Shown here: positions 1-64,000 of the stretch, piece by piece | Numbering within the stretch: the stretch's first letter is position 1 | Layout of the letters: every line of letters begins with the position of its first letter | Source of the DNA: Alkalispirochaeta americana | GTDB lineage: Bacteria; Spirochaetota; Spirochaetia; DSM-27196; Alkalispirochaetaceae | Reading direction: 5' to 3' | Length of the DNA: 64,000 bases | NCBI RefSeq assembly: GCF_900156105.1 | Contig: NZ_FTMS01000005.1 | Coordinates: forward strand, 62,001-126,000 | Program-made: the position numbers and the translations under genes | Notes under the pieces: generated by a model | What the model saw: only the letters and a program-made list of their open reading frames with translations | Database searches by the model: none | Told to the model about the DNA's origin: nothing

Positions 1-3000
1 TGCAGGTCCTTCCCGATGGCGGTGATCAGATCCCGAACCCTCTTCAGCTTCCTCCAGATCAACGGCGCTTCACGCTCCTCTTTAACGGGCCTGTCGATCC
101 AGACCATGTAAAAAATTACATCCGCCTTGAAGTGGGCCAGAGAGAAGGAGCAGGCCAGAAAGAAACAGAAGAAAAAAAGACCTCACCCCCTGAAGCTCCC
201 GGCTTCTCCCTGACCCATCCCCGGCACGAATCGGTTCAGGGAGATCTTAATCTTCGCGCACGCAGCCTGGTGCTGGAACTGGAGGAAGCCCTCCCGGAGA
301 ACAGAGAAATCCGGATTATTCTGGAAGCTGGAGCGAGTCCCTTTCCGGGATACATCGCCACAACCGGGGATTCGGTTCACACCTTTCACACCATCACTCC
401 CTTCAAAAAGACCGGTTTCTCAACCCGTTCCTACGCTTTTGCCCGCAGCCCCCAAGGTGACAGCAACCCCCTCTACATCGAGTTCAGCCACCCCCTGGAT
501 AAGGATAGTCTCGATGGAAACATCACGGTGAGCCTTGACCTCAAAGACGAGGCTGTGACGGAGTTCCTGGACGTTCATCGACAGATCCTTCGCGTAAACA
601 ATCTTCCCGTGGTCTACGAATCGACCTACACCCTCACCCTGGGAGCAAACCTGAGGGACATCTACGGCCGAACCCTGGGCACCCCCCGGGATCTGACGAT
701 CGAAGTCCCCCGGGCTACCCGCTATTCTCACTTCCCGAACAGGGGCAGTCGCTTTCTTGAAGCTCAGTTTGAACCGAAGATCATTTTCGAACATCAGAAT
801 ATCGACGACGGAGTCTGGCTCGCAGCTTCCATCGACGATCCCTTTGAATCCTTTCCGGCAGAACGCCTGGAACCCTACGATTTCAGCGACGTTCCCGAGA
901 ACACCCGCTGGTTTGATGTGCTGAATTTGAGTCCCTATCTGAAGGCCAACGGCACAGGCTGGGTAGGACTCTCCTGGAACTTTGCAGAAAAAAATCACCG
1001 GGGAGAACGACCTTCCTGGGCCCAGGCGAACCTCCAGTTGCAAGTAACAAATCTTGGCCTGAGCGTTCGCTATGGCTACAACAGGGTCCTGGTGTGGGTG
1101 CGGGACCTTCGTGATAACAACCCCGTAGCGGGCGCCATGGTCAGCCTCCTCCCGTCTTCAAGAGAGACTGACCATGGGCACAGGGCCCTCACCGACTCCA
1201 GGGGGCTGGCGGCCATTGATATTGCGCCGGGAGTCTTCCGTGGCATCTACACAAACAGGAACGACTGGGATGATTTCATCATCCGCGTGAAGAGTGACTC
1301 CGATCTGGTGGAATTCAAGCCGAACCACAGTCATAACGCCTGGGCCCAGGGCATCAGGGCATCCCGAAATCCCGGTGGAATCGAAGACCCTCAACGAGCA
1401 ACCTTTCTTTTCAACGACCGGGGAATCTACCGTCCGGGAGAGACCATAACCTTTCGGGGAATAGATCGCGATCTGATTCTTGGAGAATACCAGGTCTACC
1501 AGGGTGACTACACGATAAAACTCGTTTCCAGCGACTGGCGCGCCCAGGGTGACTACGGTTCGATTTCAGGCATTACCACTGAAAACGGAGGCTTCCATGG
1601 CAGCTTTGAACTCCCCCGGGAGATGAACCCCGGATTCTACTACCTGGAATACGCTCGTGAAGGAGCACCAGCTCACGACCGGGAGCGCCTGCCCGTGCAG
1701 GTGGCGTATTTCCGCCGGGCCGCTTTCTCAGTGAGCCTTCAGCCTCCTGACTACCAGGTTCTGGCCGGAGAACAGGCCGCAGTGGGCATCTCTGCAGAGT
1801 ATCTTGCAGGGGGGGCCATGACTGCGGCTCCCTATCACTACGATCTGAGCCGGGAACCGGTAGTTTACCAACCACCGGGCAGAGAGTGGGAGGATTATCG
1901 TTTTGGACCAAAGCAACCCCGGACAGGCCGGAGTCATCTTGCCCAGGGCCAGGGACAGCTTGATAATACCGGCCGGGCTCTGGAGCAGATATCCTTCGAT
2001 TTCTCCGGGACTGCCCGGGGAGTGCCCCAGAAGTACCAGATCGAGGCACGGGTGCAAGATGCCGACAGCCAGGAAATAGCCGGCCGGACCAGCTTTATCG
2101 TTCATCCAGCCGAGATCTATGCCGCCATGAGAATATCCCGGAAAACCCGGGGTCACTGGGGCGGTTATTTCGTCGAAGCACAAACCCCCTTCCAGGTAGA
2201 CCTTCGCCTGGCAAGAATCGACGGCAGTCTTCCCCCGGAGGATTATCCCGGCAAGGATACCTTTGAACTGGAGGTTGTCAGAACCGAATGGAAGATGGTG
2301 CAGCAACAGGGCCTGGGCGGGCGCATCCACACCCGCTATGAACCCGAGGAAGTGACCGTCCTTCGCCGGGAGATATCCTTCCGGAATTCTGCCGGTCGGC
2401 TGGAACTAAACCTCCCCGAGTCAGGCAGCTATACCCTTCGCCTGGACGGGACCGACAGCCAGGGACGGGCTGTTCTTACCGAACTGGAACTCTACGCCTC
2501 GGGCAGCGGCTTTACCCGCTGGGGAGGCGACACGGCCCGTTCCATCCGCCTACAGCCTGACCGAGCCGTGTACCAGGCGGGAGACCTGGCACGGATCTTT
2601 GTCCAGACGCCGCTTCCCCGGGGCGAGTACCTTCTGACCACCGAACGGGAAGGTCTTCTCTCTCACGAAATAATCACCATCGAGGGTAGCCAAAGCGTGA
2701 TCGAGATTCCTCTGGAAGAGGCCCACGTACCGGTTCTCTACGTTATGCTCACCAGCGCCAGCGAACGCCAGGAGACTCCATCAAGTTATTTTGAGCCGGA
2801 CCTGGGAAAGCCCAGAGGTTACTTTGGCGCGGCCCTGCTGGAAATTGATCCTGATCCGAGGCGATTCGATATAGAGATCAATCCTTCCCGCCAGGGCTAC
2901 GCGCCGGGCGAAACAGCCCGGGTGCAACTACGTGTTTCCCGTCAGGGTCATCCCCTGGAAGGAGCAGAAGTCACCCTTATGGCAACAGACCGGGGCGTGC

Positions 3001-5423
3001 TCGACCTGATCGATCATCGGGTGCCTGATCCAGTGAGTTTTTTCTATAATCCCGGGCGATTTCCCCTGGGAACGGCCGGGGCCGACTCGCGATCTCTCCT
3101 GATCGACCCCGTCACCTACGACATAACGAGTCTTCAGGGAGGAGAGGCCGGTGCAGGAAAAGGCATGGACCGAAGCGATTTTCGTCCCACGGCGTTCTTT
3201 GAACCCTTTCTGACAAGCGACGCCGACGGCCTGATCGAGGTGGACATTAATCTTCCCGATACCCTGACCACCTACCGGCTCACCGCTCTGGGTGTAAAGG
3301 ATAACACCTTTGCACTGGAAGAGTCCGAATTGCTCGTAAGCAGTCCCCTGCCGATGAGGGCCAGCCTGCCCAGGAAACTCCGAGAGCGGGACACAGCCCG
3401 AGCCGGGGTGGTCTTGAGGAATCTTTCGGGCACCTCCAGAAATGTTCGCATCACACTCGATCTCCAGGCCCCTCCCGATGGCGATTCTCCGGCAGGGCTT
3501 GTTCTGGATGGAGCCGAAGAAATCACTCTGACCCTGGAGAACAACGAGTCCAGGGAGGTCTCTTTCCAGATCGGCGCTCTCCGACAGGGAACGTACGATC
3601 TGGTCTTTGATCTCCATGCCCGAGACATCGAGGGAGATATCTTCCAGGACCGCCTTCGAGCCAGCCTGGAGGTTGAACGGGGGATAACCAGCGAGAGCGT
3701 CGCAGTTTTTGGGACAGTGCCCCCGGGAACCGGCGAAGACCCCGGAAAGGTACGGGAGGGTTTTTCCTTCCCCCATGCCGCAGCCCCGGGGTTTGGAGAA
3801 CTCCGGCTGCAGTTTCACACAACACGGCTGCACCAGCTCTCACGGGAAGTTGCCGCCCTGGATGAGATCTGGCACGTTTCACTCTCTTCACGAATCGCTC
3901 GTCTTACCTCACCGCTCCTCCTGGGCAAGGGTTTCACAGAGCTTACCGGAAGAAGAGGGGATCATCAGGAAGATTTGAGAACCCTTGTGGCGGAAATTGA
4001 GACCCTCCAGCACAGCGACGGAGGATTTGTCGAGTTTACCGATCTCCTGGCGGGGATCACATCATCGAACCCCTGGACCACTCTGAGAACGGCTCATTTT
4101 CTGGCGGAATACACCCGGCTCTACGAGGAAGAACTCCCGCGAGGTTTGGACAAGGAATCCCTGGGCCTGTACCTGGGCCGCCTGGTTCAGGACTCCCGGC
4201 AAGATATTCATCTCCGGAGTTATGCCTTTTTTGCAGGATCGCTCCTTCAGGGGACAAGCCTGGGGGCAGCCCGCACCCTGTTGCAAGAAGAGACCGCTCT
4301 CGGGATGGATTGCCTGGGGCTGATTGCCCTGGGAGTCCTTCAAAACCCCAAAGATCCCGGTGCAGCAGAAACCATTGCCCGGGATGTTCTGCGAAAAATG
4401 ATGAATCTCGTGAACATCAGTCCCCGGGGAGTCGAATTTCTTCAGACCTACCAGGCCAGACACTACTTTGACTCTCCTGCCCGCCGGCTGTCGCTTCTCT
4501 CTCTATTACTGGAGACCCTGGAGCCCGATTCACCGCATCTGGATCGGGTAGCTCACAGCCTGGTGCAGGAACTTACAGCCCAAAACTGGAGCGGTCGGGA
4601 CGACCTGCTCTGGGGAGTGAGGGCACTCGCGCGGCCGTTGGCTCACGGCGATACGTCGCACATCGAATCCCCGGAGGAGGAAGCCCTGGGTGTCTCTATC
4701 AACGAGACAGAAGTTCTTTCAGCGAAAGCCCCCGGCCTCTACGACGGAACAGACCTCTTCACCTTTCCCCTCCACGAGCCCCCCCTTTCGGCACTGCCCC
4801 GGGACACGGAAGTCCCCCTGGAGCTGTTCCTGCAGGGATCGCGGGATCTGCACTATGCGGCGGTTATGACCTATGCCTTACCCGGAGAGATTCTCCATTC
4901 CCGCGATGAGGGGCTGGGAGTCAACCGATGGATAGAGACGCTGGAGGGCGAAACCCTTGCGGCTCAGGAACTGCAACGGGGAGAAACCTACCGCATGGTC
5001 ATACACCTGGAGGCTCCCTCGCAGTACTATAATCTCGCGCTCCGGGCACCCCTCCCATCGGGGGCAGAAGTGATCGACGGGAGCCTCAAGACCAGCGGGC
5101 AATACACAGCCCGGGGAGGGATCGAGCAGCGCAGCTGGCAACGGGAGACCCAGTATGGTGACACCCGGGAATACATCGACGAGGGGTATCTCTATCCAGG
5201 ACCAGACGGATGGCACCACCATTCGCTGCAACCGATCCGCCGGATCTTCGATAGCGAAATTCAATACTACTTCTCCTCTTTTTATGCGGGAAGCCAGACC
5301 ATCAGCTTTCTTTTCCGGGCTCTTTATCCCGGCATGTATCCCCTGCCCCCGGCCCGGGCTGAACTCCTTCAGGAACCGGAGGTCTTCGGACGAACCGCAG
5401 GGACGCTCTCGATCATACAATGA
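1..5423 (+). CDS. Alpha-2-macroglobulin-family protein, 5' truncated by window
   Basis: Large bacterial alpha-2-macroglobulin-like protein, expected to be exported to the cell surface or periplasm and to trap or inhibit proteases. The reading frame is open from base 3, and the residues before the first usable GTG (132) look like an ordinary Ig-like strand region (FNGPVDPDHV), so the true start lies upstream of the window and no signal peptide or lipobox can be judged. At least 1,806 residues are seen. Repeated macroglobulin (MG) beta domains fill the first ~1,000 residues; the A2M core follows (TSDADGLIEVDINLPDTLTT near base 3,215), then the alpha-helical complement-like region (about 3,790-4,650) and a terminal receptor-binding-like domain. 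I find no CxEQ thioester motif; the only cysteine I see is in MDCLGL near base 4,310. The stop overlaps the pbpC start (ATGA), as in the well-known A2M-pbpC pairing, which suggests a role in protecting or monitoring the envelope after damage. Confidence 0.88.
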   Translation, partial: QVLPDGGDQIPNPLQLPPDQRRFTLLFNGPVDPDHVKNYIRLEVGQREGAGQKETEEKKTSPPEAPGFSLTHPRHESVQGDLNLRARSLVLELEEALPENREIRIILEAGASPFPGYIATTGDSVHTFHTITPFKKTGFSTRSYAFARSPQGDSNPLYIEFSHPLDKDSLDGNITVSLDLKDEAVTEFLDVHRQILRVNNLPVVYESTYTLTLGANLRDIYGRTLGTPRDLTIEVPRATRYSHFPNRGSRFLEAQFEPKIIFEHQNIDDGVWLAASIDDPFESFPAERLEPYDFSDVPENTRWFDVLNLSPYLKANGTGWVGLSWNFAEKNHRGERPSWAQANLQLQVTNLGLSVRYGYNRVLVWVRDLRDNNPVAGAMVSLLPSSRETDHGHRALTDSRGLAAIDIAPGVFRGIYTNRNDWDDFIIRVKSDSDLVEFKPNHSHNAWAQGIRASRNPGGIEDPQRATFLFNDRGIYRPGETITFRGIDRDLILGEYQVYQGDYTIKLVSSDWRAQGDYGSISGITTENGGFHGSFELPREMNPGFYYLEYAREGAPAHDRERLPVQVAYFRRAAFSVSLQPPDYQVLAGEQAAVGISAEYLAGGAMTAAPYHYDLSREPVVYQPPGREWEDYRFGPKQPRTGRSHLAQGQGQLDNTGRALEQISFDFSGTARGVPQKYQIEARVQDADSQEIAGRTSFIVHPAEIYAAMRISRKTRGHWGGYFVEAQTPFQVDLRLARIDGSLPPEDYPGKDTFELEVVRTEWKMVQQQGLGGRIHTRYEPEEVTVLRREISFRNSAGRLELNLPESGSYTLRLDGTDSQGRAVLTELELYASGSGFTRWGGDTARSIRLQPDRAVYQAGDLARIFVQTPLPRGEYLLTTEREGLLSHEIITIEGSQSVIEIPLEEAHVPVLYVMLTSASERQETPSSYFEPDLGKPRGYFGAALLEIDPDPRRFDIEINPSRQGYAPGETARVQLRVSRQGHPLEGAEVTLMATDRGVLDLIDHRVPDPVSFFYNPGRFPLGTAGADSRSLLIDPVTYDITSLQGGEAGAGKGMDRSDFRPTAFFEPFLTSDADGLIEVDINLPDTLTTYRLTALGVKDNTFALEESELLVSSPLPMRASLPRKLRERDTARAGVVLRNLSGTSRNVRITLDLQAPPDGDSPAGLVLDGAEEITLTLENNESREVSFQIGALRQGTYDLVFDLHARDIEGDIFQDRLRASLEVERGITSESVAVFGTVPPGTGEDPGKVREGFSFPHAAAPGFGELRLQFHTTRLHQLSREVAALDEIWHVSLSSRIARLTSPLLLGKGFTELTGRRGDHQEDLRTLVAEIETLQHSDGGFVEFTDLLAGITSSNPWTTLRTAHFLAEYTRLYEEELPRGLDKESLGLYLGRLVQDSRQDIHLRSYAFFAGSLLQGTSLGAARTLLQEETALGMDCLGLIALGVLQNPKDPGAAETIARDVLRKMMNLVNISPRGVEFLQTYQARHYFDSPARRLSLLSLLLETLEPDSPHLDRVAHSLVQELTAQNWSGRDDLLWGVRALARPLAHGDTSHIESPEEEALGVSINETEVLSAKAPGLYDGTDLFTFPLHEPPLSALPRDTEVPLELFLQGSRDLHYAAVMTYALPGEILHSRDEGLGVNRWIETLEGETLAAQELQRGETYRMVIHLEAPSQYYNLALRAPLPSGAEVIDGSLKTSGQYTARGGIEQRSWQRETQYGDTREYIDEGYLYPGPDGWHHHSLQPIRRIFDSEIQYYFSSFYAGSQTISFLFRALYPGMYPLPPARAELLQEPEVFGRTAGTLSIIQ

Positions 5424-7759
5424 GGTATCGGAGTCTCAATCAGGTAAGGACCACCAAGGGCCGTCCCCCGGGGAAGCGCCCCTCTGCTGTCCCGCCTCCC
5501 TTGATCATTCTTCTGGGGCTGGCCGGGGCCGTGGCGATCACCCTCTACGGGTTTGCACGGTTCTCGGCTTTCCCCGAACTGGAGGAATTTCTCCGGCATC
5601 CCCTCTCACGGGACGTTCTTGATCGTCGGGGGAGGGTGCTGTACCGGGAAGACCTCCATGACGGAACCCGGCGTGAGTGGACACCCCTGGAAGAGATCCC
5701 CCGAGGTGTTGTGCAGGCCTTTATCGCCGGGGAAGACCAGCGTTTCTTCTCGCATCGTGGAGTAGATCCCCTGGCAGCAATACGAGCGGCCTTCCAGAAC
5801 CTGCGAGAAAAACGCACCATTAGCGGCGCCAGCACCATCACCATGCAACTGGCCCGAATCATTGCCCCCCATGGGGGAGGAATCCGGGGAAAAGCTCTCG
5901 AGAGCTGGAACGCCCTGCGGCTGGAAACCCGGCTGAAAAAGCAGGACCTTCTTGAATTATACCTGAACAGAATCCCCTTTGGACGAGGGGCCGAGGGTGT
6001 CGCCAGCGCTGCAATGGTCTATTTCGGCCGCCCCCTGGAGACGCTTTCCCCGCCCCAGGCGGCACTCCTGTCAGTATTTCCCCGCAGCCCCTCACGATAC
6101 AACCCGCAAAACCACCCCGAAGGCCTGCAGGAAGCAGCCGTCCTGATCGGTCGCCGCATGAACCCGCCCCAAGTCGCGGCAGAAATACAAGCTGCCCTGG
6201 ACCAATGCGCCAGCCTGCCCCGGCAGACCGGGACGATCAGGGCCCCTCATTTCGCCCTCCGCGTACTTCGGGAACATCCCCAGGACACAACGGCGCCCCC
6301 CTCCTCGCGAAGCCGCCTGCGCACTACCCTGGATATGTCGGTTCAGCAGACTGCCGAAACGCTGGCTGCGTCAGCTCTTGCGGAGGCCCGGGATCAACGC
6401 CTGCAAAACGCCGCTGTTCTGGTTATCGAGAACTCCTCGGGAGACGTGCTGGCCTACGTGGGCAACACCGATTTTTTTGACCACTCCAGGGGAGGTCAGA
6501 TCGACGCGGTTCGAATACGACGTCAGCCAGGAAGCACCCTGAAGCCCTTTCTCTACGCCCTGGCGCTGGAGCAGGGATACACCGCTGCATCGATCCTCCC
6601 GGATATTCCTCTGGCCCTGGGCAGCTACGAGACCTACATACCCCGAAACTTCGACCATAGTTTCTCCGGGCCGGTCCGCCTGCGCGAGGCCCTCGCCTCA
6701 AGCCTGAACATACCGGCCGTGTGGATGGTTTCGCGCCTGGGCGTGGGGACCTTTGTGGACCAGCTGGTGAGACTGGGCTTTGATCTGGAACCGCAACGCA
6801 CCAGCGCAGGAGCGGGCATTGCCCTGGGAAGCGTTGAGGTCACCCTGGAGGAACTTACCCGCGCCTACACCGCTTTTATCAACAACGGCCGCGCCCTGGA
6901 ACTCCGGTTCATACCCGGCCAGGGCCCTCCCGAATCTCTCCCCGGAAGAGGTTGCAGCCCCGCCACGGCGGGGATCATCCGCGATATCCTGGGCGATGCT
7001 CCGTCGCGATTTCGAGGCTTCGGCCACTACAGCCTCTTGCGCACGGCCTACCCCTCCTTTTTCAAGACCGGCACGGCAAACCAGTTCTCGAATATCTGGG
7101 CCGTGGGGGCTTCTCCGGAAATTACCGTCGGGGTCTGGATGGGAAATGTTCACGGCCAGACCGTGCAGGGTCTCACTGGATCAAGTGTCCCGGCCCGCGT
7201 GGTTGTGGGTATTCTTGACCACTTCAGCTCACCCGGGAGCAGGTTCCCCGAGATTCCCCACGTCCAGGAGAGATGGATCTCCAGCATAAGCGGCGGCGAG
7301 GTCTCTGCCGATGACCCCTACGCTGTGCTCGAGTACTTTCTCCCGGGAACCGGACCGGATCCCGATACCTGGCACCGGGGGCCTGCGGGAGAGGTCCTCT
7401 ATCCTCCCGAGTATGCCCCCTGGGCGCAGGACCATCGCCTCGCTTCCCGCCCCACCCCGGCGACACCAGGCTCTACCTGGGGAAAGCCGGATTCCACCTG
7501 GGGGCGAATTACCCATCCCAACAACGGGGCACAGTACTTTCCGGACCCCTATCTCAAGATTGATGAATCCCAGGCCCTTCGCATAGAGATTGTGGGGGAA
7601 GGCTCGTGGCTGGGACTCTACAAAAACTCTGTCCTGATCAAACAAGCCTCTCCGCCCTTTCGGGTTCATCAGCCCCTCTCCCGGGGCCGGCATATCCTGG
7701 AGCTCAAGGATCAGGCCGGAGAAGTTCTGGACCGGGTGCACTTTCACGTGGGGCGATGA
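5420..7759 (+). CDS. pbpC: Penicillin-binding protein 1C
   Basis: Bifunctional class A peptidoglycan synthase of the PBP1C type (779 aa). One N-terminal membrane segment (about residues 27-44) anchors it in the inner membrane. The glycosyltransferase domain has motif 1 GEDQRFFSHRGVDP (104-117, catalytic Glu105) and motif 2 GASTITMQLAR (136-146). The transpeptidase domain has the SxxK nucleophile STLK (Ser372), SLN (428-430) and KTGT (549-552), so both active sites look intact. Residues from about 670 match the small beta domain typical of PBP1C C-termini (BiPBP_C). The start overlaps the stop of the A2M gene by four bases, so the two are translationally coupled. Its stop overlaps the end of the convergent GNAT gene by 16 bp. 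Confidence 0.95.
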   Translation: MRYRSLNQVRTTKGRPPGKRPSAVPPPLIILLGLAGAVAITLYGFARFSAFPELEEFLRHPLSRDVLDRRGRVLYREDLHDGTRREWTPLEEIPRGVVQAFIAGEDQRFFSHRGVDPLAAIRAAFQNLREKRTISGASTITMQLARIIAPHGGGIRGKALESWNALRLETRLKKQDLLELYLNRIPFGRGAEGVASAAMVYFGRPLETLSPPQAALLSVFPRSPSRYNPQNHPEGLQEAAVLIGRRMNPPQVAAEIQAALDQCASLPRQTGTIRAPHFALRVLREHPQDTTAPPSSRSRLRTTLDMSVQQTAETLAASALAEARDQRLQNAAVLVIENSSGDVLAYVGNTDFFDHSRGGQIDAVRIRRQPGSTLKPFLYALALEQGYTAASILPDIPLALGSYETYIPRNFDHSFSGPVRLREALASSLNIPAVWMVSRLGVGTFVDQLVRLGFDLEPQRTSAGAGIALGSVEVTLEELTRAYTAFINNGRALELRFIPGQGPPESLPGRGCSPATAGIIRDILGDAPSRFRGFGHYSLLRTAYPSFFKTGTANQFSNIWAVGASPEITVGVWMGNVHGQTVQGLTGSSVPARVVVGILDHFSSPGSRFPEIPHVQERWISSISGGEVSADDPYAVLEYFLPGTGPDPDTWHRGPAGEVLYPPEYAPWAQDHRLASRPTPATPGSTWGKPDSTWGRITHPNNGAQYFPDPYLKIDESQALRIEIVGEGSWLGLYKNSVLIKQASPPFRVHQPLSRGRHILELKDQAGEVLDRVHFHVGR

Positions 7760-8238
7760 GAGGGGGCCTCGGCAAAGCGGGCCAAATCATCGCCCTCAAA
7801 ACGATAATACTCCTTCTCTGATACCACCCGTGCACCCAGGTCCCGATAAAACGTTCCGGCACCGGGGTTTGTCGCTTCTGCCGTCCAGTCGAAGCGGCTA
7901 CATCCTCTGGCCCAGGCCAAACGGGCCAGGTGTTTCATCACCCTCTTCCCGACTCCCTGCCCCCGGGCCCGGGAGGAGACAAAGAGCTCTTTCATGTAGA
8001 GTTGCCCCGATCTGCCAGGAGCGGGATACATGATCGCGTAGGTAGCAAAAGCCAGGACACGCTCGTCATCGCAAGCCACAATCACGGACACTCCCGAGGG
8101 TTCCGCCAGAATCCTCTCCAGATAGGCCATGGCCTCTTGGCAGGAGCTTTCCTTCTTGCCTCGATAGAAGAGTTCCCACTCCCACAACAGCGGCACCAGA
8201 AGACGAAACAGATCTTTCTCGAGAGGTTTAATATCCAT
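7744..8238 (-). CDS. GNAT-family N-acetyltransferase
   Basis: Acyl-CoA-dependent acetyltransferase of the GNAT fold, 164 aa, substrate unknown. The acetyl-CoA loop signature is visible as SSRARGQGVGKRVMKHL (motif A, R/Q-x-x-G-x-G/A type), preceded by the beta strand YMKELFVS and followed by CSRFDWTAEATNPGAGTFYRDLG, the usual motif B with the NxxAxxFYxxxG pattern. The ATG at 8238 is preferred over the GTG one codon upstream because GAGG sits five bases before it. The gene is convergent with pbpC and overlaps its last 16 bp. Confidence 0.85.
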   Translation of the reverse strand: MDIKPLEKDLFRLLVPLLWEWELFYRGKKESSCQEAMAYLERILAEPSGVSVIVACDDERVLAFATYAIMYPAPGRSGQLYMKELFVSSRARGQGVGKRVMKHLARLAWARGCSRFDWTAEATNPGAGTFYRDLGARVVSEKEYYRFEGDDLARFAEAPSHRPT

Positions 8239-8383
8239 CACGACCTCACACTTCTTTTGCCACAGGCCGGATCACTCCCTGTTCCAGTCCCGTTTAATCT
8301 GCGCCGGGACACCATTCACCAGCACCATCTACTCTAAATCCGGAACGCCGACGATTCAGGCCTCACAAACCCACGCAAATCAT

Positions 8384-8389
8384 TATAAT
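8384..8389 (+). promoter_or_regulatory. -10 element directly upstream of a start codon
   Basis: Perfect TATAAT with only six bases between it and the ATG at 8396. There is no Shine-Dalgarno sequence, so transcription would begin at or next to the start codon (leaderless mRNA). No convincing -35 is visible 17-18 bp upstream. Confidence 0.5.
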
Positions 8390-8395
8390 AGGGTT

Positions 8396-10213
8396 ATGGA
8401 TCGACCGGAATCGTTTTTTCTTGCACCGGCTCTCTTCCTCCTTCTGACTCTACCGTTGCCGGGGCAGAACCAGGAAGATTTTCTCCTCCAGGAGGTCCTC
8501 TGCTTTCGCGAGGTCCAGGGAAGTCAGGCTCCGGCGGTCGAAGAGCCCCTTCTTCTTCAGGAACCTCTCTTTCTTGATGAGGCAGCCCTCAGAATCCTTT
8601 TCTATCCCGGCCACGAGAGGGACCTCAACAGCGAGATCCACCCCGGGAAAGAGCATCCTGGAAGGAATGAGTCAGAACCCTTCGGGGAAGCCCGGGAACT
8701 GGAGAGACTCCCTTACCACTACTCGTCCCGGTCGTTCAGGGGAGCAATGTACCGCATTGTTCTGCCACCAATCACAGTGGACAGCGGAACAAGCCCGGCC
8801 CTGAAGCTGGGACACGTGGTCGACTTCGATACGGTCTACGTGAACGGCTGGTTTCTTGGACGCAACGGAGGCGTTTCCCTGGGCGGAGCCGACGAAGCTT
8901 TCGGCATCTCCCGCCTCTATCGAATCCCCGCAAACCACCTCTATCGGGACAGGGAGAATATCATCTCGATCTACACATCGGCCCGGCCCTGGGGCCAGGC
9001 AGGAACCTACTCGCGCCCCCTCCTTGGGCCATATCATCATTTTACGCGGCAGCGGGCCGTGACCGATACGATCAAATATATGCTGACCGCCTGCTACGCC
9101 ATGACGGGGCTTTTTTTCCTCACCCTCTACGCCCGTCGAAGATCTTTGGCAGAGCACTTTTTTTTCGGACTCTTCTGCCTGGCCGTGGCAGTATATTTTT
9201 TCTTCCGGATTCAAACGAGTCTGGTATTTCTTGATAACTACGCCAGAGCTGCCCGCTTTGAACTTGCTTCTCTCTGGGTAGCAATCCCCTGCTTTATGCT
9301 CTTTGTGATGCAGTACTTCAAAGAGCCCGTCAGAGCGATCCACGCCGGATACCTGGCCTTCTCCGCGATATGCCTGGTCCTCGTTCCTCTGCACCCCAGC
9401 ACTCTCTTTCTGACCAGGATCAATTTCTCGGTAATTCAGCTCTCCTGGGTTCTTCCGCTGGCGGTGGTCATGAAAACACTCTTCAAGAACTTCCGCAGCT
9501 CCCCCGCAGCGTATCTTATGTTTGTCTCTTCCTTGATCATGGTTTTCCTCACGATGGTAGACATCTATATCAGCAGAAACCATAGGGGAAGCAGCAACAT
9601 GGCTTTCATTACCCAGTACGCCCTTTTCCCCTACACCATGGCCATCGCTCTGGCCACGATTCATAACCTGGTGCGTCTCTATGACGAGGTGGAGCGCCTC
9701 ACCGTGCTGGCCCACCGCGACAGCCTGACCGGGGCGTTTGCCCGGCATCAGGGAGAAAAACTTGCTGCAGCCTTACTGGATCAAGCAGCCCGAACCTCCA
9801 AACCTGTAAGTTTTCTCGTTCTTGACCTGGATCACTTTAAGTTGGTGAACGACACCTACGGTCACGCTGCAGGGGATACCGTTTTAAGGCGGATCGGAGA
9901 ACTCTTGAGAAATACCTTTCGCAAGAAAGATCTGATCTTCCGCTTCGGCGGCGAAGAGTTTTGCCTCCTCCTGCCGGACACATCGTGTGCCGAGGCCCAG
10001 GCCATTGCAGAACGGCTCAGGAGGACGGTAGAATCCCTGAAAATTCCCGAAGTCGATCCCGGGCTCACTCTGAGCGCGAGCATCGGAATCTCGGTCTACC
10101 CCGAGTGCGGGTCAGCCCAGGAGGAACTCTTCCAGCGGGCCGATCAGGCCCTGTATACTGCCAAGAAGCAGGGTCGGAATATGGTGGTCTGCTGCCCCAC
10201 ACAGCACCCCTGA
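8396..10213 (+). CDS. 7TMR-DISM diguanylate cyclase (GGDEF)
   Basis: Membrane receptor that should make c-di-GMP in response to an external ligand (605 aa). A signal peptide (residues 1-23, ending LPLPGQ) precedes an extracellular region of about 200 residues whose VYVNGWFLGRNGG stretch resembles the jelly-roll sugar-binding fold seen in glycosidases. Seven hydrophobic segments between about 225 and 425 match the 7TMR-DISM transmembrane module. A short coiled segment leads to the GGDEF domain: RDSLTGAF, DLDHFKLVNDTYGH and the catalytic GGEEF at 518-522. An RxxD product-inhibition site (RKKD, 509-512) lies exactly five residues before GGEEF, so the enzyme is predicted active and feedback-inhibited. 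It heads the sensory island and may be leaderless (TATAAT six bases before the ATG). Confidence 0.93.
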   Translation: MDRPESFFLAPALFLLLTLPLPGQNQEDFLLQEVLCFREVQGSQAPAVEEPLLLQEPLFLDEAALRILFYPGHERDLNSEIHPGKEHPGRNESEPFGEARELERLPYHYSSRSFRGAMYRIVLPPITVDSGTSPALKLGHVVDFDTVYVNGWFLGRNGGVSLGGADEAFGISRLYRIPANHLYRDRENIISIYTSARPWGQAGTYSRPLLGPYHHFTRQRAVTDTIKYMLTACYAMTGLFFLTLYARRRSLAEHFFFGLFCLAVAVYFFFRIQTSLVFLDNYARAARFELASLWVAIPCFMLFVMQYFKEPVRAIHAGYLAFSAICLVLVPLHPSTLFLTRINFSVIQLSWVLPLAVVMKTLFKNFRSSPAAYLMFVSSLIMVFLTMVDIYISRNHRGSSNMAFITQYALFPYTMAIALATIHNLVRLYDEVERLTVLAHRDSLTGAFARHQGEKLAAALLDQAARTSKPVSFLVLDLDHFKLVNDTYGHAAGDTVLRRIGELLRNTFRKKDLIFRFGGEEFCLLLPDTSCAEAQAIAERLRRTVESLKIPEVDPGLTLSASIGISVYPECGSAQEELFQRADQALYTAKKQGRNMVVCCPTQHP

Positions 10214-10302
10214 TCTGACACAGCAGCTGTTCCCCCTGTCGCATCACCCCCCAAGGCATTATTGTTCCTCCCTACTTGTCCCTCCTCGTGGTATTATCAT
10301 CC

Positions 10303-12300
10303 ATGAAAGGGCTACACCGGGAGAAGAAAAATTTGGCCACCCTACGAGACACCCTGAAGCGCAACACCCGCCCCCCGCAGGGCCGATACATCCTCATCCT
10401 GGGGCTGGTCATCCTCGCCGGCACCTGGTCTATCACCTTCTGGGTGATCCGGGATGATTACCATCTCGAGATCAGCCGGGGCAAAGACTATGCTCGCAGC
10501 GTGGCCACGGTTCTGGAAAAACACGCCGCCGGAACGTTCTCACAAATCGAGTCGTCTCTTCTGCTGCTTCGGGAAAATTGGGAATCGGACATCAGCCCTG
10601 AAGAAATGAGCAGCCTCCTGGAAATTTTTGTGGCCTCCCGCAGCAATCTCTTTAACCTGATATCGGTGATTGATTCTTCCGGAGAGGTAGTTGCAACAGA
10701 TCAGTCTATTTTTGAGCCGACCTTCAGCGGCGACCGGCCCTTTTTCCTGCACCACCACCAATCAACAGGAAGATCCCCCCATCTGGGAGAACCCACCCTG
10801 GGGCGTCTCACGGGAAGGTGGTACCTCCCGGTAAGCCTGCGCCTCGAAGATTCCCGAGGGACTTTTGCAGGGGTTCTTCTGGCCTCGGTGAACCCTTTTT
10901 ATTTCTCCGAGCTCTTTCGGGATCTCCAGATGGAACGAGGATCCCTTATCTATCTTTTCGACCGTCAGGGGACTCTATACACGGGACTGCAGGATGGCAA
11001 TGAACTTGACCTGACCCGAGACCTCACCCGTCTTTCCCTCAATTCTGATCTCCCGGGACTTGGCCGAAACCCCTTTTCCGGCGTGGGCGCGAGCGATCTG
11101 GATCAGATCCAACGCATCAAACACCGCCGTCCAGTGAGAGACCGGGAAATCTTTGTAGCGGTAGAAACAGACTATGCCCTCTGGATGCAGCGGTTCTATC
11201 TGCGACGCAACTACTACGTGGGTATGCAACTTATCTTTTCCGCAGCCGTTGCCCTGGTTATTCTCCGTCTGCGTCACCTCCTGGCCGCCCGGGAGGCAGC
11301 CAACCTGGAGCTGGACAGGTTCTTCTCCTCGGCCATCGACCTGCTCTGTATAGCCAACACCGAGGGAACGCTTCTGCGAGTTAACCGGGAATGGGAGAAG
11401 GCCCTGGGATACCCCGTGGAGGAAATCGAAAACAGGAAATTTCTTGATTTCATTCATCCTGACGATCTAGCAAAAACACAGGCCACTATAGAAGATTTGA
11501 AAACCCAAGGAACAGTGGAAAACTTCATTAACCGCTATCAACGGAAGGACGGCCAGTACCGGCACATCGAATGGCGCACGAGACCCCACGGGGACCTGCT
11601 CTACGCAGCAGCCCGGGATATCACCGATCGAATCGAAACAGAGCAACGCCTGCGTGCAGCAGAAGAGCAACTCCGGCAGCAGCTGGCAGAGAAAGAAACA
11701 CTCCTGGGCGAACTGAATCACCGGGTAAAGAACAACCTCTCCGTGGTAGCAGGCCTTCTCAATCTGCAGGCCGAGGAGATATCCTCACCCGAGGAGGCGG
11801 TGGCCGCTCTTGCCAAAAGCAGGGATCGAATCATGGCCATGTCCGTGGTACACCAGATGCTTTACTCCCGAAAAGACTGCTCCAGCATTTCCATGCGGGA
11901 CTACATTGAGGAACTTTCACACCACCTGGCCTGCGCCCATTCAGGCCAAAGGGTCTCCCTTGAGCTTGACCTTGAAGACCTCTTCGCCCGGATCGAGACG
12001 GCGATACCCCTGGGAATTATACTGAATGAACTCATAACAAATGCCTTCAAGCACGCCTTCGCCGATCCACACGCAAGAGCAACAATCCGGATAACCCTCG
12101 CGGCACACCCCGGTTTCTGGAGACTTACCGTTTCCGACAACGGTCCGGGCTTCCAAGACGATGCACGGAGAAGCTCCTCGCTGGGACTCACCCTGGTGGA
12201 AATGCTGATGAAGCAGCTCAAGGGAACCCTCACGATCCTCACCGACGAGGGCAGTTTTTTTCAACTCGACATACCGGAAACGGTCGTCCACGAGTCCTGA
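10303..12300 (+). CDS. Sensor histidine kinase, Cache + PAS + HisKA_2/HATPase
   Basis: Membrane histidine kinase of the HisKA_2 (HWE-related) class, 665 aa from the ATG at 10303. A TTG at 10276 could add nine residues, but TATTAT at 10292-10297, five bases before the ATG, argues for the shorter form. Order: first membrane helix (about 27-48), a periplasmic PDC/Cache-like sensor of about 260 residues, a second helix (YYVGMQLIFSAAVALVILRL), a PAS domain with its PAC tail (SAIDLLCIANTEG to HIEWRTR), then the H-box ELNHRVKNNLSVV with His473, followed by an ATPase domain with N-box LNELITNAFKHAF, G1 SDNGPGF and the G2 region SSLGLTLVEML. No receiver domain or response regulator lies next to it, so the phosphoacceptor must be elsewhere. 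Confidence 0.92.
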   Translation: MKGLHREKKNLATLRDTLKRNTRPPQGRYILILGLVILAGTWSITFWVIRDDYHLEISRGKDYARSVATVLEKHAAGTFSQIESSLLLLRENWESDISPEEMSSLLEIFVASRSNLFNLISVIDSSGEVVATDQSIFEPTFSGDRPFFLHHHQSTGRSPHLGEPTLGRLTGRWYLPVSLRLEDSRGTFAGVLLASVNPFYFSELFRDLQMERGSLIYLFDRQGTLYTGLQDGNELDLTRDLTRLSLNSDLPGLGRNPFSGVGASDLDQIQRIKHRRPVRDREIFVAVETDYALWMQRFYLRRNYYVGMQLIFSAAVALVILRLRHLLAAREAANLELDRFFSSAIDLLCIANTEGTLLRVNREWEKALGYPVEEIENRKFLDFIHPDDLAKTQATIEDLKTQGTVENFINRYQRKDGQYRHIEWRTRPHGDLLYAAARDITDRIETEQRLRAAEEQLRQQLAEKETLLGELNHRVKNNLSVVAGLLNLQAEEISSPEEAVAALAKSRDRIMAMSVVHQMLYSRKDCSSISMRDYIEELSHHLACAHSGQRVSLELDLEDLFARIETAIPLGIILNELITNAFKHAFADPHARATIRITLAAHPGFWRLTVSDNGPGFQDDARRSSSLGLTLVEMLMKQLKGTLTILTDEGSFFQLDIPETVVHES

Positions 12301-12372
12301 TACCCCCGAAAATCGTCCTTCCCGATAATCCTGTACGATTTACTCCCCTCTTTCGCGATATATCCTCTCTTG

Positions 12373-12401
12373 TTGCGGATGCTCCGGGAAGAGCGGATAC
12401 T
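12373..12401 (+). promoter_or_regulatory. Sigma70-like promoter for the first MCP
   Basis: TTGCGG - 17 bp - GATACT, about 70 bases upstream of the ATG at 12474, giving a conventional leader. The -35 starts TTGC like several other promoters in the window. A near repeat CTCCGGGA occurs in and just after the spacer. Confidence 0.5.
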
Positions 12402-12473
12402 CCGGGAGAAATTATCCCCCTGTAATGCTTTTCTTTCTTCCGCAAAAACCAACCCCTTCAGGGAAGGACGCCC

Positions 12474-14468
12474 ATGGTCTACAAGAAGAACCAAACCGAT
12501 GAAAAAGCGACTGATGAAAAACCCGGAACCGCTCCTGGGGGATGGCGGAGAATGAAACCCCTCAGGATAAAAACGTTGAAGCTGCAAACAAAACTCAGCG
12601 CACTTCTCTTTCTGTTAACGTCCCTGATTATAACGATTTTTTCTGTAACAGGCTTCATCTCTTCCAGAACGCTTTCAAGCCAGATGGTTTTTCAGGGACT
12701 CCGCCAGGACCTCTCTTCACTCCAACAGAGCGTAGAAAACTGGGCTGAAAAAAAACTGGTCCTCATAGATAGCGCAGGACAAATCTTTGAAACCCCCGGC
12801 ATGTATAAGACTCTGCGACAGTTCGGTCCGGGCCATACAAACCACCATCCCTTTCTTCAATCCTCAGGTTACGACGATGCCGTGGGCACACTCTATTTGG
12901 CATTTCACGATGGCCTTCACACCACCGGGAGCGCCTGGAACATCCCCGATGACTACGATCCACGGGAACGGGGTTGGTACCAAAGCGCGGTGCACCAGGA
13001 AGGACCAGGTTTTTCCGATTCCTACGTCGATGCTCACACAGGAAATCTTGTCATAACTGCCGCGCGCCCCCTTTTCGATCAGGAGGGAGACATCTTTGGT
13101 GTGCTGGCAACAGACATATCCCTGGAGCAGGTGACAGAAGCTATCTCGGCGTACTGCCTTGGTGACGGAGGATATGCCTTTCTTCTGAATGAAGAAGGAA
13201 ATCTGCTGGCTCACCCCGATGAAAACTTGGTTGGAACTCCCCTCCAGGAGAATGACGGTTACAAGGATGTGGCCAGAATGCTCCTCGGCCATCCCGATCA
13301 GGAAGACCCGGAAGAAGTCTTCTCTGCTTCAATCAACGGTTCTCCCCACATCATTCGCTCCGTGTCATTAGCTGATTTCGGATGGCGCCTGGCCATGGCC
13401 GTTCCCCGGGAAACCCTCCAGGCCCCCTTGAGAAGGCTTAACGGTCATTTCATTTTTCTGGGAATTATCTCGCTGGCTACGGTGCTTTTTGCCTCTTTCA
13501 TGGTCGGCCTTCGCCTGACCAAACCAATAAAGGAACTTTCAAGCTATCTCGACGTTCTTGCCGGGGGCAGACTTGATTGTGCCGTCCCATCGTGGACAGA
13601 AAAACGGGAAGACGAAATAGGAGTCCTGGCCTCAAGCACCCGCACGCTCCAGCATCGCCTCTCCGGCGTGGTCTCGTCGATTCGGGAAATCTCACATCGT
13701 GTGAACAGGGATAGCGGAAGCCTTCAAAACATCGGTCAAGAGGTATCGAACGGTGCCGGGAACACCGCTCACGTGGCCCAGCAGCTTTCGGAGGGGGCTT
13801 CACAACAAGCAGCTTCGGTGGAGGAGGTCTCCTCGGCCATGGAAGAGATGGCGGCCAACATACGGCAAAGTGCCGATAACGCCGAGGCCACCGAAAAAAT
13901 CGCCCTCGAGTCATCCCAAAAGGCACAGCAAAGCGGCCAGGCCGCCGCAGAAGCCGTGGAAGCCATGCGGCAAATCGCCGACAAAATCGGCATCATCGAG
14001 GATATCGCCCGGGAAACCAACATGCTCTCCCTGAACGCCGCCATTGAAGCAGCCCGGGCAGGAGAACAAGGCAAGGGCTTTGCCGTTGTCGCCGCGCAGG
14101 TGCGAAAACTCGCAGAAAACTCTGCCAGCGCCGCACGAGAAATCGGAACTCTCAGCGCCCGGTCCATGGAAACTGTCCAGAACGCGGGGGAACTTCTGGA
14201 CGAAACCGTCCCGGGGATCAGGAAAACTGCTGATTTGGTCCAGGAGATCACCGCTTCGGCCAGGGAGATGAGCGCTGGGGCACGACAGGTAAGCGAAGCC
14301 ATGGTCCAGCTCGATACGATGGTGCAGCACACCTCTTCAGCCTCCGAGGAAGTGGCTGCCACAAGCGAGCAACAATCGGTACAAACAGGCCAGCTTTCTC
14401 TGGAAACAGGAAAACTCCGGAATCTTGCCCGGGAGTTGGAGCAACTGGTGGACTTTTTCTCGACCTAG
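12474..14468 (+). CDS. Methyl-accepting chemotaxis protein (dCache, HAMP)
   Basis: Transmembrane chemoreceptor, 664 aa. The ATG at 12474 is preceded by a purine-rich GGGAAGGA; a second in-frame ATG at 12552 would remove 26 charged residues and cannot be excluded. A membrane helix (about 41-60) is followed by a double-Cache ligand-binding domain (about 65-310), a second helix ([20 protein letters not shown]), a HAMP linker and the cytoplasmic signalling domain. The Cache domain has RGWY, then 15 residues on a Tyr with Tyr-x-Asp (SYVD), then an Asp in ATDIS, which fits the published amino-acid-binding dCache_1AA pattern. The signalling hairpin tip has the conserved [20 protein letters not shown]. 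Bases 13806-14329 are identical to part of the next MCP. No CheR-binding pentapeptide is seen. Confidence 0.94.
13806..14329 (+). repeat. 524-bp direct repeat, copy 1 (MCP signalling domain)
   Basis: By base-by-base reading this block is identical to 17242-17765 (offset 3,436 bp). Flanking sequence on both sides diverges at once. It encodes the methylation helices and hairpin tip in the same frame in both genes, and the third MCP of the window encodes similar protein with clearly different DNA, so the identity indicates recent gene conversion or partial duplication. Confidence 0.95.
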
Positions 14469-14532
14469 CCTGTGCCCGGAAGGCTTGTATGATCAGAATA
14501 ACTTCCCTCCACGGGATATCAGGAGCTCTGCA

Positions 14533-15912
14533 ATGATGATTTCGATTCCCCAAGTCTTTTGCCTCTTGCTGCTGCTTGCGGGATATCTTTTCCTGCTGTG
14601 GCGGAGAGCGCTCTGTTCAAGACAGAAGCTATACAGGGATACTCTCACCGGCCTGCCCAGCCGCACAGCCTTTGACCGGGATTATCTGCACCGACGGAAT
14701 AAAGCTGCGCCGGAAGCAGTCATCTTTCTCTCTGTCAATAATCTCCGCAGGGTGAATGAACTCTTCGGATATCGACAAGGCGACGCGATGCTCCAAAAAG
14801 CATCACGACACATAGAAGGTCTTCTTCCACCTTTGGCAGAGCTGTACCGCTTTTCCGGAGAGACCTTTGTCATTACCTGTCCCAGGGAGTACCACCCGTC
14901 ACTTCTGGCCCAGACGATTCTGGAAGGCCTGGGAGAGCTTTCTCCCGAAGGGACCGCACCCTTTACCCTCCTTTGTACGGCGGGGATCGCCCGGAAGGGG
15001 CAGGAAGGACTCCATACCGTCGATGATCTTGTTCGCGGGGCAGCTGCGGCGAATGCAGAATCACAGCAGATCAAGGAGCCCTTCCTCTTCTACACAAAAA
15101 CTCTGAAGACAACAGCTCTCCGGAAAGTCCACATTGCCCGCCTGCTCTGCGAGGCTGTGGAGGAGGAGTCCTTTACCCTGCACTACCAGCCGATCCACGA
15201 TGGCGATGGAGAAATCGCTGCCCTTGAAGCGTTATTGCGCTGGAGCCCGCCACCCCTGGGTCCGGTGTCGCCTGCCGAGTTTATTCCCCTGGCGGAGTCA
15301 TCGGGGCTGATCACCCCTTTAGGCGATACGGTGATTCATCGAGTCCTTGAAGAAATATCTTCGCTTCCCCCGGCTGTTCGTCCCCCGGTCCACATCAATA
15401 TATCACCAGTGCAGATGCAATCCTCTCATCTCCTGGAAACCCTAGACCAGGCCACCCAAAAAAGGGGAATCACCAGGAGCGGGATAGTTTTGGAGATAAC
15501 AGAAAGCCACTTGATTAAAGAACTTCCGGCGTGCAACCGCCTTCTGAAAGAACTCCGCCGAAGAGGATACAAAATAGCACTCGACGACTTTGGCACCGGC
15601 TTTTCCTCGCTTCAGTATTTGCAACATCTTCCCGTGGACACCCTCAAAATCGACAGATCCTTCTTGCAATACCGACAGGCACCAGAACGAACCTCCCGAA
15701 TTCTGTCTGCCCTGAACGATCTTGGAAACCATTTACATCTTTCGGTAATTGCCGAGGGTCTGGAAACGGAGGAACAGTTTCATCTGCTTCGAAGCATCGG
15801 CTTTCGTCAGTTCCAGGGATATTTCTTTTCCCGTCCCAAACCCCTCGTTGATCTGCTCCCCCTGTTTTCGGGGAGCCCTCTCTCTCGAGAAACAACACCG
15901 GCAGAACATTAA
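14533..15912 (+). CDS. GGDEF-EAL protein, predicted c-di-GMP phosphodiesterase
   Basis: Membrane-anchored c-di-GMP enzyme, 459 aa. The ATG at 14533 is chosen because AGGAG lies seven bases upstream and it opens directly into a membrane segment (SIPQVFCLLLLLAGYLFLLW); the frame is open further upstream but that stretch overlaps the end of the preceding MCP. The GGDEF domain (about 35-190) keeps the TLTGLPSR start but the active-site loop reads RFSGETF instead of GGDEF/GGEEF, so it is probably catalytically dead and perhaps regulatory. The EAL domain has EALLRW (Glu232), LHYQPI, the DDFGTGFSSLQYL loop, LKIDRSF and IAEGLETEEQ, so degradation of c-di-GMP is the likely activity. It sits between two MCP genes, inside the interval bounded by their identical repeat. 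Confidence 0.9.
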   Translation: MMISIPQVFCLLLLLAGYLFLLWRRALCSRQKLYRDTLTGLPSRTAFDRDYLHRRNKAAPEAVIFLSVNNLRRVNELFGYRQGDAMLQKASRHIEGLLPPLAELYRFSGETFVITCPREYHPSLLAQTILEGLGELSPEGTAPFTLLCTAGIARKGQEGLHTVDDLVRGAAAANAESQQIKEPFLFYTKTLKTTALRKVHIARLLCEAVEEESFTLHYQPIHDGDGEIAALEALLRWSPPPLGPVSPAEFIPLAESSGLITPLGDTVIHRVLEEISSLPPAVRPPVHINISPVQMQSSHLLETLDQATQKRGITRSGIVLEITESHLIKELPACNRLLKELRRRGYKIALDDFGTGFSSLQYLQHLPVDTLKIDRSFLQYRQAPERTSRILSALNDLGNHLHLSVIAEGLETEEQFHLLRSIGFRQFQGYFFSRPKPLVDLLPLFSGSPLSRETTPAEH

Positions 15913-15969
15913 AACGAGACACAAAAAACAGAACCAACCAAAACCCAGAACCAAGGAGAATCACAGCTC

Positions 15970-17946
15970 ATGAACATCTTGAGACAATCTACTCAACAAA
16001 GCAGACGCGGTTTCAGAACGCTCCAAACGTCGATGATTATCGTTTTCGGGGCATCTACTGCTCTTATCCTTCTTATGACAGCGGTCATTCTGCTGCACCA
16101 TGTCCGGGCTACGCTGACAGACGAGACGGAAGAATCTCTCCTGGAGCTGGCTCAGACAGCAGGAGTACTTATGAACGACCGTTTTCAGGACATGATCACA
16201 TCCCTGGATTCTGTCTCCCGCCAGGATATTCTCACCGATGGAACACCCTGGGCAGAGATTTCCGAAAACCTGCAGGACCAGGCGGAAGCCCTGGGATACG
16301 ATACCTTCGGACTGGTTGACCTGGAAGGAATAAACCGGCGAACCCTGGACCAGGCCGTTACGGACGTATCCGATCGCGATTACTACCGGCTGGCCCGCAG
16401 GGGCCAACCGAACGTGTCAGAGGTTCTTATCAGTCGGGCCACGGGGGAACCAATTATGATCGTGGCCGTACCGGTGATGCGCCAGGGAGAAATCCAGAGT
16501 GTACTCATCGGCGTGCGCGATACAAGAGTTTTTGAAACCCTGGTGAACACCGTGGGGATCGGGGAGCGAGGGTACTCCTACGTTATTAACGATGAAGGAA
16601 CAATTGTGGGACACAGGGATCACAAGCTGGTCCAGGAACGGTGGAACGCAATGGATGAAGCGCGCTCGAACCCTGACTATAGGGAAATGGCCCGTGTACT
16701 GGGCCATGCTGCCCAGAGGGAGTCGGGAACGGGCCGGTACTTTTATCAGGGAGAGGAGCGCCTCATGGGATACGCTCCCATTGGAGAGACAGGATTTTCC
16801 GTTCTTGTAGGATCCTACTGGCACGATATCATCGCGCCCCTGCGGTTGTTGCAATTTATCTTTGCCGGTGTGGCAATAGCGGGTCTGCTCCTGGGAACAG
16901 CCACTATCGCCGTTGTGAGCAGGACAATTACGAAACCAATCACAGATCTTGTCCCGGTGGTAGAAAAAATTGCACGCCTCGATCTCTCTGTGCGGGACCT
17001 CGCGGCTCACGAGATTTCGAGAATGGAATCGGTTCGATTGCGCCGTGATGAGATCGGTGAAATGGCCCGAAGCATAGCAAAAATGGAAGAAAGCCTGCGC
17101 GATTCCGTCACCAGAGTTCAGGCCGTGGGTATCGCTGTGACAGGAAAAACCGAAGAGCTTGCCGATATCGAGCGGCTGGTATCTCAGGGAGCTGGCCAGA
17201 TGACAACTGTGGCAGAAGAACTTTCCCAGGGATCTTCCGAGCAAGCAGCTTCGGTGGAGGAGGTCTCCTCGGCCATGGAAGAGATGGCGGCCAACATACG
17301 GCAAAGTGCCGATAACGCCGAGGCCACCGAAAAAATCGCCCTCGAGTCATCCCAAAAGGCACAGCAAAGCGGCCAGGCCGCCGCAGAAGCCGTGGAAGCC
17401 ATGCGGCAAATCGCCGACAAAATCGGCATCATCGAGGATATCGCCCGGGAAACCAACATGCTCTCCCTGAACGCCGCCATTGAAGCAGCCCGGGCAGGAG
17501 AACAAGGCAAGGGCTTTGCCGTTGTCGCCGCGCAGGTGCGAAAACTCGCAGAAAACTCTGCCAGCGCCGCACGAGAAATCGGAACTCTCAGCGCCCGGTC
17601 CATGGAAACTGTCCAGAACGCGGGGGAACTTCTGGACGAAACCGTCCCGGGGATCAGGAAAACTGCTGATTTGGTCCAGGAGATCACCGCTTCGGCCAGG
17701 GAGATGAGCGCTGGGGCACGACAGGTAAGCGAAGCCATGGTCCAGCTCGATACGATGGTGCAGCAAAACGCTGCGGCCGCCGAAGAGGTGGCTAGTACCA
17801 GCGAAGACCAGTCCGGCCAGACCGAGAACCTCTCACTTTCGACCCGGGAGCTCCGCAGTCAGGCTCAATCTCTGGCCGAGGTTGTCTCCCGCTTCACTCT
17901 TTCCGCGGAGCTGCACAGTCAATCTAAGGACGACCACGAGGCATGA
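15970..17946 (+). CDS. Methyl-accepting chemotaxis protein (Cache, HAMP)
   Basis: Transmembrane chemoreceptor, 658 aa, with AAGGAG 11 bases before the ATG. First membrane helix at about 18-40, then an extracellular Cache-type sensor (about 45-280) with [12 protein letters not shown] and [11 protein letters not shown], a pattern different from the amino-acid motif of the upstream MCP, so a different ligand is likely. The second helix (about 295-318) leads into HAMP and the signalling domain. Residues 425-598 are encoded by the DNA block that is identical to the upstream MCP; after it the sequence switches abruptly to [16 protein letters not shown]. The C-terminus (KDDHEA) shows no docking pentapeptide. 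A 12-bp hairpin follows at 18004. Confidence 0.94.
17242..17765 (+). repeat. 524-bp direct repeat, copy 2 (MCP signalling domain)
   Basis: Identical to 13806-14329 over its whole length. Both copies are in the same reading frame of their genes, so recombination between them would delete 3,436 bp including the GGDEF-EAL gene and leave one intact chimeric MCP gene. Confidence 0.95.
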
Positions 17947-18003
17947 AGAATCGCTTCCCCCGGCTCGTCGGGAGCAGGAGGGAAGTTTCTAAATCATCAA
18001 CAC

Positions 18004-18039
18004 CCGGAAAGGCCCTGGAGTTCCCAAGGGCCTTTCCGG
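18004..18039. terminator. Hairpin between convergent MCP and cheW
   Basis: Perfect 12-bp inverted repeat CCGGAAAGGCCC / GGGCCTTTCCGG with a 12-base loop, lying between the plus-strand MCP and the minus-strand che operon. No U-tract follows on either strand, so it is either a U-less bidirectional terminator or an mRNA 3'-end stabiliser. The rest of the 209-bp gap (17947-18155) holds nothing I recognise. Confidence 0.6.
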
Positions 18040-18155
18040 AGTTGGAGAATATCAGTCACATCGTTATGTAAAACTCGATTCTACTGCCAGAAGCGTGTCG
18101 GCAGGGTATCGGGATGGATGACCTTGCGGTCGATACAGCCAGACCACGTTCTGAC

Positions 18156-18713
18156 TCATTCCTCTTGCTCGGCCGAGGCATTTAACCGGCAGATCTCCTG
18201 CACGCTGAAAACTTTATCGATATCAAGGATGATAATAAACTCATCATTCCTCTTTCCCATACCCTGAATGAAGGAATTTTCCAGAACGGTTCCGAACTTT
18301 GGCGCAGGTTCAATCGAATCTGCCCCAAGATCAATTACCTCCTGAACAGAGTCGGTCAGAGCCCCCAGAACTGCGGCCTCTCCCTTCACGGTGACTTCCA
18401 TTACTATTATGGCCGTATCGATGGTTTCCTCGGTTCGATCCATCCCGAACTTTTGTTTCAGATCGATCACGGGAACAACCGTTCCCCGCAAGTTGATTAT
18501 TCCCCGAACGTATTCAAGGGTCTTGGGGACCTTCACGATGCGAGGTAATTCCAGGACTTCCCGAACCCGGTCGACCTCCACACCGTATTGCTCTCCTGCC
18601 ACGGTAAAGGTCAATAGTTGCACGTCCTGCCTCACAGTTCCTTCCAGAGACACGTTTCTCAAATCCTTCCCGTCCGAGGGGTTCTCGACGGGAGTTTCTC
18701 TCATTTGCTGCAC
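18156..18713 (-). CDS. cheW: Chemotaxis coupling protein CheW
   Basis: Scaffold protein that couples chemoreceptors to the CheA kinase (185 aa, typical CheW length plus a short N-terminal extension). The CheW fold is clear: QLLTFTVAGEQYGVEVDRVREV, the loop VKVPKTLEYVRGIINLRG, VVPVIDLKQKFG, and the closing segment GMGKRNDEFIIILDIDKVFS. It is the last gene of the minus-strand MCP-STAS-cheA-cheW set and its start overlaps the end of cheA by 13 bp. A second in-frame ATG three codons in (18704) would shorten the overlap and is equally possible. Confidence 0.94.
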   Translation of the reverse strand: MQQMRETPVENPSDGKDLRNVSLEGTVRQDVQLLTFTVAGEQYGVEVDRVREVLELPRIVKVPKTLEYVRGIINLRGTVVPVIDLKQKFGMDRTEETIDTAIIVMEVTVKGEAAVLGALTDSVQEVIDLGADSIEPAPKFGTVLENSFIQGMGKRNDEFIIILDIDKVFSVQEICRLNASAEQEE

Positions 18714-20812
18714 AGGAGCTCCTCCTTTGTGTATTCCATGGAAAAGTTATTTTTTGATATCTCTTCAATAATTTCTCCATCTACCGATAGAGATTCAAGA
18801 AGTCTGGGAATATCAAGAATGAGAGAGATATCCCCATCTCCCAGAATCGTCGAGCTGCTGATCTCCGCAACTCTTCCCAGAAGACCCTTCAGGGGTTTGA
18901 TCACCACCTGGTTCTGGCCGATGATCTCGTCCACTACGATTCCTCCTCTGTGAAACCCTGAATCGACCACAACTACATGGGCCAGCTCGGGATGACTCCC
19001 CCCGATTCCCAAATGCCCCCTTAAATCAACCAAGGGCAGAGGCTTGCCCTGGTGATGCAGGATCCGCTGCGTTGAAGAGAGCAGTTGCCGGGCCTGCGGC
19101 AGGATAAAGCATTCCTTCACATCGTTCAGGTGGATCGAGAAATGGTGATCCCCCAGGCGGACCTGCAAGCTGTCGATAATCGCCAGAGTAAGGGGAATTC
19201 GAATGGTGAAGGTCGTTCCCTGGCCCTCGCGAAAATCAAGAAAGAGATGACCCGCCAGTTTTTCCACTTCGGCAAGAACGGCGTCGGTGCCTACGCCCCG
19301 ACCGGAAACGGAGGTTACCCGGGAAGCCGTTGAGAATCCTGGCCGGGAGAGCAGGCCCAGCACTTCATCATGCAATAGCGAACTGTCAGGAGAAAGAAGC
19401 CCCTGGGCGACGGCTTTCTGGCGAACCTTCTCTATGTCGATTCCCGCCCCATCGTCGGCAACGTCTATCTCGACCTGGGAACCAACATATCGGGCTCGCA
19501 AGGAGATCTTTCCCCGCGAGGATTTTCCCCGTTTCATGCGGTCCTGAGGCGACTCAATGCCATGATCGATGCTGTTGCGGATCATGTGAACCAGACAAGA
19601 TTTCAGGGAATCCATCACCGTTTTGTCCAGCTCGGTTTCCCCGCCTTCAATCTCCAGATCCACCTCTTTGCCCATCTCCACCGATAGATCTCTCACAATC
19701 CTCCGGAAACCGACAAACATATTCTGCAACGGAACCAGGCGCATTCCCATGATCCGCTCACGCAGATCGCTGACAAGAAAATCAAGCTCTTCGCTGATCT
19801 CATCAAGAACAGGATCCTTCACCTCCCCCACGTGCAACGACAGGCGCTCTTTCAGGGTAACCAGTTCTCCCACAAGATCAACGGCAGCATTCACTTTTTG
19901 ATCCGATACAAGAAGCGCTGCGGCCTGAGACGTCTGATCGCGAGTTTTTTTCTGCTTCTGCAGAAATTTCTGCTCTTCCAGGGCTGTCTCCAGCTCTTCT
20001 TCATCGACAATGCCTTGCATTACTGCCAGCTCACCCAGCTTTTTGTTCTGTTTCTGTGCCTCCAGAAGCTCCTGGATCTGCTCGTCCGTAATGTGACACC
20101 GCCTCTGGAGAATCTCTCCCAACAGGGGAGTTTTATCTCCGTCCCAATCGAAGGGGATTGTCTCCACCGAGAGAGTGCTCCCGGATTCCACAAAAAGGAA
20201 AACCTCCCGTACCGATTCTTCGCTTTTCGGCGTTACCAGAAGAATATCAAAATCCAGGTAACACAGGGTGGGATCGAAGGAATCCCAGGAGGGCAACCGA
20301 ACGTCCTGAGCGCTGATCTGCACAGGACCCAACGATGCCAGTTCGTGGAAGAGCCCCCTGAGACGCGTTCCGTTCTGAAGTATTCCGGGGGCGGGATGAA
20401 AGCGCAGGTGAAAGACCTGTTTCCCGGAACAAGGAGCACTGTCTTCCCTAGTCATACCACAGGCTGCTTCTGTTACTTCCTGCCACCCCTCCACATGGGG
20501 CGGCAGATCGGGATCTTCCAGCATTGCCGTGATTCTATCCAATCCCGCAAGGGACTCCTCGATCACTCCCCTGGTAACGGTCATCTTTCCTGCCCGAATA
20601 CTATCAAAGGCGTTTTCCATGGCATGGGCCTGGGCCGAAATGTTCTCAAAACCGAACATGGCTCCGGACCCTTTCAGAGTATGCATGTTTCGAAAGATCC
20701 TCTGGAGAAGATCTCCGTCCCGAGGAGCCTCCTCCAGGGAGACCAAGTCCTGCTCCAGGATTTGAAGAAGAGAACGGGATTCCTGAAAAAACAAGTCCGG
20801 CGAAAAATCCAT
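18701..20812 (-). CDS. cheA: Chemotaxis histidine kinase CheA
   Basis: Cytoplasmic kinase that reads receptor state and autophosphorylates, 703 aa. The ATG at 20812 is chosen because it shares one base with the stop of the upstream STAS gene (TGATG) and opens directly into the HPt domain; the frame is open for 33 more residues upstream but these overlap STAS. Order: HPt with HTLKGSG (phospho-His44), a ferredoxin-like domain (about 133-222, FHLRFHPAPGI), a linker (about 230-283) made of two LGExxxxxxxIxxExxxxxLExQ units resembling the N-terminal domain of GspE/MshE ATPases, a dimerisation helix pair (VNAAVDLVGELVTLKERL), the ATPase domain with N-box VHMIRNSIDHGIE and G-box DDGAGI, and a C-terminal CheW-like domain. 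It lacks an obvious classic P2. No cheY, cheR or cheB is in the window. Confidence 0.94.
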   Translation of the reverse strand: MDFSPDLFFQESRSLLQILEQDLVSLEEAPRDGDLLQRIFRNMHTLKGSGAMFGFENISAQAHAMENAFDSIRAGKMTVTRGVIEESLAGLDRITAMLEDPDLPPHVEGWQEVTEAACGMTREDSAPCSGKQVFHLRFHPAPGILQNGTRLRGLFHELASLGPVQISAQDVRLPSWDSFDPTLCYLDFDILLVTPKSEESVREVFLFVESGSTLSVETIPFDWDGDKTPLLGEILQRRCHITDEQIQELLEAQKQNKKLGELAVMQGIVDEEELETALEEQKFLQKQKKTRDQTSQAAALLVSDQKVNAAVDLVGELVTLKERLSLHVGEVKDPVLDEISEELDFLVSDLRERIMGMRLVPLQNMFVGFRRIVRDLSVEMGKEVDLEIEGGETELDKTVMDSLKSCLVHMIRNSIDHGIESPQDRMKRGKSSRGKISLRARYVGSQVEIDVADDGAGIDIEKVRQKAVAQGLLSPDSSLLHDEVLGLLSRPGFSTASRVTSVSGRGVGTDAVLAEVEKLAGHLFLDFREGQGTTFTIRIPLTLAIIDSLQVRLGDHHFSIHLNDVKECFILPQARQLLSSTQRILHHQGKPLPLVDLRGHLGIGGSHPELAHVVVVDSGFHRGGIVVDEIIGQNQVVIKPLKGLLGRVAEISSSTILGDGDISLILDIPRLLESLSVDGEIIEEISKNNFSMEYTKEELLCSK

Positions 20813-21198
20813 CAGGCTCCACCTTCCTGGCTCATCCCGGCCAGGGGGGCCCTCTCCAACCGGGAAAATTCCTCTTCGGAGCAAGCAAGGTCGGGGAAAT
20901 AATGGTGGCAACCAAGATCAATGATGGCCTCTTTCACCGCCGAAGACATGAGCGACATGAAATCAACGCGGATTCCCCTGGAGAATGCCTCCCGATCGAG
21001 GATAACAAGAATCTGCACAAAAGGAAGTCCTGTACTTGTCACGCCTCGGGTGTCAACCTGAATCGTCTGTTCGCGTTCCGCCCTGTGAAGGGTCTCATGA
21101 AACTCCGCAAAAATTCGTCCGGCGTCGCGGAGGGAAATATCTCCAGCGAAGGCAATTCGAAAGCCCCGGGGGGTCGCTTCAACAGATATATCTGCCAT
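20812..21198 (-). CDS. STAS-domain protein
   Basis: Stand-alone STAS domain, 128 aa, of the type found in anti-sigma-factor antagonists and in regulatory partners of kinases. The fold is visible as ISVEATPRGFRIAFAGDISL, the beta strand and loop QTIQVDTRGVTSTGLPFVQI (the loop position normally holding the phosphorylated Ser carries T-S-T), and a C-terminal helix. It lies between an MCP and cheA, with only three bases between the MCP stop and its ATG, GAGGAG inside the MCP end as ribosome site, and a TGATG overlap with cheA. The context says it works in this chemosensory pathway; the partner is unknown. Confidence 0.85.
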   Translation of the reverse strand: MADISVEATPRGFRIAFAGDISLRDAGRIFAEFHETLHRAEREQTIQVDTRGVTSTGLPFVQILVILDREAFSRGIRVDFMSLMSSAVKEAIIDLGCHHYFPDLACSEEEFSRLERAPLAGMSQEGGA

Positions 21199-21201
21199 CT
21201 T

Positions 21202-23418
21202 TTACATCTCCTCAAAACTGTAGTCCAACTCATCCTGACTCAGAAGCGCCTGCTGCTCCAGGACCGATATGCCCCGCTCCTCCCTTGTATGCGAAGAGCG
21301 CCCTGGCAGGGCGGGTTTCCTGTCGGGAGAAACCTTCCGGGAGGGTGATTCTTCGGGCTTCCTGGCTTCTTCGGGCTTCCTGGCTTCTTCGGGCTTCCTG
21401 AATTCCTCAGGTTCTGACAGGGCCTTTGGTTCCTCGACCTTCCTGTCCTTCCCATGCTCACCAGATTCTCCTGAGTCTCCTCCGCGAGAACGGCCCAGAA
21501 GGGTGAAATACTCGGCAATCCCTTCAAGCTTTTGCGCCTGCTCAAGGAGAGCCTGGGAGGTTTTTGCCAGGGCATCGGTCTGCCCCGACTGCTCCTCACT
21601 GGTGGCAGCAACCTCTTCGGAAGCCGATGCTGTTTGCTGGACTACCTGGTCCAACTGCAGCACCGCCTGACTCACCTGGTCTGCGCCAGCACTCATTTCT
21701 CTGGTGGATGATGTTATCTCCCGAACCAAATTAGCTGTTTTCTCTATCTCCGGAACGGTTTCATCTAGCAGGTTCCCGGCTTCCTCGGCGATGCGCACCG
21801 ATTCAGCGCTGATTTGGCGTATCTCCCTGGCTGCGTCACCGGAGTTCTCCGCCAGTTTTCTCACTTGGGCAGCCACAACGGCAAAGCCCTTTCCCTGCTC
21901 TCCGGCCCGGGCCGCCTCAATGGCGGCGTTCAGGGAGAGCATATTTGTCTCCCGGGCAATATCTTCGATAATGTTGATCTTTTCGGCGATCGTCTTCATG
22001 GCAACTACGGTATCTGACACAGCAACACCACTACGCTGGGCCTTTTCCGCCGAAAGGACCGCTATCTGCTGAGTTGTCTCGGCATTGTCTGCGCTTTGCC
22101 GAATATTTGCGGCCATCTGCTCCATGGACGCCGAAACCTCCTCCACCGAGGCGGCCTGCTCCGAAGCCCCCTGGGATAGCTGCTGCGCCACGGCCGCCAT
22201 CTGGGAGGTTCCTGAAGAAACATCGCTGCTTATTTTTGCCAGCCCCCGGCTACTGGCAGTTATTGCCTGGGCTCCGTCTTGAATGTTCCCCACAATCTGG
22301 TTCATCTTTGCGCTTATAGCTCCCTGAGCCCGAGCGAGATCTCCCCACTCATCGCGTTTTCGAAGGTAGTACTGCTCGTACTCGGAGGAAAGATCCCGAG
22401 TCAGGTCCCCCCTCGCATATTCCTGGGCCTGATCAACAAAATCTTTCAGAAGCAATGCCGTACTTCGCGCCACAAGGAAAGCAGTAGCCACAACGGCCAG
22501 GACTGCCAGGACGACCAGCCCCACAATAACCCAGGAGATCCGCACCAGAGGAGCGGCCAGGTCAGAATAGGGCAACAGGTAAGCCACAGACCAGTTGGGA
22601 GACCCGGGAACGGGTGCATAGATTGCGTGATATCGCTCCCCTTCAGGGTTTCGATAATCGCCCCTGCCAGAAAGGCCCTGCAGGATTTCCCGGGCTATAG
22701 AGTCCAACCCCTGGTATCCGTCGGCTTGGGCGATGTTCAGACTAAGTACCAGGGCAGACTGTGCATCACCGATGATCATTCCCGTGCCGTCTACAACGGA
22801 CCCCCGGCCGTGACGGCCAAAGCGCATGGCCCGGGTAAGATCACCCAGAGCTTCCAGGGTAACAGAGGCTCCAAGAATACCCGTGACCTCGCCCTGGCTA
22901 TCCCGCAGGGCCTGAGCGACCACGGCTATTGGATTTCCCGTGGCCACACTCCTCATTCCCTGGCTCATAGCGTAGTCCCGACCCTCCTGGTAGATAGCCC
23001 GGACGTAATCCCGGTGAGAGAGATTTCCCGTGAGTCCGTCGCTGGTCATAAAATCGCCCGACGGGTCCACAAAAAAGAGATTTTCGAACTCTTCAGGAAT
23101 CGTCTCGTGTCTTCGAAGAACTTCCTGAATAATCCGGTGGGGTTCTCCTGTCTGAAACTGTTCTCCCCGGGAAATCTGGCGGACCGTGTTCAGATGCCCC
23201 TCCAGCCATCGTCCTGCCTCGGAACTGCGGGCATCCACAATTTCCCGGGAGAGTTCCTCGACGGTGCCATTCTGGATCTGCAGGATTTGCCAGAGGAGCA
23301 CGGCTCCCACAAAAAAGAGAACGCCCGCCGAGACACCTCCAAAGAGGAGGGTCATCTCTGTTCTGATTGTCTTGAAGCCTCGCCACCGATAGCGCCATTT
23401 TTTTTCGCCTGTTCCCAC
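21202..23418 (-). CDS. Methyl-accepting chemotaxis protein with tethered C-terminal peptide
   Basis: First gene of the minus-strand chemosensory operon; 738 aa, GTG start with GGGGAGG seven bases upstream. Membrane helix at about 25-47, Cache-type extracellular sensor to about residue 290, second helix ([20 protein letters not shown]), HAMP, then the signalling domain with [20 protein letters not shown]. Its signalling DNA is not identical to the two plus-strand MCPs. After the coiled coil comes a charged, proline-containing tail with hexapeptide repeats ([12 protein letters not shown]), then basic stretches, ending in [14 protein letters not shown]. The tail layout resembles receptor tethers that carry an adaptation-enzyme docking peptide, but the terminal peptide resembles the CheY-binding N-terminus of FliM (LSQDEIDALL) rather than NWETF. 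Confidence 0.92.
21352..21405. repeat. Three 18-bp tandem units in the MCP tail
   Basis: Unit TTCGGGCTTCCTGGCTTC twice exactly, third copy differing at three bases. On the minus strand each unit encodes a hexapeptide of the K-P-E-E-A-R type in the flexible tail, so copy number changes would keep the frame and only alter linker length. Confidence 0.85.
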
Positions 23419-23511
23419 GTTTGTGCCTCCCCGAAAATTTCCAGAGACCAGAGAAGCACGAAAATCGTCGTCTGATCGTCCAGATTTATCGGAGAGGACC
23501 CGTAAAAGGAA

Positions 23512-24819
23512 CTACAGGGCCGCCAGGGATGCTTCCTCGGAGGATTGAGGTTCTTCGCAGAGTTTTCGGTACTCCGTGGGTGTCATGGAACAATAGCGCT
23601 TGAACAGAGCATTGAAGCTCGATTTTGAACGGAACCCCGAGGCGAAGGCCACATCGATTAGTTTTATCCGGCCTGACGATTGGTCGCGCAACAGCTCCTG
23701 GGCACGCTGAAGACGATAGGAGTTGATAAACTCCGAAAAGTTCTGTTGAAGAACCTGATTCAGGGCCTGGGAAAGCGAATGCCGACTCAGGGTGAGTTCT
23801 CCTGCCAGCTTGTCCAGTGTAAGTTCAGGATCCAGATATCGTTCCCGAACCTCCACGTGGTGACGCGTCCGAGCCAGAATCTGCACCGCTTCGACCAGAC
23901 TCAGGGAAGATCGAACGTAGCGGTTCATACTGCGCTCCCCCGCCCTCTTGCCTGGTGGAATTACCGGATCGTCTGTTGCGTCAAGAGCTTCGGTCTCTTC
24001 TGGGGCATCCTGCCGGGCTCCCTCGCCAAAGGGCCGGGGAAGAAGTTCACGAATTCCCGTATCGAGGCCCTTGTAACCTGTGTAATGGAGCAGGAGGAAC
24101 ATATAGACCGCTGTAATTCGATGAAACGGGAAATACGTCGAGTGCAGATTAAAGACCATTATTTGCAAAGGAACGGAAAAAAAGGCGTAGCCCACGGTGA
24201 GGGCCAGAAAAACCGCCGTAGTAACCCGAGCTGCCGTGACAACCGTGAGTATCCAGGCCTGACGCTGTGCCTCAAGACGCTGGTTGCCAACCCGTTCAAG
24301 GGATGCTTCGAACAACTCGGTATTCATTCGCCCCACATAGCAGAAAAAGTGTAGCACCTGGACCAGGACAGGCCCCACACAGAGAAGATATCCCAACCCT
24401 CCGTCCTCCCTGGTGGGAGTCAAATCGGGGAGCACATACAGCACAAGGGGTGCTATGACAATGAAGTGCAGAATGAAAGGAATACTGTGAAGCAGGATAT
24501 CTCGCCACCCCCGGAAATGGCCGGGTCTCATCACCGACCGGACATAAAAAAGCAGGGCAGGTCCGTAGATCCAGCGAACCGAGAGCCAGGCCATGAAAAG
24601 AAAGGGGTTTTCTGCCGGCTGGTGAAACTCGCGGTACAGGAGCCGCGCAAGAGCGATCCCGAAGCACAGAAAGAGCAGAGAAAGCCACGTTCCCGCATGG
24701 CGATACTCCCGGGCGGAGGCGCGGGCCTTCCAGGAGAGGAAGGCAAAGAGAAAACTATTTACAATACCGATTGTCGTGATGAAATATACAAACGATGACA
24801 CACCTCCACCCCTCTGCAT
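23512..24819 (-). CDS. Membrane-anchored AraC-family transcriptional regulator
   Basis: Regulator with an N-terminal multi-helix membrane domain and a C-terminal AraC-type DNA-binding domain (435 aa from ATG 24819; a start 16 codons upstream is possible). About seven hydrophobic segments lie between residues 8 and 235 (SSFVYFITTIGIVNSFLFAF, then WLSLLFLCFGIALARLLY, and so on). The last 100 residues hold two helix-turn-helix motifs: LTLDKLAGELTLSRHSLSQA and IKLIDVAFASGFRSKSSFNA, closing with MTPTEYRKL, the usual AraC end. This architecture senses a signal at the membrane and binds DNA directly. It is divergent from the FGGY kinase gene 335 bp away, which is a plausible target. Confidence 0.88.
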   Translation of the reverse strand: MQRGGGVSSFVYFITTIGIVNSFLFAFLSWKARASAREYRHAGTWLSLLFLCFGIALARLLYREFHQPAENPFLFMAWLSVRWIYGPALLFYVRSVMRPGHFRGWRDILLHSIPFILHFIVIAPLVLYVLPDLTPTREDGGLGYLLCVGPVLVQVLHFFCYVGRMNTELFEASLERVGNQRLEAQRQAWILTVVTAARVTTAVFLALTVGYAFFSVPLQIMVFNLHSTYFPFHRITAVYMFLLLHYTGYKGLDTGIRELLPRPFGEGARQDAPEETEALDATDDPVIPPGKRAGERSMNRYVRSSLSLVEAVQILARTRHHVEVRERYLDPELTLDKLAGELTLSRHSLSQALNQVLQQNFSEFINSYRLQRAQELLRDQSSGRIKLIDVAFASGFRSKSSFNALFKRYCSMTPTEYRKLCEEPQSSEEASLAAL

Positions 24820-25154
24820 GCCCGCCAAGCCACCCCGAGTCCTCCAGGACACCCCGGAAAACCGCATCGAGACCTGTCGGGAGAATTATTGTATTGACAG
24901 TTTTGATTACATCCGCCCGATACGCTTCAGACTCATAAAGAGGCCCATGGAACGAACCAAGGCAGAATACACCGAGGTTTCGCAAAACACAACATTTTTT
25001 TCGTAATATGGAAGACAATTTTCAGAAAAAACCTTTTTTTCTTGACGGTAGAAAGGAGGAGTGTTTAACTGGTCTCACCCCCGCATCCCGGGCATTTCCT
25101 GAAACCCCGACGGTCCGGGAGGAGCCCTCACAACCCAGCTAAGGAGCACTAACC
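24820..25154. other. Divergent intergenic region, AraC regulator / FGGY kinase
   Basis: 335 bp without a supported gene. It contains a perfect TTGACA at 24895-24900 with only a weak -10 (GATACG) 18 bp on, an A/T-rich stretch around 24990-25045, and a second promoter-like pair TTGACG - 17 bp - TTAACT at 25042-25070. AAGGAG at 25141 serves the kinase start at 25155. No clear operator repeats were found. Confidence 0.5.
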
Positions 25155-26624
25155 ATGAGCAAAACCGATCGGGCGCAACACTATCTGGCAATCGACCAGG
25201 GAGGACAAGCAACCCGGGCCATCCTCTTCGATAATAATGGAACTGCCCTGGCAGAGTTCAGCGCACCCATAACGACGAGCCATCCCGCCCCCGACCAGGT
25301 CGAACACGATCCCGAGGAGATGGCTCGATCGGTTCAGGAGGCCCTTTCGGGGCTGGCTGAGATACTCGGCGACCAGCCCCCCCCTGTGCAATCTGCGGGT
25401 TTTGCCACACAGCGCTCCAGTGTGGCCTTCTGGGACCGCTCTTCGGGTGCAGCTTTGGCTCCAATTGCCTCGTGGCAGGACCGTCGTGATGCTTCGCATT
25501 TGGAGACACTCCCTCGTGAGGCATCGCAAGAGATACCCCGTATTACGGGCTTGCGAATATCTCCTCACTACGGAGCAAACAAGTTGCGCTGGTTTCTCAA
25601 AAACCACGAAGCGGTCAAGGCAGCGGCCGAGGCGGGAACGCTCTGCTGTGGCCCCCTGGCAAGTTTTCTTCTGGCTCGATCTCTCCATGAAAGCCCTGCC
25701 TTCGCTGACCCGGCCAACGCATCCCGGACGTTGCTCTGGGATGTACACACCAAAAACTGGTCTGACTATCTTCTCCATCTCTTTCAGATACCACAGGACG
25801 TGCTTCCCGAATCGGTACCCAGCAGGCATGCCTACGGCACGATCAGCCTGGGCCAGCAGGTCATTCCCGTTACCGTTTGTACCGGGGATCAATCGGCTGC
25901 GGTCTTTGCGGCAGGCAAGCTGGACGAGGAAGCGGTCTATGTAAATATCGGAACCGGCGCATTCATCCAGAAACCAACCCGAGCCCGCCACGATGATGCA
26001 GCACCACTCCTGCAAAGCGTTGTCTGGGACGATGGCAGTGAGGGCATCCGCGTTCTTGAGGGAACGATCAACGGGGCAGCAGGGGCCCTGGTGGAGTGGA
26101 TTGGCCAGGAAGAACCAAACTGGGCCAGGTATCTCAATGGCTGGCTCGAAGAGACCCAAGATCCGCCTCTCTTCCTCAATGGAGTCTCTGGCCTGGCGGC
26201 TCCCTACTGGATACCTGATTTCCCCTCCTGCTACGTCGGTCACAACGCTTCCGAGGCCCCTTTGAGCGCCCGTGCCACGGCTGTGGCCGAGAGTGTGATC
26301 TTTCTGCTGGAAGAAAACCGACGGGTTCTGGAGGAAAAGGGCGAGCCTGTAAAACGAATCATCATCACCGGAGGGCTGGCAAAAAGCGATGCCCTGTGTC
26401 AGCGTCTGGCTTCCCTGACGAAATGCGAGGTGATTCGGCCCAGCTACAGCGAAGCCACAGCCCGGGGACTCTGCTATCTCTTGAGAAGCTGCGAAGAAGA
26501 CGCCACGGAGGAATCCTGGCAGGCTGCGTCGGGGGCATCCCTGCACTTTTTGCCGCGCCAGGCCGTAGAACTCCACCGGCGATACCAGGCCTGGCGGGAA
26601 GAGCTTCTTCGCCGCCTGACCTGA
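25155..26624 (+). CDS. FGGY-family carbohydrate kinase, glycerol-kinase-like
   Basis: Cytoplasmic ATP-dependent sugar or polyol kinase, 489 aa, the normal length for the FGGY family. The N-terminal phosphate-1 motif reads AIDQGGQATRAILFD where glycerol kinases have DQGTTSSRA, and PDQVEHDPEEM closely follows the GlpK pattern. The PIASWQDRRDA segment, the second-domain nucleotide motif VTVCTGDQSAAVFAAG, GTGAFI, and the adenosine region IIITGGLAKSD are all present. The altered first loop (GGQ for GTT) and divergence elsewhere mean the substrate cannot be assigned; glycerol, a ketose such as fuculose, or another polyol are possible. AAGGAG precedes the ATG. The convergent end with the lipoprotein gene is marked by a strong hairpin. 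Confidence 0.88.
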   Translation: MSKTDRAQHYLAIDQGGQATRAILFDNNGTALAEFSAPITTSHPAPDQVEHDPEEMARSVQEALSGLAEILGDQPPPVQSAGFATQRSSVAFWDRSSGAALAPIASWQDRRDASHLETLPREASQEIPRITGLRISPHYGANKLRWFLKNHEAVKAAAEAGTLCCGPLASFLLARSLHESPAFADPANASRTLLWDVHTKNWSDYLLHLFQIPQDVLPESVPSRHAYGTISLGQQVIPVTVCTGDQSAAVFAAGKLDEEAVYVNIGTGAFIQKPTRARHDDAAPLLQSVVWDDGSEGIRVLEGTINGAAGALVEWIGQEEPNWARYLNGWLEETQDPPLFLNGVSGLAAPYWIPDFPSCYVGHNASEAPLSARATAVAESVIFLLEENRRVLEEKGEPVKRIIITGGLAKSDALCQRLASLTKCEVIRPSYSEATARGLCYLLRSCEEDATEESWQAASGASLHFLPRQAVELHRRYQAWREELLRRLT

Positions 26625-26634
26625 CCCAGCACTT

Positions 26635-26673
26635 ATCCGGCCCTGAAGCAGTCGAAACGCTTCAGGGCCGGAT
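26635..26673. terminator. Bidirectional hairpin terminator
   Basis: Perfect 15-bp inverted repeat ATCCGGCCCTGAAGC / GCTTCAGGGCCGGAT with a nine-base loop, exactly between the convergent FGGY kinase and lipoprotein genes. No T-run follows on either strand. Confidence 0.75.
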
Positions 26674-26683
26674 CGAGCGGCCC

Positions 26684-27469
26684 CTATTTCATCTTGAGCC
26701 GGCCCACAGCGGCCTGGACCAGCCCGAAGTAGTCCTTGAAATCCGAAGCTGTTGCCCGGGTCACCACATCGGCCAGACGCCATCGATCGTCGTTACCTCG
26801 GGTAATCTCGTCAAGCTGGAAGCCCGGGCCAATCCGTTCTACTGCGTCCTGGATAGCGTTCATGTTTGCTTCCCAGCCGAGGCCACTTCCGTTGCTCCAG
26901 TAGGACGAATCCCGTTTGGTGACGCCGCCGTAGGCGGTGGAGGTCACCGGGAGAGGGTCTCCGTCAAAACTCTGGTGGATCGCGAAAGCTCCTTCCTGGA
27001 TTCCATGAAACCACCGGGCCATGGTCTCCTGGTTTCTCAGGATCTCCAGATCCAGAAGAACGTTTCCGGCAGGATTACCTTGATCGTCGGCGGCGACGTA
27101 GGCCAAAGCAGTTCCCACGGAGACTCCCCTGTAGGGTTTCCCCTGGTAGGAGACATGGCGAGCAACAAAGATCTCGTTTCCCCGCACCTGATAGGAGAGG
27201 GTATTCTCCCGAGTCCACTGGTCCGAGTCGATATCGACAATGGCCAGGGTATGGGGAAGAAAGGCCTCGTCTATGTGAGCCGAAAGGGCTCCCTTATCAT
27301 CGGTGGTGACCACAGCCATGCCCACATAGCCTCCGTGGACGTAGGCGTAGGCCTCGGAACGTTGGCCCGGAGCAAATCCTGCAGGTGGCGGGGGAGCTCC
27401 ACAAGCCACCAGAAGTACCACAGCTGCCACAAAAAGGGTAAAAACACCAAAAACCATTTTCTTGTTCAT
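26684..27469 (-). CDS. Putative lipoprotein of unknown function
   Basis: Predicted exported lipoprotein, 261 aa. The signal peptide has a lipobox LLVAC followed by GAPPPPAG, so Cys at about residue 23 would be lipidated. The start at 27469 has AAGGAG six bases upstream; an ATG one codon earlier is also possible. The mature part has repeats of short beta-like segments (AYAYVHGGYVGMAVVTTDDK) and a C-terminal helix (ATASDFKDYFGLVQAAVGRL). I do not recognise the family; the overall look recalls small FMN-binding-type periplasmic lipoproteins of spirochaetes, but no binding motif is visible. Monocistronic, convergent with the kinase and divergent from the prenyltransferase. Confidence 0.75.
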   Translation of the reverse strand: MNKKMVFGVFTLFVAAVVLLVACGAPPPPAGFAPGQRSEAYAYVHGGYVGMAVVTTDDKGALSAHIDEAFLPHTLAIVDIDSDQWTRENTLSYQVRGNEIFVARHVSYQGKPYRGVSVGTALAYVAADDQGNPAGNVLLDLEILRNQETMARWFHGIQEGAFAIHQSFDGDPLPVTSTAYGGVTKRDSSYWSNGSGLGWEANMNAIQDAVERIGPGFQLDEITRGNDDRWRLADVVTRATASDFKDYFGLVQAAVGRLKMK

Positions 27470-27564
27470 CATTATCTCCTTGCAATCGCATCTATCTGCA
27501 ATTACATGATAATTTTACTACACAAAGAGAGAAAAAGGAAAGCCTTTCACTCTGGTATTTCTTG

Positions 27565-28533
27565 ATGGCATCGGATATCTTGGATCGGACGATTCAAAGG
27601 AGCAGAAAGACAGTGACGCTGTACCAGTTCGCGCGAATAGTAGAGCTCCGGACCAAGATTGTGAGCATCTCTTCCTTCAGTCTGGGAATCCTTGCGGCGG
27701 TTGCCTCGTCGGGCAGATTTCTCCCGGGGCGGACAGGATTAATGGTGGCGGCCGTTCTCGCCGTGGACATGGGAACCACAGCCTTTAATACCTTCTTTGA
27801 CTACTGGACCGGGGTTGATCGACAGCAGACAAACCGGGAGGCCGATAAGGTCCTGGTCCACCAGCGGGTAGCGCCGGGAATCGCCCTGATTGTGGCGCTT
27901 ATCCTGTACGCCCTTGCCATAATCCTGGGACTCCTCCTTGCGATTCTGGTAAACCCCCTGATAGCGCCAGCAGGAGCCCTCTGCCTGGCTGTGGGGTTCC
28001 TCTATAACGGAGGCCCGCGCCCCATTTCCCGGACTCCCTGGGGCGAGTTTTTTGCGGGGGGGTTTTTGGGGTGGTTTCTGCTGTGTCTCACCATCTTTGT
28101 TCATAACGGAGGAATCGCTCCCGGGGAGTTGCTCCTGGGCATCCCCTCGGGATTCTTCATCGCCTCCATCCTGACGGTGAACAATACTTGCGATATCCAG
28201 GGAGACGCCCTGGCTGGACGAAAAACCCTCTCGATACAAGCCGGGAGAAACGTCGGTGAATCCCTGGTCTACATTCAGGGGTTTCTCGCCTACGGGTCTC
28301 TCTTCATCCTGGGCTGGGCGGGGTTCCTCCATCATACCGCGCAGATTACAGCCCCCCTCTTTTTCGCTCTCTCAATTCCCCTCTACGCGCTCATGCACCG
28401 TCAGGGCTTTTCTCACGAGACAAAGAGCGCGTCAATGCAACGAATCTCGGCAGCGTTTCTTCTCTTCTCGGTCAGCCTGGCGTTGCCCCTGGGCCTTGCA
28501 GCCCTGGAAAGCATCATCAGCGGGGGTCAGTAA
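27565..28533 (+). CDS. UbiA-family prenyltransferase, MenA-like
   Basis: Integral membrane prenyltransferase that joins a polyprenyl chain to an aromatic head group, probably 1,4-dihydroxy-2-naphthoate in menaquinone synthesis (322 aa). The aspartate-rich motif NTFFDYWTGVDRQQTNREAD matches the MenA version of the first UbiA motif. The second motif region reads YNGGPRPISRTPWGEFFAG, with the usual MenA GE rather than DxxD, followed by TVNNTCDIQGDALAGRKTL, the third acidic loop. About eight hydrophobic segments. ATG 27565 is chosen over a TTG one codon upstream. Downstream, convergently, lie a polyprenyl diphosphate synthase and an NDH-2, which supports a quinone role. Confidence 0.87.
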   Translation: MASDILDRTIQRSRKTVTLYQFARIVELRTKIVSISSFSLGILAAVASSGRFLPGRTGLMVAAVLAVDMGTTAFNTFFDYWTGVDRQQTNREADKVLVHQRVAPGIALIVALILYALAIILGLLLAILVNPLIAPAGALCLAVGFLYNGGPRPISRTPWGEFFAGGFLGWFLLCLTIFVHNGGIAPGELLLGIPSGFFIASILTVNNTCDIQGDALAGRKTLSIQAGRNVGESLVYIQGFLAYGSLFILGWAGFLHHTAQITAPLFFALSIPLYALMHRQGFSHETKSASMQRISAAFLLFSVSLALPLGLAALESIISGGQ

Positions 28534-28552
28534 GTATTAAGCACGACCTGAT

Positions 28553-29584
28553 CTAGGCGCTTCTGCGCAAAAGCCGTGTTGTAGCCTCCTGGAGGGTATC
28601 ACGATCGGCCCCCGGAGGAAGGCGCAGAATTTCCCGCTCTGCCCGGCGGGTATAGCGTTCCGCCACAGACCAGGTTTCCTGAAAGGCGCCGCACCGGGAA
28701 ACCAGTCGGCGGACCTCCTCAAGGGCATGAACTCTTGTCCTGCGCCATCGGGCATGGCGAGCCTGATCGGCGAGTTTTGGCAGAATCTTTCCGGAATCCT
28801 TTTGCATCGCCAAAATGAGTGGCAGAGTCACGACACCGGCACGCAGATCAGTTCCTCGGGGCTTCCCCGTCTTCCGGGGATCTCCTGCGATATCCAGGAG
28901 GTCATCTATAATCTGGAACCCCACCCCCAGGTTGTATCCCACTCGCCTCAGGGGCTCTATCAGATCTTTCGAGGGAGTATCGGCCTCAAGGGCACCGGCA
29001 TGAAAACTCAAGGCGAAGAGAACCGCCGTTTTTCCCACAATCCGATGCAGGTAGCGGCGCGGAGAGAGGTTAAACCGAAGGGAACCCCCTGGCAAACCAG
29101 AAGCCGGGGACTCATCAAGCCCTGACGATTCATCAATAACCGACGAGACAAGCCTGGCCACCGAAGGCGTAAGAAGGCGCAGACCCTCCTGACCGCTGGA
29201 CTTTGCAAAGAGGGCAAAACTCCGGGCAAAGAGATAATCACCGGCAAGGACAGCCCGCTTGCTCCCCAGGGTGATATGAAGGGAATCTCCTCCACGACGT
29301 GTTCTGGCGCCGTCGACTATATCGTCGTGAATAAGCGATGCCATGTGAAGCATCTCTATCGCGGCAGCCCGCTCTATGGCCCCCTCTCCCAGGGGCACTC
29401 CCCCGTTACCAATCCTGCCGGCGAGAACAACAAAGCCGGGCCGCAGAAATTTTGCGTCTCTCCTGGTGAGGTCCGAGAGAGCCCTGGATATGAGCCCCCC
29501 GGGGCCTGCCGTCTCCTGATCTATAAGATGTTGCACTCGTTCCAGCTCATGCTGAACCTCGGGATATCCTGCCCAGAAACTCAA
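28553..29584 (-). CDS. Polyprenyl diphosphate synthase
   Basis: Trans-isoprenyl chain elongating enzyme (343 aa) supplying the side chain for quinones or the undecaprenyl/solanesyl pool. Both aspartate-rich motifs are intact: LIHDDIVDGARTRRG (first DDxxD) and QIIDDLLDIAGD (second DDxxD). TTG at 29584 is taken as the start because it overlaps the NDH-2 stop (TTGA), has AGGAGA nine bases upstream inside the NDH-2 gene, and opens at the expected N-terminal helix (SFWAGYPEVQHELERVQHLI). The frame is open for 77 further codons upstream but that part lies inside the NDH-2 coding region. Cotranscribed with, and translationally coupled to, the NDH-2 gene. Confidence 0.9.
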   Translation of the reverse strand: MSFWAGYPEVQHELERVQHLIDQETAGPGGLISRALSDLTRRDAKFLRPGFVVLAGRIGNGGVPLGEGAIERAAAIEMLHMASLIHDDIVDGARTRRGGDSLHITLGSKRAVLAGDYLFARSFALFAKSSGQEGLRLLTPSVARLVSSVIDESSGLDESPASGLPGGSLRFNLSPRRYLHRIVGKTAVLFALSFHAGALEADTPSKDLIEPLRRVGYNLGVGFQIIDDLLDIAGDPRKTGKPRGTDLRAGVVTLPLILAMQKDSGKILPKLADQARHARWRRTRVHALEEVRRLVSRCGAFQETWSVAERYTRRAEREILRLPPGADRDTLQEATTRLLRRSA

Positions 29585-31509
29585 TCTCGTGGTTCTCCTA
29601 TGTAGAGGTAGGTTTTTTTCGCGATTGACCGTTTGTTCCACCAGCGCTTGAGCCAGGGCATGAGATAATGATCCAGGCCGAATCCTCGACCTCCACCTCC
29701 GAGCATCACCAGCGAAGCAGCCATGTACCAGAGAAGTTCCGGGTTTCCCCAGCCGGAACTGATGAAAAGGAGGCTGAACACGATGGAGACCCCCGCAGCC
29801 AGGAAGGTAAAACACCCGGCGATGAGAGCCAGACCAATTCCAATTTGTCCGATCACCACCGCTGCCTGCAGCAGGAAGGCCAAGAGGGGCGATGCGGAGA
29901 GAATATTTTCCGCGAACCAGGTATAAGGAGCAATAGCCTCGATTAGAGGCTGACCGTAGGCATCGGCTCCCTCGGTTGCGGCCGAGACTGCATCAGCGGC
30001 GCCAAAGGAGACGCCGGGCAACTGAATTGATTCGGGCCAGACGTTCATAAGCCCATCGTAGCCGGGGTAGAGCCACCCCTCCCGAATATGCTTGATCCCC
30101 TCGTGAAGCCATTTTCCCCCCAGAAAGAGACGCAGAGGCACCGTCCAGTAGACAGGAACCTTCCAGGAAAAGTGCCCCCGAAAAAGAGATCGCCCTCCCT
30201 GTATGGTGAGGAACTGACCACTGATGTACTCCCAGCAGGCGTTTACTCCGGCCAGACCGAAGAGATAATGCAGGTTCACCAGGTGCTTCATGGCCAGTGC
30301 CCAGAATCCCGCCAGCGAAACCCCCAGAACATCCGCAACTCCCCACTTGCTCCCCACGGAAACCATGAAGCCATGATAGGCCGAGCGGAAGGGACGAAGC
30401 TCCTTCCCTTCTATTGATGCGATGATATTATGAGCCGCCGTGTCGGCCGTCTGAAGCGCCGTCTCTACGATCTGGGGAACCACATGCTCCTCCTCAACAT
30501 ACCAGAGCACGTCGCCCACCAGATAAATCTCATCCCTGTCCACGGACTGCATATAATCGTTTACCAGAATGCGCCCACGCTGTCCTACCACGTAGCGCTC
30601 TGATTCGTCGAACCAGCATCCGGCCATGCCGTGGATCCCCTCCACGGAGGCGACGGAGCATTCTCCCCGGGCTGTGTGGCCCTTCGTAAGGTTCAGGCGA
30701 TTGCTGAGCTCACCCCCGTGGACCCCGGCGGTCCATATGAAGGTCTCCGTATGAATGGTTGTGTCGCCCAGGAAAACCTTTCCTGCCTCCGCAGCGGTAA
30801 CAGGAGCCCTCAAGAGAAGTTCTCCCCCCATCGAGCGGAGGCGCTTTTCCGCCTTCTTTTGCAACTTCTCCGGGAGGATAGGAAGAATACTATCCTGGGC
30901 TTCCACCAGAAGCACTCTCACATCCCGCTCGTCGATGTGATAGGCAGGACACAGTTCCTTTTTCCGTTCCAGCAGTTCTCCTGCCAGCTCCACCCCGGTG
31001 AATCCCGCTCCTGCAATGGTGAAGGTCAGCATCTGGCGTCTTTTTTCGGGATCAAGCTGTTTTGCAGCCTCGCGAAACTGCCGTTCCACGTGACCACGTA
31101 TCCGCAGAGCATCCTCCAGAGACCAGAGAGTAAAACTGTATTCCTGTGCACCAGGTATATCAAAGAACTCCGGCGCTCCACCGGAGCCGATAACCAGAAA
31201 ATCGTAGGGATATCGCGCCGCCGAGGACAGGAGCTCCTTGCCATCGAGATCTATACCCGTTATCTCATCCACCACAACCCCGACGGGCGAGGCTCCAAAG
31301 ATTTTCTTGAAACTTACCTGAACAGCCTCGGGCCCGGTCCGTGAACCGGCGACCTCGTGAAGCTCGGTCATGAGGGTGTGGTAGGGGTTTTTATCGATCA
31401 GGGTGATCTCCACGGAAGGGTTTCGAGAGAACCGCTTCAGCAGCTTTTTGGCCACCTGCACCCCTCCATAGCCTCCCCCGAGAATTACTATACGCTTCTT
31501 TTCGCTCAT
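29581..31509 (-). CDS. Type II NADH dehydrogenase fused to a DoxX-like membrane domain
   Basis: Membrane-associated NADH:quinone oxidoreductase with an unusual C-terminal membrane half (642 aa; NDH-2 alone is about 400-430). FAD-binding motif VILGGGYGGVQVAKKL at the N-terminus, NAD-binding motif FTIAGAGFTGVELAGEL near residue 160, and the FAD-contact segment DEIYLVGDVLWY with VPQIVETALQTADTAAHNI are clear. After about residue 400 a second region with four to five hydrophobic segments (LLAFLLQAAVVIGQIGIGLA, LALIAGCFTFLAAGVSIVFS, LLWYMAASLVMLGGGGRG) resembles DoxX/quinol oxidase-subunit-like domains. The ATG at 31509 has GGAAGGGG upstream. Its stop overlaps the polyprenyl synthase start, and the MenA-like gene converges on the pair, so a quinone-linked respiratory role is likely. 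Confidence 0.88.
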   Translation of the reverse strand: MSEKKRIVILGGGYGGVQVAKKLLKRFSRNPSVEITLIDKNPYHTLMTELHEVAGSRTGPEAVQVSFKKIFGASPVGVVVDEITGIDLDGKELLSSAARYPYDFLVIGSGGAPEFFDIPGAQEYSFTLWSLEDALRIRGHVERQFREAAKQLDPEKRRQMLTFTIAGAGFTGVELAGELLERKKELCPAYHIDERDVRVLLVEAQDSILPILPEKLQKKAEKRLRSMGGELLLRAPVTAAEAGKVFLGDTTIHTETFIWTAGVHGGELSNRLNLTKGHTARGECSVASVEGIHGMAGCWFDESERYVVGQRGRILVNDYMQSVDRDEIYLVGDVLWYVEEEHVVPQIVETALQTADTAAHNIIASIEGKELRPFRSAYHGFMVSVGSKWGVADVLGVSLAGFWALAMKHLVNLHYLFGLAGVNACWEYISGQFLTIQGGRSLFRGHFSWKVPVYWTVPLRLFLGGKWLHEGIKHIREGWLYPGYDGLMNVWPESIQLPGVSFGAADAVSAATEGADAYGQPLIEAIAPYTWFAENILSASPLLAFLLQAAVVIGQIGIGLALIAGCFTFLAAGVSIVFSLLFISSGWGNPELLWYMAASLVMLGGGGRGFGLDHYLMPWLKRWWNKRSIAKKTYLYIGEPRD

Positions 31510-31677
31510 TTCTTTCCCCTTCCTTCGCAATCAATACACAATATTACAAATACTATCATGAATTTCCAGTGCTTGAACGAAGTTCCTGACCTTTTCACAA
31601 AGAATCCCCGAAGGAGCCGCTTCTGAGGTTGATTGCACCCGATCCCGAAAAATGGAGGCACTCAACCCCAGGCCGCC

Positions 31678-32583
31678 TCAGAAAAGACTCGTGAAATACT
31701 CCGCCACGGCCTGTTTGGGCAAGCGGTAGCGGACTGTCACCTGGGGATCAACCACCTGGGCAATCTCGGTATGGCCCGCCAAACTCATCAGCATGGTCGA
31801 TTCTGCCAGGGAGAGTCCCGTCTTGTGCTGAACGAGATCTGCCATGGTGGCCACGGCCCGTTTTGTGGCGGAGTCCAGGGTCTCTCCCGAAACAATGGCG
31901 TAAAAATCCTGGTCATCCTCCAGCAGGGGATGCTCCAGCGGAGGAATGGTCGAGGCCGACCCGGGAATCACCGAGAGCCGGAAGGTGAGTTCGGCAGCCA
32001 CCTCAAGGCCGCTCACGCCGATTTCCCCATCACCCATGGCACCATGGACGTCGCCGGCACCAAAAAGAGCACCCTCATGAAATACGGGAAGATACAGGGT
32101 CGCGCCCTCCCGGATTACCCGATTATCCATGTTTCCGCCGTGATCCCCGGGCACGCCGTTCGGAACAGCCTCCCCCCGGGGCGCCACTCCAATGACACCG
32201 ATCATCTTGTTCAGAGGCAGAGAAATTTTCTCGTTAAAACGAACCCGATCGTCCACAGAAAGGATCCTGACCTGGGCAGCCTCGATGCGATCACCCAGAA
32301 CCCCCGCCCCGGGAACAACGCAAACGATCCCGGAATCGGCGATCTTGATTCCCAGAACCTCTACCTTCAGAATATCCCCTGGTTGTGCACCGCGAAGAGC
32401 GACAGGGCCTGTAGCAGGGTTCACCTGGTTCCAGTCGAGGCCCGAGAAGTCTTCGGGGGTGGAAATCTGGTTGGAGAAGCAATCTCGTGTAACCATCTGA
32501 ATCTCGGCACCGCTTTCAACGGTGACCACCGGTATCAGCTCGCTGTGAAAGGCGTAAAAAATCGATTCATCGTCGATGCGCAT
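31678..32583 (-). CDS. Acetamidase/formamidase family protein
   Basis: Predicted amidase of the FmdA/AmdA family, releasing ammonia from short amides such as formamide or acetamide (301 aa, normal family length). Conserved stretches: ESGAEIQMVTRDCFSNQ near the start, GPVALRGAQPGDILKVEVL, VVPGAGVLGD, and GAGDVHGAMGDGEIG, which holds the family's metal-site histidine and aspartates. AGGAGG five bases before the ATG gives a secure start. Divergent from the SDR gene; the 147 bp towards the NDH-2 gene contain no clear gene. Confidence 0.9.
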   Translation of the reverse strand: MRIDDESIFYAFHSELIPVVTVESGAEIQMVTRDCFSNQISTPEDFSGLDWNQVNPATGPVALRGAQPGDILKVEVLGIKIADSGIVCVVPGAGVLGDRIEAAQVRILSVDDRVRFNEKISLPLNKMIGVIGVAPRGEAVPNGVPGDHGGNMDNRVIREGATLYLPVFHEGALFGAGDVHGAMGDGEIGVSGLEVAAELTFRLSVIPGSASTIPPLEHPLLEDDQDFYAIVSGETLDSATKRAVATMADLVQHKTGLSLAESTMLMSLAGHTEIAQVVDPQVTVRYRLPKQAVAEYFTSLF

Positions 32584-32721
32584 GTATTCCTCCTGCTTTT
32601 TTCTGGTGAAACTCCAAGAATATCATGCTTTCTGCAACGTGTGGTTCCCGGAAGACCTCTGCAGGCGAATGCCCCGGACCCAACGGACCTCACGACGGGC
32701 GTGATTGACAGCATCCATCCG

Positions 32722-33642
32722 GTGGGGCAAAGTTCTATCGGGAAGGCATATCAAACCGGCCAGGGAGCTTCCCCTTCCGGAAAAATCGCCCCCGGGTCAA
32801 GGAGCACACCAATCAGCACCAATCGCCCCCCCCACCGGACAGCCTGCATCACCGGCGCCACCAGCGGAATCGGTAAAGCCTTTGCCCAGGCCCTCTCCAA
32901 CCAGGGATGGAGCCTCATCCTGACAGGCCGTCGCCGGGAAGTTCTTGAAGATTTTGCCAAAGAGCTATCCCGAAACGTGCCCCGGAATCCTCCCGTGAGG
33001 ATTGTCCTAGGGGATCTTCGGGAGTCCGAAACCCGGGAGCAGCTCATGGCGGTGCTCAGGGAGACTCCGGGGCTGGAACTGCTCATCCACAACGCCGGCT
33101 ACGGTCTGGACAGACCCTTTCTGGAGGCATCACCGGAAGATGTCCTGGCCATGGGGGAGCTCCACGTTCAATGCACAACCTTTCTGGTGAACCAGACAGT
33201 GCCGCTACTCTCTGGCCAGTCCTCCGTCTCTGGCCAAGCTCCAGGAATCATTCTGGTCTCATCGGCAGCGGCCTTTCTCCCCTCACCAGGGCCGGCCCTC
33301 TACACCGCCACCAAGGCCTTCATTGTCTCTTTGGGGATCGCCCTCTTTCCGGAACTCTCCCGACGGAATATAGCCCTTCAGGTACTGTGCCCCGGCTTCA
33401 CCCGCACTGATTTTCATGCCCGCCTGGGCTGGCACCCCCGGAGGCTCCAAAACCGGGGGCTGATTCGCTGGATGGACCCCCGGAAAGTGGCGGAACTCTC
33501 GCTTCGCCGACTGTGGAACGGCCCCCTCGGGCTCCATCGGCGATCACCCGTCTACATTCCAGGCCTCTCCAACCGGCTCATCCTGCGCCTTGCCAGGCTG
33601 ATACCGCGAAGAATCTACACCATTCTGGCCCGATCCTGGTGA
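32722..33642 (+). CDS. Short-chain dehydrogenase/reductase
   Basis: NAD(P)-dependent oxidoreductase of the SDR superfamily. Rossmann motif TGATSGIGKAF, NAG motif (IHNAGYGLD), catalytic Ser in LVSSAAAF and catalytic YTATK are all present; a C-terminal VLCPGFTRTDFH follows the classical-SDR pattern. The start is uncertain: GTG at 32722 gives 306 aa and GTG at 32701 gives 313, neither with a ribosome site, and no ATG/GTG/TTG lies between them and the Rossmann motif. The frame stays open for another kilobase upstream, but that is antisense to the amidase. Substrate unknown. Confidence 0.82.
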   Translation: MGQSSIGKAYQTGQGASPSGKIAPGSRSTPISTNRPPHRTACITGATSGIGKAFAQALSNQGWSLILTGRRREVLEDFAKELSRNVPRNPPVRIVLGDLRESETREQLMAVLRETPGLELLIHNAGYGLDRPFLEASPEDVLAMGELHVQCTTFLVNQTVPLLSGQSSVSGQAPGIILVSSAAAFLPSPGPALYTATKAFIVSLGIALFPELSRRNIALQVLCPGFTRTDFHARLGWHPRRLQNRGLIRWMDPRKVAELSLRRLWNGPLGLHRRSPVYIPGLSNRLILRLARLIPRRIYTILARSW

Positions 33643-33707
33643 TCCGCAACCATGTCGGGCAACCAGCACAACCCGACAGAACCCCAAAGGCAAAGTGATC
33701 GCGCTCC

Positions 33708-33736
33708 TTGCCTAAGGGGCCAAGCCCTTCTATACT
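33708..33736 (+). promoter_or_regulatory. Promoter, leaderless layout
   Basis: TTGCCT - 17 bp - TATACT, ending nine bases before the ATG at 33746. The predicted transcription start falls two to four bases from the start codon and there is no Shine-Dalgarno sequence. Confidence 0.65.
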
Positions 33737-33745
33737 CTGGCCACG

Positions 33746-34717
33746 ATGATAGACCTGAACGTAACCTATGCAGGCCTCTCCCTGAAGAGCCCGGTGATCG
33801 TCGAGTTTCTTGACACCCTTCCTCCACCGGAAATCGTGGAAAACCTGAACGCCATCGGTGCCGGAGCCGTGATCTTGCCGCCCCTGGACGAGGAACGTCT
33901 CTCCTGGAGCGAAAACGATCAGGAAGTAACCGGAAACAACCAGACCGACGGAGCCGTTCGCGACAGCGAGAAAATCCGTCGGCGACTGAACTATGACGCC
34001 TATCTGGAGCACCTGGAAAAAATTTCAGACCTGACGGAAATACCACTCCTCACGCCCCTCCAGTGCACGAGAAGAAGCGACTGGCTCAACACCACCCGGG
34101 CTATGGAAATGGCCGGAGCCAGCGCGGTTATCCTGATGCCCCTGAGGGAGGACCGTTGGCGAGCGATGCGGTCTGACCGTCTGGAAAAGGAGATCCTCAG
34201 GACAAGCGTCGGCGTGGCTCCCAAGACAAACCTTCCCGTGACCGTTCAACTCCCTGCTGCACCCTACGGAATGCAGGCCCTGGTCCACGCCCTGGGAGAA
34301 GGCTCCATCAAGGGGATATTCCTCAAAAGCTCTTCGGCCTTGACCGCCATCGATATCGAGACCATCTCCACCGATTCCCGGGCTATTCACGACCGCCGTT
34401 CTGACGCGGAATTTGTCACGATCCTGTCGTCTATCCAACTCCTCTACCGTCGGGTCACCCCCCATATCGCCGCACGCCTGCCCCTGGGCCAACCCGACAG
34501 CCTGGCAGAAAGCCTCCTGGCCGGCGCAACCCTGGGAACCATTCCCGTCCCCGCAGGAAAAGAGGTTGAAGCAGGCTCCTGGGCCAGGGACTACCAGGAA
34601 GCGCTCCTTCGGTGGATGCGCCGAAAAAACTTTACCAGCCTCTTCGATCTTCGGGGAAGCCTCAGCGAAAGCCGCCGCTCCAGCTCCCTGGAAAACCCCC
34701 GGGAACCCGGGAGCTAA
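33746..34717 (+). CDS. Dihydroorotate dehydrogenase-like protein
   Basis: TIM-barrel flavoprotein related to class 1 dihydroorotate dehydrogenases (323 aa). The opening MIDLNVTYAGLSLKSPVIV and the GAGAVILPPLDEE segment match the 'DHOD-like' group found in several anaerobes, whose reaction is not established. The C-terminal part AGKEVEAGSWARDYQEALLRW is also typical of that group. Segments of the normal substrate loop are diverged (FLDTLPPPEIVENL in place of the usual GxS/G-rich turn), so pyrimidine synthesis should not be assumed. Probably monocistronic and leaderless. Confidence 0.8.
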   Translation: MIDLNVTYAGLSLKSPVIVEFLDTLPPPEIVENLNAIGAGAVILPPLDEERLSWSENDQEVTGNNQTDGAVRDSEKIRRRLNYDAYLEHLEKISDLTEIPLLTPLQCTRRSDWLNTTRAMEMAGASAVILMPLREDRWRAMRSDRLEKEILRTSVGVAPKTNLPVTVQLPAAPYGMQALVHALGEGSIKGIFLKSSSALTAIDIETISTDSRAIHDRRSDAEFVTILSSIQLLYRRVTPHIAARLPLGQPDSLAESLLAGATLGTIPVPAGKEVEAGSWARDYQEALLRWMRRKNFTSLFDLRGSLSESRRSSSLENPREPGS

Positions 34718-34811
34718 CCGGACACCTCTCCGGCACACCCCGGGAAAATCCCGGCGCCACCCGCCGGGCCGGCGGGTCGGGCTCTCCGCTCCAATTCCTC
34801 GGTGGCGCCGG
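34718..34811. other. Nested inverted repeats between convergent genes
   Basis: Directly after the DHOD-like stop there are several hairpins: CCGGA/TCCGG (34718-34733), CCGGGA-AAA-TCCCGG (34740-34754), and an 11-bp perfect outer arm pair CCGGCGCCACC (34751-34761) / GGTGGCGCCGG (34801-34811) that encloses the near-palindrome CCCGCCGG-G-CCGGCGGG (34760-34776). The remaining 115 bp to the dacA-like stop are G+C-rich with no further gene. Likely a structured terminator region for both strands; no U-tract. Confidence 0.6.
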
Positions 34812-34926
34812 GTCGCGGCTGCCTTCCCGGCTCACTCCCGCTCGCCGCGCAGCCGCTGCGCCCCCTGCGGGATTTCCGCTCCGATCCCTGGCGCAAAACC
34901 CCGCAGCAAGCGAATCACCCCTTTCG

Positions 34927-36246
34927 TCAGGAAGCAATCCGCAGAGCAAGACGGGAAAACCACCATCGCAACCGATCCCAGCCCCGGCGCAGAACTCCCC
35001 CCGCCTCTATGGGCTGAGTAAACCACAACGGAACCTCCAGCAGAGGCTCCGTACCCAAACGATACCGTACCATTCCCGCAGGTGAAGCCCTATCCTGGGG
35101 AGCCCAGAAACTATCAGGCACCTCCACCTCCCCCCGGAGCAGACTCTCCGTCCCGGCAGGAATCACAACAGACAGGTTTTGGGTCGCCGCCACCGTTCCA
35201 TACCGCTCCTTCCCCCCCCAGATGGGAACCTCCTGCGGCGGAGGAAGGGTCAGGGAGACGGTCTGAAACGAGGAAAACGCCCAGTCAAAGAGACTGATCG
35301 CATCGCTGGAACGCCGCCGCCCCCCCTCAAGGTGTGTCGGCCCCGCCACGCCAAGAACCACAGCGATCAGACGCTGATCTCCCCGCCGTGCTGTGGCAAC
35401 CACATTATATCCGGCGGCACTGGTGTAACCCGTCTTCATTCCATCAACCCCGGGATAATCCCGCAAGAGAGTGTTCCGGTTGTACTGAACAATCGTGTTT
35501 CCCTGAAGCCGCCCCCCCGGGAAATGCTTCGCCTCGGGGTAAGCAAAAGACTGCATTGAAAAGAGCTGCGGCAACGATTCGGGCCAGCGCTCTATCAAAA
35601 TTCGGGTAAAATAAGCGATCTCCCGGGCTGTAATCCTGTTTCCCGGGCTCAGCCCCGAGGGCTCCTCAAAATAGAGTCGTTTCAGGCCCAGGGAGTGGAC
35701 TGTATTGTTCATCTCGCCGGCAAAAGCACTAACTGATCCAGCCACGCGAAGCGCGACCTCCACGGCAGCATCATTTCCGCTTGATACCGCCAACCCCCGC
35801 AGAAGGTCCCAGCCGTTCACCCGCTGGTCAGGACCAAGAAACATGAGGGAACTTCGCGGAGGCATGGCGCGGGCATAAGCCTCGGGGTGTACCGGCAAGG
35901 CCTCATCCAAAGGAAAAGCTCCCCGTCGTGACGCTTCCAGCGCCGTATAAACCGTAACCAGCTTTGTCACTGAAGCGGGAACCCACTCATTATCAAGACC
36001 CTTCTCGTAGAGGATCGTTCCCGTGGTATAATCCATGATCGCCACAACCGGAGCGTATTCTACAATCGGCGGGGGAACCGAAAAGCGTTCCGCTGCAGTC
36101 TCTTCCCCGGAGGACCTTGTCGACAGGACAACATCCTTCAGCCTGTCGGCCTTCCCTGTCTCATCGGCCAGAGCAGGCCATGGCACAAGAGAAAGGGCAA
36201 GGGAAAACAGCAGGGTCCGGAAGAAACCCCGTGAAAAAAGCGACAT
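34927..36246 (-). CDS. D-alanyl-D-alanine carboxypeptidase (PBP5/DacA type)
   Basis: Periplasmic low-molecular-weight penicillin-binding protein that trims the terminal D-Ala of peptidoglycan pentapeptides (439 aa). A signal peptide (SLFSRGFFRTLLFSLALSLV, cleavage near PALA-DE) follows the chosen ATG at 36246. Active-site motifs: SVTK (nucleophile Ser92), SSGN (SGN at 156-158) and MKTGYTSAAG (KTG). A C-terminal beta domain and a terminal amphipathic segment (RLRWWFSRLALRIAS) that could bind the membrane complete the DacA plan. The frame extends 29 codons upstream to ATG 36333 through a repetitive charged stretch; no ribosome site marks either start. Confidence 0.92.
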   Translation of the reverse strand: MSLFSRGFFRTLLFSLALSLVPWPALADETGKADRLKDVVLSTRSSGEETAAERFSVPPPIVEYAPVVAIMDYTTGTILYEKGLDNEWVPASVTKLVTVYTALEASRRGAFPLDEALPVHPEAYARAMPPRSSLMFLGPDQRVNGWDLLRGLAVSSGNDAAVEVALRVAGSVSAFAGEMNNTVHSLGLKRLYFEEPSGLSPGNRITAREIAYFTRILIERWPESLPQLFSMQSFAYPEAKHFPGGRLQGNTIVQYNRNTLLRDYPGVDGMKTGYTSAAGYNVVATARRGDQRLIAVVLGVAGPTHLEGGRRRSSDAISLFDWAFSSFQTVSLTLPPPQEVPIWGGKERYGTVAATQNLSVVIPAGTESLLRGEVEVPDSFWAPQDRASPAGMVRYRLGTEPLLEVPLWFTQPIEAGGVLRRGWDRLRWWFSRLALRIAS

Positions 36247-36248
36247 CC

Positions 36249-36284
36249 TTTCCAGGGAACGCTTCTCTCTTTCCAGGGAACGCT
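36249..36284. repeat. 15-bp direct repeats, 21-bp period, at the carboxypeptidase start
   Basis: TTTCCAGGGAACGCT occurs at 36249-36263 and 36270-36284, two helical turns apart, immediately upstream of the ATG at 36246 (minus strand). It could be a pair of regulator sites or mRNA-leader element, or, if translation starts at 36333, an in-frame peptide repeat. Confidence 0.6.
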
Positions 36285-36446
36285 CCTTTGAAGATTCCTC
36301 CGGTTCGATGAAAATCCTTCGTGATGAAATCATGTACCCTGTACTATCAAGAGATCTTCAAAATGTCTATCCGGGGGATGGTAAAACTATTCCGAAAGCT
36401 CCTGTCCGTTCTGGTTTCAGGGGCGAAGGGAGAACAAAAAATCCCT

Positions 36447-36475
36447 TTGCGTTGCAGGAGAAGTCGGTGTATACT
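36447..36475 (+). promoter_or_regulatory. fucI promoter
   Basis: TTGCGT - 17 bp - TATACT, with a predicted start near 36482 and a leader of about 46 bases to the fucI ATG. Confidence 0.7.
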
Positions 36476-36480
36476 ACTGT

Positions 36481-36496
36481 ATGTAAACGATTGCAT
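36481..36496 (+). promoter_or_regulatory. LacI/CcpA-type operator over the fucI transcription start
   Basis: ATGTAAACGATTGCAT fits the Gram-positive cre consensus WTGNAANCGNWNNCWW at every specified position and has the central CG of LacI-family operators. It lies five bases after the -10 element, over the expected transcription start, a repression position. Confidence 0.6.
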
Positions 36497-36527
36497 TGCT
36501 CAACACGAACCTGCAGGAGAGGAACTC

Positions 36528-38342
36528 ATGTCTGAAACACGAATGCCTGTGAATCCCCCCGCCGAGCGGTTGCGGGGCAACCTGCCGCGAATAGGAATCC
36601 GTCCAACCATTGACGGTCGCCTTCGGGGCGTTCGGGAGAGCCTGGAAGAGCAGACCATGAACATGGCGCGCGCCGCAAAGAAGCTCTTTGAGGAAACCCT
36701 GCGATACCCCAACGGGCTCCCCGTAGAAGTAGTGATCTCCGATACCACCATCGGCCGGGTCGCCGAGGCGGCCCAGTGCGCGGCCCAGTTTGAGCGCGAA
36801 GGGGTTGCAGTATCGCTCACGGTAACACCCTGCTGGTGTTACGGTTCGGAAACAATCGATATGACCCCCCTTATCCCGAAAGCAATTTGGGGGTTCAACG
36901 GAACCGAGCGCCCCGGCGCGGTTTACCTGGCAGCGGCCCTGGCCGGACACGCCCAGAAGGGAATCCCCGCCTTCGGAATCTACGGCCAGGACGTCCAGGA
37001 TAGCGACGATCAAAGCGTCCCCCCCGATGTGCGGGAAAAACTCCTGCGCTTTGCCCAGGCCGGCCTTGCCGTAGCCTACATGCGCGGGAAAAGCTACCTC
37101 TCCATGGGCGGTTCCAGCATGGGGATCGCCGGATGTTATGTGACCGAGAGCTTTTTCAAGGATTACCTGGGAATGCGCAACGAATACATCGACATGAGCG
37201 AGTTCATCCGCCGCATGGAGCAGGAAATCTACGACAGGGACGAATACGCCCGGGCTCTGGCCTGGGTGAGGGAGCTCTGCCAGGAGGGGGACGATCCCAA
37301 TCAGCCCGAGCACCAGCGCACACGGCAGCAGAAGGACCAGGACTGGGAGACCAGCGTCAAGATGGCTCTGATCGCCAGGGATCTGATGACGGGGAATCCC
37401 CGTCTCGCCGAAGAAGGCCACGGCGAGGAGGCCCTGGGCCATAACGCCCTGGCCGCAGGGTTTCAGGGCCAGCGCCAGTGGACCGATTTCATGCCCAACG
37501 GCGACATGATGGAGGCGATTCTTACGTCAAGTTTTGACTGGAACGGCATCCGCCAACCCTACATGGTGGCCACAGAAAACGACAACCTCAACGCCATGAC
37601 CATGACCTTCGGCCACCTCCTCACAGGGAGCGCCCAGATTTTTGCCGACGTTCGCACCTACTGGAGCCCCGAGGCAGTTCATCGCGTCACGGGAACGGAG
37701 CTCACCGGCCGGGCTGCCGGCGGAATCATCCATCTGATTAACTCCGGCCCCGCGGCACTGGATGGAACAGGGGAGCAGGAAATTGACGGGAAACCGGCGA
37801 TGAAACCCTGGTGGGAGATCACCCCCGAAGAAGCCCGCCGGTGCCTGAAGGCAACAAAGTGGCGTGCTGCAGAGCTGGGCTACTTCCGGGGCGGAGGCTG
37901 GAGCACAGACTACACCACCCGGGGAGAGATGCCTGTAACCATGGCCCGAATCAATATTGTGGCCGGCTTGGGGCCAGCCCTCCAGATCGCCGAAGGATGG
38001 GCTGTGGAAATTCCCGAAGACGTTCACACCACTCTGGATGATCGGACAAACCCCACCTGGCCCACCACCTGGTTTGTTCCACGCCTGGCCGACAACAGCC
38101 GATTCCGCGATGTCTATACAGTTATGGCCAGCTGGGGTGCGAACCATGGTGCGATCGGCTACGGCCACTACGGAGCGGACCTGATCACCCTGGCAGGAAT
38201 GCTGCGAATCCCCGTCTACATGCACAATATTCCCGAGGATCAAATCTTCCGGCCCAGCGCGTGGACACTCTTCGGAATGGACCTGGAATCGGGTGATTTT
38301 CGGGCGTGCCAGAACTTTGGCCCTCTCTACAAGGGATCCTGA
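36528..38342 (+). CDS. fucI: L-fucose isomerase
   Basis: Mn-dependent ketol isomerase converting L-fucose to L-fuculose (and often D-arabinose to D-ribulose), 604 aa against 591 in E. coli. The N-terminal [49 protein letters not shown] and [13 protein letters not shown] stretches are diagnostic. The metal/active-site region appears in [14 protein letters not shown] and [21 protein letters not shown]. The ATG at 36528 is preceded by AGGAGAGGA; the frame is open upstream but contains the promoter. First gene of a fucI-fucU unit with its own promoter, operator and terminator. Fuculokinase and fuculose-1-phosphate aldolase genes are not in the window. Confidence 0.96.
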
Positions 38343-38356
38343 AAGGAGAAAGCGCG

Positions 38357-38794
38357 ATGCTTCGAGGAATAAAGAGCATCATCAGCCCCGAACTTCTCCA
38401 CGTGCTGGCCTCGATGGGTCACGGTGACGAGCTGGTCCTGGGCGATGGAAACTTCCCCGCCGCGACCCTGGGTCGCCGGGTCGTCCGGGCCGACGGTCAT
38501 GGAGTTCCGCCCTTGCTGGAGGCAATTCTCCAGCTCTTCCCACTGGATACCTTTGTGGCTCAACCGGCGGCGCTCATGGAGGTCCTCCCCGGATCGGGGG
38601 ATCCGCCTCTCATATGGGAGACCTACGAGAAGATCCTCCGCGAGGCTCACCCCCCTCACGCCGGGGCGGGCTTTGAGATGGTGGAACGCTTCGCCTTCTA
38701 CGAGCGGGCGAGCCAGGCCTTTGCCGTGGTTGCCACAGGCGAGACGGCTCTCTACGCGAATATCATTCTCAAAAAGGGCGTCATCACCGACTAA
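38357..38794 (+). CDS. fucU: L-fucose mutarotase (FucU/RbsD family)
   Basis: Interconverts alpha and beta anomers of fucose so that the isomerase receives its preferred form (145 aa). The conserved histidine loop HVLASMGHGDELVLGDGNFP near the start and the ERFAFYERASQAFAVVATGE segment before the C-terminus are typical of FucU. AAAGGAG lies six bases before the ATG, and only 14 bp separate it from fucI, so the two are one operon. A canonical intrinsic terminator follows. Confidence 0.94.
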   Translation: MLRGIKSIISPELLHVLASMGHGDELVLGDGNFPAATLGRRVVRADGHGVPPLLEAILQLFPLDTFVAQPAALMEVLPGSGDPPLIWETYEKILREAHPPHAGAGFEMVERFAFYERASQAFAVVATGETALYANIILKKGVITD

Positions 38795-38807
38795 CCCCCG
38801 CCTTCAC

Positions 38808-38840
38808 GAGGCTGCCCCTTCCGGGCAGCCTCCGTTTTGT
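38808..38840 (+). terminator. Rho-independent terminator after fucU
   Basis: Perfect 10-bp stem GAGGCTGCCC / GGGCAGCCTC with a five-base loop, followed by CGTTTTGT. It separates the fucIU unit from the deoR operon. Confidence 0.85.
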
Positions 38841-38932
38841 CTCTGCCCCTGCAACCTGGCCCTTTCCACCTTTTGCATATCACTCCTTGCAGGCTCTCCC
38901 TCGTCCATCCCTGAGATGACCCGAGAAAATTC

Positions 38933-38961
38933 TTGCGTATTTCTTTCTTATGACTTATTAT
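38933..38961 (+). promoter_or_regulatory. Promoter of the deoR-dehydrogenase operon
   Basis: TTGCGT - 17 bp - TATTAT, about 29 bases before the deoR ATG at 38990. The A/T-rich stretch around it (38940-38972) would be the natural place for an autoregulatory operator, but I see no clear symmetric site. Confidence 0.65.
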
Positions 38962-38989
38962 TCTCTAATGAAAGGCGGATCAAAAGGTT

Positions 38990-39763
38990 ATGATTCCACA
39001 GCTTAACGAAAAGGAACAGCAAATACTCACCCTTCTGGTGAGAGATCCCAATCTGGGCGTGACCGATCTTGCAGAGCATCTGGCTGTATCGGCTGTAACG
39101 ATGCGCGCCTACCTGAAAAGCCTGAGCGAAAAGGGTTACCTCTACCGGGTCCGGGGAGGAGCGGTTCCCACCATTCACCCGGAGATCATAGAACGAGAAC
39201 AGTCACGGCAAGCGGAAAAACACGCCATAGCCCGGGTTGCAGCAGAGATGGTTCAGGACGGAGACACCATTATGATCGAAGCGGGCACCACCACAGCTAT
39301 GATCGCCCGATTTCTTCTGGGAAAACGGGATATCAGCGTTGTCACCAACAACGCCTTCGCTCTGGGACACTGCCGGGGAAACCCGGGACTCCGCGTTCAG
39401 GTTGTAGGAGGAGAATACCGCCCCGCAACGGAGAGTATCGTAGGTCCCGTAGCACTGGAACACATCAAGCGTTTCCGCGTGCGCATTGCCTTTGTGGGAA
39501 CCGACGGATTCTCGGCAACCCATGGCCTCTCGACCCATCTGGTTGAGGGGGCCGAGGTGGTGAAAGCCATGGCCGCCCAGGCCGATCAGGTGGTCGTCCT
39601 GGCCGACAGCAGCAAGTTCAACAAAAGCGGCTTTGTCAAGGTCCTCCCCCTGGAAGAGGTTACCACCATTATCGTGGACAAAGACCTTTCCCCGGAGGAC
39701 GCCCGGGCAATCGAAGAAACAGGACCGCAGGTTCTGCGGGCAGGAACAGAATCGGAGGAATAA
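38990..39763 (+). CDS. DeoR/GlpR-family transcriptional regulator
   Basis: Sugar-phosphate-responsive repressor, 257 aa. The N-terminal winged helix holds VTDLAEHLAVSAVTMRAYLK and the DeoR signature stretch GYLYRVRGGAV; the C-terminal ISOCOT-like sensor domain has MIEAGTTTAMIARFLL, VTNNAFAL, FVGTDGFSATHGLSTH and LADSSKFNKSGFVKV, all standard for DeoRC. Its stop and the E2 start share one base (TAATG), so the regulator is encoded in the same operon as the dehydrogenase complex and probably controls it. The effector should be a phosphorylated sugar or related metabolite. Confidence 0.94.
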   Translation: MIPQLNEKEQQILTLLVRDPNLGVTDLAEHLAVSAVTMRAYLKSLSEKGYLYRVRGGAVPTIHPEIIEREQSRQAEKHAIARVAAEMVQDGDTIMIEAGTTTAMIARFLLGKRDISVVTNNAFALGHCRGNPGLRVQVVGGEYRPATESIVGPVALEHIKRFRVRIAFVGTDGFSATHGLSTHLVEGAEVVKAMAAQADQVVVLADSSKFNKSGFVKVLPLEEVTTIIVDKDLSPEDARAIEETGPQVLRAGTESEE

Positions 39764-41058
39764 TGGCAGATACAGTACTTCTTCCGCAGCAGGGAAACTC
39801 TGTGGAGAGCGTAATCCTGTTGCAGTGGACAAAACAGGTGGGCGAGACGGTGGAACCAGGAGACGTGCTTTGCGAGGTGGAAACCGATAAAACCACCATG
39901 GAGGTGGAGTCTACAGCCCGGGGAACTCTTCTGAAGCAGCTATTCCAGGAGGGAGACGAGGTTCCGGTAAAGACGGCCCTGGCCCTTGTGGGAGAACCGG
40001 GGGAAGAGGCAGACACCACCACTCCCGGCATCGCAGAGAGCAGGGAACCCCGGAATCCTCCTGAAACAGCTTCGCCCAGAGCACCGGGAACCGATTCTGC
40101 CCGTGAGAACAGGGCCGCTCCGGCGGGCACTCTCGAGAGTGCCGCAAGCCCCCGGGCAAAAACGAGAGCTTCTGCCGAGGGCATCCTGCTTGAGGAACTC
40201 CGCGGTTCGGGCCCCGGAGGAAGAATCATCGAACGTGACGTTGTCGCTTCGATTGCCCGTCAGGACGATCTGTTTCAGGAAGATCGCCAGCAGGACACCC
40301 CCTCCCGGACTGATAAAATCAGGGAACCCGAGGCCCGCCCCGACGCGGAAACGCCTCCGCCCGTGGAGAGCACCCTGCCCCTTCAGGGCGTGAGAAAAGT
40401 AATCGCCCAGCGCATGCGGGAATCTCTCGCCACAACGGCCCAGTTCACCCTCCAGACCAGCGCCGATGCCAGGGCACTTCTGGCCCTGCGCAGCCGTTTC
40501 AAAAAAGACGGCGCGCCCCTGGGCCTCGATCAGATCACCATCAACGACATGATCCTCTTTGCAACGACCCGGACCCTTCCCGACTACCCGGCCCTGAACG
40601 CCCATTTGGTGGAAGGAGAAATTCGCCGTTTCAACCGGGTAGATCTCTCCTTTGCCGTCGATACCGAACGGGGACTCATGGTACCAACCATAGCCGCCGC
40701 CGAAACCCTCTCCTTGAAAGACCTGGCCGAAAGAGGGAAAGACCTGGTCCGGCGATGTCTCTCGGGCAAAGCCTCCGGGGAAGATCTCGCACCGGGAACC
40801 TTCACCATCACAAATCTGGGGTCCCTGGGAATTGAAGCCTTTACACCTGTCCTGAATCCCCCTCAGGTGGCGATTCTCGGCGTGAACACCATCACTGTAA
40901 AAGCAGTTCTGGATGAGGACGGCCAGGTTCAACACTATCCGCATATCGGGCTTTCCCTCACGGTGGACCACCAGGTGGTAGACGGAGCGCCGGCGGCACG
41001 CTTCCTCCAGGAGCTGGCACGTCGCGTGTCCCGAATCGACCTCCTGCTGGCGCAATAA
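39763..41058 (+). CDS. 2-oxoacid (acetoin-type) dehydrogenase E2, dihydrolipoyl acyltransferase
   Basis: Core subunit carrying the swinging lipoyl arm and transferring the acyl group to CoA (431 aa). One lipoyl domain at the N-terminus with the lipoylated Lys in VETDKTTMEVES; a proline/alanine/arginine-rich linker; a peripheral-subunit-binding domain (ASPRAKTRASAEGILLEELR); a second linker; then the catalytic domain from about residue 205 (VRKVIAQRMRESLATTAQFT) ending in the active-site DHQVVDGAPAARFL (HxxxDG). Starts on the last base of the deoR stop. It belongs with the E3 and E1 genes that follow; the acyl substrate is not evident. Confidence 0.93.
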   Translation: MADTVLLPQQGNSVESVILLQWTKQVGETVEPGDVLCEVETDKTTMEVESTARGTLLKQLFQEGDEVPVKTALALVGEPGEEADTTTPGIAESREPRNPPETASPRAPGTDSARENRAAPAGTLESAASPRAKTRASAEGILLEELRGSGPGGRIIERDVVASIARQDDLFQEDRQQDTPSRTDKIREPEARPDAETPPPVESTLPLQGVRKVIAQRMRESLATTAQFTLQTSADARALLALRSRFKKDGAPLGLDQITINDMILFATTRTLPDYPALNAHLVEGEIRRFNRVDLSFAVDTERGLMVPTIAAAETLSLKDLAERGKDLVRRCLSGKASGEDLAPGTFTITNLGSLGIEAFTPVLNPPQVAILGVNTITVKAVLDEDGQVQHYPHIGLSLTVDHQVVDGAPAARFLQELARRVSRIDLLLAQ

Positions 41059-41069
41059 GGGAGGCAACG

Positions 41070-42567
41070 GTGAAACACTACGACCTGATCGTTCTGGGAG
41101 GAGGCCCCGCCGGGTACATTGCAGCCGAGCGTGCCGCCGCCCTGGGAAAAACCGTACTCCTGGCAGAGAAAAAAGCCATCGGGGGAACCTGCCTGAACGA
41201 AGGCTGCATCCCGACCAAATCTCTTCTTTACGGGGCAAAGATATACACCCAGGCCAGAAACTCGGCTTCCCTGGGGGTAACAGCCCGGGATGTCACCTTC
41301 GATCTGGCGGTGGCCATGAAACACAAAGCATCGGTAATTGCGACGCTTCAAAAGGGAATCCTGGGTCAATTAAAACGCCTGGGAGTGGACCTTCGCACGG
41401 GCCAGGGCACGTTCCTGCGACCGGGTCTTGTCTCCATTGAGGGAGAGGAGATCGGGGGAACCTTCATCCTTCTTGCCCAGGGAAGCTCCAGCGCCCGCCC
41501 GCCCATTCCCGGGTCCCGGGATAACCCCCGAGTCGTGACCAGCAGGGAGATTCTGGAGATTCAGAAGCAGCCCGAACGGCTCGCCGTGATCGGAGGTGGC
41601 TACATCGGAATGGAGTTTGCCGCCTTCTTTGCCTCGATCGGCACGGACGTAACAGTGATAGAAATGATGCCCGAGATCATCCCCTCGCTGGAGCCGGAGA
41701 TGGCCCGGAATTTGCGCAAGCATCTGCCGGAGATATCTTTCCGCACGGGGTACCGGGTAGACCGGATTCAGGACGAAACGATCCATATCAGCCCCGTTGC
41801 GGATGATCGCTCGGGCCCCGCCGCAGAACCGGAGACGATCCAGGCCGATCTGATCCTCCTCTCCACAGGACGCGTCTCCCGCGCCGTTGAGGAAGGCCTT
41901 GGATCAGCCGGCGTGGCCCTCCACCAGGGTTGCGTGGTGGTCGACGAGTACCTCCAGACGAACCTTCCCGGTGTCTACGCGGCAGGGGATATTACCGGAA
42001 AAATGCTCCTGGCCCACGCGGCGTATCGCATGGGAGAGGTCGCCGTTTCCCACATGTTTCGTGAAGATTCTCTCTCGAAGGAAGCCACAAGCGCCGCCGG
42101 ACGGCAGAACTGGCCCAACAGGATGCGCTTCGATACCATCCCCTGGGTGGTATTCACAAGCCCCGAGGTGGCAGGCTGCGGCCTCACCGCCCGGGAGGCT
42201 GAGGCCCGGGGGTACCAGACCCGGACAGTTACTCTGCCCCTGATGGTGAGCGGGCGCTACGTGGCTGAACACCCCCGGGAAAAGGGCACCGTCACCGTCG
42301 TGGTCAACGCCGGCGACAGGCGCCTTCTGGGGGTTCAGATGCTGGGAAGCGGCACCAGCGAGATCATCCACAGCGCCGCCGCCATGATTGAAACGGGCTG
42401 GACCGTGGAAAATCTGCGAAAAATTGTCTTTCCCCACCCCACAGTAAGCGAAGCCCTGCGCGATGCCCTCTGGGCGGTCCCCTCGGGAGCACCCCGGGAT
42501 ATGACATCTCATACCGCCGGATCACAGAATACCGCTGGAGCGAAAACACACAGAAAGGATACCAACC

Positions 42568-42575
<8 letters not shown>
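41070..42575 (+). CDS. lpdA: Dihydrolipoamide dehydrogenase (E3)
   Basis: FAD enzyme that reoxidises the E2 lipoyl group with NAD+, 501 aa. FAD motif [20 protein letters not shown], redox-active disulfide [18 protein letters not shown] motif [19 protein letters not shown], the second FAD motif [16 protein letters not shown] and the C-terminal [15 protein letters not shown] with the catalytic His-Glu type dimer-interface residues are complete. GGGAGG lies just before the ATG, 11 bp after E2. The C-terminus overlaps E1 by eight bases. It has a short extra tail (about 30 residues after the usual end). Confidence 0.94.
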
Positions 42576-45027
<2,452 letters not shown>

Positions 45028-45031
45028 TTTC

Positions 45032-46228
45032 ATGAAAAATCTGACACCCGAGACGTTTCAGGCAGCCCTGCGGGGCTGCTCCTGGAACGGCTTCAGCGCT
45101 CTGACGGTCCGCGCCGCCTCCACGGAGGAGGCACAGCGGTACGGGGACACACAACCAGAAGATGACCCGGCGATACTCCATATCTCCCCGGAAACAGACT
45201 CCGTGGAAGATCTGGTGGACCAGTGGATCGCCTATACCCGCCGCAGCGGGAAGACCCCGGGAGTCGTCCTCTGGGATTCCCGGTGTTTTCTCCTGGGCGA
45301 GAACCAGGATTCCCTGGGAGCACCTTCTTCCCTCGTCCCGGAGAAGCTGGGCCTTCCCGAGGAGCGTTCCTCAGTAATTCGTAACAAGGTGACGCTCATC
45401 ACGGGAGGAGCCCAGGGATTCGGCCTCGAAATTGCCCGGGAACTCGCTGCAGCGGGAGCCCAGGTCATCCTGGCGGACCTGAATCTGCAGGGCGCCCGGA
45501 GGGAAGCGGAAAAACTCAACACCCTTTGCCAGGGAACACGCCATCTTGCGCTGAGTCTCGATGTGACGAAGGAAGAATCGGTGCAGGCCCTCTACAGGGA
45601 GGTTCTCCGCCACTACGGCGGCCTGGATCTGGTGATTAGCAACGCCGGAGTTCTGAAGGCGGGAAGCGTCCGGGACCTTCCCCTGGAGGATTTTCAGCTG
45701 GTAACAAGCGTAAATTATACCGGCTTCTTTCTCATGACGAAACACGCCGTCCCGATTCTGGCAGATCAAAACGCTGCGGCCCGGATTGCAGCGGCCCGGG
45801 AGCATCACCCCCGGCCACCCTTCAGCACCGATATCATCGAGATCAACTCCAAGAGCGGACTCTCGGGGAGCAACCGGAACGGAGCCTACGCCGGGAGCAA
45901 GTTCGGCGGCATCGGCCTGGTCCAGAGTTTTGCCCTGGAGCTGATCGGGGAGAATATCAAGATCAACGCCGTCTGCCCGGGGAACTTTCTGGACGGCCCC
46001 CTCTGGAGCGACCCTGAAGAGGGGCTCTTTGTGCAGTACCTGCGAACGGGGAAGGTCCCCGGGGCAAGAACGCTGGAAGATGTCCGCCGTTTCTACGAGG
46101 AACGGGTCCCGATGAAACGGGGCTGTACCGGCCGGGACGTGGTGCGAGCAATTCTCTACGTGGTGGAACAGCAGTACGAGACGGGCCAGGCCCTCCCCGT
46201 TACGGGAGGGCAGGAAATGCTGCGATAG
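45032..46228 (+). CDS. SDR oxidoreductase with N-terminal extension (sorbitol-6-P dehydrogenase-like)
   Basis: NAD(P)-dependent dehydrogenase, 398 aa, last gene of the deoR-E2-E3-E1 operon; ATG 45032 lies four bases after the E1 stop with GGGAGGGGG upstream. The SDR core starts near residue 118: TGGAQGFGLEIA (124-135), LADLN, SNAGVLKAG, INSKSGLSGS and YAGSKFGGIG (catalytic Tyr-x3-Lys), ending QALPVTGGQEML, like SrlD-type sorbitol-6-phosphate dehydrogenases. The first 115 residues are not part of the fold; TPGVVLWDSRCFLLGENQDS recalls the segment that joins aldolase and dehydrogenase in bifunctional RhaD-like enzymes, with the aldolase core absent. A polyol- or sugar-phosphate substrate is likely. 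The 3' end overlaps the convergent PHP gene by 29 bp. Confidence 0.87.
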   Translation: MKNLTPETFQAALRGCSWNGFSALTVRAASTEEAQRYGDTQPEDDPAILHISPETDSVEDLVDQWIAYTRRSGKTPGVVLWDSRCFLLGENQDSLGAPSSLVPEKLGLPEERSSVIRNKVTLITGGAQGFGLEIARELAAAGAQVILADLNLQGARREAEKLNTLCQGTRHLALSLDVTKEESVQALYREVLRHYGGLDLVISNAGVLKAGSVRDLPLEDFQLVTSVNYTGFFLMTKHAVPILADQNAAARIAAAREHHPRPPFSTDIIEINSKSGLSGSNRNGAYAGSKFGGIGLVQSFALELIGENIKINAVCPGNFLDGPLWSDPEEGLFVQYLRTGKVPGARTLEDVRRFYEERVPMKRGCTGRDVVRAILYVVEQQYETGQALPVTGGQEMLR

Positions 46229-47546
46229 CGCCTTCGAGGAGATCCTCGGGACGGTGGAGATCGCTCTGGCGGGCGATCTCGCCGTACCGGGCAATCCGCT
46301 CTGGCAAAGAGAGACTCCCCAGGGGGTTTCCCTGGTGAAAGAGCCCCCAGCGAGGATCCAGGGCAGAGAGCTTTTCGTGAGCGATCAGCCCCCAGGTGTT
46401 GGTTATCAGGTGGCGAAACTCCGGTTTCATCACCTCGGGGCAGGTAAAAACCTGACGACTGGAATTGATGTCGACACCGCTGATCTCCATCAAACCATGA
46501 CATTCCGAGAGCTCTCTCACCCGCTTCAGCTGCTGAGGGGTGTTCCGGGGCGGCATGTACGTGACGGCGCGAAACCCGATCCGGGGCAGCTCCAGAAAGA
46601 GCTCATCAAGAAAGGCATCCTCGAAAGCCTGGGCAGCCTTGTCACCCGTGGGCGATTCTCCCACGTCGCCCAGATAGGCGTAAGCTGGAACAGCCCCGAC
46701 CTCGTTCCCGAAGGCCACCACCTCCTCCACGGGCAGACACTCGGCCCGGGAAGGCTGGATAAAGAAGCGTTCCACAAAATGTCCCTTGAAAGCCCCCAGG
46801 AGATCGTAGCGGTAATGAGGGTTCTTCCGATCAAGGAGAGCCTCTTCCTGCGACGGCGAAAGGGTCAGACCGAAATCACCCCTCAGCGCCTGGACCAGCT
46901 TCTCTCCCCGGCCAAAATGCTCCTCCACCAGAGAGGCAAGAGCAAAAAGAATGTGCCTCTCGGTGACGCTCCCGCCCCGGTCTGCCCAGGAAAGAGGGAG
47001 AACGTGACGGTCAAAATCGACCTTCGGGAGCCCCCGGGAAGCGAGGATTTCGTTAAGGCGTTCCACTTGGGCGCGATTGCGCTCGTTCCGGACATCCTGA
47101 AGCGGGGCCAGGAAAGCCTCTACCCCGGGAACCTGCGGGAGAGGAACACCATGAAGAACCATGTAGGCGATACCGATGGAGTCGGGGTTGTTCAGGCGCT
47201 TTTTCGCGAAGGGGGTGTTCTCGAAGCTGACCCGCAGTTCTGCTCCCACGGTGGAACCAATGCCCACAATGCGTGCCGCCTCGACAAGCTCCCGGGCAGC
47301 ACCTATAGAATCGTGATCGACACTCCCCACAGCACGAAGCCCGCTCCAGCGAGCCAGGAAGGCTGCAGCTGCCGGTGAGTAGGGACTGAAGGAATAATGG
47401 GTATGGATGTGGTTATTGACTTCCTCCGTGCAGGGCCGATCGGCGAGATCCCCGGCACGAGAAGAAACCAGATCACTCAGGGCTTGCAGGCGCTGAGCCT
47501 GACCATCCTGCTCCAGCGCGGCGAGATTATCAAAGATGTCTGTCAT
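46200..47546 (-). CDS. PHP-domain metal-dependent phosphoesterase-like protein
   Basis: Protein of the polymerase-and-histidinol-phosphatase fold, 448 aa. The metal-binding motifs are visible: NNHIHTHYSFSPYSP (HxHxxxS), GLRAVGSVDHDSIGAA (the DHD/E site), GIGSTVGAELR and, towards the end, EISGVDINSSRQ and a late His-containing segment. Most of the middle (about 130-330) is family-specific. The reaction is unknown; PHP relatives hydrolyse sugar or histidinol phosphates or nucleotides. It lies 63 bp after the DHH gene on the same strand and converges, with overlap, on the SDR gene. Confidence 0.83.
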   Translation of the reverse strand: MTDIFDNLAALEQDGQAQRLQALSDLVSSRAGDLADRPCTEEVNNHIHTHYSFSPYSPAAAAFLARWSGLRAVGSVDHDSIGAARELVEAARIVGIGSTVGAELRVSFENTPFAKKRLNNPDSIGIAYMVLHGVPLPQVPGVEAFLAPLQDVRNERNRAQVERLNEILASRGLPKVDFDRHVLPLSWADRGGSVTERHILFALASLVEEHFGRGEKLVQALRGDFGLTLSPSQEEALLDRKNPHYRYDLLGAFKGHFVERFFIQPSRAECLPVEEVVAFGNEVGAVPAYAYLGDVGESPTGDKAAQAFEDAFLDELFLELPRIGFRAVTYMPPRNTPQQLKRVRELSECHGLMEISGVDINSSRQVFTCPEVMKPEFRHLITNTWGLIAHEKLSALDPRWGLFHQGNPLGSLSLPERIARYGEIARQSDLHRPEDLLEGAIAAFPALP

Positions 47547-47609
47547 CGGTGTCTGTACTCCCGTGATTCCCTGGTGCGGTGGCAGATTGAGAGGCTTTCA
47601 ACAGCAGGA

Positions 47610-48542
47610 TCAGGACTCCTGCAGGACCGCTACGACCTCCTGGATCACCCGCTCGGCGTCTTCGTTGGCCACCTGGCAGGTTCCGGCTGCTACATGACCA
47701 CCCCCACCGTAGGAAAGCATGAGTTCGCCGATATTTGTGGTGCACCCCTCGTTGAAAATTGATTTTCCCACGGTGAGGACCGTATTTTGCCGCTTGAACC
47801 CCCAGAGGATTTGTACCGAGACGGTCGATTCAGGAAAGAGGGCGTATTTTACAAAGCGATTCCCTGCGTAAATTGTCTCCTGGGTTCGCATATCGACTAC
47901 CAGAACCCGGTCATCCATTTTACCTACGGTCCTGAGCTGTTTCTGGAAGAGCTCCCGGTGCTCCTGATAGAGTTCTACCCGTTCGGTCACGTCGGGAAGC
48001 TCCAGGATATCCTCAATGTCGTGATTTCGGCAGTAATCGATCAGGTCCATCATGAGCTGGTAATTGGAAATACGGAAGTTTCGGAACCGGCCAAGCCCTG
48101 TCCGTGCGTCCATGATGAAGTTCAGGAGGTTCCATCCTTCGGGGTTCAGAACCTCCTCCATGGTGAAATCAGCGCTATCGCCCTTGTCCACGGCAGTCAT
48201 CATATCGTGACTGATCGATGGAAACGCCTGTTCCCCCCCGAAGTGATTGTACACCACCCGAGCAGTGCTGGGTGCCGAGGGATCGCATATGTAGCGCTCC
48301 TGCTCTCCCACCCTTACCGATTCGGAATAATGATGATCGAAGGCCTGATATACCCCCTCAACGTAGGGAAGGTTTGTGGTTATATCATCGCTGGAGATTG
48401 CAATAAGACCATCCTGCATATCCTTCGGGTGAACGAACTTTATTTCGTCTATCAGGCCCCGGTCGCGGAGCAAAACCGCACACACGAGCCCATCGAAATC
48501 ACTTCGAGTCACGAGCCGGAACTTCTTGTCGCCTGATTCCAT
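47610..48542 (-). CDS. DHH-family phosphoesterase
   Basis: Mn-dependent phosphoesterase of the DHH/DHHA1 superfamily (310 aa), in which NrnA nanoRNases, c-di-AMP phosphodiesterases and pyrophosphatases occur. The first motif is TRSDFDGLVCAVL, the signature triad is AFDHHYSESV, and the C-terminal DHHA1 motif is SYGGGGHVAAGTC. ATG 48542 is preceded by GGAGG four bases upstream; the frame stays open for 40 codons more but that region holds the promoter. Substrate not determinable; nanoRNA, pAp or a cyclic dinucleotide product are candidates. The PHP gene follows on the same strand. Confidence 0.87.
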   Translation of the reverse strand: MESGDKKFRLVTRSDFDGLVCAVLLRDRGLIDEIKFVHPKDMQDGLIAISSDDITTNLPYVEGVYQAFDHHYSESVRVGEQERYICDPSAPSTARVVYNHFGGEQAFPSISHDMMTAVDKGDSADFTMEEVLNPEGWNLLNFIMDARTGLGRFRNFRISNYQLMMDLIDYCRNHDIEDILELPDVTERVELYQEHRELFQKQLRTVGKMDDRVLVVDMRTQETIYAGNRFVKYALFPESTVSVQILWGFKRQNTVLTVGKSIFNEGCTTNIGELMLSYGGGGHVAAGTCQVANEDAERVIQEVVAVLQES

Positions 48543-48563
48543 TACACCTCCGCCTGCGGAAAC

Positions 48564-48592
48564 AGTGTACCCGAATAAAATTGATTTCTCAA
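48564..48592 (-). promoter_or_regulatory. Promoter of the DHH-PHP unit
   Basis: On the minus strand TTGAGA - 17 bp - TACACT, about 20 bases before the ATG at 48542, with a normal ribosome site in the leader. Confidence 0.65.
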
Positions 48593-48649
48593 GTAAAACA
48601 GGAAAAATGGCATTTGCCCCGGGGAAAGGGATCCTCAAGGAATATTGAA

Positions 48650-48678
48650 TGGACAATTCCATCTCCTTGTACTATAAC
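48650..48678 (+). promoter_or_regulatory. glk promoter, leaderless layout
   Basis: TGGACA - 17 bp - TATAAC, ending eight bases before the ATG at 48687; no Shine-Dalgarno sequence between. Confidence 0.6.
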
Positions 48679-48686
48679 GGCACTCA

Positions 48687-49763
48687 ATGGAACGAAAGGA
48701 ATCATACCAGACAGACCCCACTCTCCAGGAGACCTTTCTGGCCTGTGACGTGGGAGGAACCAACACCAGTTGCGCCCTGGTGGGGCGCAGGGGGACCGGG
48801 TTTACAATTCTTGAACGCTATCAGTACAAGTCGCAGCAGCTCTCCTCCCTGGAAGAGGCCCTGGAGGATGTAAAGGCCAAACTTCCGGCTCTCCCGCCCT
48901 CTCTGAGACCCCGGGCAGCCTGCGTAAGCGGAGCAGGCCCGGTCCGGGCGGGCCGTTGCCATCTTACAAACCTCTCCTGGAACATTGAGCAATCTTCCCT
49001 GGAGTCTCTCCTGGGAATGGCCGTGGCTGTCATAAATGATTTTACCTCGATCAGCTACGGGATTCCTCTCCTGGACACCACCGATTCCGAAAGAATTACA
49101 CGAGTATTCACCCCCCCCGCTGGTTCTCCCGAACCAACGCCTGCTGGACACACCGTGCGGGCCGTGGTGGGAGCGGGGACGGGCCTCGGCGTGGGGTACG
49201 TGGTGGAACACCAGGAGGGGTACATAGCCCTGCCCTCGGAAGGCGGCCATGCTCCCTTCGCTCCCTACGACGATTTCAGCCGGGATCTTCTCGATTTTGT
49301 TTCCCGTCACGAGCCTGCCCCGCCGGGGGCTGAATGCTTCGTCTCCGGTCGGGGGATCACTAACATCCTCAACTTTTTCCGTGAGACGGGCCGGATTCCC
49401 CGGGAATCCCCCCTCGCCTCGCCGCCTCCGGAAACAGATCAGGCCCAACTGGTTTCCCGTGAGGCCGCTCGGGGAGACGCCTGCGCCGGGGAGATCATGC
49501 GCCGTTTTGTCACCAACTACGGCCATGCCGCCAAGGCTGCGGCGCTTCATTTTCTCCCCCTGGGAGGGCTGTATCTTGCGGGAGGAATCGTAACAAAAAA
49601 CGAAGCGTGGTTTCTGGAAGACCACCGCTTCACAGAGGCTTTTCAGGGCAGTTACAGGGAGAACATCCAGGCGCTGCTCCAGAGCATCCCCGTCTTTGTC
49701 GTGCGGGATTACGAAGTCTCCCTGTACGGGGCTGCCTACGGGGCGTATCTGACGACGCGATAA
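48687..49763 (+). CDS. glk: Glucokinase
   Basis: Phosphorylates glucose to glucose-6-phosphate (358 aa), of the E. coli Glk type rather than ROK. Phosphate loop ACDVGGTNTSCALVG at the start, the substrate-site segment VINDFTSISYGI (Asn-Asp with catalytic Asp), and the adenosine-side VVGAGTGLGVGYVV are characteristic; LYLAGGIVTKNEAWF is the late glycine motif. Head of a unit with the UDPGP-family gene 77 bp downstream, and divergent from the DHH gene. The promoter geometry predicts a leaderless message. Confidence 0.9.
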   Translation: MERKESYQTDPTLQETFLACDVGGTNTSCALVGRRGTGFTILERYQYKSQQLSSLEEALEDVKAKLPALPPSLRPRAACVSGAGPVRAGRCHLTNLSWNIEQSSLESLLGMAVAVINDFTSISYGIPLLDTTDSERITRVFTPPAGSPEPTPAGHTVRAVVGAGTGLGVGYVVEHQEGYIALPSEGGHAPFAPYDDFSRDLLDFVSRHEPAPPGAECFVSGRGITNILNFFRETGRIPRESPLASPPPETDQAQLVSREAARGDACAGEIMRRFVTNYGHAAKAAALHFLPLGGLYLAGGIVTKNEAWFLEDHRFTEAFQGSYRENIQALLQSIPVFVVRDYEVSLYGAAYGAYLTTR

Positions 49764-49805
49764 AAACCCGCTCCCACCCCGATAGGAAGCCCTTGCACTG
49801 CCATT

Positions 49806-49823
49806 GGGTGCCACCAGGCACCC
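49806..49823 (+). other. Hairpin between glk and the UDPGP-family gene
   Basis: GGGTGCC-ACCA-GGCACCC, 7-bp perfect stem, three bases upstream of the purine-rich ribosome site AGAGAGGA. No T-run; more likely an mRNA-processing or stabilising hairpin, or a leaky attenuator, than a full terminator. Confidence 0.5.
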
Positions 49824-49840
49824 CCAGAGAGGAACAACCA

Positions 49841-51406
49841 ATGAAGAGTGACAAGACCCCCCAGGACGCAACAACAATCCCCCCGGCTCTGCGACAGCGA
49901 TTACTTGAGTCGGGCCTGGACGCCGACCGATCGATCCAGATCCTGAATAACCTGAACCAGGGCCGCTACGATGCAATCGAACCGATCCGTCCCCAGGGAA
50001 TCCCCCGGATCGACGGGCAACAGGTGATCGACCGAACCGTACCGACAACACTGGCCATCCCCGATGAACGTTACCAGACCCGGCTCCGGGAGCTGGCACC
50101 GGAGATCCCCCTGGAACGCTTTGGCCGCCTGGAAGGGAGCGACCGCCTTTTATCCCAGGAAGATCTTGAAGATATCGGAGTGCTCCTCTACCCGTACCTC
50201 TCCTACGGAGTCCTCAACGGCGGTAGCGCAACCAGCTATGGCGACAGAAAAAAGAACGAGTCCCTCGATCCGGGGCTACTGGATCTCTACCAGGAGGAGT
50301 TCTCCCGGCTGGCGCCGGAGCTTGCGGGAAAGCCCAAGGGAATAACCCCCGCCTGGGTAAACCCCGACGGTTCCCGGGGGGCAAGTTTTCTGGAACTCAA
50401 GTTCCGGATGGTTCTTCTGGCAGGGCTTCGGTACACACGCAGAGCAGCCCGTTTTCGGGTGACGCCTCCCGAGAATTTGACTCCCGGCCTGCCCTTTTTC
50501 GAGATGACCAGCCAGGCCACGGAGGCCCCTCTGCGAGAAGCCTACCAGGCCTTCCTGGAGAGCCCTCTCCTGAAGGACTTCCCCGGCACAAAGAAAGCCC
50601 TCGAGACCGAACACGCCCAGCAACCCCTTCTGGCGGCTTTTACCCACAGTAGCCAGGGACGTCCCCGAGCGATCTTTGCAGAAGCCTTCGGGAAACCCGG
50701 AGAACCTCTGGGCCTCCCCGGGGGCCACGGCCAGAACTTCTCCGTCCTGGCACCGATCTACCGAAAACTTTTTGCCCGAGGAAAACGCTTTGTCTATATC
50801 GGAAATGTGGATAACCTGGGATTTACCCTGGACCCGGTGTCGCTGGCGATCACAGCTCTGCGCCAGGCCCCCGGAGCCTTCGATTTTTCCTTCCGCACTC
50901 CCGTGGACGTAAAAGGAGGCGTTCTCGTATTCGACCAGCAGGGCAAGCTCAACTGCGCCGATATCGGCGCGGCCATATCCAGGGAGGACGTTCTTGCGGC
51001 GGAGGAACAGGGTGATCGGATACTTTTCAACTGCGCCACAGGCCTTTTGGACCTGGAATACCTGACGAACCACCTGGACCGGATTATCCGGGATCTGCCC
51101 ATGCGGATTTCCGATCAGGACAAGGATGCGGGGCGTTACAGCCAGGCCGAACAGGTCACCTGGGAGGTGATTGCCATGCTGGAAAAACCCCTGGTCTTCG
51201 GAATTGATAAATACCGGCGCTTTCTTGCAGCCAAGATGCTCCTGGAGACGCTTCTCACCAGCGGCCTGCACCTCGAGAAAGCCCGGGAGCTGCAACCTAC
51301 GGTGGACCAGCTCTCACAGGGACTGGAGCGGCTTCTGAGGGAAGAATACGGCATGAACCTTGAAAAGGGGCGATGGGTACCCCAAAGCCCTCAGGAAGTG
51401 CTCTGA
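49841..51406 (+). CDS. UDPGP-family nucleotidyltransferase (UDP-sugar pyrophosphorylase-like)
   Basis: Predicted UTP:sugar-1-phosphate uridylyltransferase of the eukaryotic-like UDPGP family (521 aa). Evidence: an NTP-binding loop VLNGGSATSYGDRKKNESL in the position of the family's NGGLGTSMG-CKGPKS, FVYIGNVDNLGFTLDP (the NIDNLG sugar-nucleotide site), PVDVKGGVLVFD and the final KGRWVP. The loop is altered (S and A at usually Leu/Gly positions), so activity and sugar are uncertain; UDP-glucose or UDP-GlcNAc are the obvious candidates. ATG 49841 has AGAGAGGA upstream; the frame is open 78 codons upstream but that overlaps glk. Probably cotranscribed with glk, linking glucose phosphate to cell-envelope precursors. 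Confidence 0.8.
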   Translation: MKSDKTPQDATTIPPALRQRLLESGLDADRSIQILNNLNQGRYDAIEPIRPQGIPRIDGQQVIDRTVPTTLAIPDERYQTRLRELAPEIPLERFGRLEGSDRLLSQEDLEDIGVLLYPYLSYGVLNGGSATSYGDRKKNESLDPGLLDLYQEEFSRLAPELAGKPKGITPAWVNPDGSRGASFLELKFRMVLLAGLRYTRRAARFRVTPPENLTPGLPFFEMTSQATEAPLREAYQAFLESPLLKDFPGTKKALETEHAQQPLLAAFTHSSQGRPRAIFAEAFGKPGEPLGLPGGHGQNFSVLAPIYRKLFARGKRFVYIGNVDNLGFTLDPVSLAITALRQAPGAFDFSFRTPVDVKGGVLVFDQQGKLNCADIGAAISREDVLAAEEQGDRILFNCATGLLDLEYLTNHLDRIIRDLPMRISDQDKDAGRYSQAEQVTWEVIAMLEKPLVFGIDKYRRFLAAKMLLETLLTSGLHLEKARELQPTVDQLSQGLERLLREEYGMNLEKGRWVPQSPQEVL

Positions 51407-51508
51407 CCGCGTCTGGCCGGCCGGAACTCCCGGACCGACCGGAACTCTCGGGCGGCCAAGAACGGGGCACCCGGAAGCGCTCCGGGAACCTGAAGCAACA
51501 GAAAGGTT

Positions 51509-52033
51509 TCAGGAGCCCTGGAAATCCCGGTACAGGAGACTGTGCTGGATTCCCTGGTTATTCTGATACTTTCCGCTCTGGTAGGGCTCGTAGGCCCCCT
51601 CCAGGGTGTGGTAGAAGATCTGGCAGATCTCTACCCCTGCGTAGATGCGGATCGGCTGCACGCAGAACATCTCCAGCGTCCAGAATCCGCGAAACCCCAC
51701 ATCACCAAATCCGGCCGTAACATGAATAAAGAGACCTAACCGCCCCACCGAGGAGCGGCCCTCCAGCATCGGAACAAACCCGTCGGTAGCAGTAAACTCC
51801 ACAGTTCGGCCCAGATACAACTTCTGGGGCTCCAGGAGCAATCCCTCGGGGGGAATCGAAACCTCATCGGAGAAGTTTTCTACCCGCATATCCAGCGTTC
51901 TGTTTCGGTATACCCGAAGCATGTTGTGGAGTTTGAGGTTATAGCTGTTCGGATTGAGCTGACTATCGCTGAAGGGATCGATAACGATCCGCTCGCCCAG
52001 GTGGGACTTGATTTCGCGTCCCGACAGAATCAC
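51509..52033 (-). CDS. dcd: dCTP deaminase
   Basis: Deaminates dCTP to dUTP for thymidylate synthesis (174 aa, normal length). The trimeric dUTPase-like fold is evident: QLNPNSYNLKLHN, the catalytic segment MLEGRSSVGRLGLFIHVTAG and GFWTLEMF. GTG start at 52033 with GGAGGGG just upstream. Last gene of the minus-strand series that begins with the DAHP synthase, 74 bp after the small basic protein gene. The 100-bp gap on its 3' side (51407-51508) has short CCGGAACTC repeats and a weak stem but no gene. Confidence 0.93.
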   Translation of the reverse strand: MILSGREIKSHLGERIVIDPFSDSQLNPNSYNLKLHNMLRVYRNRTLDMRVENFSDEVSIPPEGLLLEPQKLYLGRTVEFTATDGFVPMLEGRSSVGRLGLFIHVTAGFGDVGFRGFWTLEMFCVQPIRIYAGVEICQIFYHTLEGAYEPYQSGKYQNNQGIQHSLLYRDFQGS

Positions 52034-52107
52034 GAAGCCCCTCCCTGCGAGCGGTGTCCATACAACCGCCGCGTTGGATCGCGACGAACCAGTTTCAAGG
52101 GGATGCC

Positions 52108-52278
52108 TTACATCAGGTCTTTGGGACGACGCCCCTGATGACCCGTTTTTTCACAGACAGCGAAGTGGCGCATTTTCCCGTTCTCGAAGGTACTCTTCAT
52201 AACAATCTTGCCACCCCACCGACTCATCAAGTCCTGTGCACCCTCACGGCGGGCGTTCTTTGAAATTTTCCCTGCCAT
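52108..52278 (-). CDS. Small basic protein of unknown function (56 aa)
   Basis: A short gene supported by a full AGGAGG eight bases before its ATG. The product is strongly basic (MAGKISKNARREGAQDLMSR at the start; many Lys/Arg, one Cys) and ends KTGHQGRRPKDLM. I do not recognise the family. Size and charge would fit a nucleic-acid- or ribosome-associated protein, but this is only inference. It lies between folB and dcd on the same strand (107 and 74 bp gaps). Confidence 0.7.
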   Translation of the reverse strand: MAGKISKNARREGAQDLMSRWGGKIVMKSTFENGKMRHFAVCEKTGHQGRRPKDLM

Positions 52279-52385
52279 TTGTTTGCCTCCTCTATCAGAC
52301 ACATAGAAGCGCCGATGTTTACCGGCGCTGCGGTACTATGGCAAAATACGGCGTCTCTTGCAAGGGCAGAAGCCCTTTTTTAGGA

Positions 52386-52745
52386 TTATTCCTGCGCCGT
52401 ATCAAACCGAACATAACTAACCGCCGAACCGGACATCGCCCGGGGCTTGCGGAGCTCCACAATGACCCGTCTCACTACAGGATACGAAGTTGTAATCAGC
52501 GAGGCAACCCCAACTGCCGCAGCCTCGAGCAAACCGTAGCGACTTTCCCGCAGATGGTCCGCGACAAGACGCGCCACCGCCGAATAGTCCACCGCATCGG
52601 CCAGATCGTCGCGAGCGGCAGCGCGGGAGAAATCATACTCCATTGCAAGATCGACCACCAGGGGTTGCTCGGCCTGGCGCTCGGCAGGGCGAACGCCGAT
52701 GATGCAGGAGACCTCCTGGTCCCGAAAGCCCGTTGTTCCGCGCAT
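52386..52745 (-). CDS. folB: Dihydroneopterin aldolase
   Basis: Folate-pathway aldolase cleaving 7,8-dihydroneopterin (119 aa). The family signature DAVDYSAVARLVADHLRE with the following RYGLLEAAAVGVASLI is clear, as is CIIGVRPAERQAEQPLVVDL near the start. Its ATG directly abuts the proB stop with no spacer, so it is translationally coupled to proB. Confidence 0.92.
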   Translation of the reverse strand: MRGTTGFRDQEVSCIIGVRPAERQAEQPLVVDLAMEYDFSRAAARDDLADAVDYSAVARLVADHLRESRYGLLEAAAVGVASLITTSYPVVRRVIVELRKPRAMSGSAVSYVRFDTAQE

Positions 52746-53888
52746 CTACCTGGCCTCCTCCGGGGAAATCCTCGACATATCCTGATCGTCCTCAAAGAAG
52801 ACCATATCCTCGGGACGGGCGATGATGCGCCGGGAGCGGCCCGTTGCAAGAATCTCTCCAGCCTCGGAGGTGTGCTTTCCGGCCAGCGCCTCAAGCTCGC
52901 TACTTGAAAAAGACGAAACGATCTTCACTCCCTCATTTACCATCACCACCGAACCAGCCTCAAAGGATCCTTCCACAGCGACGATCCCCGAGGGAAGGAG
53001 GCTGTTGTGGTTTCTGATCGCCTTCATGGCCCCGGAATCGACGATGATTTTTCCCCGGGGTGCGCTGTGGAGAAGCCAGCGGGAGCGGTTCTTCAGCCTT
53101 CGACGAGCGCCAAAGACGGTTCCGACCTCTTCCCCCTCGAGGATTCGTGCCAGAACACGCTCCTCCCGACCATGAGCAAGGATCACGCGGCACCCTCCCT
53201 CGGCAGCGATCTGGACAGCTCGCAACTTGGTGGCCATCCCTCCTGTGCCCAGCGATGACCCGGCCCTCCCGGCGGCGGCGATCATGACAGGTGTCACCGA
53301 CTCTACCCGGGAGATCAGCTCCGCCTCGGGGCTGGTTCGGGGATCGGCCGAGTAGTAGCCCGGAACGTCGCTCAGAAGAACCAGAAGCTCGGCGTCGACC
53401 TTGCTGGCGATAAGTGCGCTGAGTTGATCGTTATCTCCAAAGGCCCGAGATATTTCAGCCACGGCCACGCTGTCGTTTTCATTGAAAACGGGCAACACTC
53501 CCAGTTCCAGAAGGCGTTCCACAGCATTTCGCATCTGAACGTAGCTCGTCCGGTCGTTCAGAACCTCCCGGGTCAGCAGGACCTGGGCGATTGGCACACC
53601 CTGGCGGGAAAAACTCTCGCGATAGACCTGCATCAGCAAAGGTTGCCCCACGGCCGCGCAGGCCTGCCGGAGCACTACATCCTGAACACGTCCGGTGATC
53701 CCCAGTTCCCTGGCCCCCAACCCGATCGCTCCGGAGGAGACCAGGCAGACCTCACGTCCCGCCGAGCGAAGTGCGGCGATCTGTTGAGCCAGTTCCTCAA
53801 TGTACGCCCGGTCTATCCGGTCATTCAGGGTGAGAACATTGGTACCAACCTTCACCACAACCCGGCGAAGCCCCTCAAAATTACGCAT
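52746..53888 (-). CDS. proB: Glutamate 5-kinase
   Basis: First enzyme of proline synthesis, making gamma-glutamyl phosphate (380 aa with a C-terminal PUA domain, as in E. coli). Kinase motifs: RRVVVKVGTNVLT at the start, VCLVSSGAIGLGARELG, VPVFNENDSVAVAEISRAFGDNDQLSALIA and GTGGMATKLRAV. The PUA domain begins near IIVDSGAMKAIRN. ATG 53888 overlaps the proA stop by eight bases. The upstream-extended frame lies wholly inside proA and is discounted. Confidence 0.95.
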   Translation of the reverse strand: MRNFEGLRRVVVKVGTNVLTLNDRIDRAYIEELAQQIAALRSAGREVCLVSSGAIGLGARELGITGRVQDVVLRQACAAVGQPLLMQVYRESFSRQGVPIAQVLLTREVLNDRTSYVQMRNAVERLLELGVLPVFNENDSVAVAEISRAFGDNDQLSALIASKVDAELLVLLSDVPGYYSADPRTSPEAELISRVESVTPVMIAAAGRAGSSLGTGGMATKLRAVQIAAEGGCRVILAHGREERVLARILEGEEVGTVFGARRRLKNRSRWLLHSAPRGKIIVDSGAMKAIRNHNSLLPSGIVAVEGSFEAGSVVMVNEGVKIVSSFSSSELEALAGKHTSEAGEILATGRSRRIIARPEDMVFFEDDQDMSRISPEEAR

Positions 53889-55209
53889 CGTCCTCCCCGG
53901 AACAGGAACTCTCCCGAAGCGGAAGCTCCCGGTGAGTAAAAGACCGCACCCCCGAAGCGTAATCGGCCACAATGTGGCCTGCCCCGGCAAGAATCCATTT
54001 GGAACTTAAAAGGCCCTCCACTCCCACGGGTCCCCGGGCATGAATGCGGGTAGTACTGACTCCCACTTCTGCACCCAAACCGTAGCGAAAACCATCGGCA
54101 AAGCGGGTGCTGGCGTTCCACATGACCGAGGCTGAATCAACCTCGGCGATAAACCGCCGGGCCCGGTCCTCGTCGGTGGTGACGATGGCATCGGTATGAC
54201 CGCTACCCCAGGTATTAATGTGATCCACCGCTTCCTGAAGAGAATCGACGACCCGGACCGCCAGAATCTTGTCCAGATACTCCGCAGCCCAATCCTCATC
54301 GGAGGCAGCCTCGATCCCCGGGAGAACCTCCCGGGTACGGGGACATCCCCGCAAGGCCACGCCCTGATCCTGCAACGCCCGGGCCACGTCAGGCAAGAGC
54401 CGGGAGAGCTCATCCTGATGAATCAGAAGCGTCTCGGCGGCGTTGCAGACCGCCTCGTACTGGGTCTTGGCGTCCACCGTCACAGCCCGAGCCACGGCCG
54501 GATCGGCACTGCGGTCCAGATAGACATGGCACACTCCATCAGCGTGGCCCAGCACGGGTATTCGGGTATTGTCCATAATGAACCGGACAAAGTCGTTGGA
54601 GCCTCGAGGGATAATCAGATCGATCCAGCCATCGAGCCGAAGCAATTCCCCCACATCCTGACGAGTCTCGATCAGGGCCAGCCATCCCGGGGGGATTCCT
54701 GCCGAGACGGCGGCATCGTGAATAATCCTGGCCAGGACACGATTGCTTTCCAGGGCCTCGGAACCACCCTTGAGAATCACCCCGTTGCCGCTTTTCAGCG
54801 CCAGGGAAGCGATCTGGATAAGTGCATCGGGCCTGGATTCGAAGATCATGGCGATCACCCCGATGGGCGTTGTCCTGCGCGTGAGAAGAAGCCCCTGGTC
54901 AAGCTCGCGGCGTTCCAGGACGGTTCCCACCGGATCGGGAAGAGCTGTCACCGAACGAAGGCCTTCCAGGGCCTGGCGTCGCTTCTCGGGACCAAAACTC
55001 AACCGGCGTTGCAGGGGATCAGCCAGATTCGCTTCGCGGGCCCGGGCACAATCAACCTGGTTGGCCGATTCTATCTGCCGATCGGCCGCCTCCAGGGCCC
55101 GGGCAACCTCTTTCAGCGCGGCATCCCGGACCCGACCGGAGCAAGCTGCCAGCACCCGGGCTGCCCCCCGAACCCCTCGGGCCCGATCTTCTACGGTGGA
55201 TCTGCTCAT
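53881..55209 (-). CDS. proA: Gamma-glutamyl phosphate reductase
   Basis: Second proline enzyme, reducing gamma-glutamyl phosphate to glutamate semialdehyde with NADPH (442 aa). Aldehyde-dehydrogenase-like segments PIGVIAMIFESRPDALIQIA, GNGVILKGGSEALESNR, DLIIPRGSNDFVRFI, and the catalytic-Cys region TQYEAVCNAAETLLIH are all intact; the C-terminal RFADGFRYGLGAEVGVST is characteristic. ATGA overlap with the DAHP synthase stop upstream and eight-base overlap with proB downstream. The gene order proA-proB is reversed relative to most operons. Confidence 0.96.
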   Translation of the reverse strand: MSRSTVEDRARGVRGAARVLAACSGRVRDAALKEVARALEAADRQIESANQVDCARAREANLADPLQRRLSFGPEKRRQALEGLRSVTALPDPVGTVLERRELDQGLLLTRRTTPIGVIAMIFESRPDALIQIASLALKSGNGVILKGGSEALESNRVLARIIHDAAVSAGIPPGWLALIETRQDVGELLRLDGWIDLIIPRGSNDFVRFIMDNTRIPVLGHADGVCHVYLDRSADPAVARAVTVDAKTQYEAVCNAAETLLIHQDELSRLLPDVARALQDQGVALRGCPRTREVLPGIEAASDEDWAAEYLDKILAVRVVDSLQEAVDHINTWGSGHTDAIVTTDEDRARRFIAEVDSASVMWNASTRFADGFRYGLGAEVGVSTTRIHARGPVGVEGLLSSKWILAGAGHIVADYASGVRSFTHRELPLRESSCSGEDDA

Positions 55210-56300
55210 TTCGCACCTCCCCCCCGTGTGTGCAGGGCATCACCCGGGCCGGTATCGTTGCGTAACCGCCCGGCAGCCTCCCTGAGAAGCCCCACCGTCT
55301 CGTCCCAGCCGATGCAGGCATCGGTAATGGACTGGCCATAGACAAGCCGGGATGGATCTCCTGCAAGATCCTGACGCCCGGCCACAAGGTTGCTCTCCAG
55401 CATGAACCCCGTGATAGATCGCCTTCCCCCAAGCCGCTGATCCAGGATCGACGAGAGAACCTTTGTCTGCCGCCGGGGGTCTTTTTCGCTGTTTCCGTGG
55501 CTGCAATCCACCAGGATGTTCAAGGGCAGATCCATGGAACGCAGAAGCTCCTCGACCCGCACAATATCCCAGCTCTGATAGTTGGGGCCGCCCCGCCCTC
55601 CCCGAAGGATAACGTGGACGGCTCTGTTGCCGGTGGTATGAATCACGGCGGTGCTGCCTTCCTGATCGATCCCGATAAAGCTGTGGGGCCGGAGAGAGCT
55701 GATCATGGCGTTCAGGGCAGTCTCGATACTTCCATCGGTGCCGTTTTTAAACCCCACAGGCATGGAGAGACCACTGGCCATCTCACGGTGCGTCTGGCTT
55801 TCGATCGTGCGGGCTCCGATGGAGGCCCAGGAGACCAGATCATCGATGTACTGGGGAACGATCGGATCCAGCATCTCGCTACCGGCGGGAACTCCCATGG
55901 CGGTGACCGCCAGAAGAATCTCCCGGGCTGTATGAAGCCCCTGATCGATATCGTAACTACCGTCCAGATTGGGGTCCAGAATAAGTCCCCGCCACCCCAG
56001 GGCAGTGCGGGGTTTCTCGAAGTAGACCCTCATCACCAGGAGCAGGACATCGGAGAGCTCTTCCTGAAGGACCCTGATCTTCCGGGCATAGTCGATGGCA
56101 GAGCGACCGTCGTGGATCGAGCAGGGCCCCACTACCGCCACCATCCGGGGGTCACGGCCCTCCAGGATATCGGTGATCTCCCGGCGGCTTCTCAGGACCG
56201 TCTCGGCGCAGGCATCGCTGATAGGCAGGCGCCTCTTGAGTTCAGCCGGTGCCAGCAGAGGCGACTCGGCAGTTACATGTATATCACTGATCTTCGGCAT
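55206..56300 (-). CDS. 3-deoxy-7-phosphoheptulonate synthase (class I DAHP synthase)
   Basis: First step of the shikimate pathway, condensing PEP and erythrose-4-phosphate (364 aa, AroF/G/H type). Diagnostic stretches: VVGPCSIHDGRSAIDYARKI, MRVYFEKPRTALGWRGLI, the ESQTHREMASGLSMPVGFKN loop and LVDCSHGNSEKDPRRQ. The metal ligands (Cys in GPCSIHD, His in CSHGNS, and later Glu/Asp) are present; feedback specificity (Phe, Tyr, Trp) cannot be told. ATG 56300 is preferred over GTG 56318 because a promoter places transcription start next to it. Head of the aro-proA-proB-folB chain. Confidence 0.93.
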   Translation of the reverse strand: MPKISDIHVTAESPLLAPAELKRRLPISDACAETVLRSRREITDILEGRDPRMVAVVGPCSIHDGRSAIDYARKIRVLQEELSDVLLLVMRVYFEKPRTALGWRGLILDPNLDGSYDIDQGLHTAREILLAVTAMGVPAGSEMLDPIVPQYIDDLVSWASIGARTIESQTHREMASGLSMPVGFKNGTDGSIETALNAMISSLRPHSFIGIDQEGSTAVIHTTGNRAVHVILRGGRGGPNYQSWDIVRVEELLRSMDLPLNILVDCSHGNSEKDPRRQTKVLSSILDQRLGGRRSITGFMLESNLVAGRQDLAGDPSRLVYGQSITDACIGWDETVGLLREAAGRLRNDTGPGDALHTRGGGAK

Positions 56301-56307
56301 ACCCGAG

Positions 56308-56336
56308 AGAGTACCCACTCCGGCGATCCCTGTCGA
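56308..56336 (-). promoter_or_regulatory. DAHP synthase promoter, leaderless layout
   Basis: Minus strand TCGACA - 17 bp - TACTCT, ending seven bases before ATG 56300. The -10 is weak (three mismatches), but spacing is exact and no ribosome site is present. Confidence 0.45.
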
Positions 56337-56430
56337 TACCGTGGCACACCACAGGCCAGTGGTTTCCCCCGGGACTTATCTTGAGAGCTCAATCGGGTGG
56401 GTGACTCGGGAGACTCTTTTCGGGCTTCCA

Positions 56431-56534
56431 GGGTTGCGGGGCTGCGGGTTTCCGGGGTTGCGGGGCTGCGGGGCTGCGGGTTTCCGGGGTTCCGGGGTTG
56501 CGGGGCTGCGGGTTTCCGGGGTTCCGGGGTTGCG
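56431..56534. repeat. Tandem array of thirteen 8-bp units
   Basis: Uninterrupted octamers of the types GGGTTGCG, GGGCTGCG, GGTTTCCG and GGGTTCCG, consensus GGGNTNCG. They are ordered as partial copies of a 32-bp higher-order unit (GGGTTGCG GGGCTGCG, then GGTTTCCG GGGTTCCG). The array fills most of the 273-bp gap between the DAHP synthase and asnS starts and ends four bases before the asnS -35 element. Confidence 0.93.
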
Positions 56535-56537
56535 CTC

Positions 56538-56566
56538 TTGCCTCGGGGGCTCCCCTGTGATACCTA
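56538..56566 (+). promoter_or_regulatory. asnS promoter, leaderless layout
   Basis: TTGCCT - 17 bp - TACCTA, ending seven bases before ATG 56574, without a Shine-Dalgarno sequence. The -10 is poor; the -35 is identical to those at 33708 and 61218. Confidence 0.5.
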
Positions 56567-56573
56567 TTACCTC

Positions 56574-57989
56574 ATGAACAACCAGGCCATGAACAGGATC
56601 GCACGCCGGCGAATAGCCCAACTGCTGCAGAGCAGCCCCTCGGAGACCATCCAGGAAGTTCCCGGCTGGGTCCGCACCAAACGGGACTCCAAGAACGTCT
56701 GTTTCCTCGAACTCAACGATGGAAGCTCTCTCCAGGGCCTTCAGGCGATCATAGACAAGAGCGCCACCGATCTTCAGAACACCCTGGATCGCCTCCAGAC
56801 GGGGGCTTCCGTGATTGCCCGGGGAACTCTGGTGGCATCTCCCGGAAAAGGTCAGTCCGTCGAACTGTCCTGCACGGAGCTGGACCTCCTGGGCGAGGCG
56901 CCGGCCGAGAGCTACCCCCTCCAGAAGAAACGCCACTCCTTCGAGTTTCTCCGGGAAATTGCCCACCTCCGGGGCCGCACCAATACTTTTGGGGCAGTCA
57001 TGCGTGTGCGCAACCGCCTCAGCATCGCCGTGCACCAGTTCTTTCAGGAACGGGAGTTTCTGTATCTCAATACTCCCATCATCACTGCCAGCGACGCCGA
57101 GGGAGCGGGAGCCCTTTTCCAGGTAACAACCCTGGATGTGAACAACCCGCCGCGCCGGGAGGATGGCTCTCTGGACTACAGCGAGGACTTTTTCGGGAAA
57201 CCGGCCTATCTCACCGTGAGCGGCCAGCTCAACGCCGAGGCCTACGCCACGGCCCTGGACCGGGTCTATACCTTTGGACCGACCTTTCGGGCAGAGAACT
57301 CCAACACCACGCGCCACCTGGCAGAGTTCTGGATGATCGAACCGGAGATGGCTTTCTGCGATCTTGAGGGTAATATGAGCCTGGCCGAGGATTTTGTCCG
57401 GTTTCTCCTGAAGGATATACTGGATCGGTGCCCTGAAGACATGGCCTTCTTTGACAAACGAATCGAGCCGGGCATCGTGGAAAGCCTCCGCACAGTTGCC
57501 GAGAGCGATTTCCGGAGAATGACCTACACCGAGGCGATCGACGTCCTTGAAAAGAGCGGCCGTTCCTTCTCTTTCTCGCCACACTGGGGGATCGACCTTC
57601 AAACGGAGCACGAGAAGTTTCTCACCGAGGACTACGCCCAGGGGCCGGTGATCGTCACTGACTACCCCCGGGAGATCAAGGCCTTCTACATGAAGCAGAA
57701 CCCTGACGGGAAGACCGTCCGCGCCATGGATGTGCTGGTTCCCCGCCTGGGAGAAATCATCGGAGGAAGCCAGCGCGAAGAGGGGCTTGAACCATTGGAG
57801 AAGGCGATCCGCCGTTGCGGCCTCGAGACCGAATCCTATCAGTGGTATCTGGATCTGCGGCGCTTTGGAACGGTGCCCCACGCCGGGTTCGGCCTGGGTT
57901 TTGAGCGCCTCGTGCGGTATGTCACGGGAATGCAGAACATCCGCGATGTAATTCCCTTTCCCCGGGCCGTGGGAAGCGCCGAGTTTTAG
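56574..57989 (+). CDS. asnS: Asparaginyl-tRNA synthetase
   Basis: Class IIb aminoacyl-tRNA synthetase charging tRNA-Asn (471 aa; E. coli AsnS 466). N-terminal OB-fold anticodon domain ([20 protein letters not shown]), then the catalytic domain with motif 1 ([20 protein letters not shown]), motif 2 ([31 protein letters not shown]) and motif 3 ([15 protein letters not shown]). The [10 protein letters not shown] and FRAENSNT variants distinguish AsnRS from AspRS. The frame is open upstream through the octamer array, but that would add a repetitive Gly-rich tail; ATG 56574 matches the expected N-terminus. Confidence 0.95.
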
Positions 57990-57993
57990 CCAG

Positions 57994-58021
57994 TTCCAGG
58001 CGGCCCCAGGGCCGCCTGGAA
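57994..58021. terminator. Bidirectional hairpin between asnS and the flavodiiron gene
   Basis: TTCCAGGCGGCCC / GGGCCGCCTGGAA, 13 perfectly complementary bases around a two-base centre, filling the 37-bp gap between the two convergent stops. No U-tract. Confidence 0.75.
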
Positions 58022-58026
58022 TGGTT

Positions 58027-59256
58027 CTAGCCCTGCCGGACCCACTCCCGCACGCAGGCTACCAGCTCGCGACCTCGCGTGGCGATCAAATCCAGATCGT
58101 CTTCTTTTGGAGCACCCAGAAACTCCAGGGGCTCAAGGAAGTCCCAGTTCATCTTGTAGCGCGTCATAATCTCGTCCAGCTCTTTCTGGGCGCCACCGGA
58201 CCAGCCGTAACTTCCAAACCGGAAGGCCTTCCGGTTCAGGGCTTTCTTTCGGCCTAACTCATCCAGGACCACCGCCATGGGGGCAAACATCTTGTACTCG
58301 TAGGTTGGCATGGCCAGAACTACACCGCTGGAACTCCAGACATCGCGGAGGATCTCGGAATAGTGGCTCTGGGGAACCTGGTGCTCGTGAACCGTAACTC
58401 CCTCGGCCTCAATCGCTTCAACTATTCTCCGCACTCCCCGCTCGGTATTCCCGTACATGGAGCCCCAGATCACGGTGATCTCTTCCTTGGCAGGCCCCTT
58501 GCTATAGGAGGCATATCGCTTGTAGTCGTCGATTATTTTCTGGGGGTTGCTGCGCCAGACGATCCCGTGTCCGGGAGCAATGATCTTGACCGGCAGTTTT
58601 TCCGTCTTGGCGATCGCCTTCTGGGTTGGCCCCGAAAAGGGCCCGACAATGTTCGCATAATATCGGCTGGCCTGGCGCTCGAAAAAATCAATCTCCTCCT
58701 GCGAAAGTTGATCGTCGTAGGGGGAATCGGTGATCGCGCCAAAGGAACCGAAGGCATCACAGGGGAAGAGTGTTCCCGTCTTGGTATCGAAGGTGGCCAT
58801 CGTCTCGGGCCAATGGACATTCGGGATCTCTTCGAAGGCGAGAACATGACCGTTTCCCAGATCCAGGGTGTCACCGGACTTGACCACCATTACCTCGTTG
58901 TCAATCTCGAAAAAAGCCTTCAGGAGCGCCTGGGCCTTCGCAGTGGTCACAATCTTGAAATCGGGACGGATTTTCTTGAAATCCTCAAGCCATCCCGAAT
59001 GATCAGGCTCCATATGGTTGATAACCACATAATCGATATCGTTATAATCTATCCCCATTTGGGCAAACTGATCAAAGAGCACCTGCGGGGTGCCGTCCCA
59101 GTTGCACACTCCATCGATGATAGCGACCTTCTCGCCCTTTACAATGTAGGAGTTCATGGAGACACCCTCGGGAATCGGCCACATCCCCTCGAAGAGGATG
59201 TCCGTGACATTGGCCGAGAGGCGCCAGGTATTTTCGGTAACGTGCGTAGTCTTCAT
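58027..59256 (-). CDS. Flavodiiron protein (FprA-type flavoprotein)
   Basis: Cytoplasmic O2 and/or NO reductase protecting anaerobes (409 aa). N-terminal metallo-beta-lactamase-like domain with the diiron ligands HMEPDH (in VINHMEPDHSGWLEDF), then PNVHWPETM (His), CDAFGSFG (Asp) and IAPGHGIVWR (His); C-terminal flavodoxin domain starting VIWGSMYGNTERGVR (FMN phosphate loop) with MPTYEYKMFAPM and FGSYGWSGGAQKELDE. No rubredoxin domain is fused, so the electron donor is separate. Monocistronic; a GGAG lies 11 bases before the ATG. Consistent with an anaerobe or microaerophile. Confidence 0.93.
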   Translation of the reverse strand: MKTTHVTENTWRLSANVTDILFEGMWPIPEGVSMNSYIVKGEKVAIIDGVCNWDGTPQVLFDQFAQMGIDYNDIDYVVINHMEPDHSGWLEDFKKIRPDFKIVTTAKAQALLKAFFEIDNEVMVVKSGDTLDLGNGHVLAFEEIPNVHWPETMATFDTKTGTLFPCDAFGSFGAITDSPYDDQLSQEEIDFFERQASRYYANIVGPFSGPTQKAIAKTEKLPVKIIAPGHGIVWRSNPQKIIDDYKRYASYSKGPAKEEITVIWGSMYGNTERGVRRIVEAIEAEGVTVHEHQVPQSHYSEILRDVWSSSGVVLAMPTYEYKMFAPMAVVLDELGRKKALNRKAFRFGSYGWSGGAQKELDEIMTRYKMNWDFLEPLEFLGAPKEDDLDLIATRGRELVACVREWVRQG

Positions 59257-59320
59257 TGGTTAATTTGCTCCGTCCTTGTAGCGTTGTGGAGGATAAGGTA
59301 CTACCAGAGCAGGCTGGTCA

Positions 59321-59857
59321 TCAAGAAAGCGGGATATCTTTTTCCGCAGCCCCCCTCGGCCTGGGGGGGGTTGCAAGAAACCGGTCCAGGGCATCGGCAA
59401 AAGCCTTTTGCTCGCGCTTTCCGAAGGTCACCGCCCTGGTCATGGTCTCAAGCCCCTGGGCACGGATCGCTGCCCGGGCATCGCGCAGGGAACGAAGCTC
59501 CCGAATCGAATCCCGCTCAAAGAGCCGCCCCCGGTCGTTCATTACCGGGATACCCAACTCGACCAGACGCTCTGCCAGAGGGATATCCCGCGTAACCACC
59601 AGGACAATCCCCCGGGCAGCGACAGTTTCCCGCAAAAGGTAGTCATCGACGTCCTCCTCCTGGATGACCAGCATCTCCAGGAGATCCCCTCCGGTCTTTC
59701 CGAGAGGAAGCGCACGGTTGGCGCAGAAACGGACGGGGATGCCCCTCCTCCCGGGAATCCGCTGAAGGATCTCCCGAACCGGCACGGGGCAGGAATCGCC
59801 GTCAACCCAGATCTCTACCCCGACAGCAATGGAGTCAGGGTGTTCATGATCGTTCAT
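59321..59857 (-). CDS. DUF188 (YaiI/YqxD, UPF0178) family protein
   Basis: Member of the YaiI/YqxD family, PIN-like fold, function unproven (178 aa). EIWVDGDSCPVPVREILQRI at the N-terminus, VDDYLLRETVAARGIVLVVTRDIPLAERLVE and VMNDRGRLFERDSIRE are the family hallmarks, with conserved Asp residues in WVDGD and TRDIPLA. ATG 59857 overlaps the end of manA by 14 bp, so it is translated together with it; a longer upstream frame lies inside manA and is discounted. Confidence 0.9.
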   Translation of the reverse strand: MNDHEHPDSIAVGVEIWVDGDSCPVPVREILQRIPGRRGIPVRFCANRALPLGKTGGDLLEMLVIQEEDVDDYLLRETVAARGIVLVVTRDIPLAERLVELGIPVMNDRGRLFERDSIRELRSLRDARAAIRAQGLETMTRAVTFGKREQKAFADALDRFLATPPRPRGAAEKDIPLS

Positions 59858-61136
59858 CACCGGACACCCCGGATACAGAACCCTCAGCTCCGACACGAAC
59901 CGTGGCGGGCGTGAAAGAAAGCGTTCCTGGAAGAGCCGCGATATACGCCGAGGCAACTCCAGGACCGGAAACGTCCCACTTCTCCGCAGCGTGATCAAGA
60001 AAAACCGACTCTCCCGATTCCAGAAGAAGACCATCACAAACAACAGGCCCCTCTGTGGCAAGAAGGATCGCCGGCCCTTCCCGCTTTTCTATCCGGCCCT
60101 CCCGGGGCACGCGAACCAGCTCGAACTCCCGGGCTGGTGTAACGTAGACCCGAAGGCCCTGCTGATTGCATCCCGAGGACGGATGGGGCAAAAAACTCTC
60201 GAAAGAGAGAATCCGGGCCAGCTCCCGGCAATCCACGTGTTTCTCGGTGCACCCCGAACGCAAGACGTTGTCAGAGTTTGCCATGATCTCCACTCCAGCA
60301 CCGCGCAGATACGCATGAAGCACCCGAGACCCCAGGAAGACAGCCTCACCGGGTTGGAGATGAAAAAGATTCAGATAAAGCGGCGCGAACGCCCCGGGAT
60401 CTCCGGGATACTGGCCCAGAAGTTCCCGGACCCACCAGTAGCGGTCCCGGGTTTCGTTGCGCCCCTCCAGGCAGGAACTCAGGGTCCGAACCAAGTCGTC
60501 CCGGAAGGAACGGTCGAGACCGCACTCAAGGAGCGCTAGAAAAAGCTTTTCCCAGGTCTCCTCCCGGGGATCCTCAAGAAACGGCTCCAGCGCCTCGTCC
60601 AGCAGGGGGTGGTTCAGGCGCGCCAGCGAAGAAGAGAGAACCAGAAACTCCCGGCGCAACTCCTCCAGAGGCCGAAAGCCGCACAACCCCCAGAACTCCG
60701 TGAGCGCACAGATGAGTTCCGGCTTGTGGTTCTGGTCTCGATAGGTTCGGAGCGGAGCGTCCCGGGGAACTCCCTGTGCCTCTTCCCGGGCAAATCCCTC
60801 CCGAGCCTGCTCCCGATCAGGATGAGCCTGAATGGAGAGCCCCTTGCCCGCAGTCAGAACTTTCAGCAGAAAGGGCAGACCCGGCATATCCTCGCCGGGA
60901 GCCTGCAACTCCAGGGACCGGGGCCCCAGCAAAGCGGGAGATTCCGCAAGAAACGAGGCCAGGGAGACCGTCTCTCCCCGGGGGGTTACAATCTGACTTG
61001 CCCCGTTCGGGTGCGAGCCCATCCATAATTCCGCCTCGGGGCGCCCCCCCGGGGATCGCCCCTGGATCTTTGCCAGCAAATCAGGGCTTCCCCAAGCATA
61101 CTGTTTCACCTGATTGATCATTTTATAGTGTGCCAC
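59844..61136 (-). CDS. manA: Mannose-6-phosphate isomerase, class I
   Basis: Zn enzyme interconverting mannose-6-phosphate and fructose-6-phosphate (430 aa). Family segments: MINQVKQYAWGSPDLLAKI, AELWMGSHPNGAS, the Zn-ligand stretch LSIQAHPDREQA, DQNHKPELICALTEFWGLCG and LGSRVLHAYLRGAGVEIMANSDN split over two conserved blocks. GTG 61136 is taken as start because TTGACC-17-TAGCAT ends six bases before it; an ATG five codons later is possible. Cotranscribed with the DUF188 gene and divergent from the PPi-PFK gene. Confidence 0.93.
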   Translation of the reverse strand: MAHYKMINQVKQYAWGSPDLLAKIQGRSPGGRPEAELWMGSHPNGASQIVTPRGETVSLASFLAESPALLGPRSLELQAPGEDMPGLPFLLKVLTAGKGLSIQAHPDREQAREGFAREEAQGVPRDAPLRTYRDQNHKPELICALTEFWGLCGFRPLEELRREFLVLSSSLARLNHPLLDEALEPFLEDPREETWEKLFLALLECGLDRSFRDDLVRTLSSCLEGRNETRDRYWWVRELLGQYPGDPGAFAPLYLNLFHLQPGEAVFLGSRVLHAYLRGAGVEIMANSDNVLRSGCTEKHVDCRELARILSFESFLPHPSSGCNQQGLRVYVTPAREFELVRVPREGRIEKREGPAILLATEGPVVCDGLLLESGESVFLDHAAEKWDVSGPGVASAYIAALPGTLSFTPATVRVGAEGSVSGVSGDERS

Positions 61137-61142
61137 ACAGCG

Positions 61143-61171
61143 ATGCTACCGGCCTCTTCAGGTCCGGTCAA
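61143..61171 (-). promoter_or_regulatory. manA promoter, leaderless layout
   Basis: Minus strand TTGACC - 17 bp - TAGCAT, six bases before the GTG at 61136. No ribosome site in the gap. Confidence 0.65.
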
Positions 61172-61217
61172 GGGTCTTCTCCAGGGCCAAGCTTCACCGT
61201 AAGCCAGCCCTGCGCCG

Positions 61218-61247
61218 TTGCCTCCAGAAGGCCTCACCGGATAGAAT
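61218..61247 (+). promoter_or_regulatory. PPi-phosphofructokinase promoter, leaderless layout
   Basis: TTGCCT - 18 bp - TAGAAT, nine bases before the ATG at 61257, without a Shine-Dalgarno sequence. Back-to-back with the manA promoter, the two -35 boxes being 46 bp apart. Confidence 0.65.
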
Positions 61248-61256
61248 AGGGCCGTT

Positions 61257-62924
61257 ATGAAACAATCACAGCTGCAAAAAATTCGGTATACCTACGAACC
61301 CAAGCTTCCCCCGGCCATCCGGGGAGATATCGCATCGATCTCCCTTTCCCTGGGAGAACCCACCCAGGCCCTCAGCGATCAGGAGGCCCTGAAAAAAACA
61401 TTTGCCCACACCTACGGCAAACCCATCGCCACCATGCAGGCCAGCGGCAACAATCCCCAGGCATCGGTGCAGCGCACCGTGGGCGTCATCCTCTCGGGAG
61501 GACAGGCCCCAGGCGGTCACAACGTCATTTCGGGCATCTTCGACGCCCTGAAGAAAGCAAACCCCCAAAACAAGCTCCTGGGGTTTCTGGGAGGACCCTC
61601 GGGCCTTGTGGAAGACCAGAAAATCGAGATCACCGCTGAATACATGAATGATTTCCGCAACACTGGAGGATTCGATATAATCGGCAGCGGTCGCACCAAG
61701 ATCGAGACCCCGGAACAGTTCGCCGCAGCCCGAAAAACCTGCCAGACCAACAAGATCGATGCCCTGGTCGTAATCGGCGGTGACGACAGCAACACCAACG
61801 CAGCCCTTCTGGCCGAGTATTTTGTTGCCCAGGGAGATCCCGTACAGGTTATCGGCGTACCCAAGACGATCGACGGTGACCTGAAAAACGAATATATCGA
61901 GGCATCCTTTGGCTTTGACACCGCCGTGAAGACCTATTCAGAGCTCATCGGCAACATCCAGCGCGACGCCAACAGTGCAAAAAAATACTGGCACTTTATC
62001 AAGCTCATGGGTCGCTCGGCCAGCCACATCGCCCTGGAGTGCGCCCTCCAGACCCGGCCCACGGCCTGCATCATCTCTGAAGAGGTGGCCGAAAAGAAAC
62101 AAACCCTCCAGCAGATCGTCTCCTCCCTGGCAGAAATCGTGGCAAAGCGCGCCGAAGGAGGTGAAAACTTTGGCGTCGTCCTGATTCCCGAAGGCCTGAT
62201 CGAGTTCATTCCCGAGATGGGGCGCCTGATTTCCGAAGTGAACGATCTCCTGGCTATTCACAGCACGGAGTTCTCCGGAATATCCGGACCCGACGAACAA
62301 GCCCGCTGGCTTTCCGGAAAGCTGAGCACCGAGAGCGCACCGGTTTTCACCTCTCTGCCCCGGGATATCCAGCACCAGCTCCTGATGGATCGCGATCCCC
62401 ACGGAAACGTTCAGGTCTCCCGAATCGAGACGGAGAAGCTCCTGATCCAAATGGTGAGCGAAGAACTCAACGAACGAGCCCGGACAGGGTCCTACCAGGG
62501 CATATTCAACGCGCTGAACCATTTCTTTGGCTACGAGGGTCGTTGCGCCTTCCCCAGCAATTTTGACGCCGACTACACCTACTCCCTGGGATACAGCGCG
62601 TTTGTGCTGATCGCCAACGGTCTCACGGGCTATCTCTCCAGCGTCCGGAAGATCGCTCAACCTGCCAGTGAGTGGGTTGCAGGCGGCATCCCCCTGACAA
62701 TGATGATGAACATGGAGCAACGCCACGGCGAGAAGAAACCGGTTATCAAGAAAGCTCTGGTAGAACTGGAAGGGGCTCCCTTTACCTATTTCGCCCGCCA
62801 TCGGGACGAATGGGCAACCCGAACATCCTTCGTCTATCCTGGCGCCATCCAGTACTACGGACCCGACGAGATCTGTAACCAGCCCACGATCACCCTGCGG
62901 CTTGAACAGGGCCTGGAGGCCTGA
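61257..62924 (+). CDS. pfp: PPi-dependent 6-phosphofructokinase
   Basis: Reversible diphosphate:fructose-6-phosphate phosphotransferase of the long spirochaete/plant-beta type (555 aa, the length known from Borrelia and Treponema). GGQAPGGHN (81-89) is the phosphate-binding loop; GGDDS (174-178), with Asp in place of Gly at the ATP-discriminating position, marks PPi use; PKTIDGDL (202-209) is the catalytic loop. Central to glycolysis here and a good lineage marker for spirochaetes. Single-gene unit ended by a strong intrinsic terminator. It converges on lepA. Confidence 0.96.
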
Positions 62925-62964
62925 CCGGCAGAACCGCTGCGTCCTTCCCGGACGTAGCAAAATT

Positions 62965-62997
62965 AAGCCCCGGGCACAAGGACCCGGGGCTTTTTAT
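62965..62997. terminator. Rho-independent terminator between pfp and lepA
   Basis: AAGCCCCGGG / CCCGGGGCTT stem of 10 bp, eight-base loop, followed by TTTATCC (the stem's own TT makes a T5 run). On the minus strand the stem is preceded by AATTTTG, so it can serve lepA as well. Confidence 0.85.
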
Positions 62998-63017
62998 CCT
63001 GCCGATACCGGCCTCCC

Positions 63018-64000
63018 CTACTCCTCGGGAGAGCCCTTGAGAACCGAAAGAAACGCCGACTGGGGCAGCTCCACGTTCCCCACAGTCTTCATTCGCTTCT
63101 TGCCTTCCTTCTGTTTTTCCAGAAGCTTTCGCTTCCGGCTGATATCACCACCGTAGCATTTGGCGGTCACATCCTTTCTCAGAGCCGGGATCGTCTCCCG
63201 GGCAATAACAGTTCCCCCGATTGCCCCCTGGATGGGCACCTTGAACTGATGCCGGGGAATCTCCTGTCGCAACTGCTTGCAGGCAGCCCGGGCGCGGCGC
63301 TCGGCGTTTCCCCGATAGACCAGCATGGAGAGGGCATCCACGGGCTTGCCATTCACCAGAATATCCAGTCGCGCGAGCTGGACCGGCCTGCGATCGATGA
63401 GCTCGTAGTCAAATGACGCATAGCCTCGCGAAAGAGATTTCAGGTTATCATAGAAATCAAAGAGAACCTCCGCCAGCGGCATCTCGAAGACGAGTTCGAC
63501 CCGGGAGGTATCGAGATAGATCATATCTTTCTGAATGCCCCGGCGGTCGTTGCAGAGGCTCAGCATCGGCCCCAGATAGGTATCGGGAGTAATGATCGAG
63601 GCCCGGATAAAAGGCTCCATGGCAAGCTTGATCGTCCCCGGATCCGGATAATCCATGGGACTGTCCACCAGAAGCCTGGTCCCGTCGTTCAGTTCGATCT
63701 CGTATTCAACCGACGGAGCCGTCAGGACCAGGTTCAGATCAAACTCCCGCTCGAGTCGCTCCTGGATGACCTCGAGATGGAGCATTCCCAGAAAGCCGCA
63801 GCGGAATCCGAATCCCAGGGCTGCGGAATTATCCTTCTCGAAGACCAGCGAGGCATCGTTGAGGCGAAGTTTATCCATGGCCTGAACAAGCCCCTGGTAC
63901 TCGTTCGTGTCAACAGGGTAAATGGAAGAGAACACCACAGGCTTCACTTCCCGAAAACCGGGAAGCGCAGTCTTGCACCGCGCGTCGGGACGCGTCACGG
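63018..64000 (-). CDS. lepA: Elongation factor 4 (LepA), C-terminal part; truncated by window end
   Basis: Back-translocating translational GTPase; only the C-terminal ~327 residues are inside the window, the GTP-binding domain lies beyond base 64000. Diagnostic segments: [54 protein letters not shown] and the LepA-specific C-terminal domain [20 protein letters not shown] with [32 protein letters not shown] at 63998 is an internal codon, not a start. Confidence 0.95.

Follow-up and report, generated by a model that had tools for sequence, protein, structure and literature searches.

The window analysed here, a 64-kb stretch of the genome of the soda-lake spirochaete Alkalispirochaeta americana (3.31 Mb, a 65-contig draft; congeneric with Alkalispirochaeta alkalica DSM 8900), contains a forward-strand run composed of a diguanylate cyclase gene (DGC), a PAS-histidine kinase gene, the receptor gene MCP1, a gene for a protein with a degenerate GGDEF and an EAL domain, and a second receptor gene, MCP2. 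Opposite this run, cheW, cheA, a STAS protein gene, and a third receptor gene, MCP3, are encoded on the reverse strand (Table 1). Both MCP1 and MCP2 pass the curated Pfam cut-offs for dCache_1 and MCPsignal; they are two different dCache receptors, located close to each other and in the same orientation within a chemotaxis/c-di-GMP gene cluster. The cyclase gene (from 8396) and the EAL gene (from 14533) lie within the same forward-strand gene run as the two receptors, and at the corresponding locus of A. alkalica the cyclase gene is kept and the EAL gene is absent. The genes for c-di-GMP synthesis and breakdown at 8396-15912 may hence be expressed together with those for the receptors.

A pair of repeats (LGEIL..ITDEQIQELLEAQK / LGELAVMQG.VDEEELETALEEQK) is found in CheA at residues about 225-340, between the Hpt and the kinase part, and is also present in the CheA of A. 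alkalica and of G012, a closed single-contig genome of the same order. By eye the pair resembles the c-di-GMP-binding MshEN type, an unproven likeness for which Pfam returned no MshEN match even at E ≤ 10.

Table 1. Features of the receptor locus, in window positions, and of the receptor pair in the G012 genome.
Feature	Positions	Strand	Basis
DGC (GGDEF diguanylate cyclase)	8396-10213	+	
PAS-histidine kinase	10276-12300	+	
MCP1, 664 aa; dCache_1 sensor, MCP signalling domain, short tail	12474-14468	+	Pfam dCache_1 75.6 bits, MCPsignal 115.4 bits
First copy of the identical block (MCP1 codons 445-619; GEQG hairpin tip at residue 530)	13806-14329	+	exact match
tail1 of MCP1 (C-terminal methylation helix)	14330-14468	+	A. 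alkalica locus without tail1
tail1, EAL gene, and sensor2 (2,912 bp), absent from A. alkalica	14330-17241	+	single alignment gap
Membrane-anchored GGDEF (degenerate, SGETF)-EAL protein	14533-15912	+	Pfam EAL 214.7 bits, GGDEF 55 bits
MCP2, 658 aa; dCache_1 sensor, HAMP, MCP signalling domain	15970-17946	+	Pfam dCache_1 86.8 bits, MCPsignal 116.4 bits
Second copy of the identical block (MCP2 codons 425-599)	17242-17765	+	exact match
tail2 of MCP2; its A. alkalica orthologue is the tail of the one MCP at the locus	17766-17946	+	alignment
CheW, convergent with MCP2	18156-18713	-	Pfam CheW 116.2 bits
CheA	18701-20911	-	Pfam Hpt, HATPase_c, CheW
MCP3, third receptor of the cluster, internal control	21202-23418	-	core 71% identical to the block
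G012 MCP pair, MCPsignal parts (locus C1:2746001-2757000)	C1:2750649-2751113 and C1:2752534-2752998	same strand	

A preliminary description of this DNA had reported an identical block, in frame, in two neighbouring MCP genes that otherwise differ and flank an EAL gene, and each of these points holds. The two copies agree at 524/524 positions at an offset of 3,436 bp, and no other 60-mers are repeated anywhere in the window. At the block edges identity drops at once to 0.77 and 0.67 per 30 bp and then to about 0.3-0.6, and beyond them the sensors and tails of MCP1 and MCP2 stand at paralogue distance. Both copies are in frame, since both start at a codon boundary ((13806-12474)/3 = 444 and (17242-15970)/3 = 424). 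Spanning about 85 and 89 residues on the two sides of the hairpin tip, the block begins, as we assume from the general methylation-site consensus, at the N-terminal methylation helix and ends just before the C-terminal one; bounded by these two helices, it therefore corresponds to the signalling core. Such identity is a real outlier among the MCP pairs of this genome: exact matches in the other pairs formed by its 27 MCP genes (351 pairs in total) reach 30 bp at most, the second-best DNA match to the block stands at 71%, and the remaining MCP tips are no more than about 71-75% identical. Among the sampled A. alkalica MCP loci (190 pairs) the longest exact match is 38 bp.

The intervening gene, listed as an open reading frame from a TTG at 14425, has an ATG at 14533 that is preceded by AGGAG. 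Alignment to 4rnh showed that its EAL domain keeps the catalytic motifs EALLRW, LEITE, DDFGTG, KIDRSF, AEGLE, and QGYFFSRP, as expected at the sequence level of an EAL-type enzyme, and the protein is a probable c-di-GMP phosphodiesterase. The GGDEF signature reads SGETF, with which the domain does not qualify as an active diguanylate cyclase. Loss of this gene would plausibly raise c-di-GMP.

The two copies are separated by no fourfold-site difference (0/92), whereas the A. alkalica block differs from theirs at 39/82 comparable fourfold sites; the copies are 100% identical to each other and 82% identical to the A. alkalica block. The block is thus a sharp-edged, silent-site-identical tract within divergent paralogues, over which the paralogues are closer to each other than to their orthologues, a pattern by which gene conversion is recognised. 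Because selection at the protein level cannot keep silent sites equal, recombination must have made the copies equal, in line with the homogenisation that the preliminary description had proposed. Recent homologous recombination as the explanation of the identity is supported by these sequence comparisons, and we infer gene conversion as its route. A simple Jukes-Cantor estimate places the most recent homogenisation in about the latest 5% of the time since A. americana and A. alkalica split. In a single genome, one recent conversion and recurrent conversion would look alike.

The strongest evidence comes from A. alkalica, whose locus is colinear with the window at 7748-30000 except for one gap and contains exactly one receptor, in which sensor1 is joined to tail2 without the tail1-EAL-sensor2 segment. 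One block copy and this segment together amount to 3,436 bp, the length that a crossover would take out. The one A. alkalica MCP gene at the locus aligns to 12627-14379 at 74% and to 17230-17910 at 80%, and its sensor shares 70% of amino acids with that of MCP1. Its pre-tip helix scores 156 to MCP1 vs 66 to MCP2, and its tail alignment scores 164 to MCP2 vs 98 to MCP1, with 36/50 amino acids identical to tail2 vs 23/46 to tail1. Comparing the tails with further MCPs made the pairing of tail and sensor no clearer than the A. alkalica match. No orthologue of the EAL gene or of sensor2 was found elsewhere in A. alkalica. The two species share 81.2% ANI (PMC13286283), consistent with the 74-80% identity of the aligned pieces of the locus. 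We favour reading the A. alkalica locus as the crossover form, with the front of the first receptor and the tail of the second.

Taken together, the history that we regard as probable is one of conversion-homogenised cores in MCP1 and MCP2 with an occasional crossover, of which A. alkalica represents the product (by loss, as we favour), without any programmed switch. Homologous recombination between MCP1 and MCP2 would recently have made the signalling cores identical by gene conversion, over a part that opens with the first methylation helix and stops short of the second, and the sensors and tails would have stayed different. Over evolutionary time, the same homology would now and then resolve as a crossover, and an unequal crossover between the direct repeats could have cost A. 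alkalica tail1, the EAL gene, and sensor2.

Two other accounts of the identical cores have to be weighed against recombination. That purifying selection alone holds them identical might be suggested by the place of MCP tips among the most conserved proteins, but this explanation has next to no chance of being correct and is ruled out by the silent sites, which are as identical as the rest of the block here and differ widely in A. alkalica. Moreover, an identical core is not required for function, because MCP3, the receptor next to the same cheA, shows free divergence, with 29% of bases different from the block. Alternatively, two similar, non-identical tips could have been collapsed during assembly and one consensus written twice, a concern that any draft in 65 contigs raises. 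We consider such an artefact very unlikely: a collapse needs nearly identical copies, whereas the other MCP tips of the genome are far below this level; both MCP genes are open and complete; and the outer flanks are colinear with A. alkalica. A comparable case also exists in the closed G012 genome, where the cytoplasmic parts of two adjacent MCPs have a stretch of about 1.1 kb in common, with 614 bp matching exactly, which argues against an effect confined to a single draft assembly. Like MCP1/MCP2, the G012 pair consists of neighbours on one strand whose sensors are unlike and whose cytoplasmic parts are homogenised, but it differs in having no gene in between and in its longer block, which contains a few differences and reaches the protein end. 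Judging from this second pair, homogenisation may readily affect MCPs that lie side by side, and the findings as a whole point to same-strand MCP neighbours as general hot spots of recombination.

As for the difference between the two species, a deletion in A. alkalica and an insertion in the A. americana lineage both fit. The locus is carried by these two species only, with no polarising outgroup (sensor1 was found in 2/393 phylum genomes, A. americana and A. alkalica), and polarisation through cheA in 16 relatives and through the G012 locus gave no polarity, in the latter case because only mcp3-STAS-cheA is kept there, without MCP1, the EAL gene, and MCP2. In the insertion scenario, a piece or circle bearing tip-tail1-EAL-sensor2 would have recombined into the tip of one ancestral MCP (sensor1-tip-tail2), for which the one-gene state of A. 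alkalica is a fitting ancestor; a single crossover into the tip yields exactly such an anatomy, and the inserted tip leaves a direct repeat on both sides, whose identity would be the residue of that recent event. However, perfect repeats would result only from a donor tip that already matched the host tip, so that this scenario, too, calls for conversion or a donor of the same species, and no donor was found: in the 393 phylum genomes sensor2 has no close homologue (best 33%) and the EAL protein no match at E ≤ 1e-70, and plasmids offer no close match to sensor2 (at most about 30%). The composition of the piece is native-like as well, with GC3 values of 0.565 for the EAL gene and 0.578 for sensor2 vs 0.556-0.589 for sensor1, cheA, and cheW, codon scores of both inside the range of their neighbours, and no mark of foreign origin in either measure. 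Import of foreign DNA via a plasmid was rejected on the grounds of this composition and the lack of a close plasmid match for sensor2. Insertion is therefore held to be unlikely, though not far-fetched, and we infer a deletion because one common event suffices, no donor was found for the EAL gene or sensor2, and the composition is native-like. The preliminary description had predicted that recombination would remove 3,436 bp and create a chimeric receptor; the sensor1-tail2 receptor of A. alkalica agrees with the predicted product, but insertion accounts for it as well, and the deletion itself is thus favoured rather than established.

The same description had further proposed a natural switch, in which cells delete the 3,436-bp unit, exchange the receptor tail, lose the EAL gene, and so couple receptor choice to c-di-GMP. 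The 524-bp direct repeats are indeed in frame, their crossover product calculated from the coordinates is an intact 678-aa chimeric receptor, and a related species, A. alkalica, is in the deleted state. Despite these attractions, a programmed or phase-variable switch is extremely improbable and was rejected for want of reversibility and of a recombinase. Judging from the anatomy, deletion between direct repeats would lose a 3.4-kb circle and be irreversible within a lineage; Pfam scans of ten neighbouring proteins revealed no recombinase, and 12000-20000 is free of inverted repeats of at least 40 bp. In addition, no population variant is known, the one-gene state is a difference between two species at about 81% ANI and not one within a population, and the free divergence of MCP3 likewise speaks against a switch. 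The product would also keep sensor1 and lose sensor2 with the EAL gene, which is no choice between equals. Any rise in c-di-GMP would follow from a rare deletion and does not in itself testify to regulation.

A broader reading of adjacent MCPs with a common core would see in them a recombination assembly line, in which conversion maintains an exchangeable core and crossovers, frequent enough to be detected, give viable sensor/tail chimeras without the c-di-GMP gene between the receptors. We regard this as very improbable; if true, it would mean standing variation in the receptor set and in c-di-GMP level within populations. The homogenisation and occasional crossover preferred here belong to a known kind of process, the reshuffling of receptors by recombination over evolution, and nothing basic in chemotaxis is changed by the finding. 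Its value is that an in-frame identical core in one species and a fused receptor in its sister form a clear snapshot of receptor reshuffling, and that the A. alkalica receptor, as a natural sensor1/tail2 hybrid, allows one to ask whether MCP cores exchange freely between methylation helices.

E. coli tar-tap resembles MCP1/MCP2 in that the two MCPs are adjacent on the same strand; loss of tap has been reported in the E. coli B2 phylogroup (PMC12623472), and 1,099 of the 5,375 genomes that gave at least one match lacked a place covering 80% of the pair. Unlike the A. alkalica locus, however, the two genomes inspected have tap cut internally, tar whole, and no chimera. The pair was accordingly ruled out as a precedent for a deletion chimera, and these two natural tap deletions illustrate that a deletion beside an MCP does not always yield one.

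A closer relationship exists with Campylobacter, whose receptors were the only cases retrieved when the literature was searched for gene conversion in MCPs. In Campylobacter jejuni, the group A receptors Tlp2, Tlp3, and Tlp4 combine divergent dCache_1 sensors with identical signalling domains (PMC9769880). Campylobacter Tlps recombine extensively, and an inversion of about 92 kb has been proposed to proceed via homologous recombination between the conserved C-terminal DNA of Tlps (PMC6433261). Tlp11/CcrG is a receptor of mixed origin that looks like a domain swap (PMC5080441). These receptors share with MCP1/MCP2 the dCache_1 architecture, unlike sensors, identical signalling domains, and recombination. 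The Tlps, however, lie far apart and bound the invertible region, whereas MCP1 and MCP2 are direct neighbours in the same orientation, share the core only and not the tail, and do not bound an invertible element, the block copies being in direct orientation; a crossover between them deletes 3.4 kb where the Campylobacter one inverts. MCP1/MCP2 is thus the direct-repeat counterpart of Tlp recombination in Campylobacter.

Follow-up and report, generated by a model that had tools for sequence, protein, structure and literature searches.

Chemoreceptors of the Tar/Tsr type carry the pentapeptide NWETF at the extreme C-terminus, on a linker of about 35 residues (PMC7390727); E. coli Tar ends in ...LRIAEQDPNWETF. 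The published criterion for a pentapeptide that binds CheR and CheB is a C-terminal xZxxZ, in which Z is F, W or Y (PMC7390727), and a linker of at least 10 residues after the signalling domain has been used as a further criterion in a study that saw no evident resemblance between the linkers of a single proteobacterium (PMC7698151). Recruitment of phosphorylated CheB by NWETF has been demonstrated for E. coli (PMC8609364). A variant, xF/YxxF/Y, is found in the class-34H receptors of Geobacter, in which the pentapeptide EFEKF is accompanied by a cognate 'group B' CheR, and six CheR residues that contact the peptide have been named (PMC2577667). The length of the CheR beta-loop, long or short, has been linked to the use of pentapeptide receptors (PMC3062574). 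A different C-terminal likeness is considered below, that to the CheY-binding motif of FliM, given as LSQxEIDxLL (PMC5677366) with a CheY-contacting core of EIDALL (PMC9126983).

The chemoreceptor of interest is encoded on the minus strand at 21202-23418 of the window, that is, of the whole 64,000-nucleotide stretch of DNA that was analysed. Its open reading frame of 738 residues comprises a dCache_1 sensor (residues 50-280), an MCP signalling domain (MCPsignal, residues 452-610; both by Pfam), a long linker, and a docking-type tail at the C-terminus. Linker and tail together extend for about 128 residues past the end of the MCPsignal match, far longer than in Tar/Tsr and above the 10-residue criterion. 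The hexapeptide repeats that the earlier note had seen in the linker are present as an 18-bp tandem unit in 2.9 copies with a 100% match (21349-21400, minus strand), which encodes about three KPEEAR hexapeptides, so that the array is a short one. The tail that follows contains, all on the minus strand, the residues GISV (21262-21273), whose glycine lies 23 residues from the C-terminus, the FliM-like stretch LSQDELD (21223-21243), and the terminal pentapeptide SFEEM (21205-21219).

The receptor belongs to a cluster on the minus strand, with a STAS-like protein directly downstream (20812-21198; STAS_2 at 24.4 bits and E 3.4e-5, below the curated cut-off of 29.2), followed by CheA (18701-20911; Hpt, HATPase_c, and CheW domains) and CheW (18156-18713; Pfam). 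The listed TTG start of CheA overlaps the STAS gene, and the true start may be a later ATG (MDFSPD...). The order MCP, STAS-like, CheA, CheW is the same in the congener G006 (L138), as judged by gene size and sequence rather than by a Pfam scan. Residues 264-314 of CheA (19970-20122, minus strand), located between Hpt and the kinase core, match the NCBIfam model NF053729.1, c-di-GMP_motif, related to MshE (44.3 bits, cut-off 38). Combinations of MshEN with CheA have been mentioned (PMC5013675); binding of c-di-GMP by this CheA is uncertain because the RLG of the motif is degenerate here (LLG, KLG). Within the signalling domain, two neighbouring MCP genes on the plus strand (12474-14468 and 15970-17946) are identical over 524 bp (13806-14329 and 17242-17765), which suggests recent duplication or gene conversion.

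The last five residues of the receptor are a near match to the NWETF-type pentapeptide, a resemblance that the earlier note had overlooked, and occupy the position in which related receptors bear the pentapeptide that docks CheR and CheB. Based on the sequence comparisons described here, the tail is most probably a tether of the NWETF kind for CheR, and probably also for phosphorylated CheB, with Met taking the place of the final aromatic residue. In common with NWETF of Tar/Tsr, SFEEM lies at the extreme C-terminus after a linker, with an aromatic residue in position 2 and acidic residues around it, but it has Phe for Trp in position 2 and Met in position 5, and the M leaves it outside xZxxZ, which the F in position 2 would fit. 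With EFEKF of the Geobacter class 34H it shares F in position 2, E in position 3, and an acidic context; it differs in its final Met, and its own CheR is found in another cluster about 45 kb away.

We compared the tail with those of other receptors by assembling 148 distinct complete MCP C-termini from the organism's own receptors, from relatives, and from named genomes. Of its own 27 MCPs above the Pfam cut-off, 24 entered the set, with L011 and L014 left out because they gave no hairpin match and L019 because it exceeded the length limit. Among the 148 C-termini, 86 end in xZxxZ, seven (including SFEEM) end in xZxx[MLI], and 55 in neither, compared to a frequency for xZxxZ of 0.0018 after shuffling of the last 40 residues; the set is biased in that loci were found by their likeness to this receptor and many tails are interrelated, and LDYSFEEM was one of the six seed peptides for the search of named genomes. 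A profile of 88 pentapeptide tails, from which this receptor and its congener orthologue were left out, has D at -10 in 52, D at -7 in 81, F at -4 in 81, E at -3 in 75, and F or Y at -1 in 83; at -8, L is more frequent than any other residue (17/88). The receptor tail keeps D-10, L-8, D-7, F-4, and E-3, as well as an element of the G[IV]xL type described below. The FliM-like 'DELD..F' is therefore largely ordinary tail consensus, and only L-13, S-12, Q-11, and E-9 of the FliM-like stretch are additional to it. A DNA pattern for the terminal sequence Dx[DE]FEx[FY] followed by a stop gave 48 matches in 30 of 61 related genomes and none in the reversed control, although some of the matches are due to chance, as with that of G014, which lies in an open stretch of 24 residues with no visible MCP frame (L200). 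Tails of Rhizobiales of the form KGFALDMSMGGPDANDADFRESA (L106, L110, L120, L124, L126, and L130) share this module, with Ala standing where the last aromatic residue would be, and the docking motif may thus be wider than xZxxZ.

The tails have a second conserved element. Of the 93 pentapeptide tails, counting strict (86) and near (7) forms together, 61 have G[IVFLMY]x[LIVMF] 19-24 residues from the C-terminus, compared to four tails in each of the flanking six-residue bins and to none of 39 receptors that lack a pentapeptide. Its commonest form is G-I/V-x-L-D/N-L/M. The element is present at the same distance in 13 of 16 degenerate ends of the DF..SA type, mostly from Rhizobiales, and it occurs in tails from Spirochaetota, Desulfobacterota, Nitrospirota, Alphaproteobacteria, Bacteroidota, and others, some of these taxon labels being uncertain; L070, L073, L078, and L086 are examples of position-locked G[IV]xL[DN][LM]. 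Among 33 further loci picked solely by the terminal pattern, it was located at 19-24 in 15 and at 17-26 in 18, in a set where one locus (L206) has the tail of another (L044) over again and several loci have relatives among the tails compared first. The receptor's own glycine, at 23, conforms to this spacing, and the fourth residue of its element is V, a minority choice. The element was not seen in E. coli Tar. A strict DNA pattern combining both elements matched none of 60 genomes spread across the phylum, the organism's own included, but it required a residue context that this receptor's tail lacks and so bears on the module neither way. The element goes unmentioned in the accessible portions of the pentapeptide literature (PMC7390727, PMC7698151, PMC2577667, PMC8609364, and PMC12654446), the search covering the subscription journals in part.

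A tether of the NWETF kind calls attention to the CheR complement of the genome, which encodes three CheR-type proteins (L134, L135, and L136). L135 (C5:130760-131350), which has CheB as a neighbour and a STAS-CheA pair upstream, aligns without gaps to Salmonella CheR (1bc5) through the beta-loop, while L134 has a gap of four residues there. L136 is a CheW-CheR-like fusion whose CheR-like domain has a short beta-loop; fusions of this sort have been described for the F2 systems of spirochaetes (PMC7666581). The genome thus contains a CheR with the long beta-loop associated with pentapeptide receptors (PMC3062574), and its contact residues are partly kept: of the six positions (PMC2577667), L135 retains R187 and R197 and differs at four (Q182K, G188S, G190D, and G194D). 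L135 is part of a second cluster with the order STAS-CheA-CheR(long loop)-CheB-hybrid kinase-receiver (L137, 6949-14179, contig C5), about 1-8 kb past the end of the window, and the CheR serving this receptor is likely to be encoded there. Of 13 genomes, 10 yielded a long-loop CheR (its own, G001-G007, G012, and G050), and none was found in G008, where three CheR were inspected, nor in G014 or G053; beta-loops were inspected in 30 of the CheR matches listed and in L173, not in every CheR of each genome. In G014 no MCP tail of the form Dx[DE]FEx[FY] was found either, and G053 has no CheR of any kind. The correspondence is imperfect in two genomes. In G008 a tail-bearing MCP (DDEFEDF, L202) lies about 5 kb from a short-loop CheR (L165), a counter-example to the loop-length rule, and G007 has a long-loop CheR but no match of the terminal pattern. 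These two mismatches, together with the four changed CheR contacts and the departure of the terminal Met from xZxxZ, count against a CheR tether.

The pairing in G008 could also mean that the tail docks a partner other than free CheR, namely phosphorylated CheB alone, CheD, or the CheR-like domain of the F2 scaffold L136. The genome encodes all three types of protein, and one of its own receptors, L009, together with L212, keeps GI[AT]LA near the end without a pentapeptide, such that the G[IV]xL element can be retained independently. We nevertheless consider such a partner improbable, given the short beta-loop of the CheR-like domain of L136 and a terminal consensus that is that of receptors paired with a pentapeptide-binding CheR (PMC2577667).

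Conservation among relatives differs between the parts of the tail. The orthologue in the congener G006 (L032) is 77% identical, and its tail reads LNQDELDLTFEEM. Over the terminal 25 residues, 21 are identical between the two congeners, with 7 synonymous and 4 non-synonymous codon differences, while the linker of the congener is built on another repeat (PDQ..Q units), indicating that the linker sequence is not conserved. The shared end also rules out a frame or assembly artefact at the end of the receptor. In the FliM-like stretch the congener keeps L-N-Q-D-E-L-D. The syntenic homologue in G012 (L033; 49%, beside CheA) ends in GITLAQRPLLNDDDADFEEF, and the FliM-like residues are lost from its corresponding stretch, LLNDDDADFEEF. 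They are likewise lost from the organism's own paralogue L003, which ends in GITLPQDTGKGLPDDIDLEFEDM (DIDLEFEDM) and has GLPDDIDLEFEDM in the corresponding stretch, and the stretch is absent from the paralogue L001. The G006 counterpart of L003 (L210) ends in GITLPRDTRGGSADDIDLEFEDM (DIDLEFEDM), so that two receptor lines of the genus have retained Met as the last residue. Judged by these endings, the family as a whole retains the GIxL element, the acidic residues, and the terminal F-E-[ED]-[FM] but not the FliM-like letters. Conservation in orthologues, on which the earlier note had staked its reading, is accordingly divided, being found in the G006 congener and lost in the G012 homologue. 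The wider search that it had proposed did not extend the distribution: the pattern LxQ[DE]E[I/L/M][DE]xxF[DE] gave 3 matches in 297 Spirochaetia genomes compared to 5 in the reversed control, the 3 being this receptor, its G006 orthologue, and one match in G144.

The likeness of the tail to the CheY-P-binding peptide of FliM, from which the earlier note had started, was borne out by the comparison it had suggested with the genome's own proteins. FliM begins with MNEVLSQDEIDQLL and FliY with MSDGSLSQDEIDALL, and the tail is identical to each at 6 of 10 residues, with BLOSUM62 scores of 29 and 28, respectively. Searched genome-wide as a DNA pattern, LxxQDE[I/L]D gave three matches (FliM, FliY, and this receptor), compared to none for the reversed control. 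When scored against LSQDEIDALL, the receptor tail ranks first and that of the congener second among the 148 receptor C-termini. The score of 28 was reached by 1 of 14,800 composition shuffles of the 148 tails, and a score of at least 28 by 3.3e-6 of draws from the position-specific make-up of the 88 related tails, FliM having been chosen post hoc as the comparison in both cases. These results indicate that the FliM likeness is greater than would be expected of a tail drawn at random from the family, and a score rarer than the family model predicts is a further point against a CheR tether.

The C-terminal end of E. coli CheZ, ...ASQDQVDDLLDSLGF, binds CheY and is a precedent for a C-terminal motif of this type. 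It shares with the receptor tail its C-terminal position and S-Q-D-x-[VL]-D, but only 4 of 10 residues are identical and the tail has no LL, on which grounds a CheZ-like peptide was rejected.

The earlier note had inferred that the tail recruits CheY-P, or a CheC/CheX-like phosphatase target, to the array. On this reading the tail would dock CheY-P in the manner of the N-terminus of FliM or FliY or of the C-terminus of CheZ, and would bring CheY-P, or a phosphatase together with CheY, to the receptors. The idea of a flexible tether that ends in a docking peptide is supported; the proposed partner is not, and is probably wrong. In favour of CheY-P are the 6/10 identity to both FliM and FliY through the shared L-S-Q-D-E-[IL]-D, the rarity of the score (3e-6 of family-profile samples), the 21/25 identity of the congeners' ends, and the congener's S-to-N change, which FliM tolerates in Caulobacter, where LNQDEID is part of a working FliM peptide, ILNQDEIDSLLG (PMC5677366). 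Against it, the double leucine of LSQxEIDxLL and EIDALL is missing, with SF in place of LL in the receptor (ELDYSF) and TF in the congener (ELDLTF). The motif is C-terminal in the receptor and N-terminal in FliM and FliY, it overlaps the pentapeptide module, and D, L, D, and F of the stretch belong to the tail consensus, with SFEEM aligning with the CheR/CheB pentapeptide. Nor was a receptor of this type found in the literature searched. The missing LL, the overlap with the consensus, and the patchy conservation led us to demote docking of CheY-P from the main reading to a rival that we regard as hardly probable. If true, it would add a new line of feedback to a pathway familiar from textbooks, but on balance the evidence speaks against it. 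The FliM likeness is most simply explained as a lineage-specific filling-in of variable positions of the module, and looks mostly like a coincidence built on a docking tail.

The two functions might also coexist, the CheY-P-binding stretch L[SN]QDELD overlapping the CheR/CheB pentapeptide SFEEM within one 23-residue module. CheY-P or CheB-P would then compete with CheR, and kinase output would feed back directly on adaptation; we think such a bifunctional tail very doubtful. Better supported is the proposal that the NWETF-like tails of this receptor class may be bipartite docking modules of about 23 residues, with G[IV]xL[DN][LM] as the second conserved element. That the tail is instead a decayed pentapeptide, which has lost its terminal aromatic residue and binds no enzyme, is consistent with Met in position 5 and with Ser before Phe in place of the usual E or D, but is very unlikely, because the final Met is also kept in the L003/L210 pair and the terminal 25 residues are conserved while the linker differs.

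The data are best accommodated by a CheR-docking tail with the following mode of action. A long, presumably disordered linker would carry the terminal module of about 23 residues, and SFEEM would bind the beta-subdomain of the pentapeptide-type CheR L135, the phosphorylated form of the CheB encoded beside L135 probably being bound as well. By concentrating the methylation enzymes locally, the tether would allow the receptor and its neighbours in the array to adapt. In this lineage Met may stand for the usual terminal F or Y.

The tail of this receptor is thus a candidate variant, one that would act like a CheR-docking pentapeptide yet fails the strict rule at the last residue. If it is a CheR tether, surveys based on xZxxZ may miss real members of the class, given that two of the three such tails among the 24 of the organism's receptors that were compared end in Met. 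The position-locked G[IV]xL found in several phyla further suggests a docking unit of more than five residues, for which CheR, CheB, or some other protein would offer a second contact.
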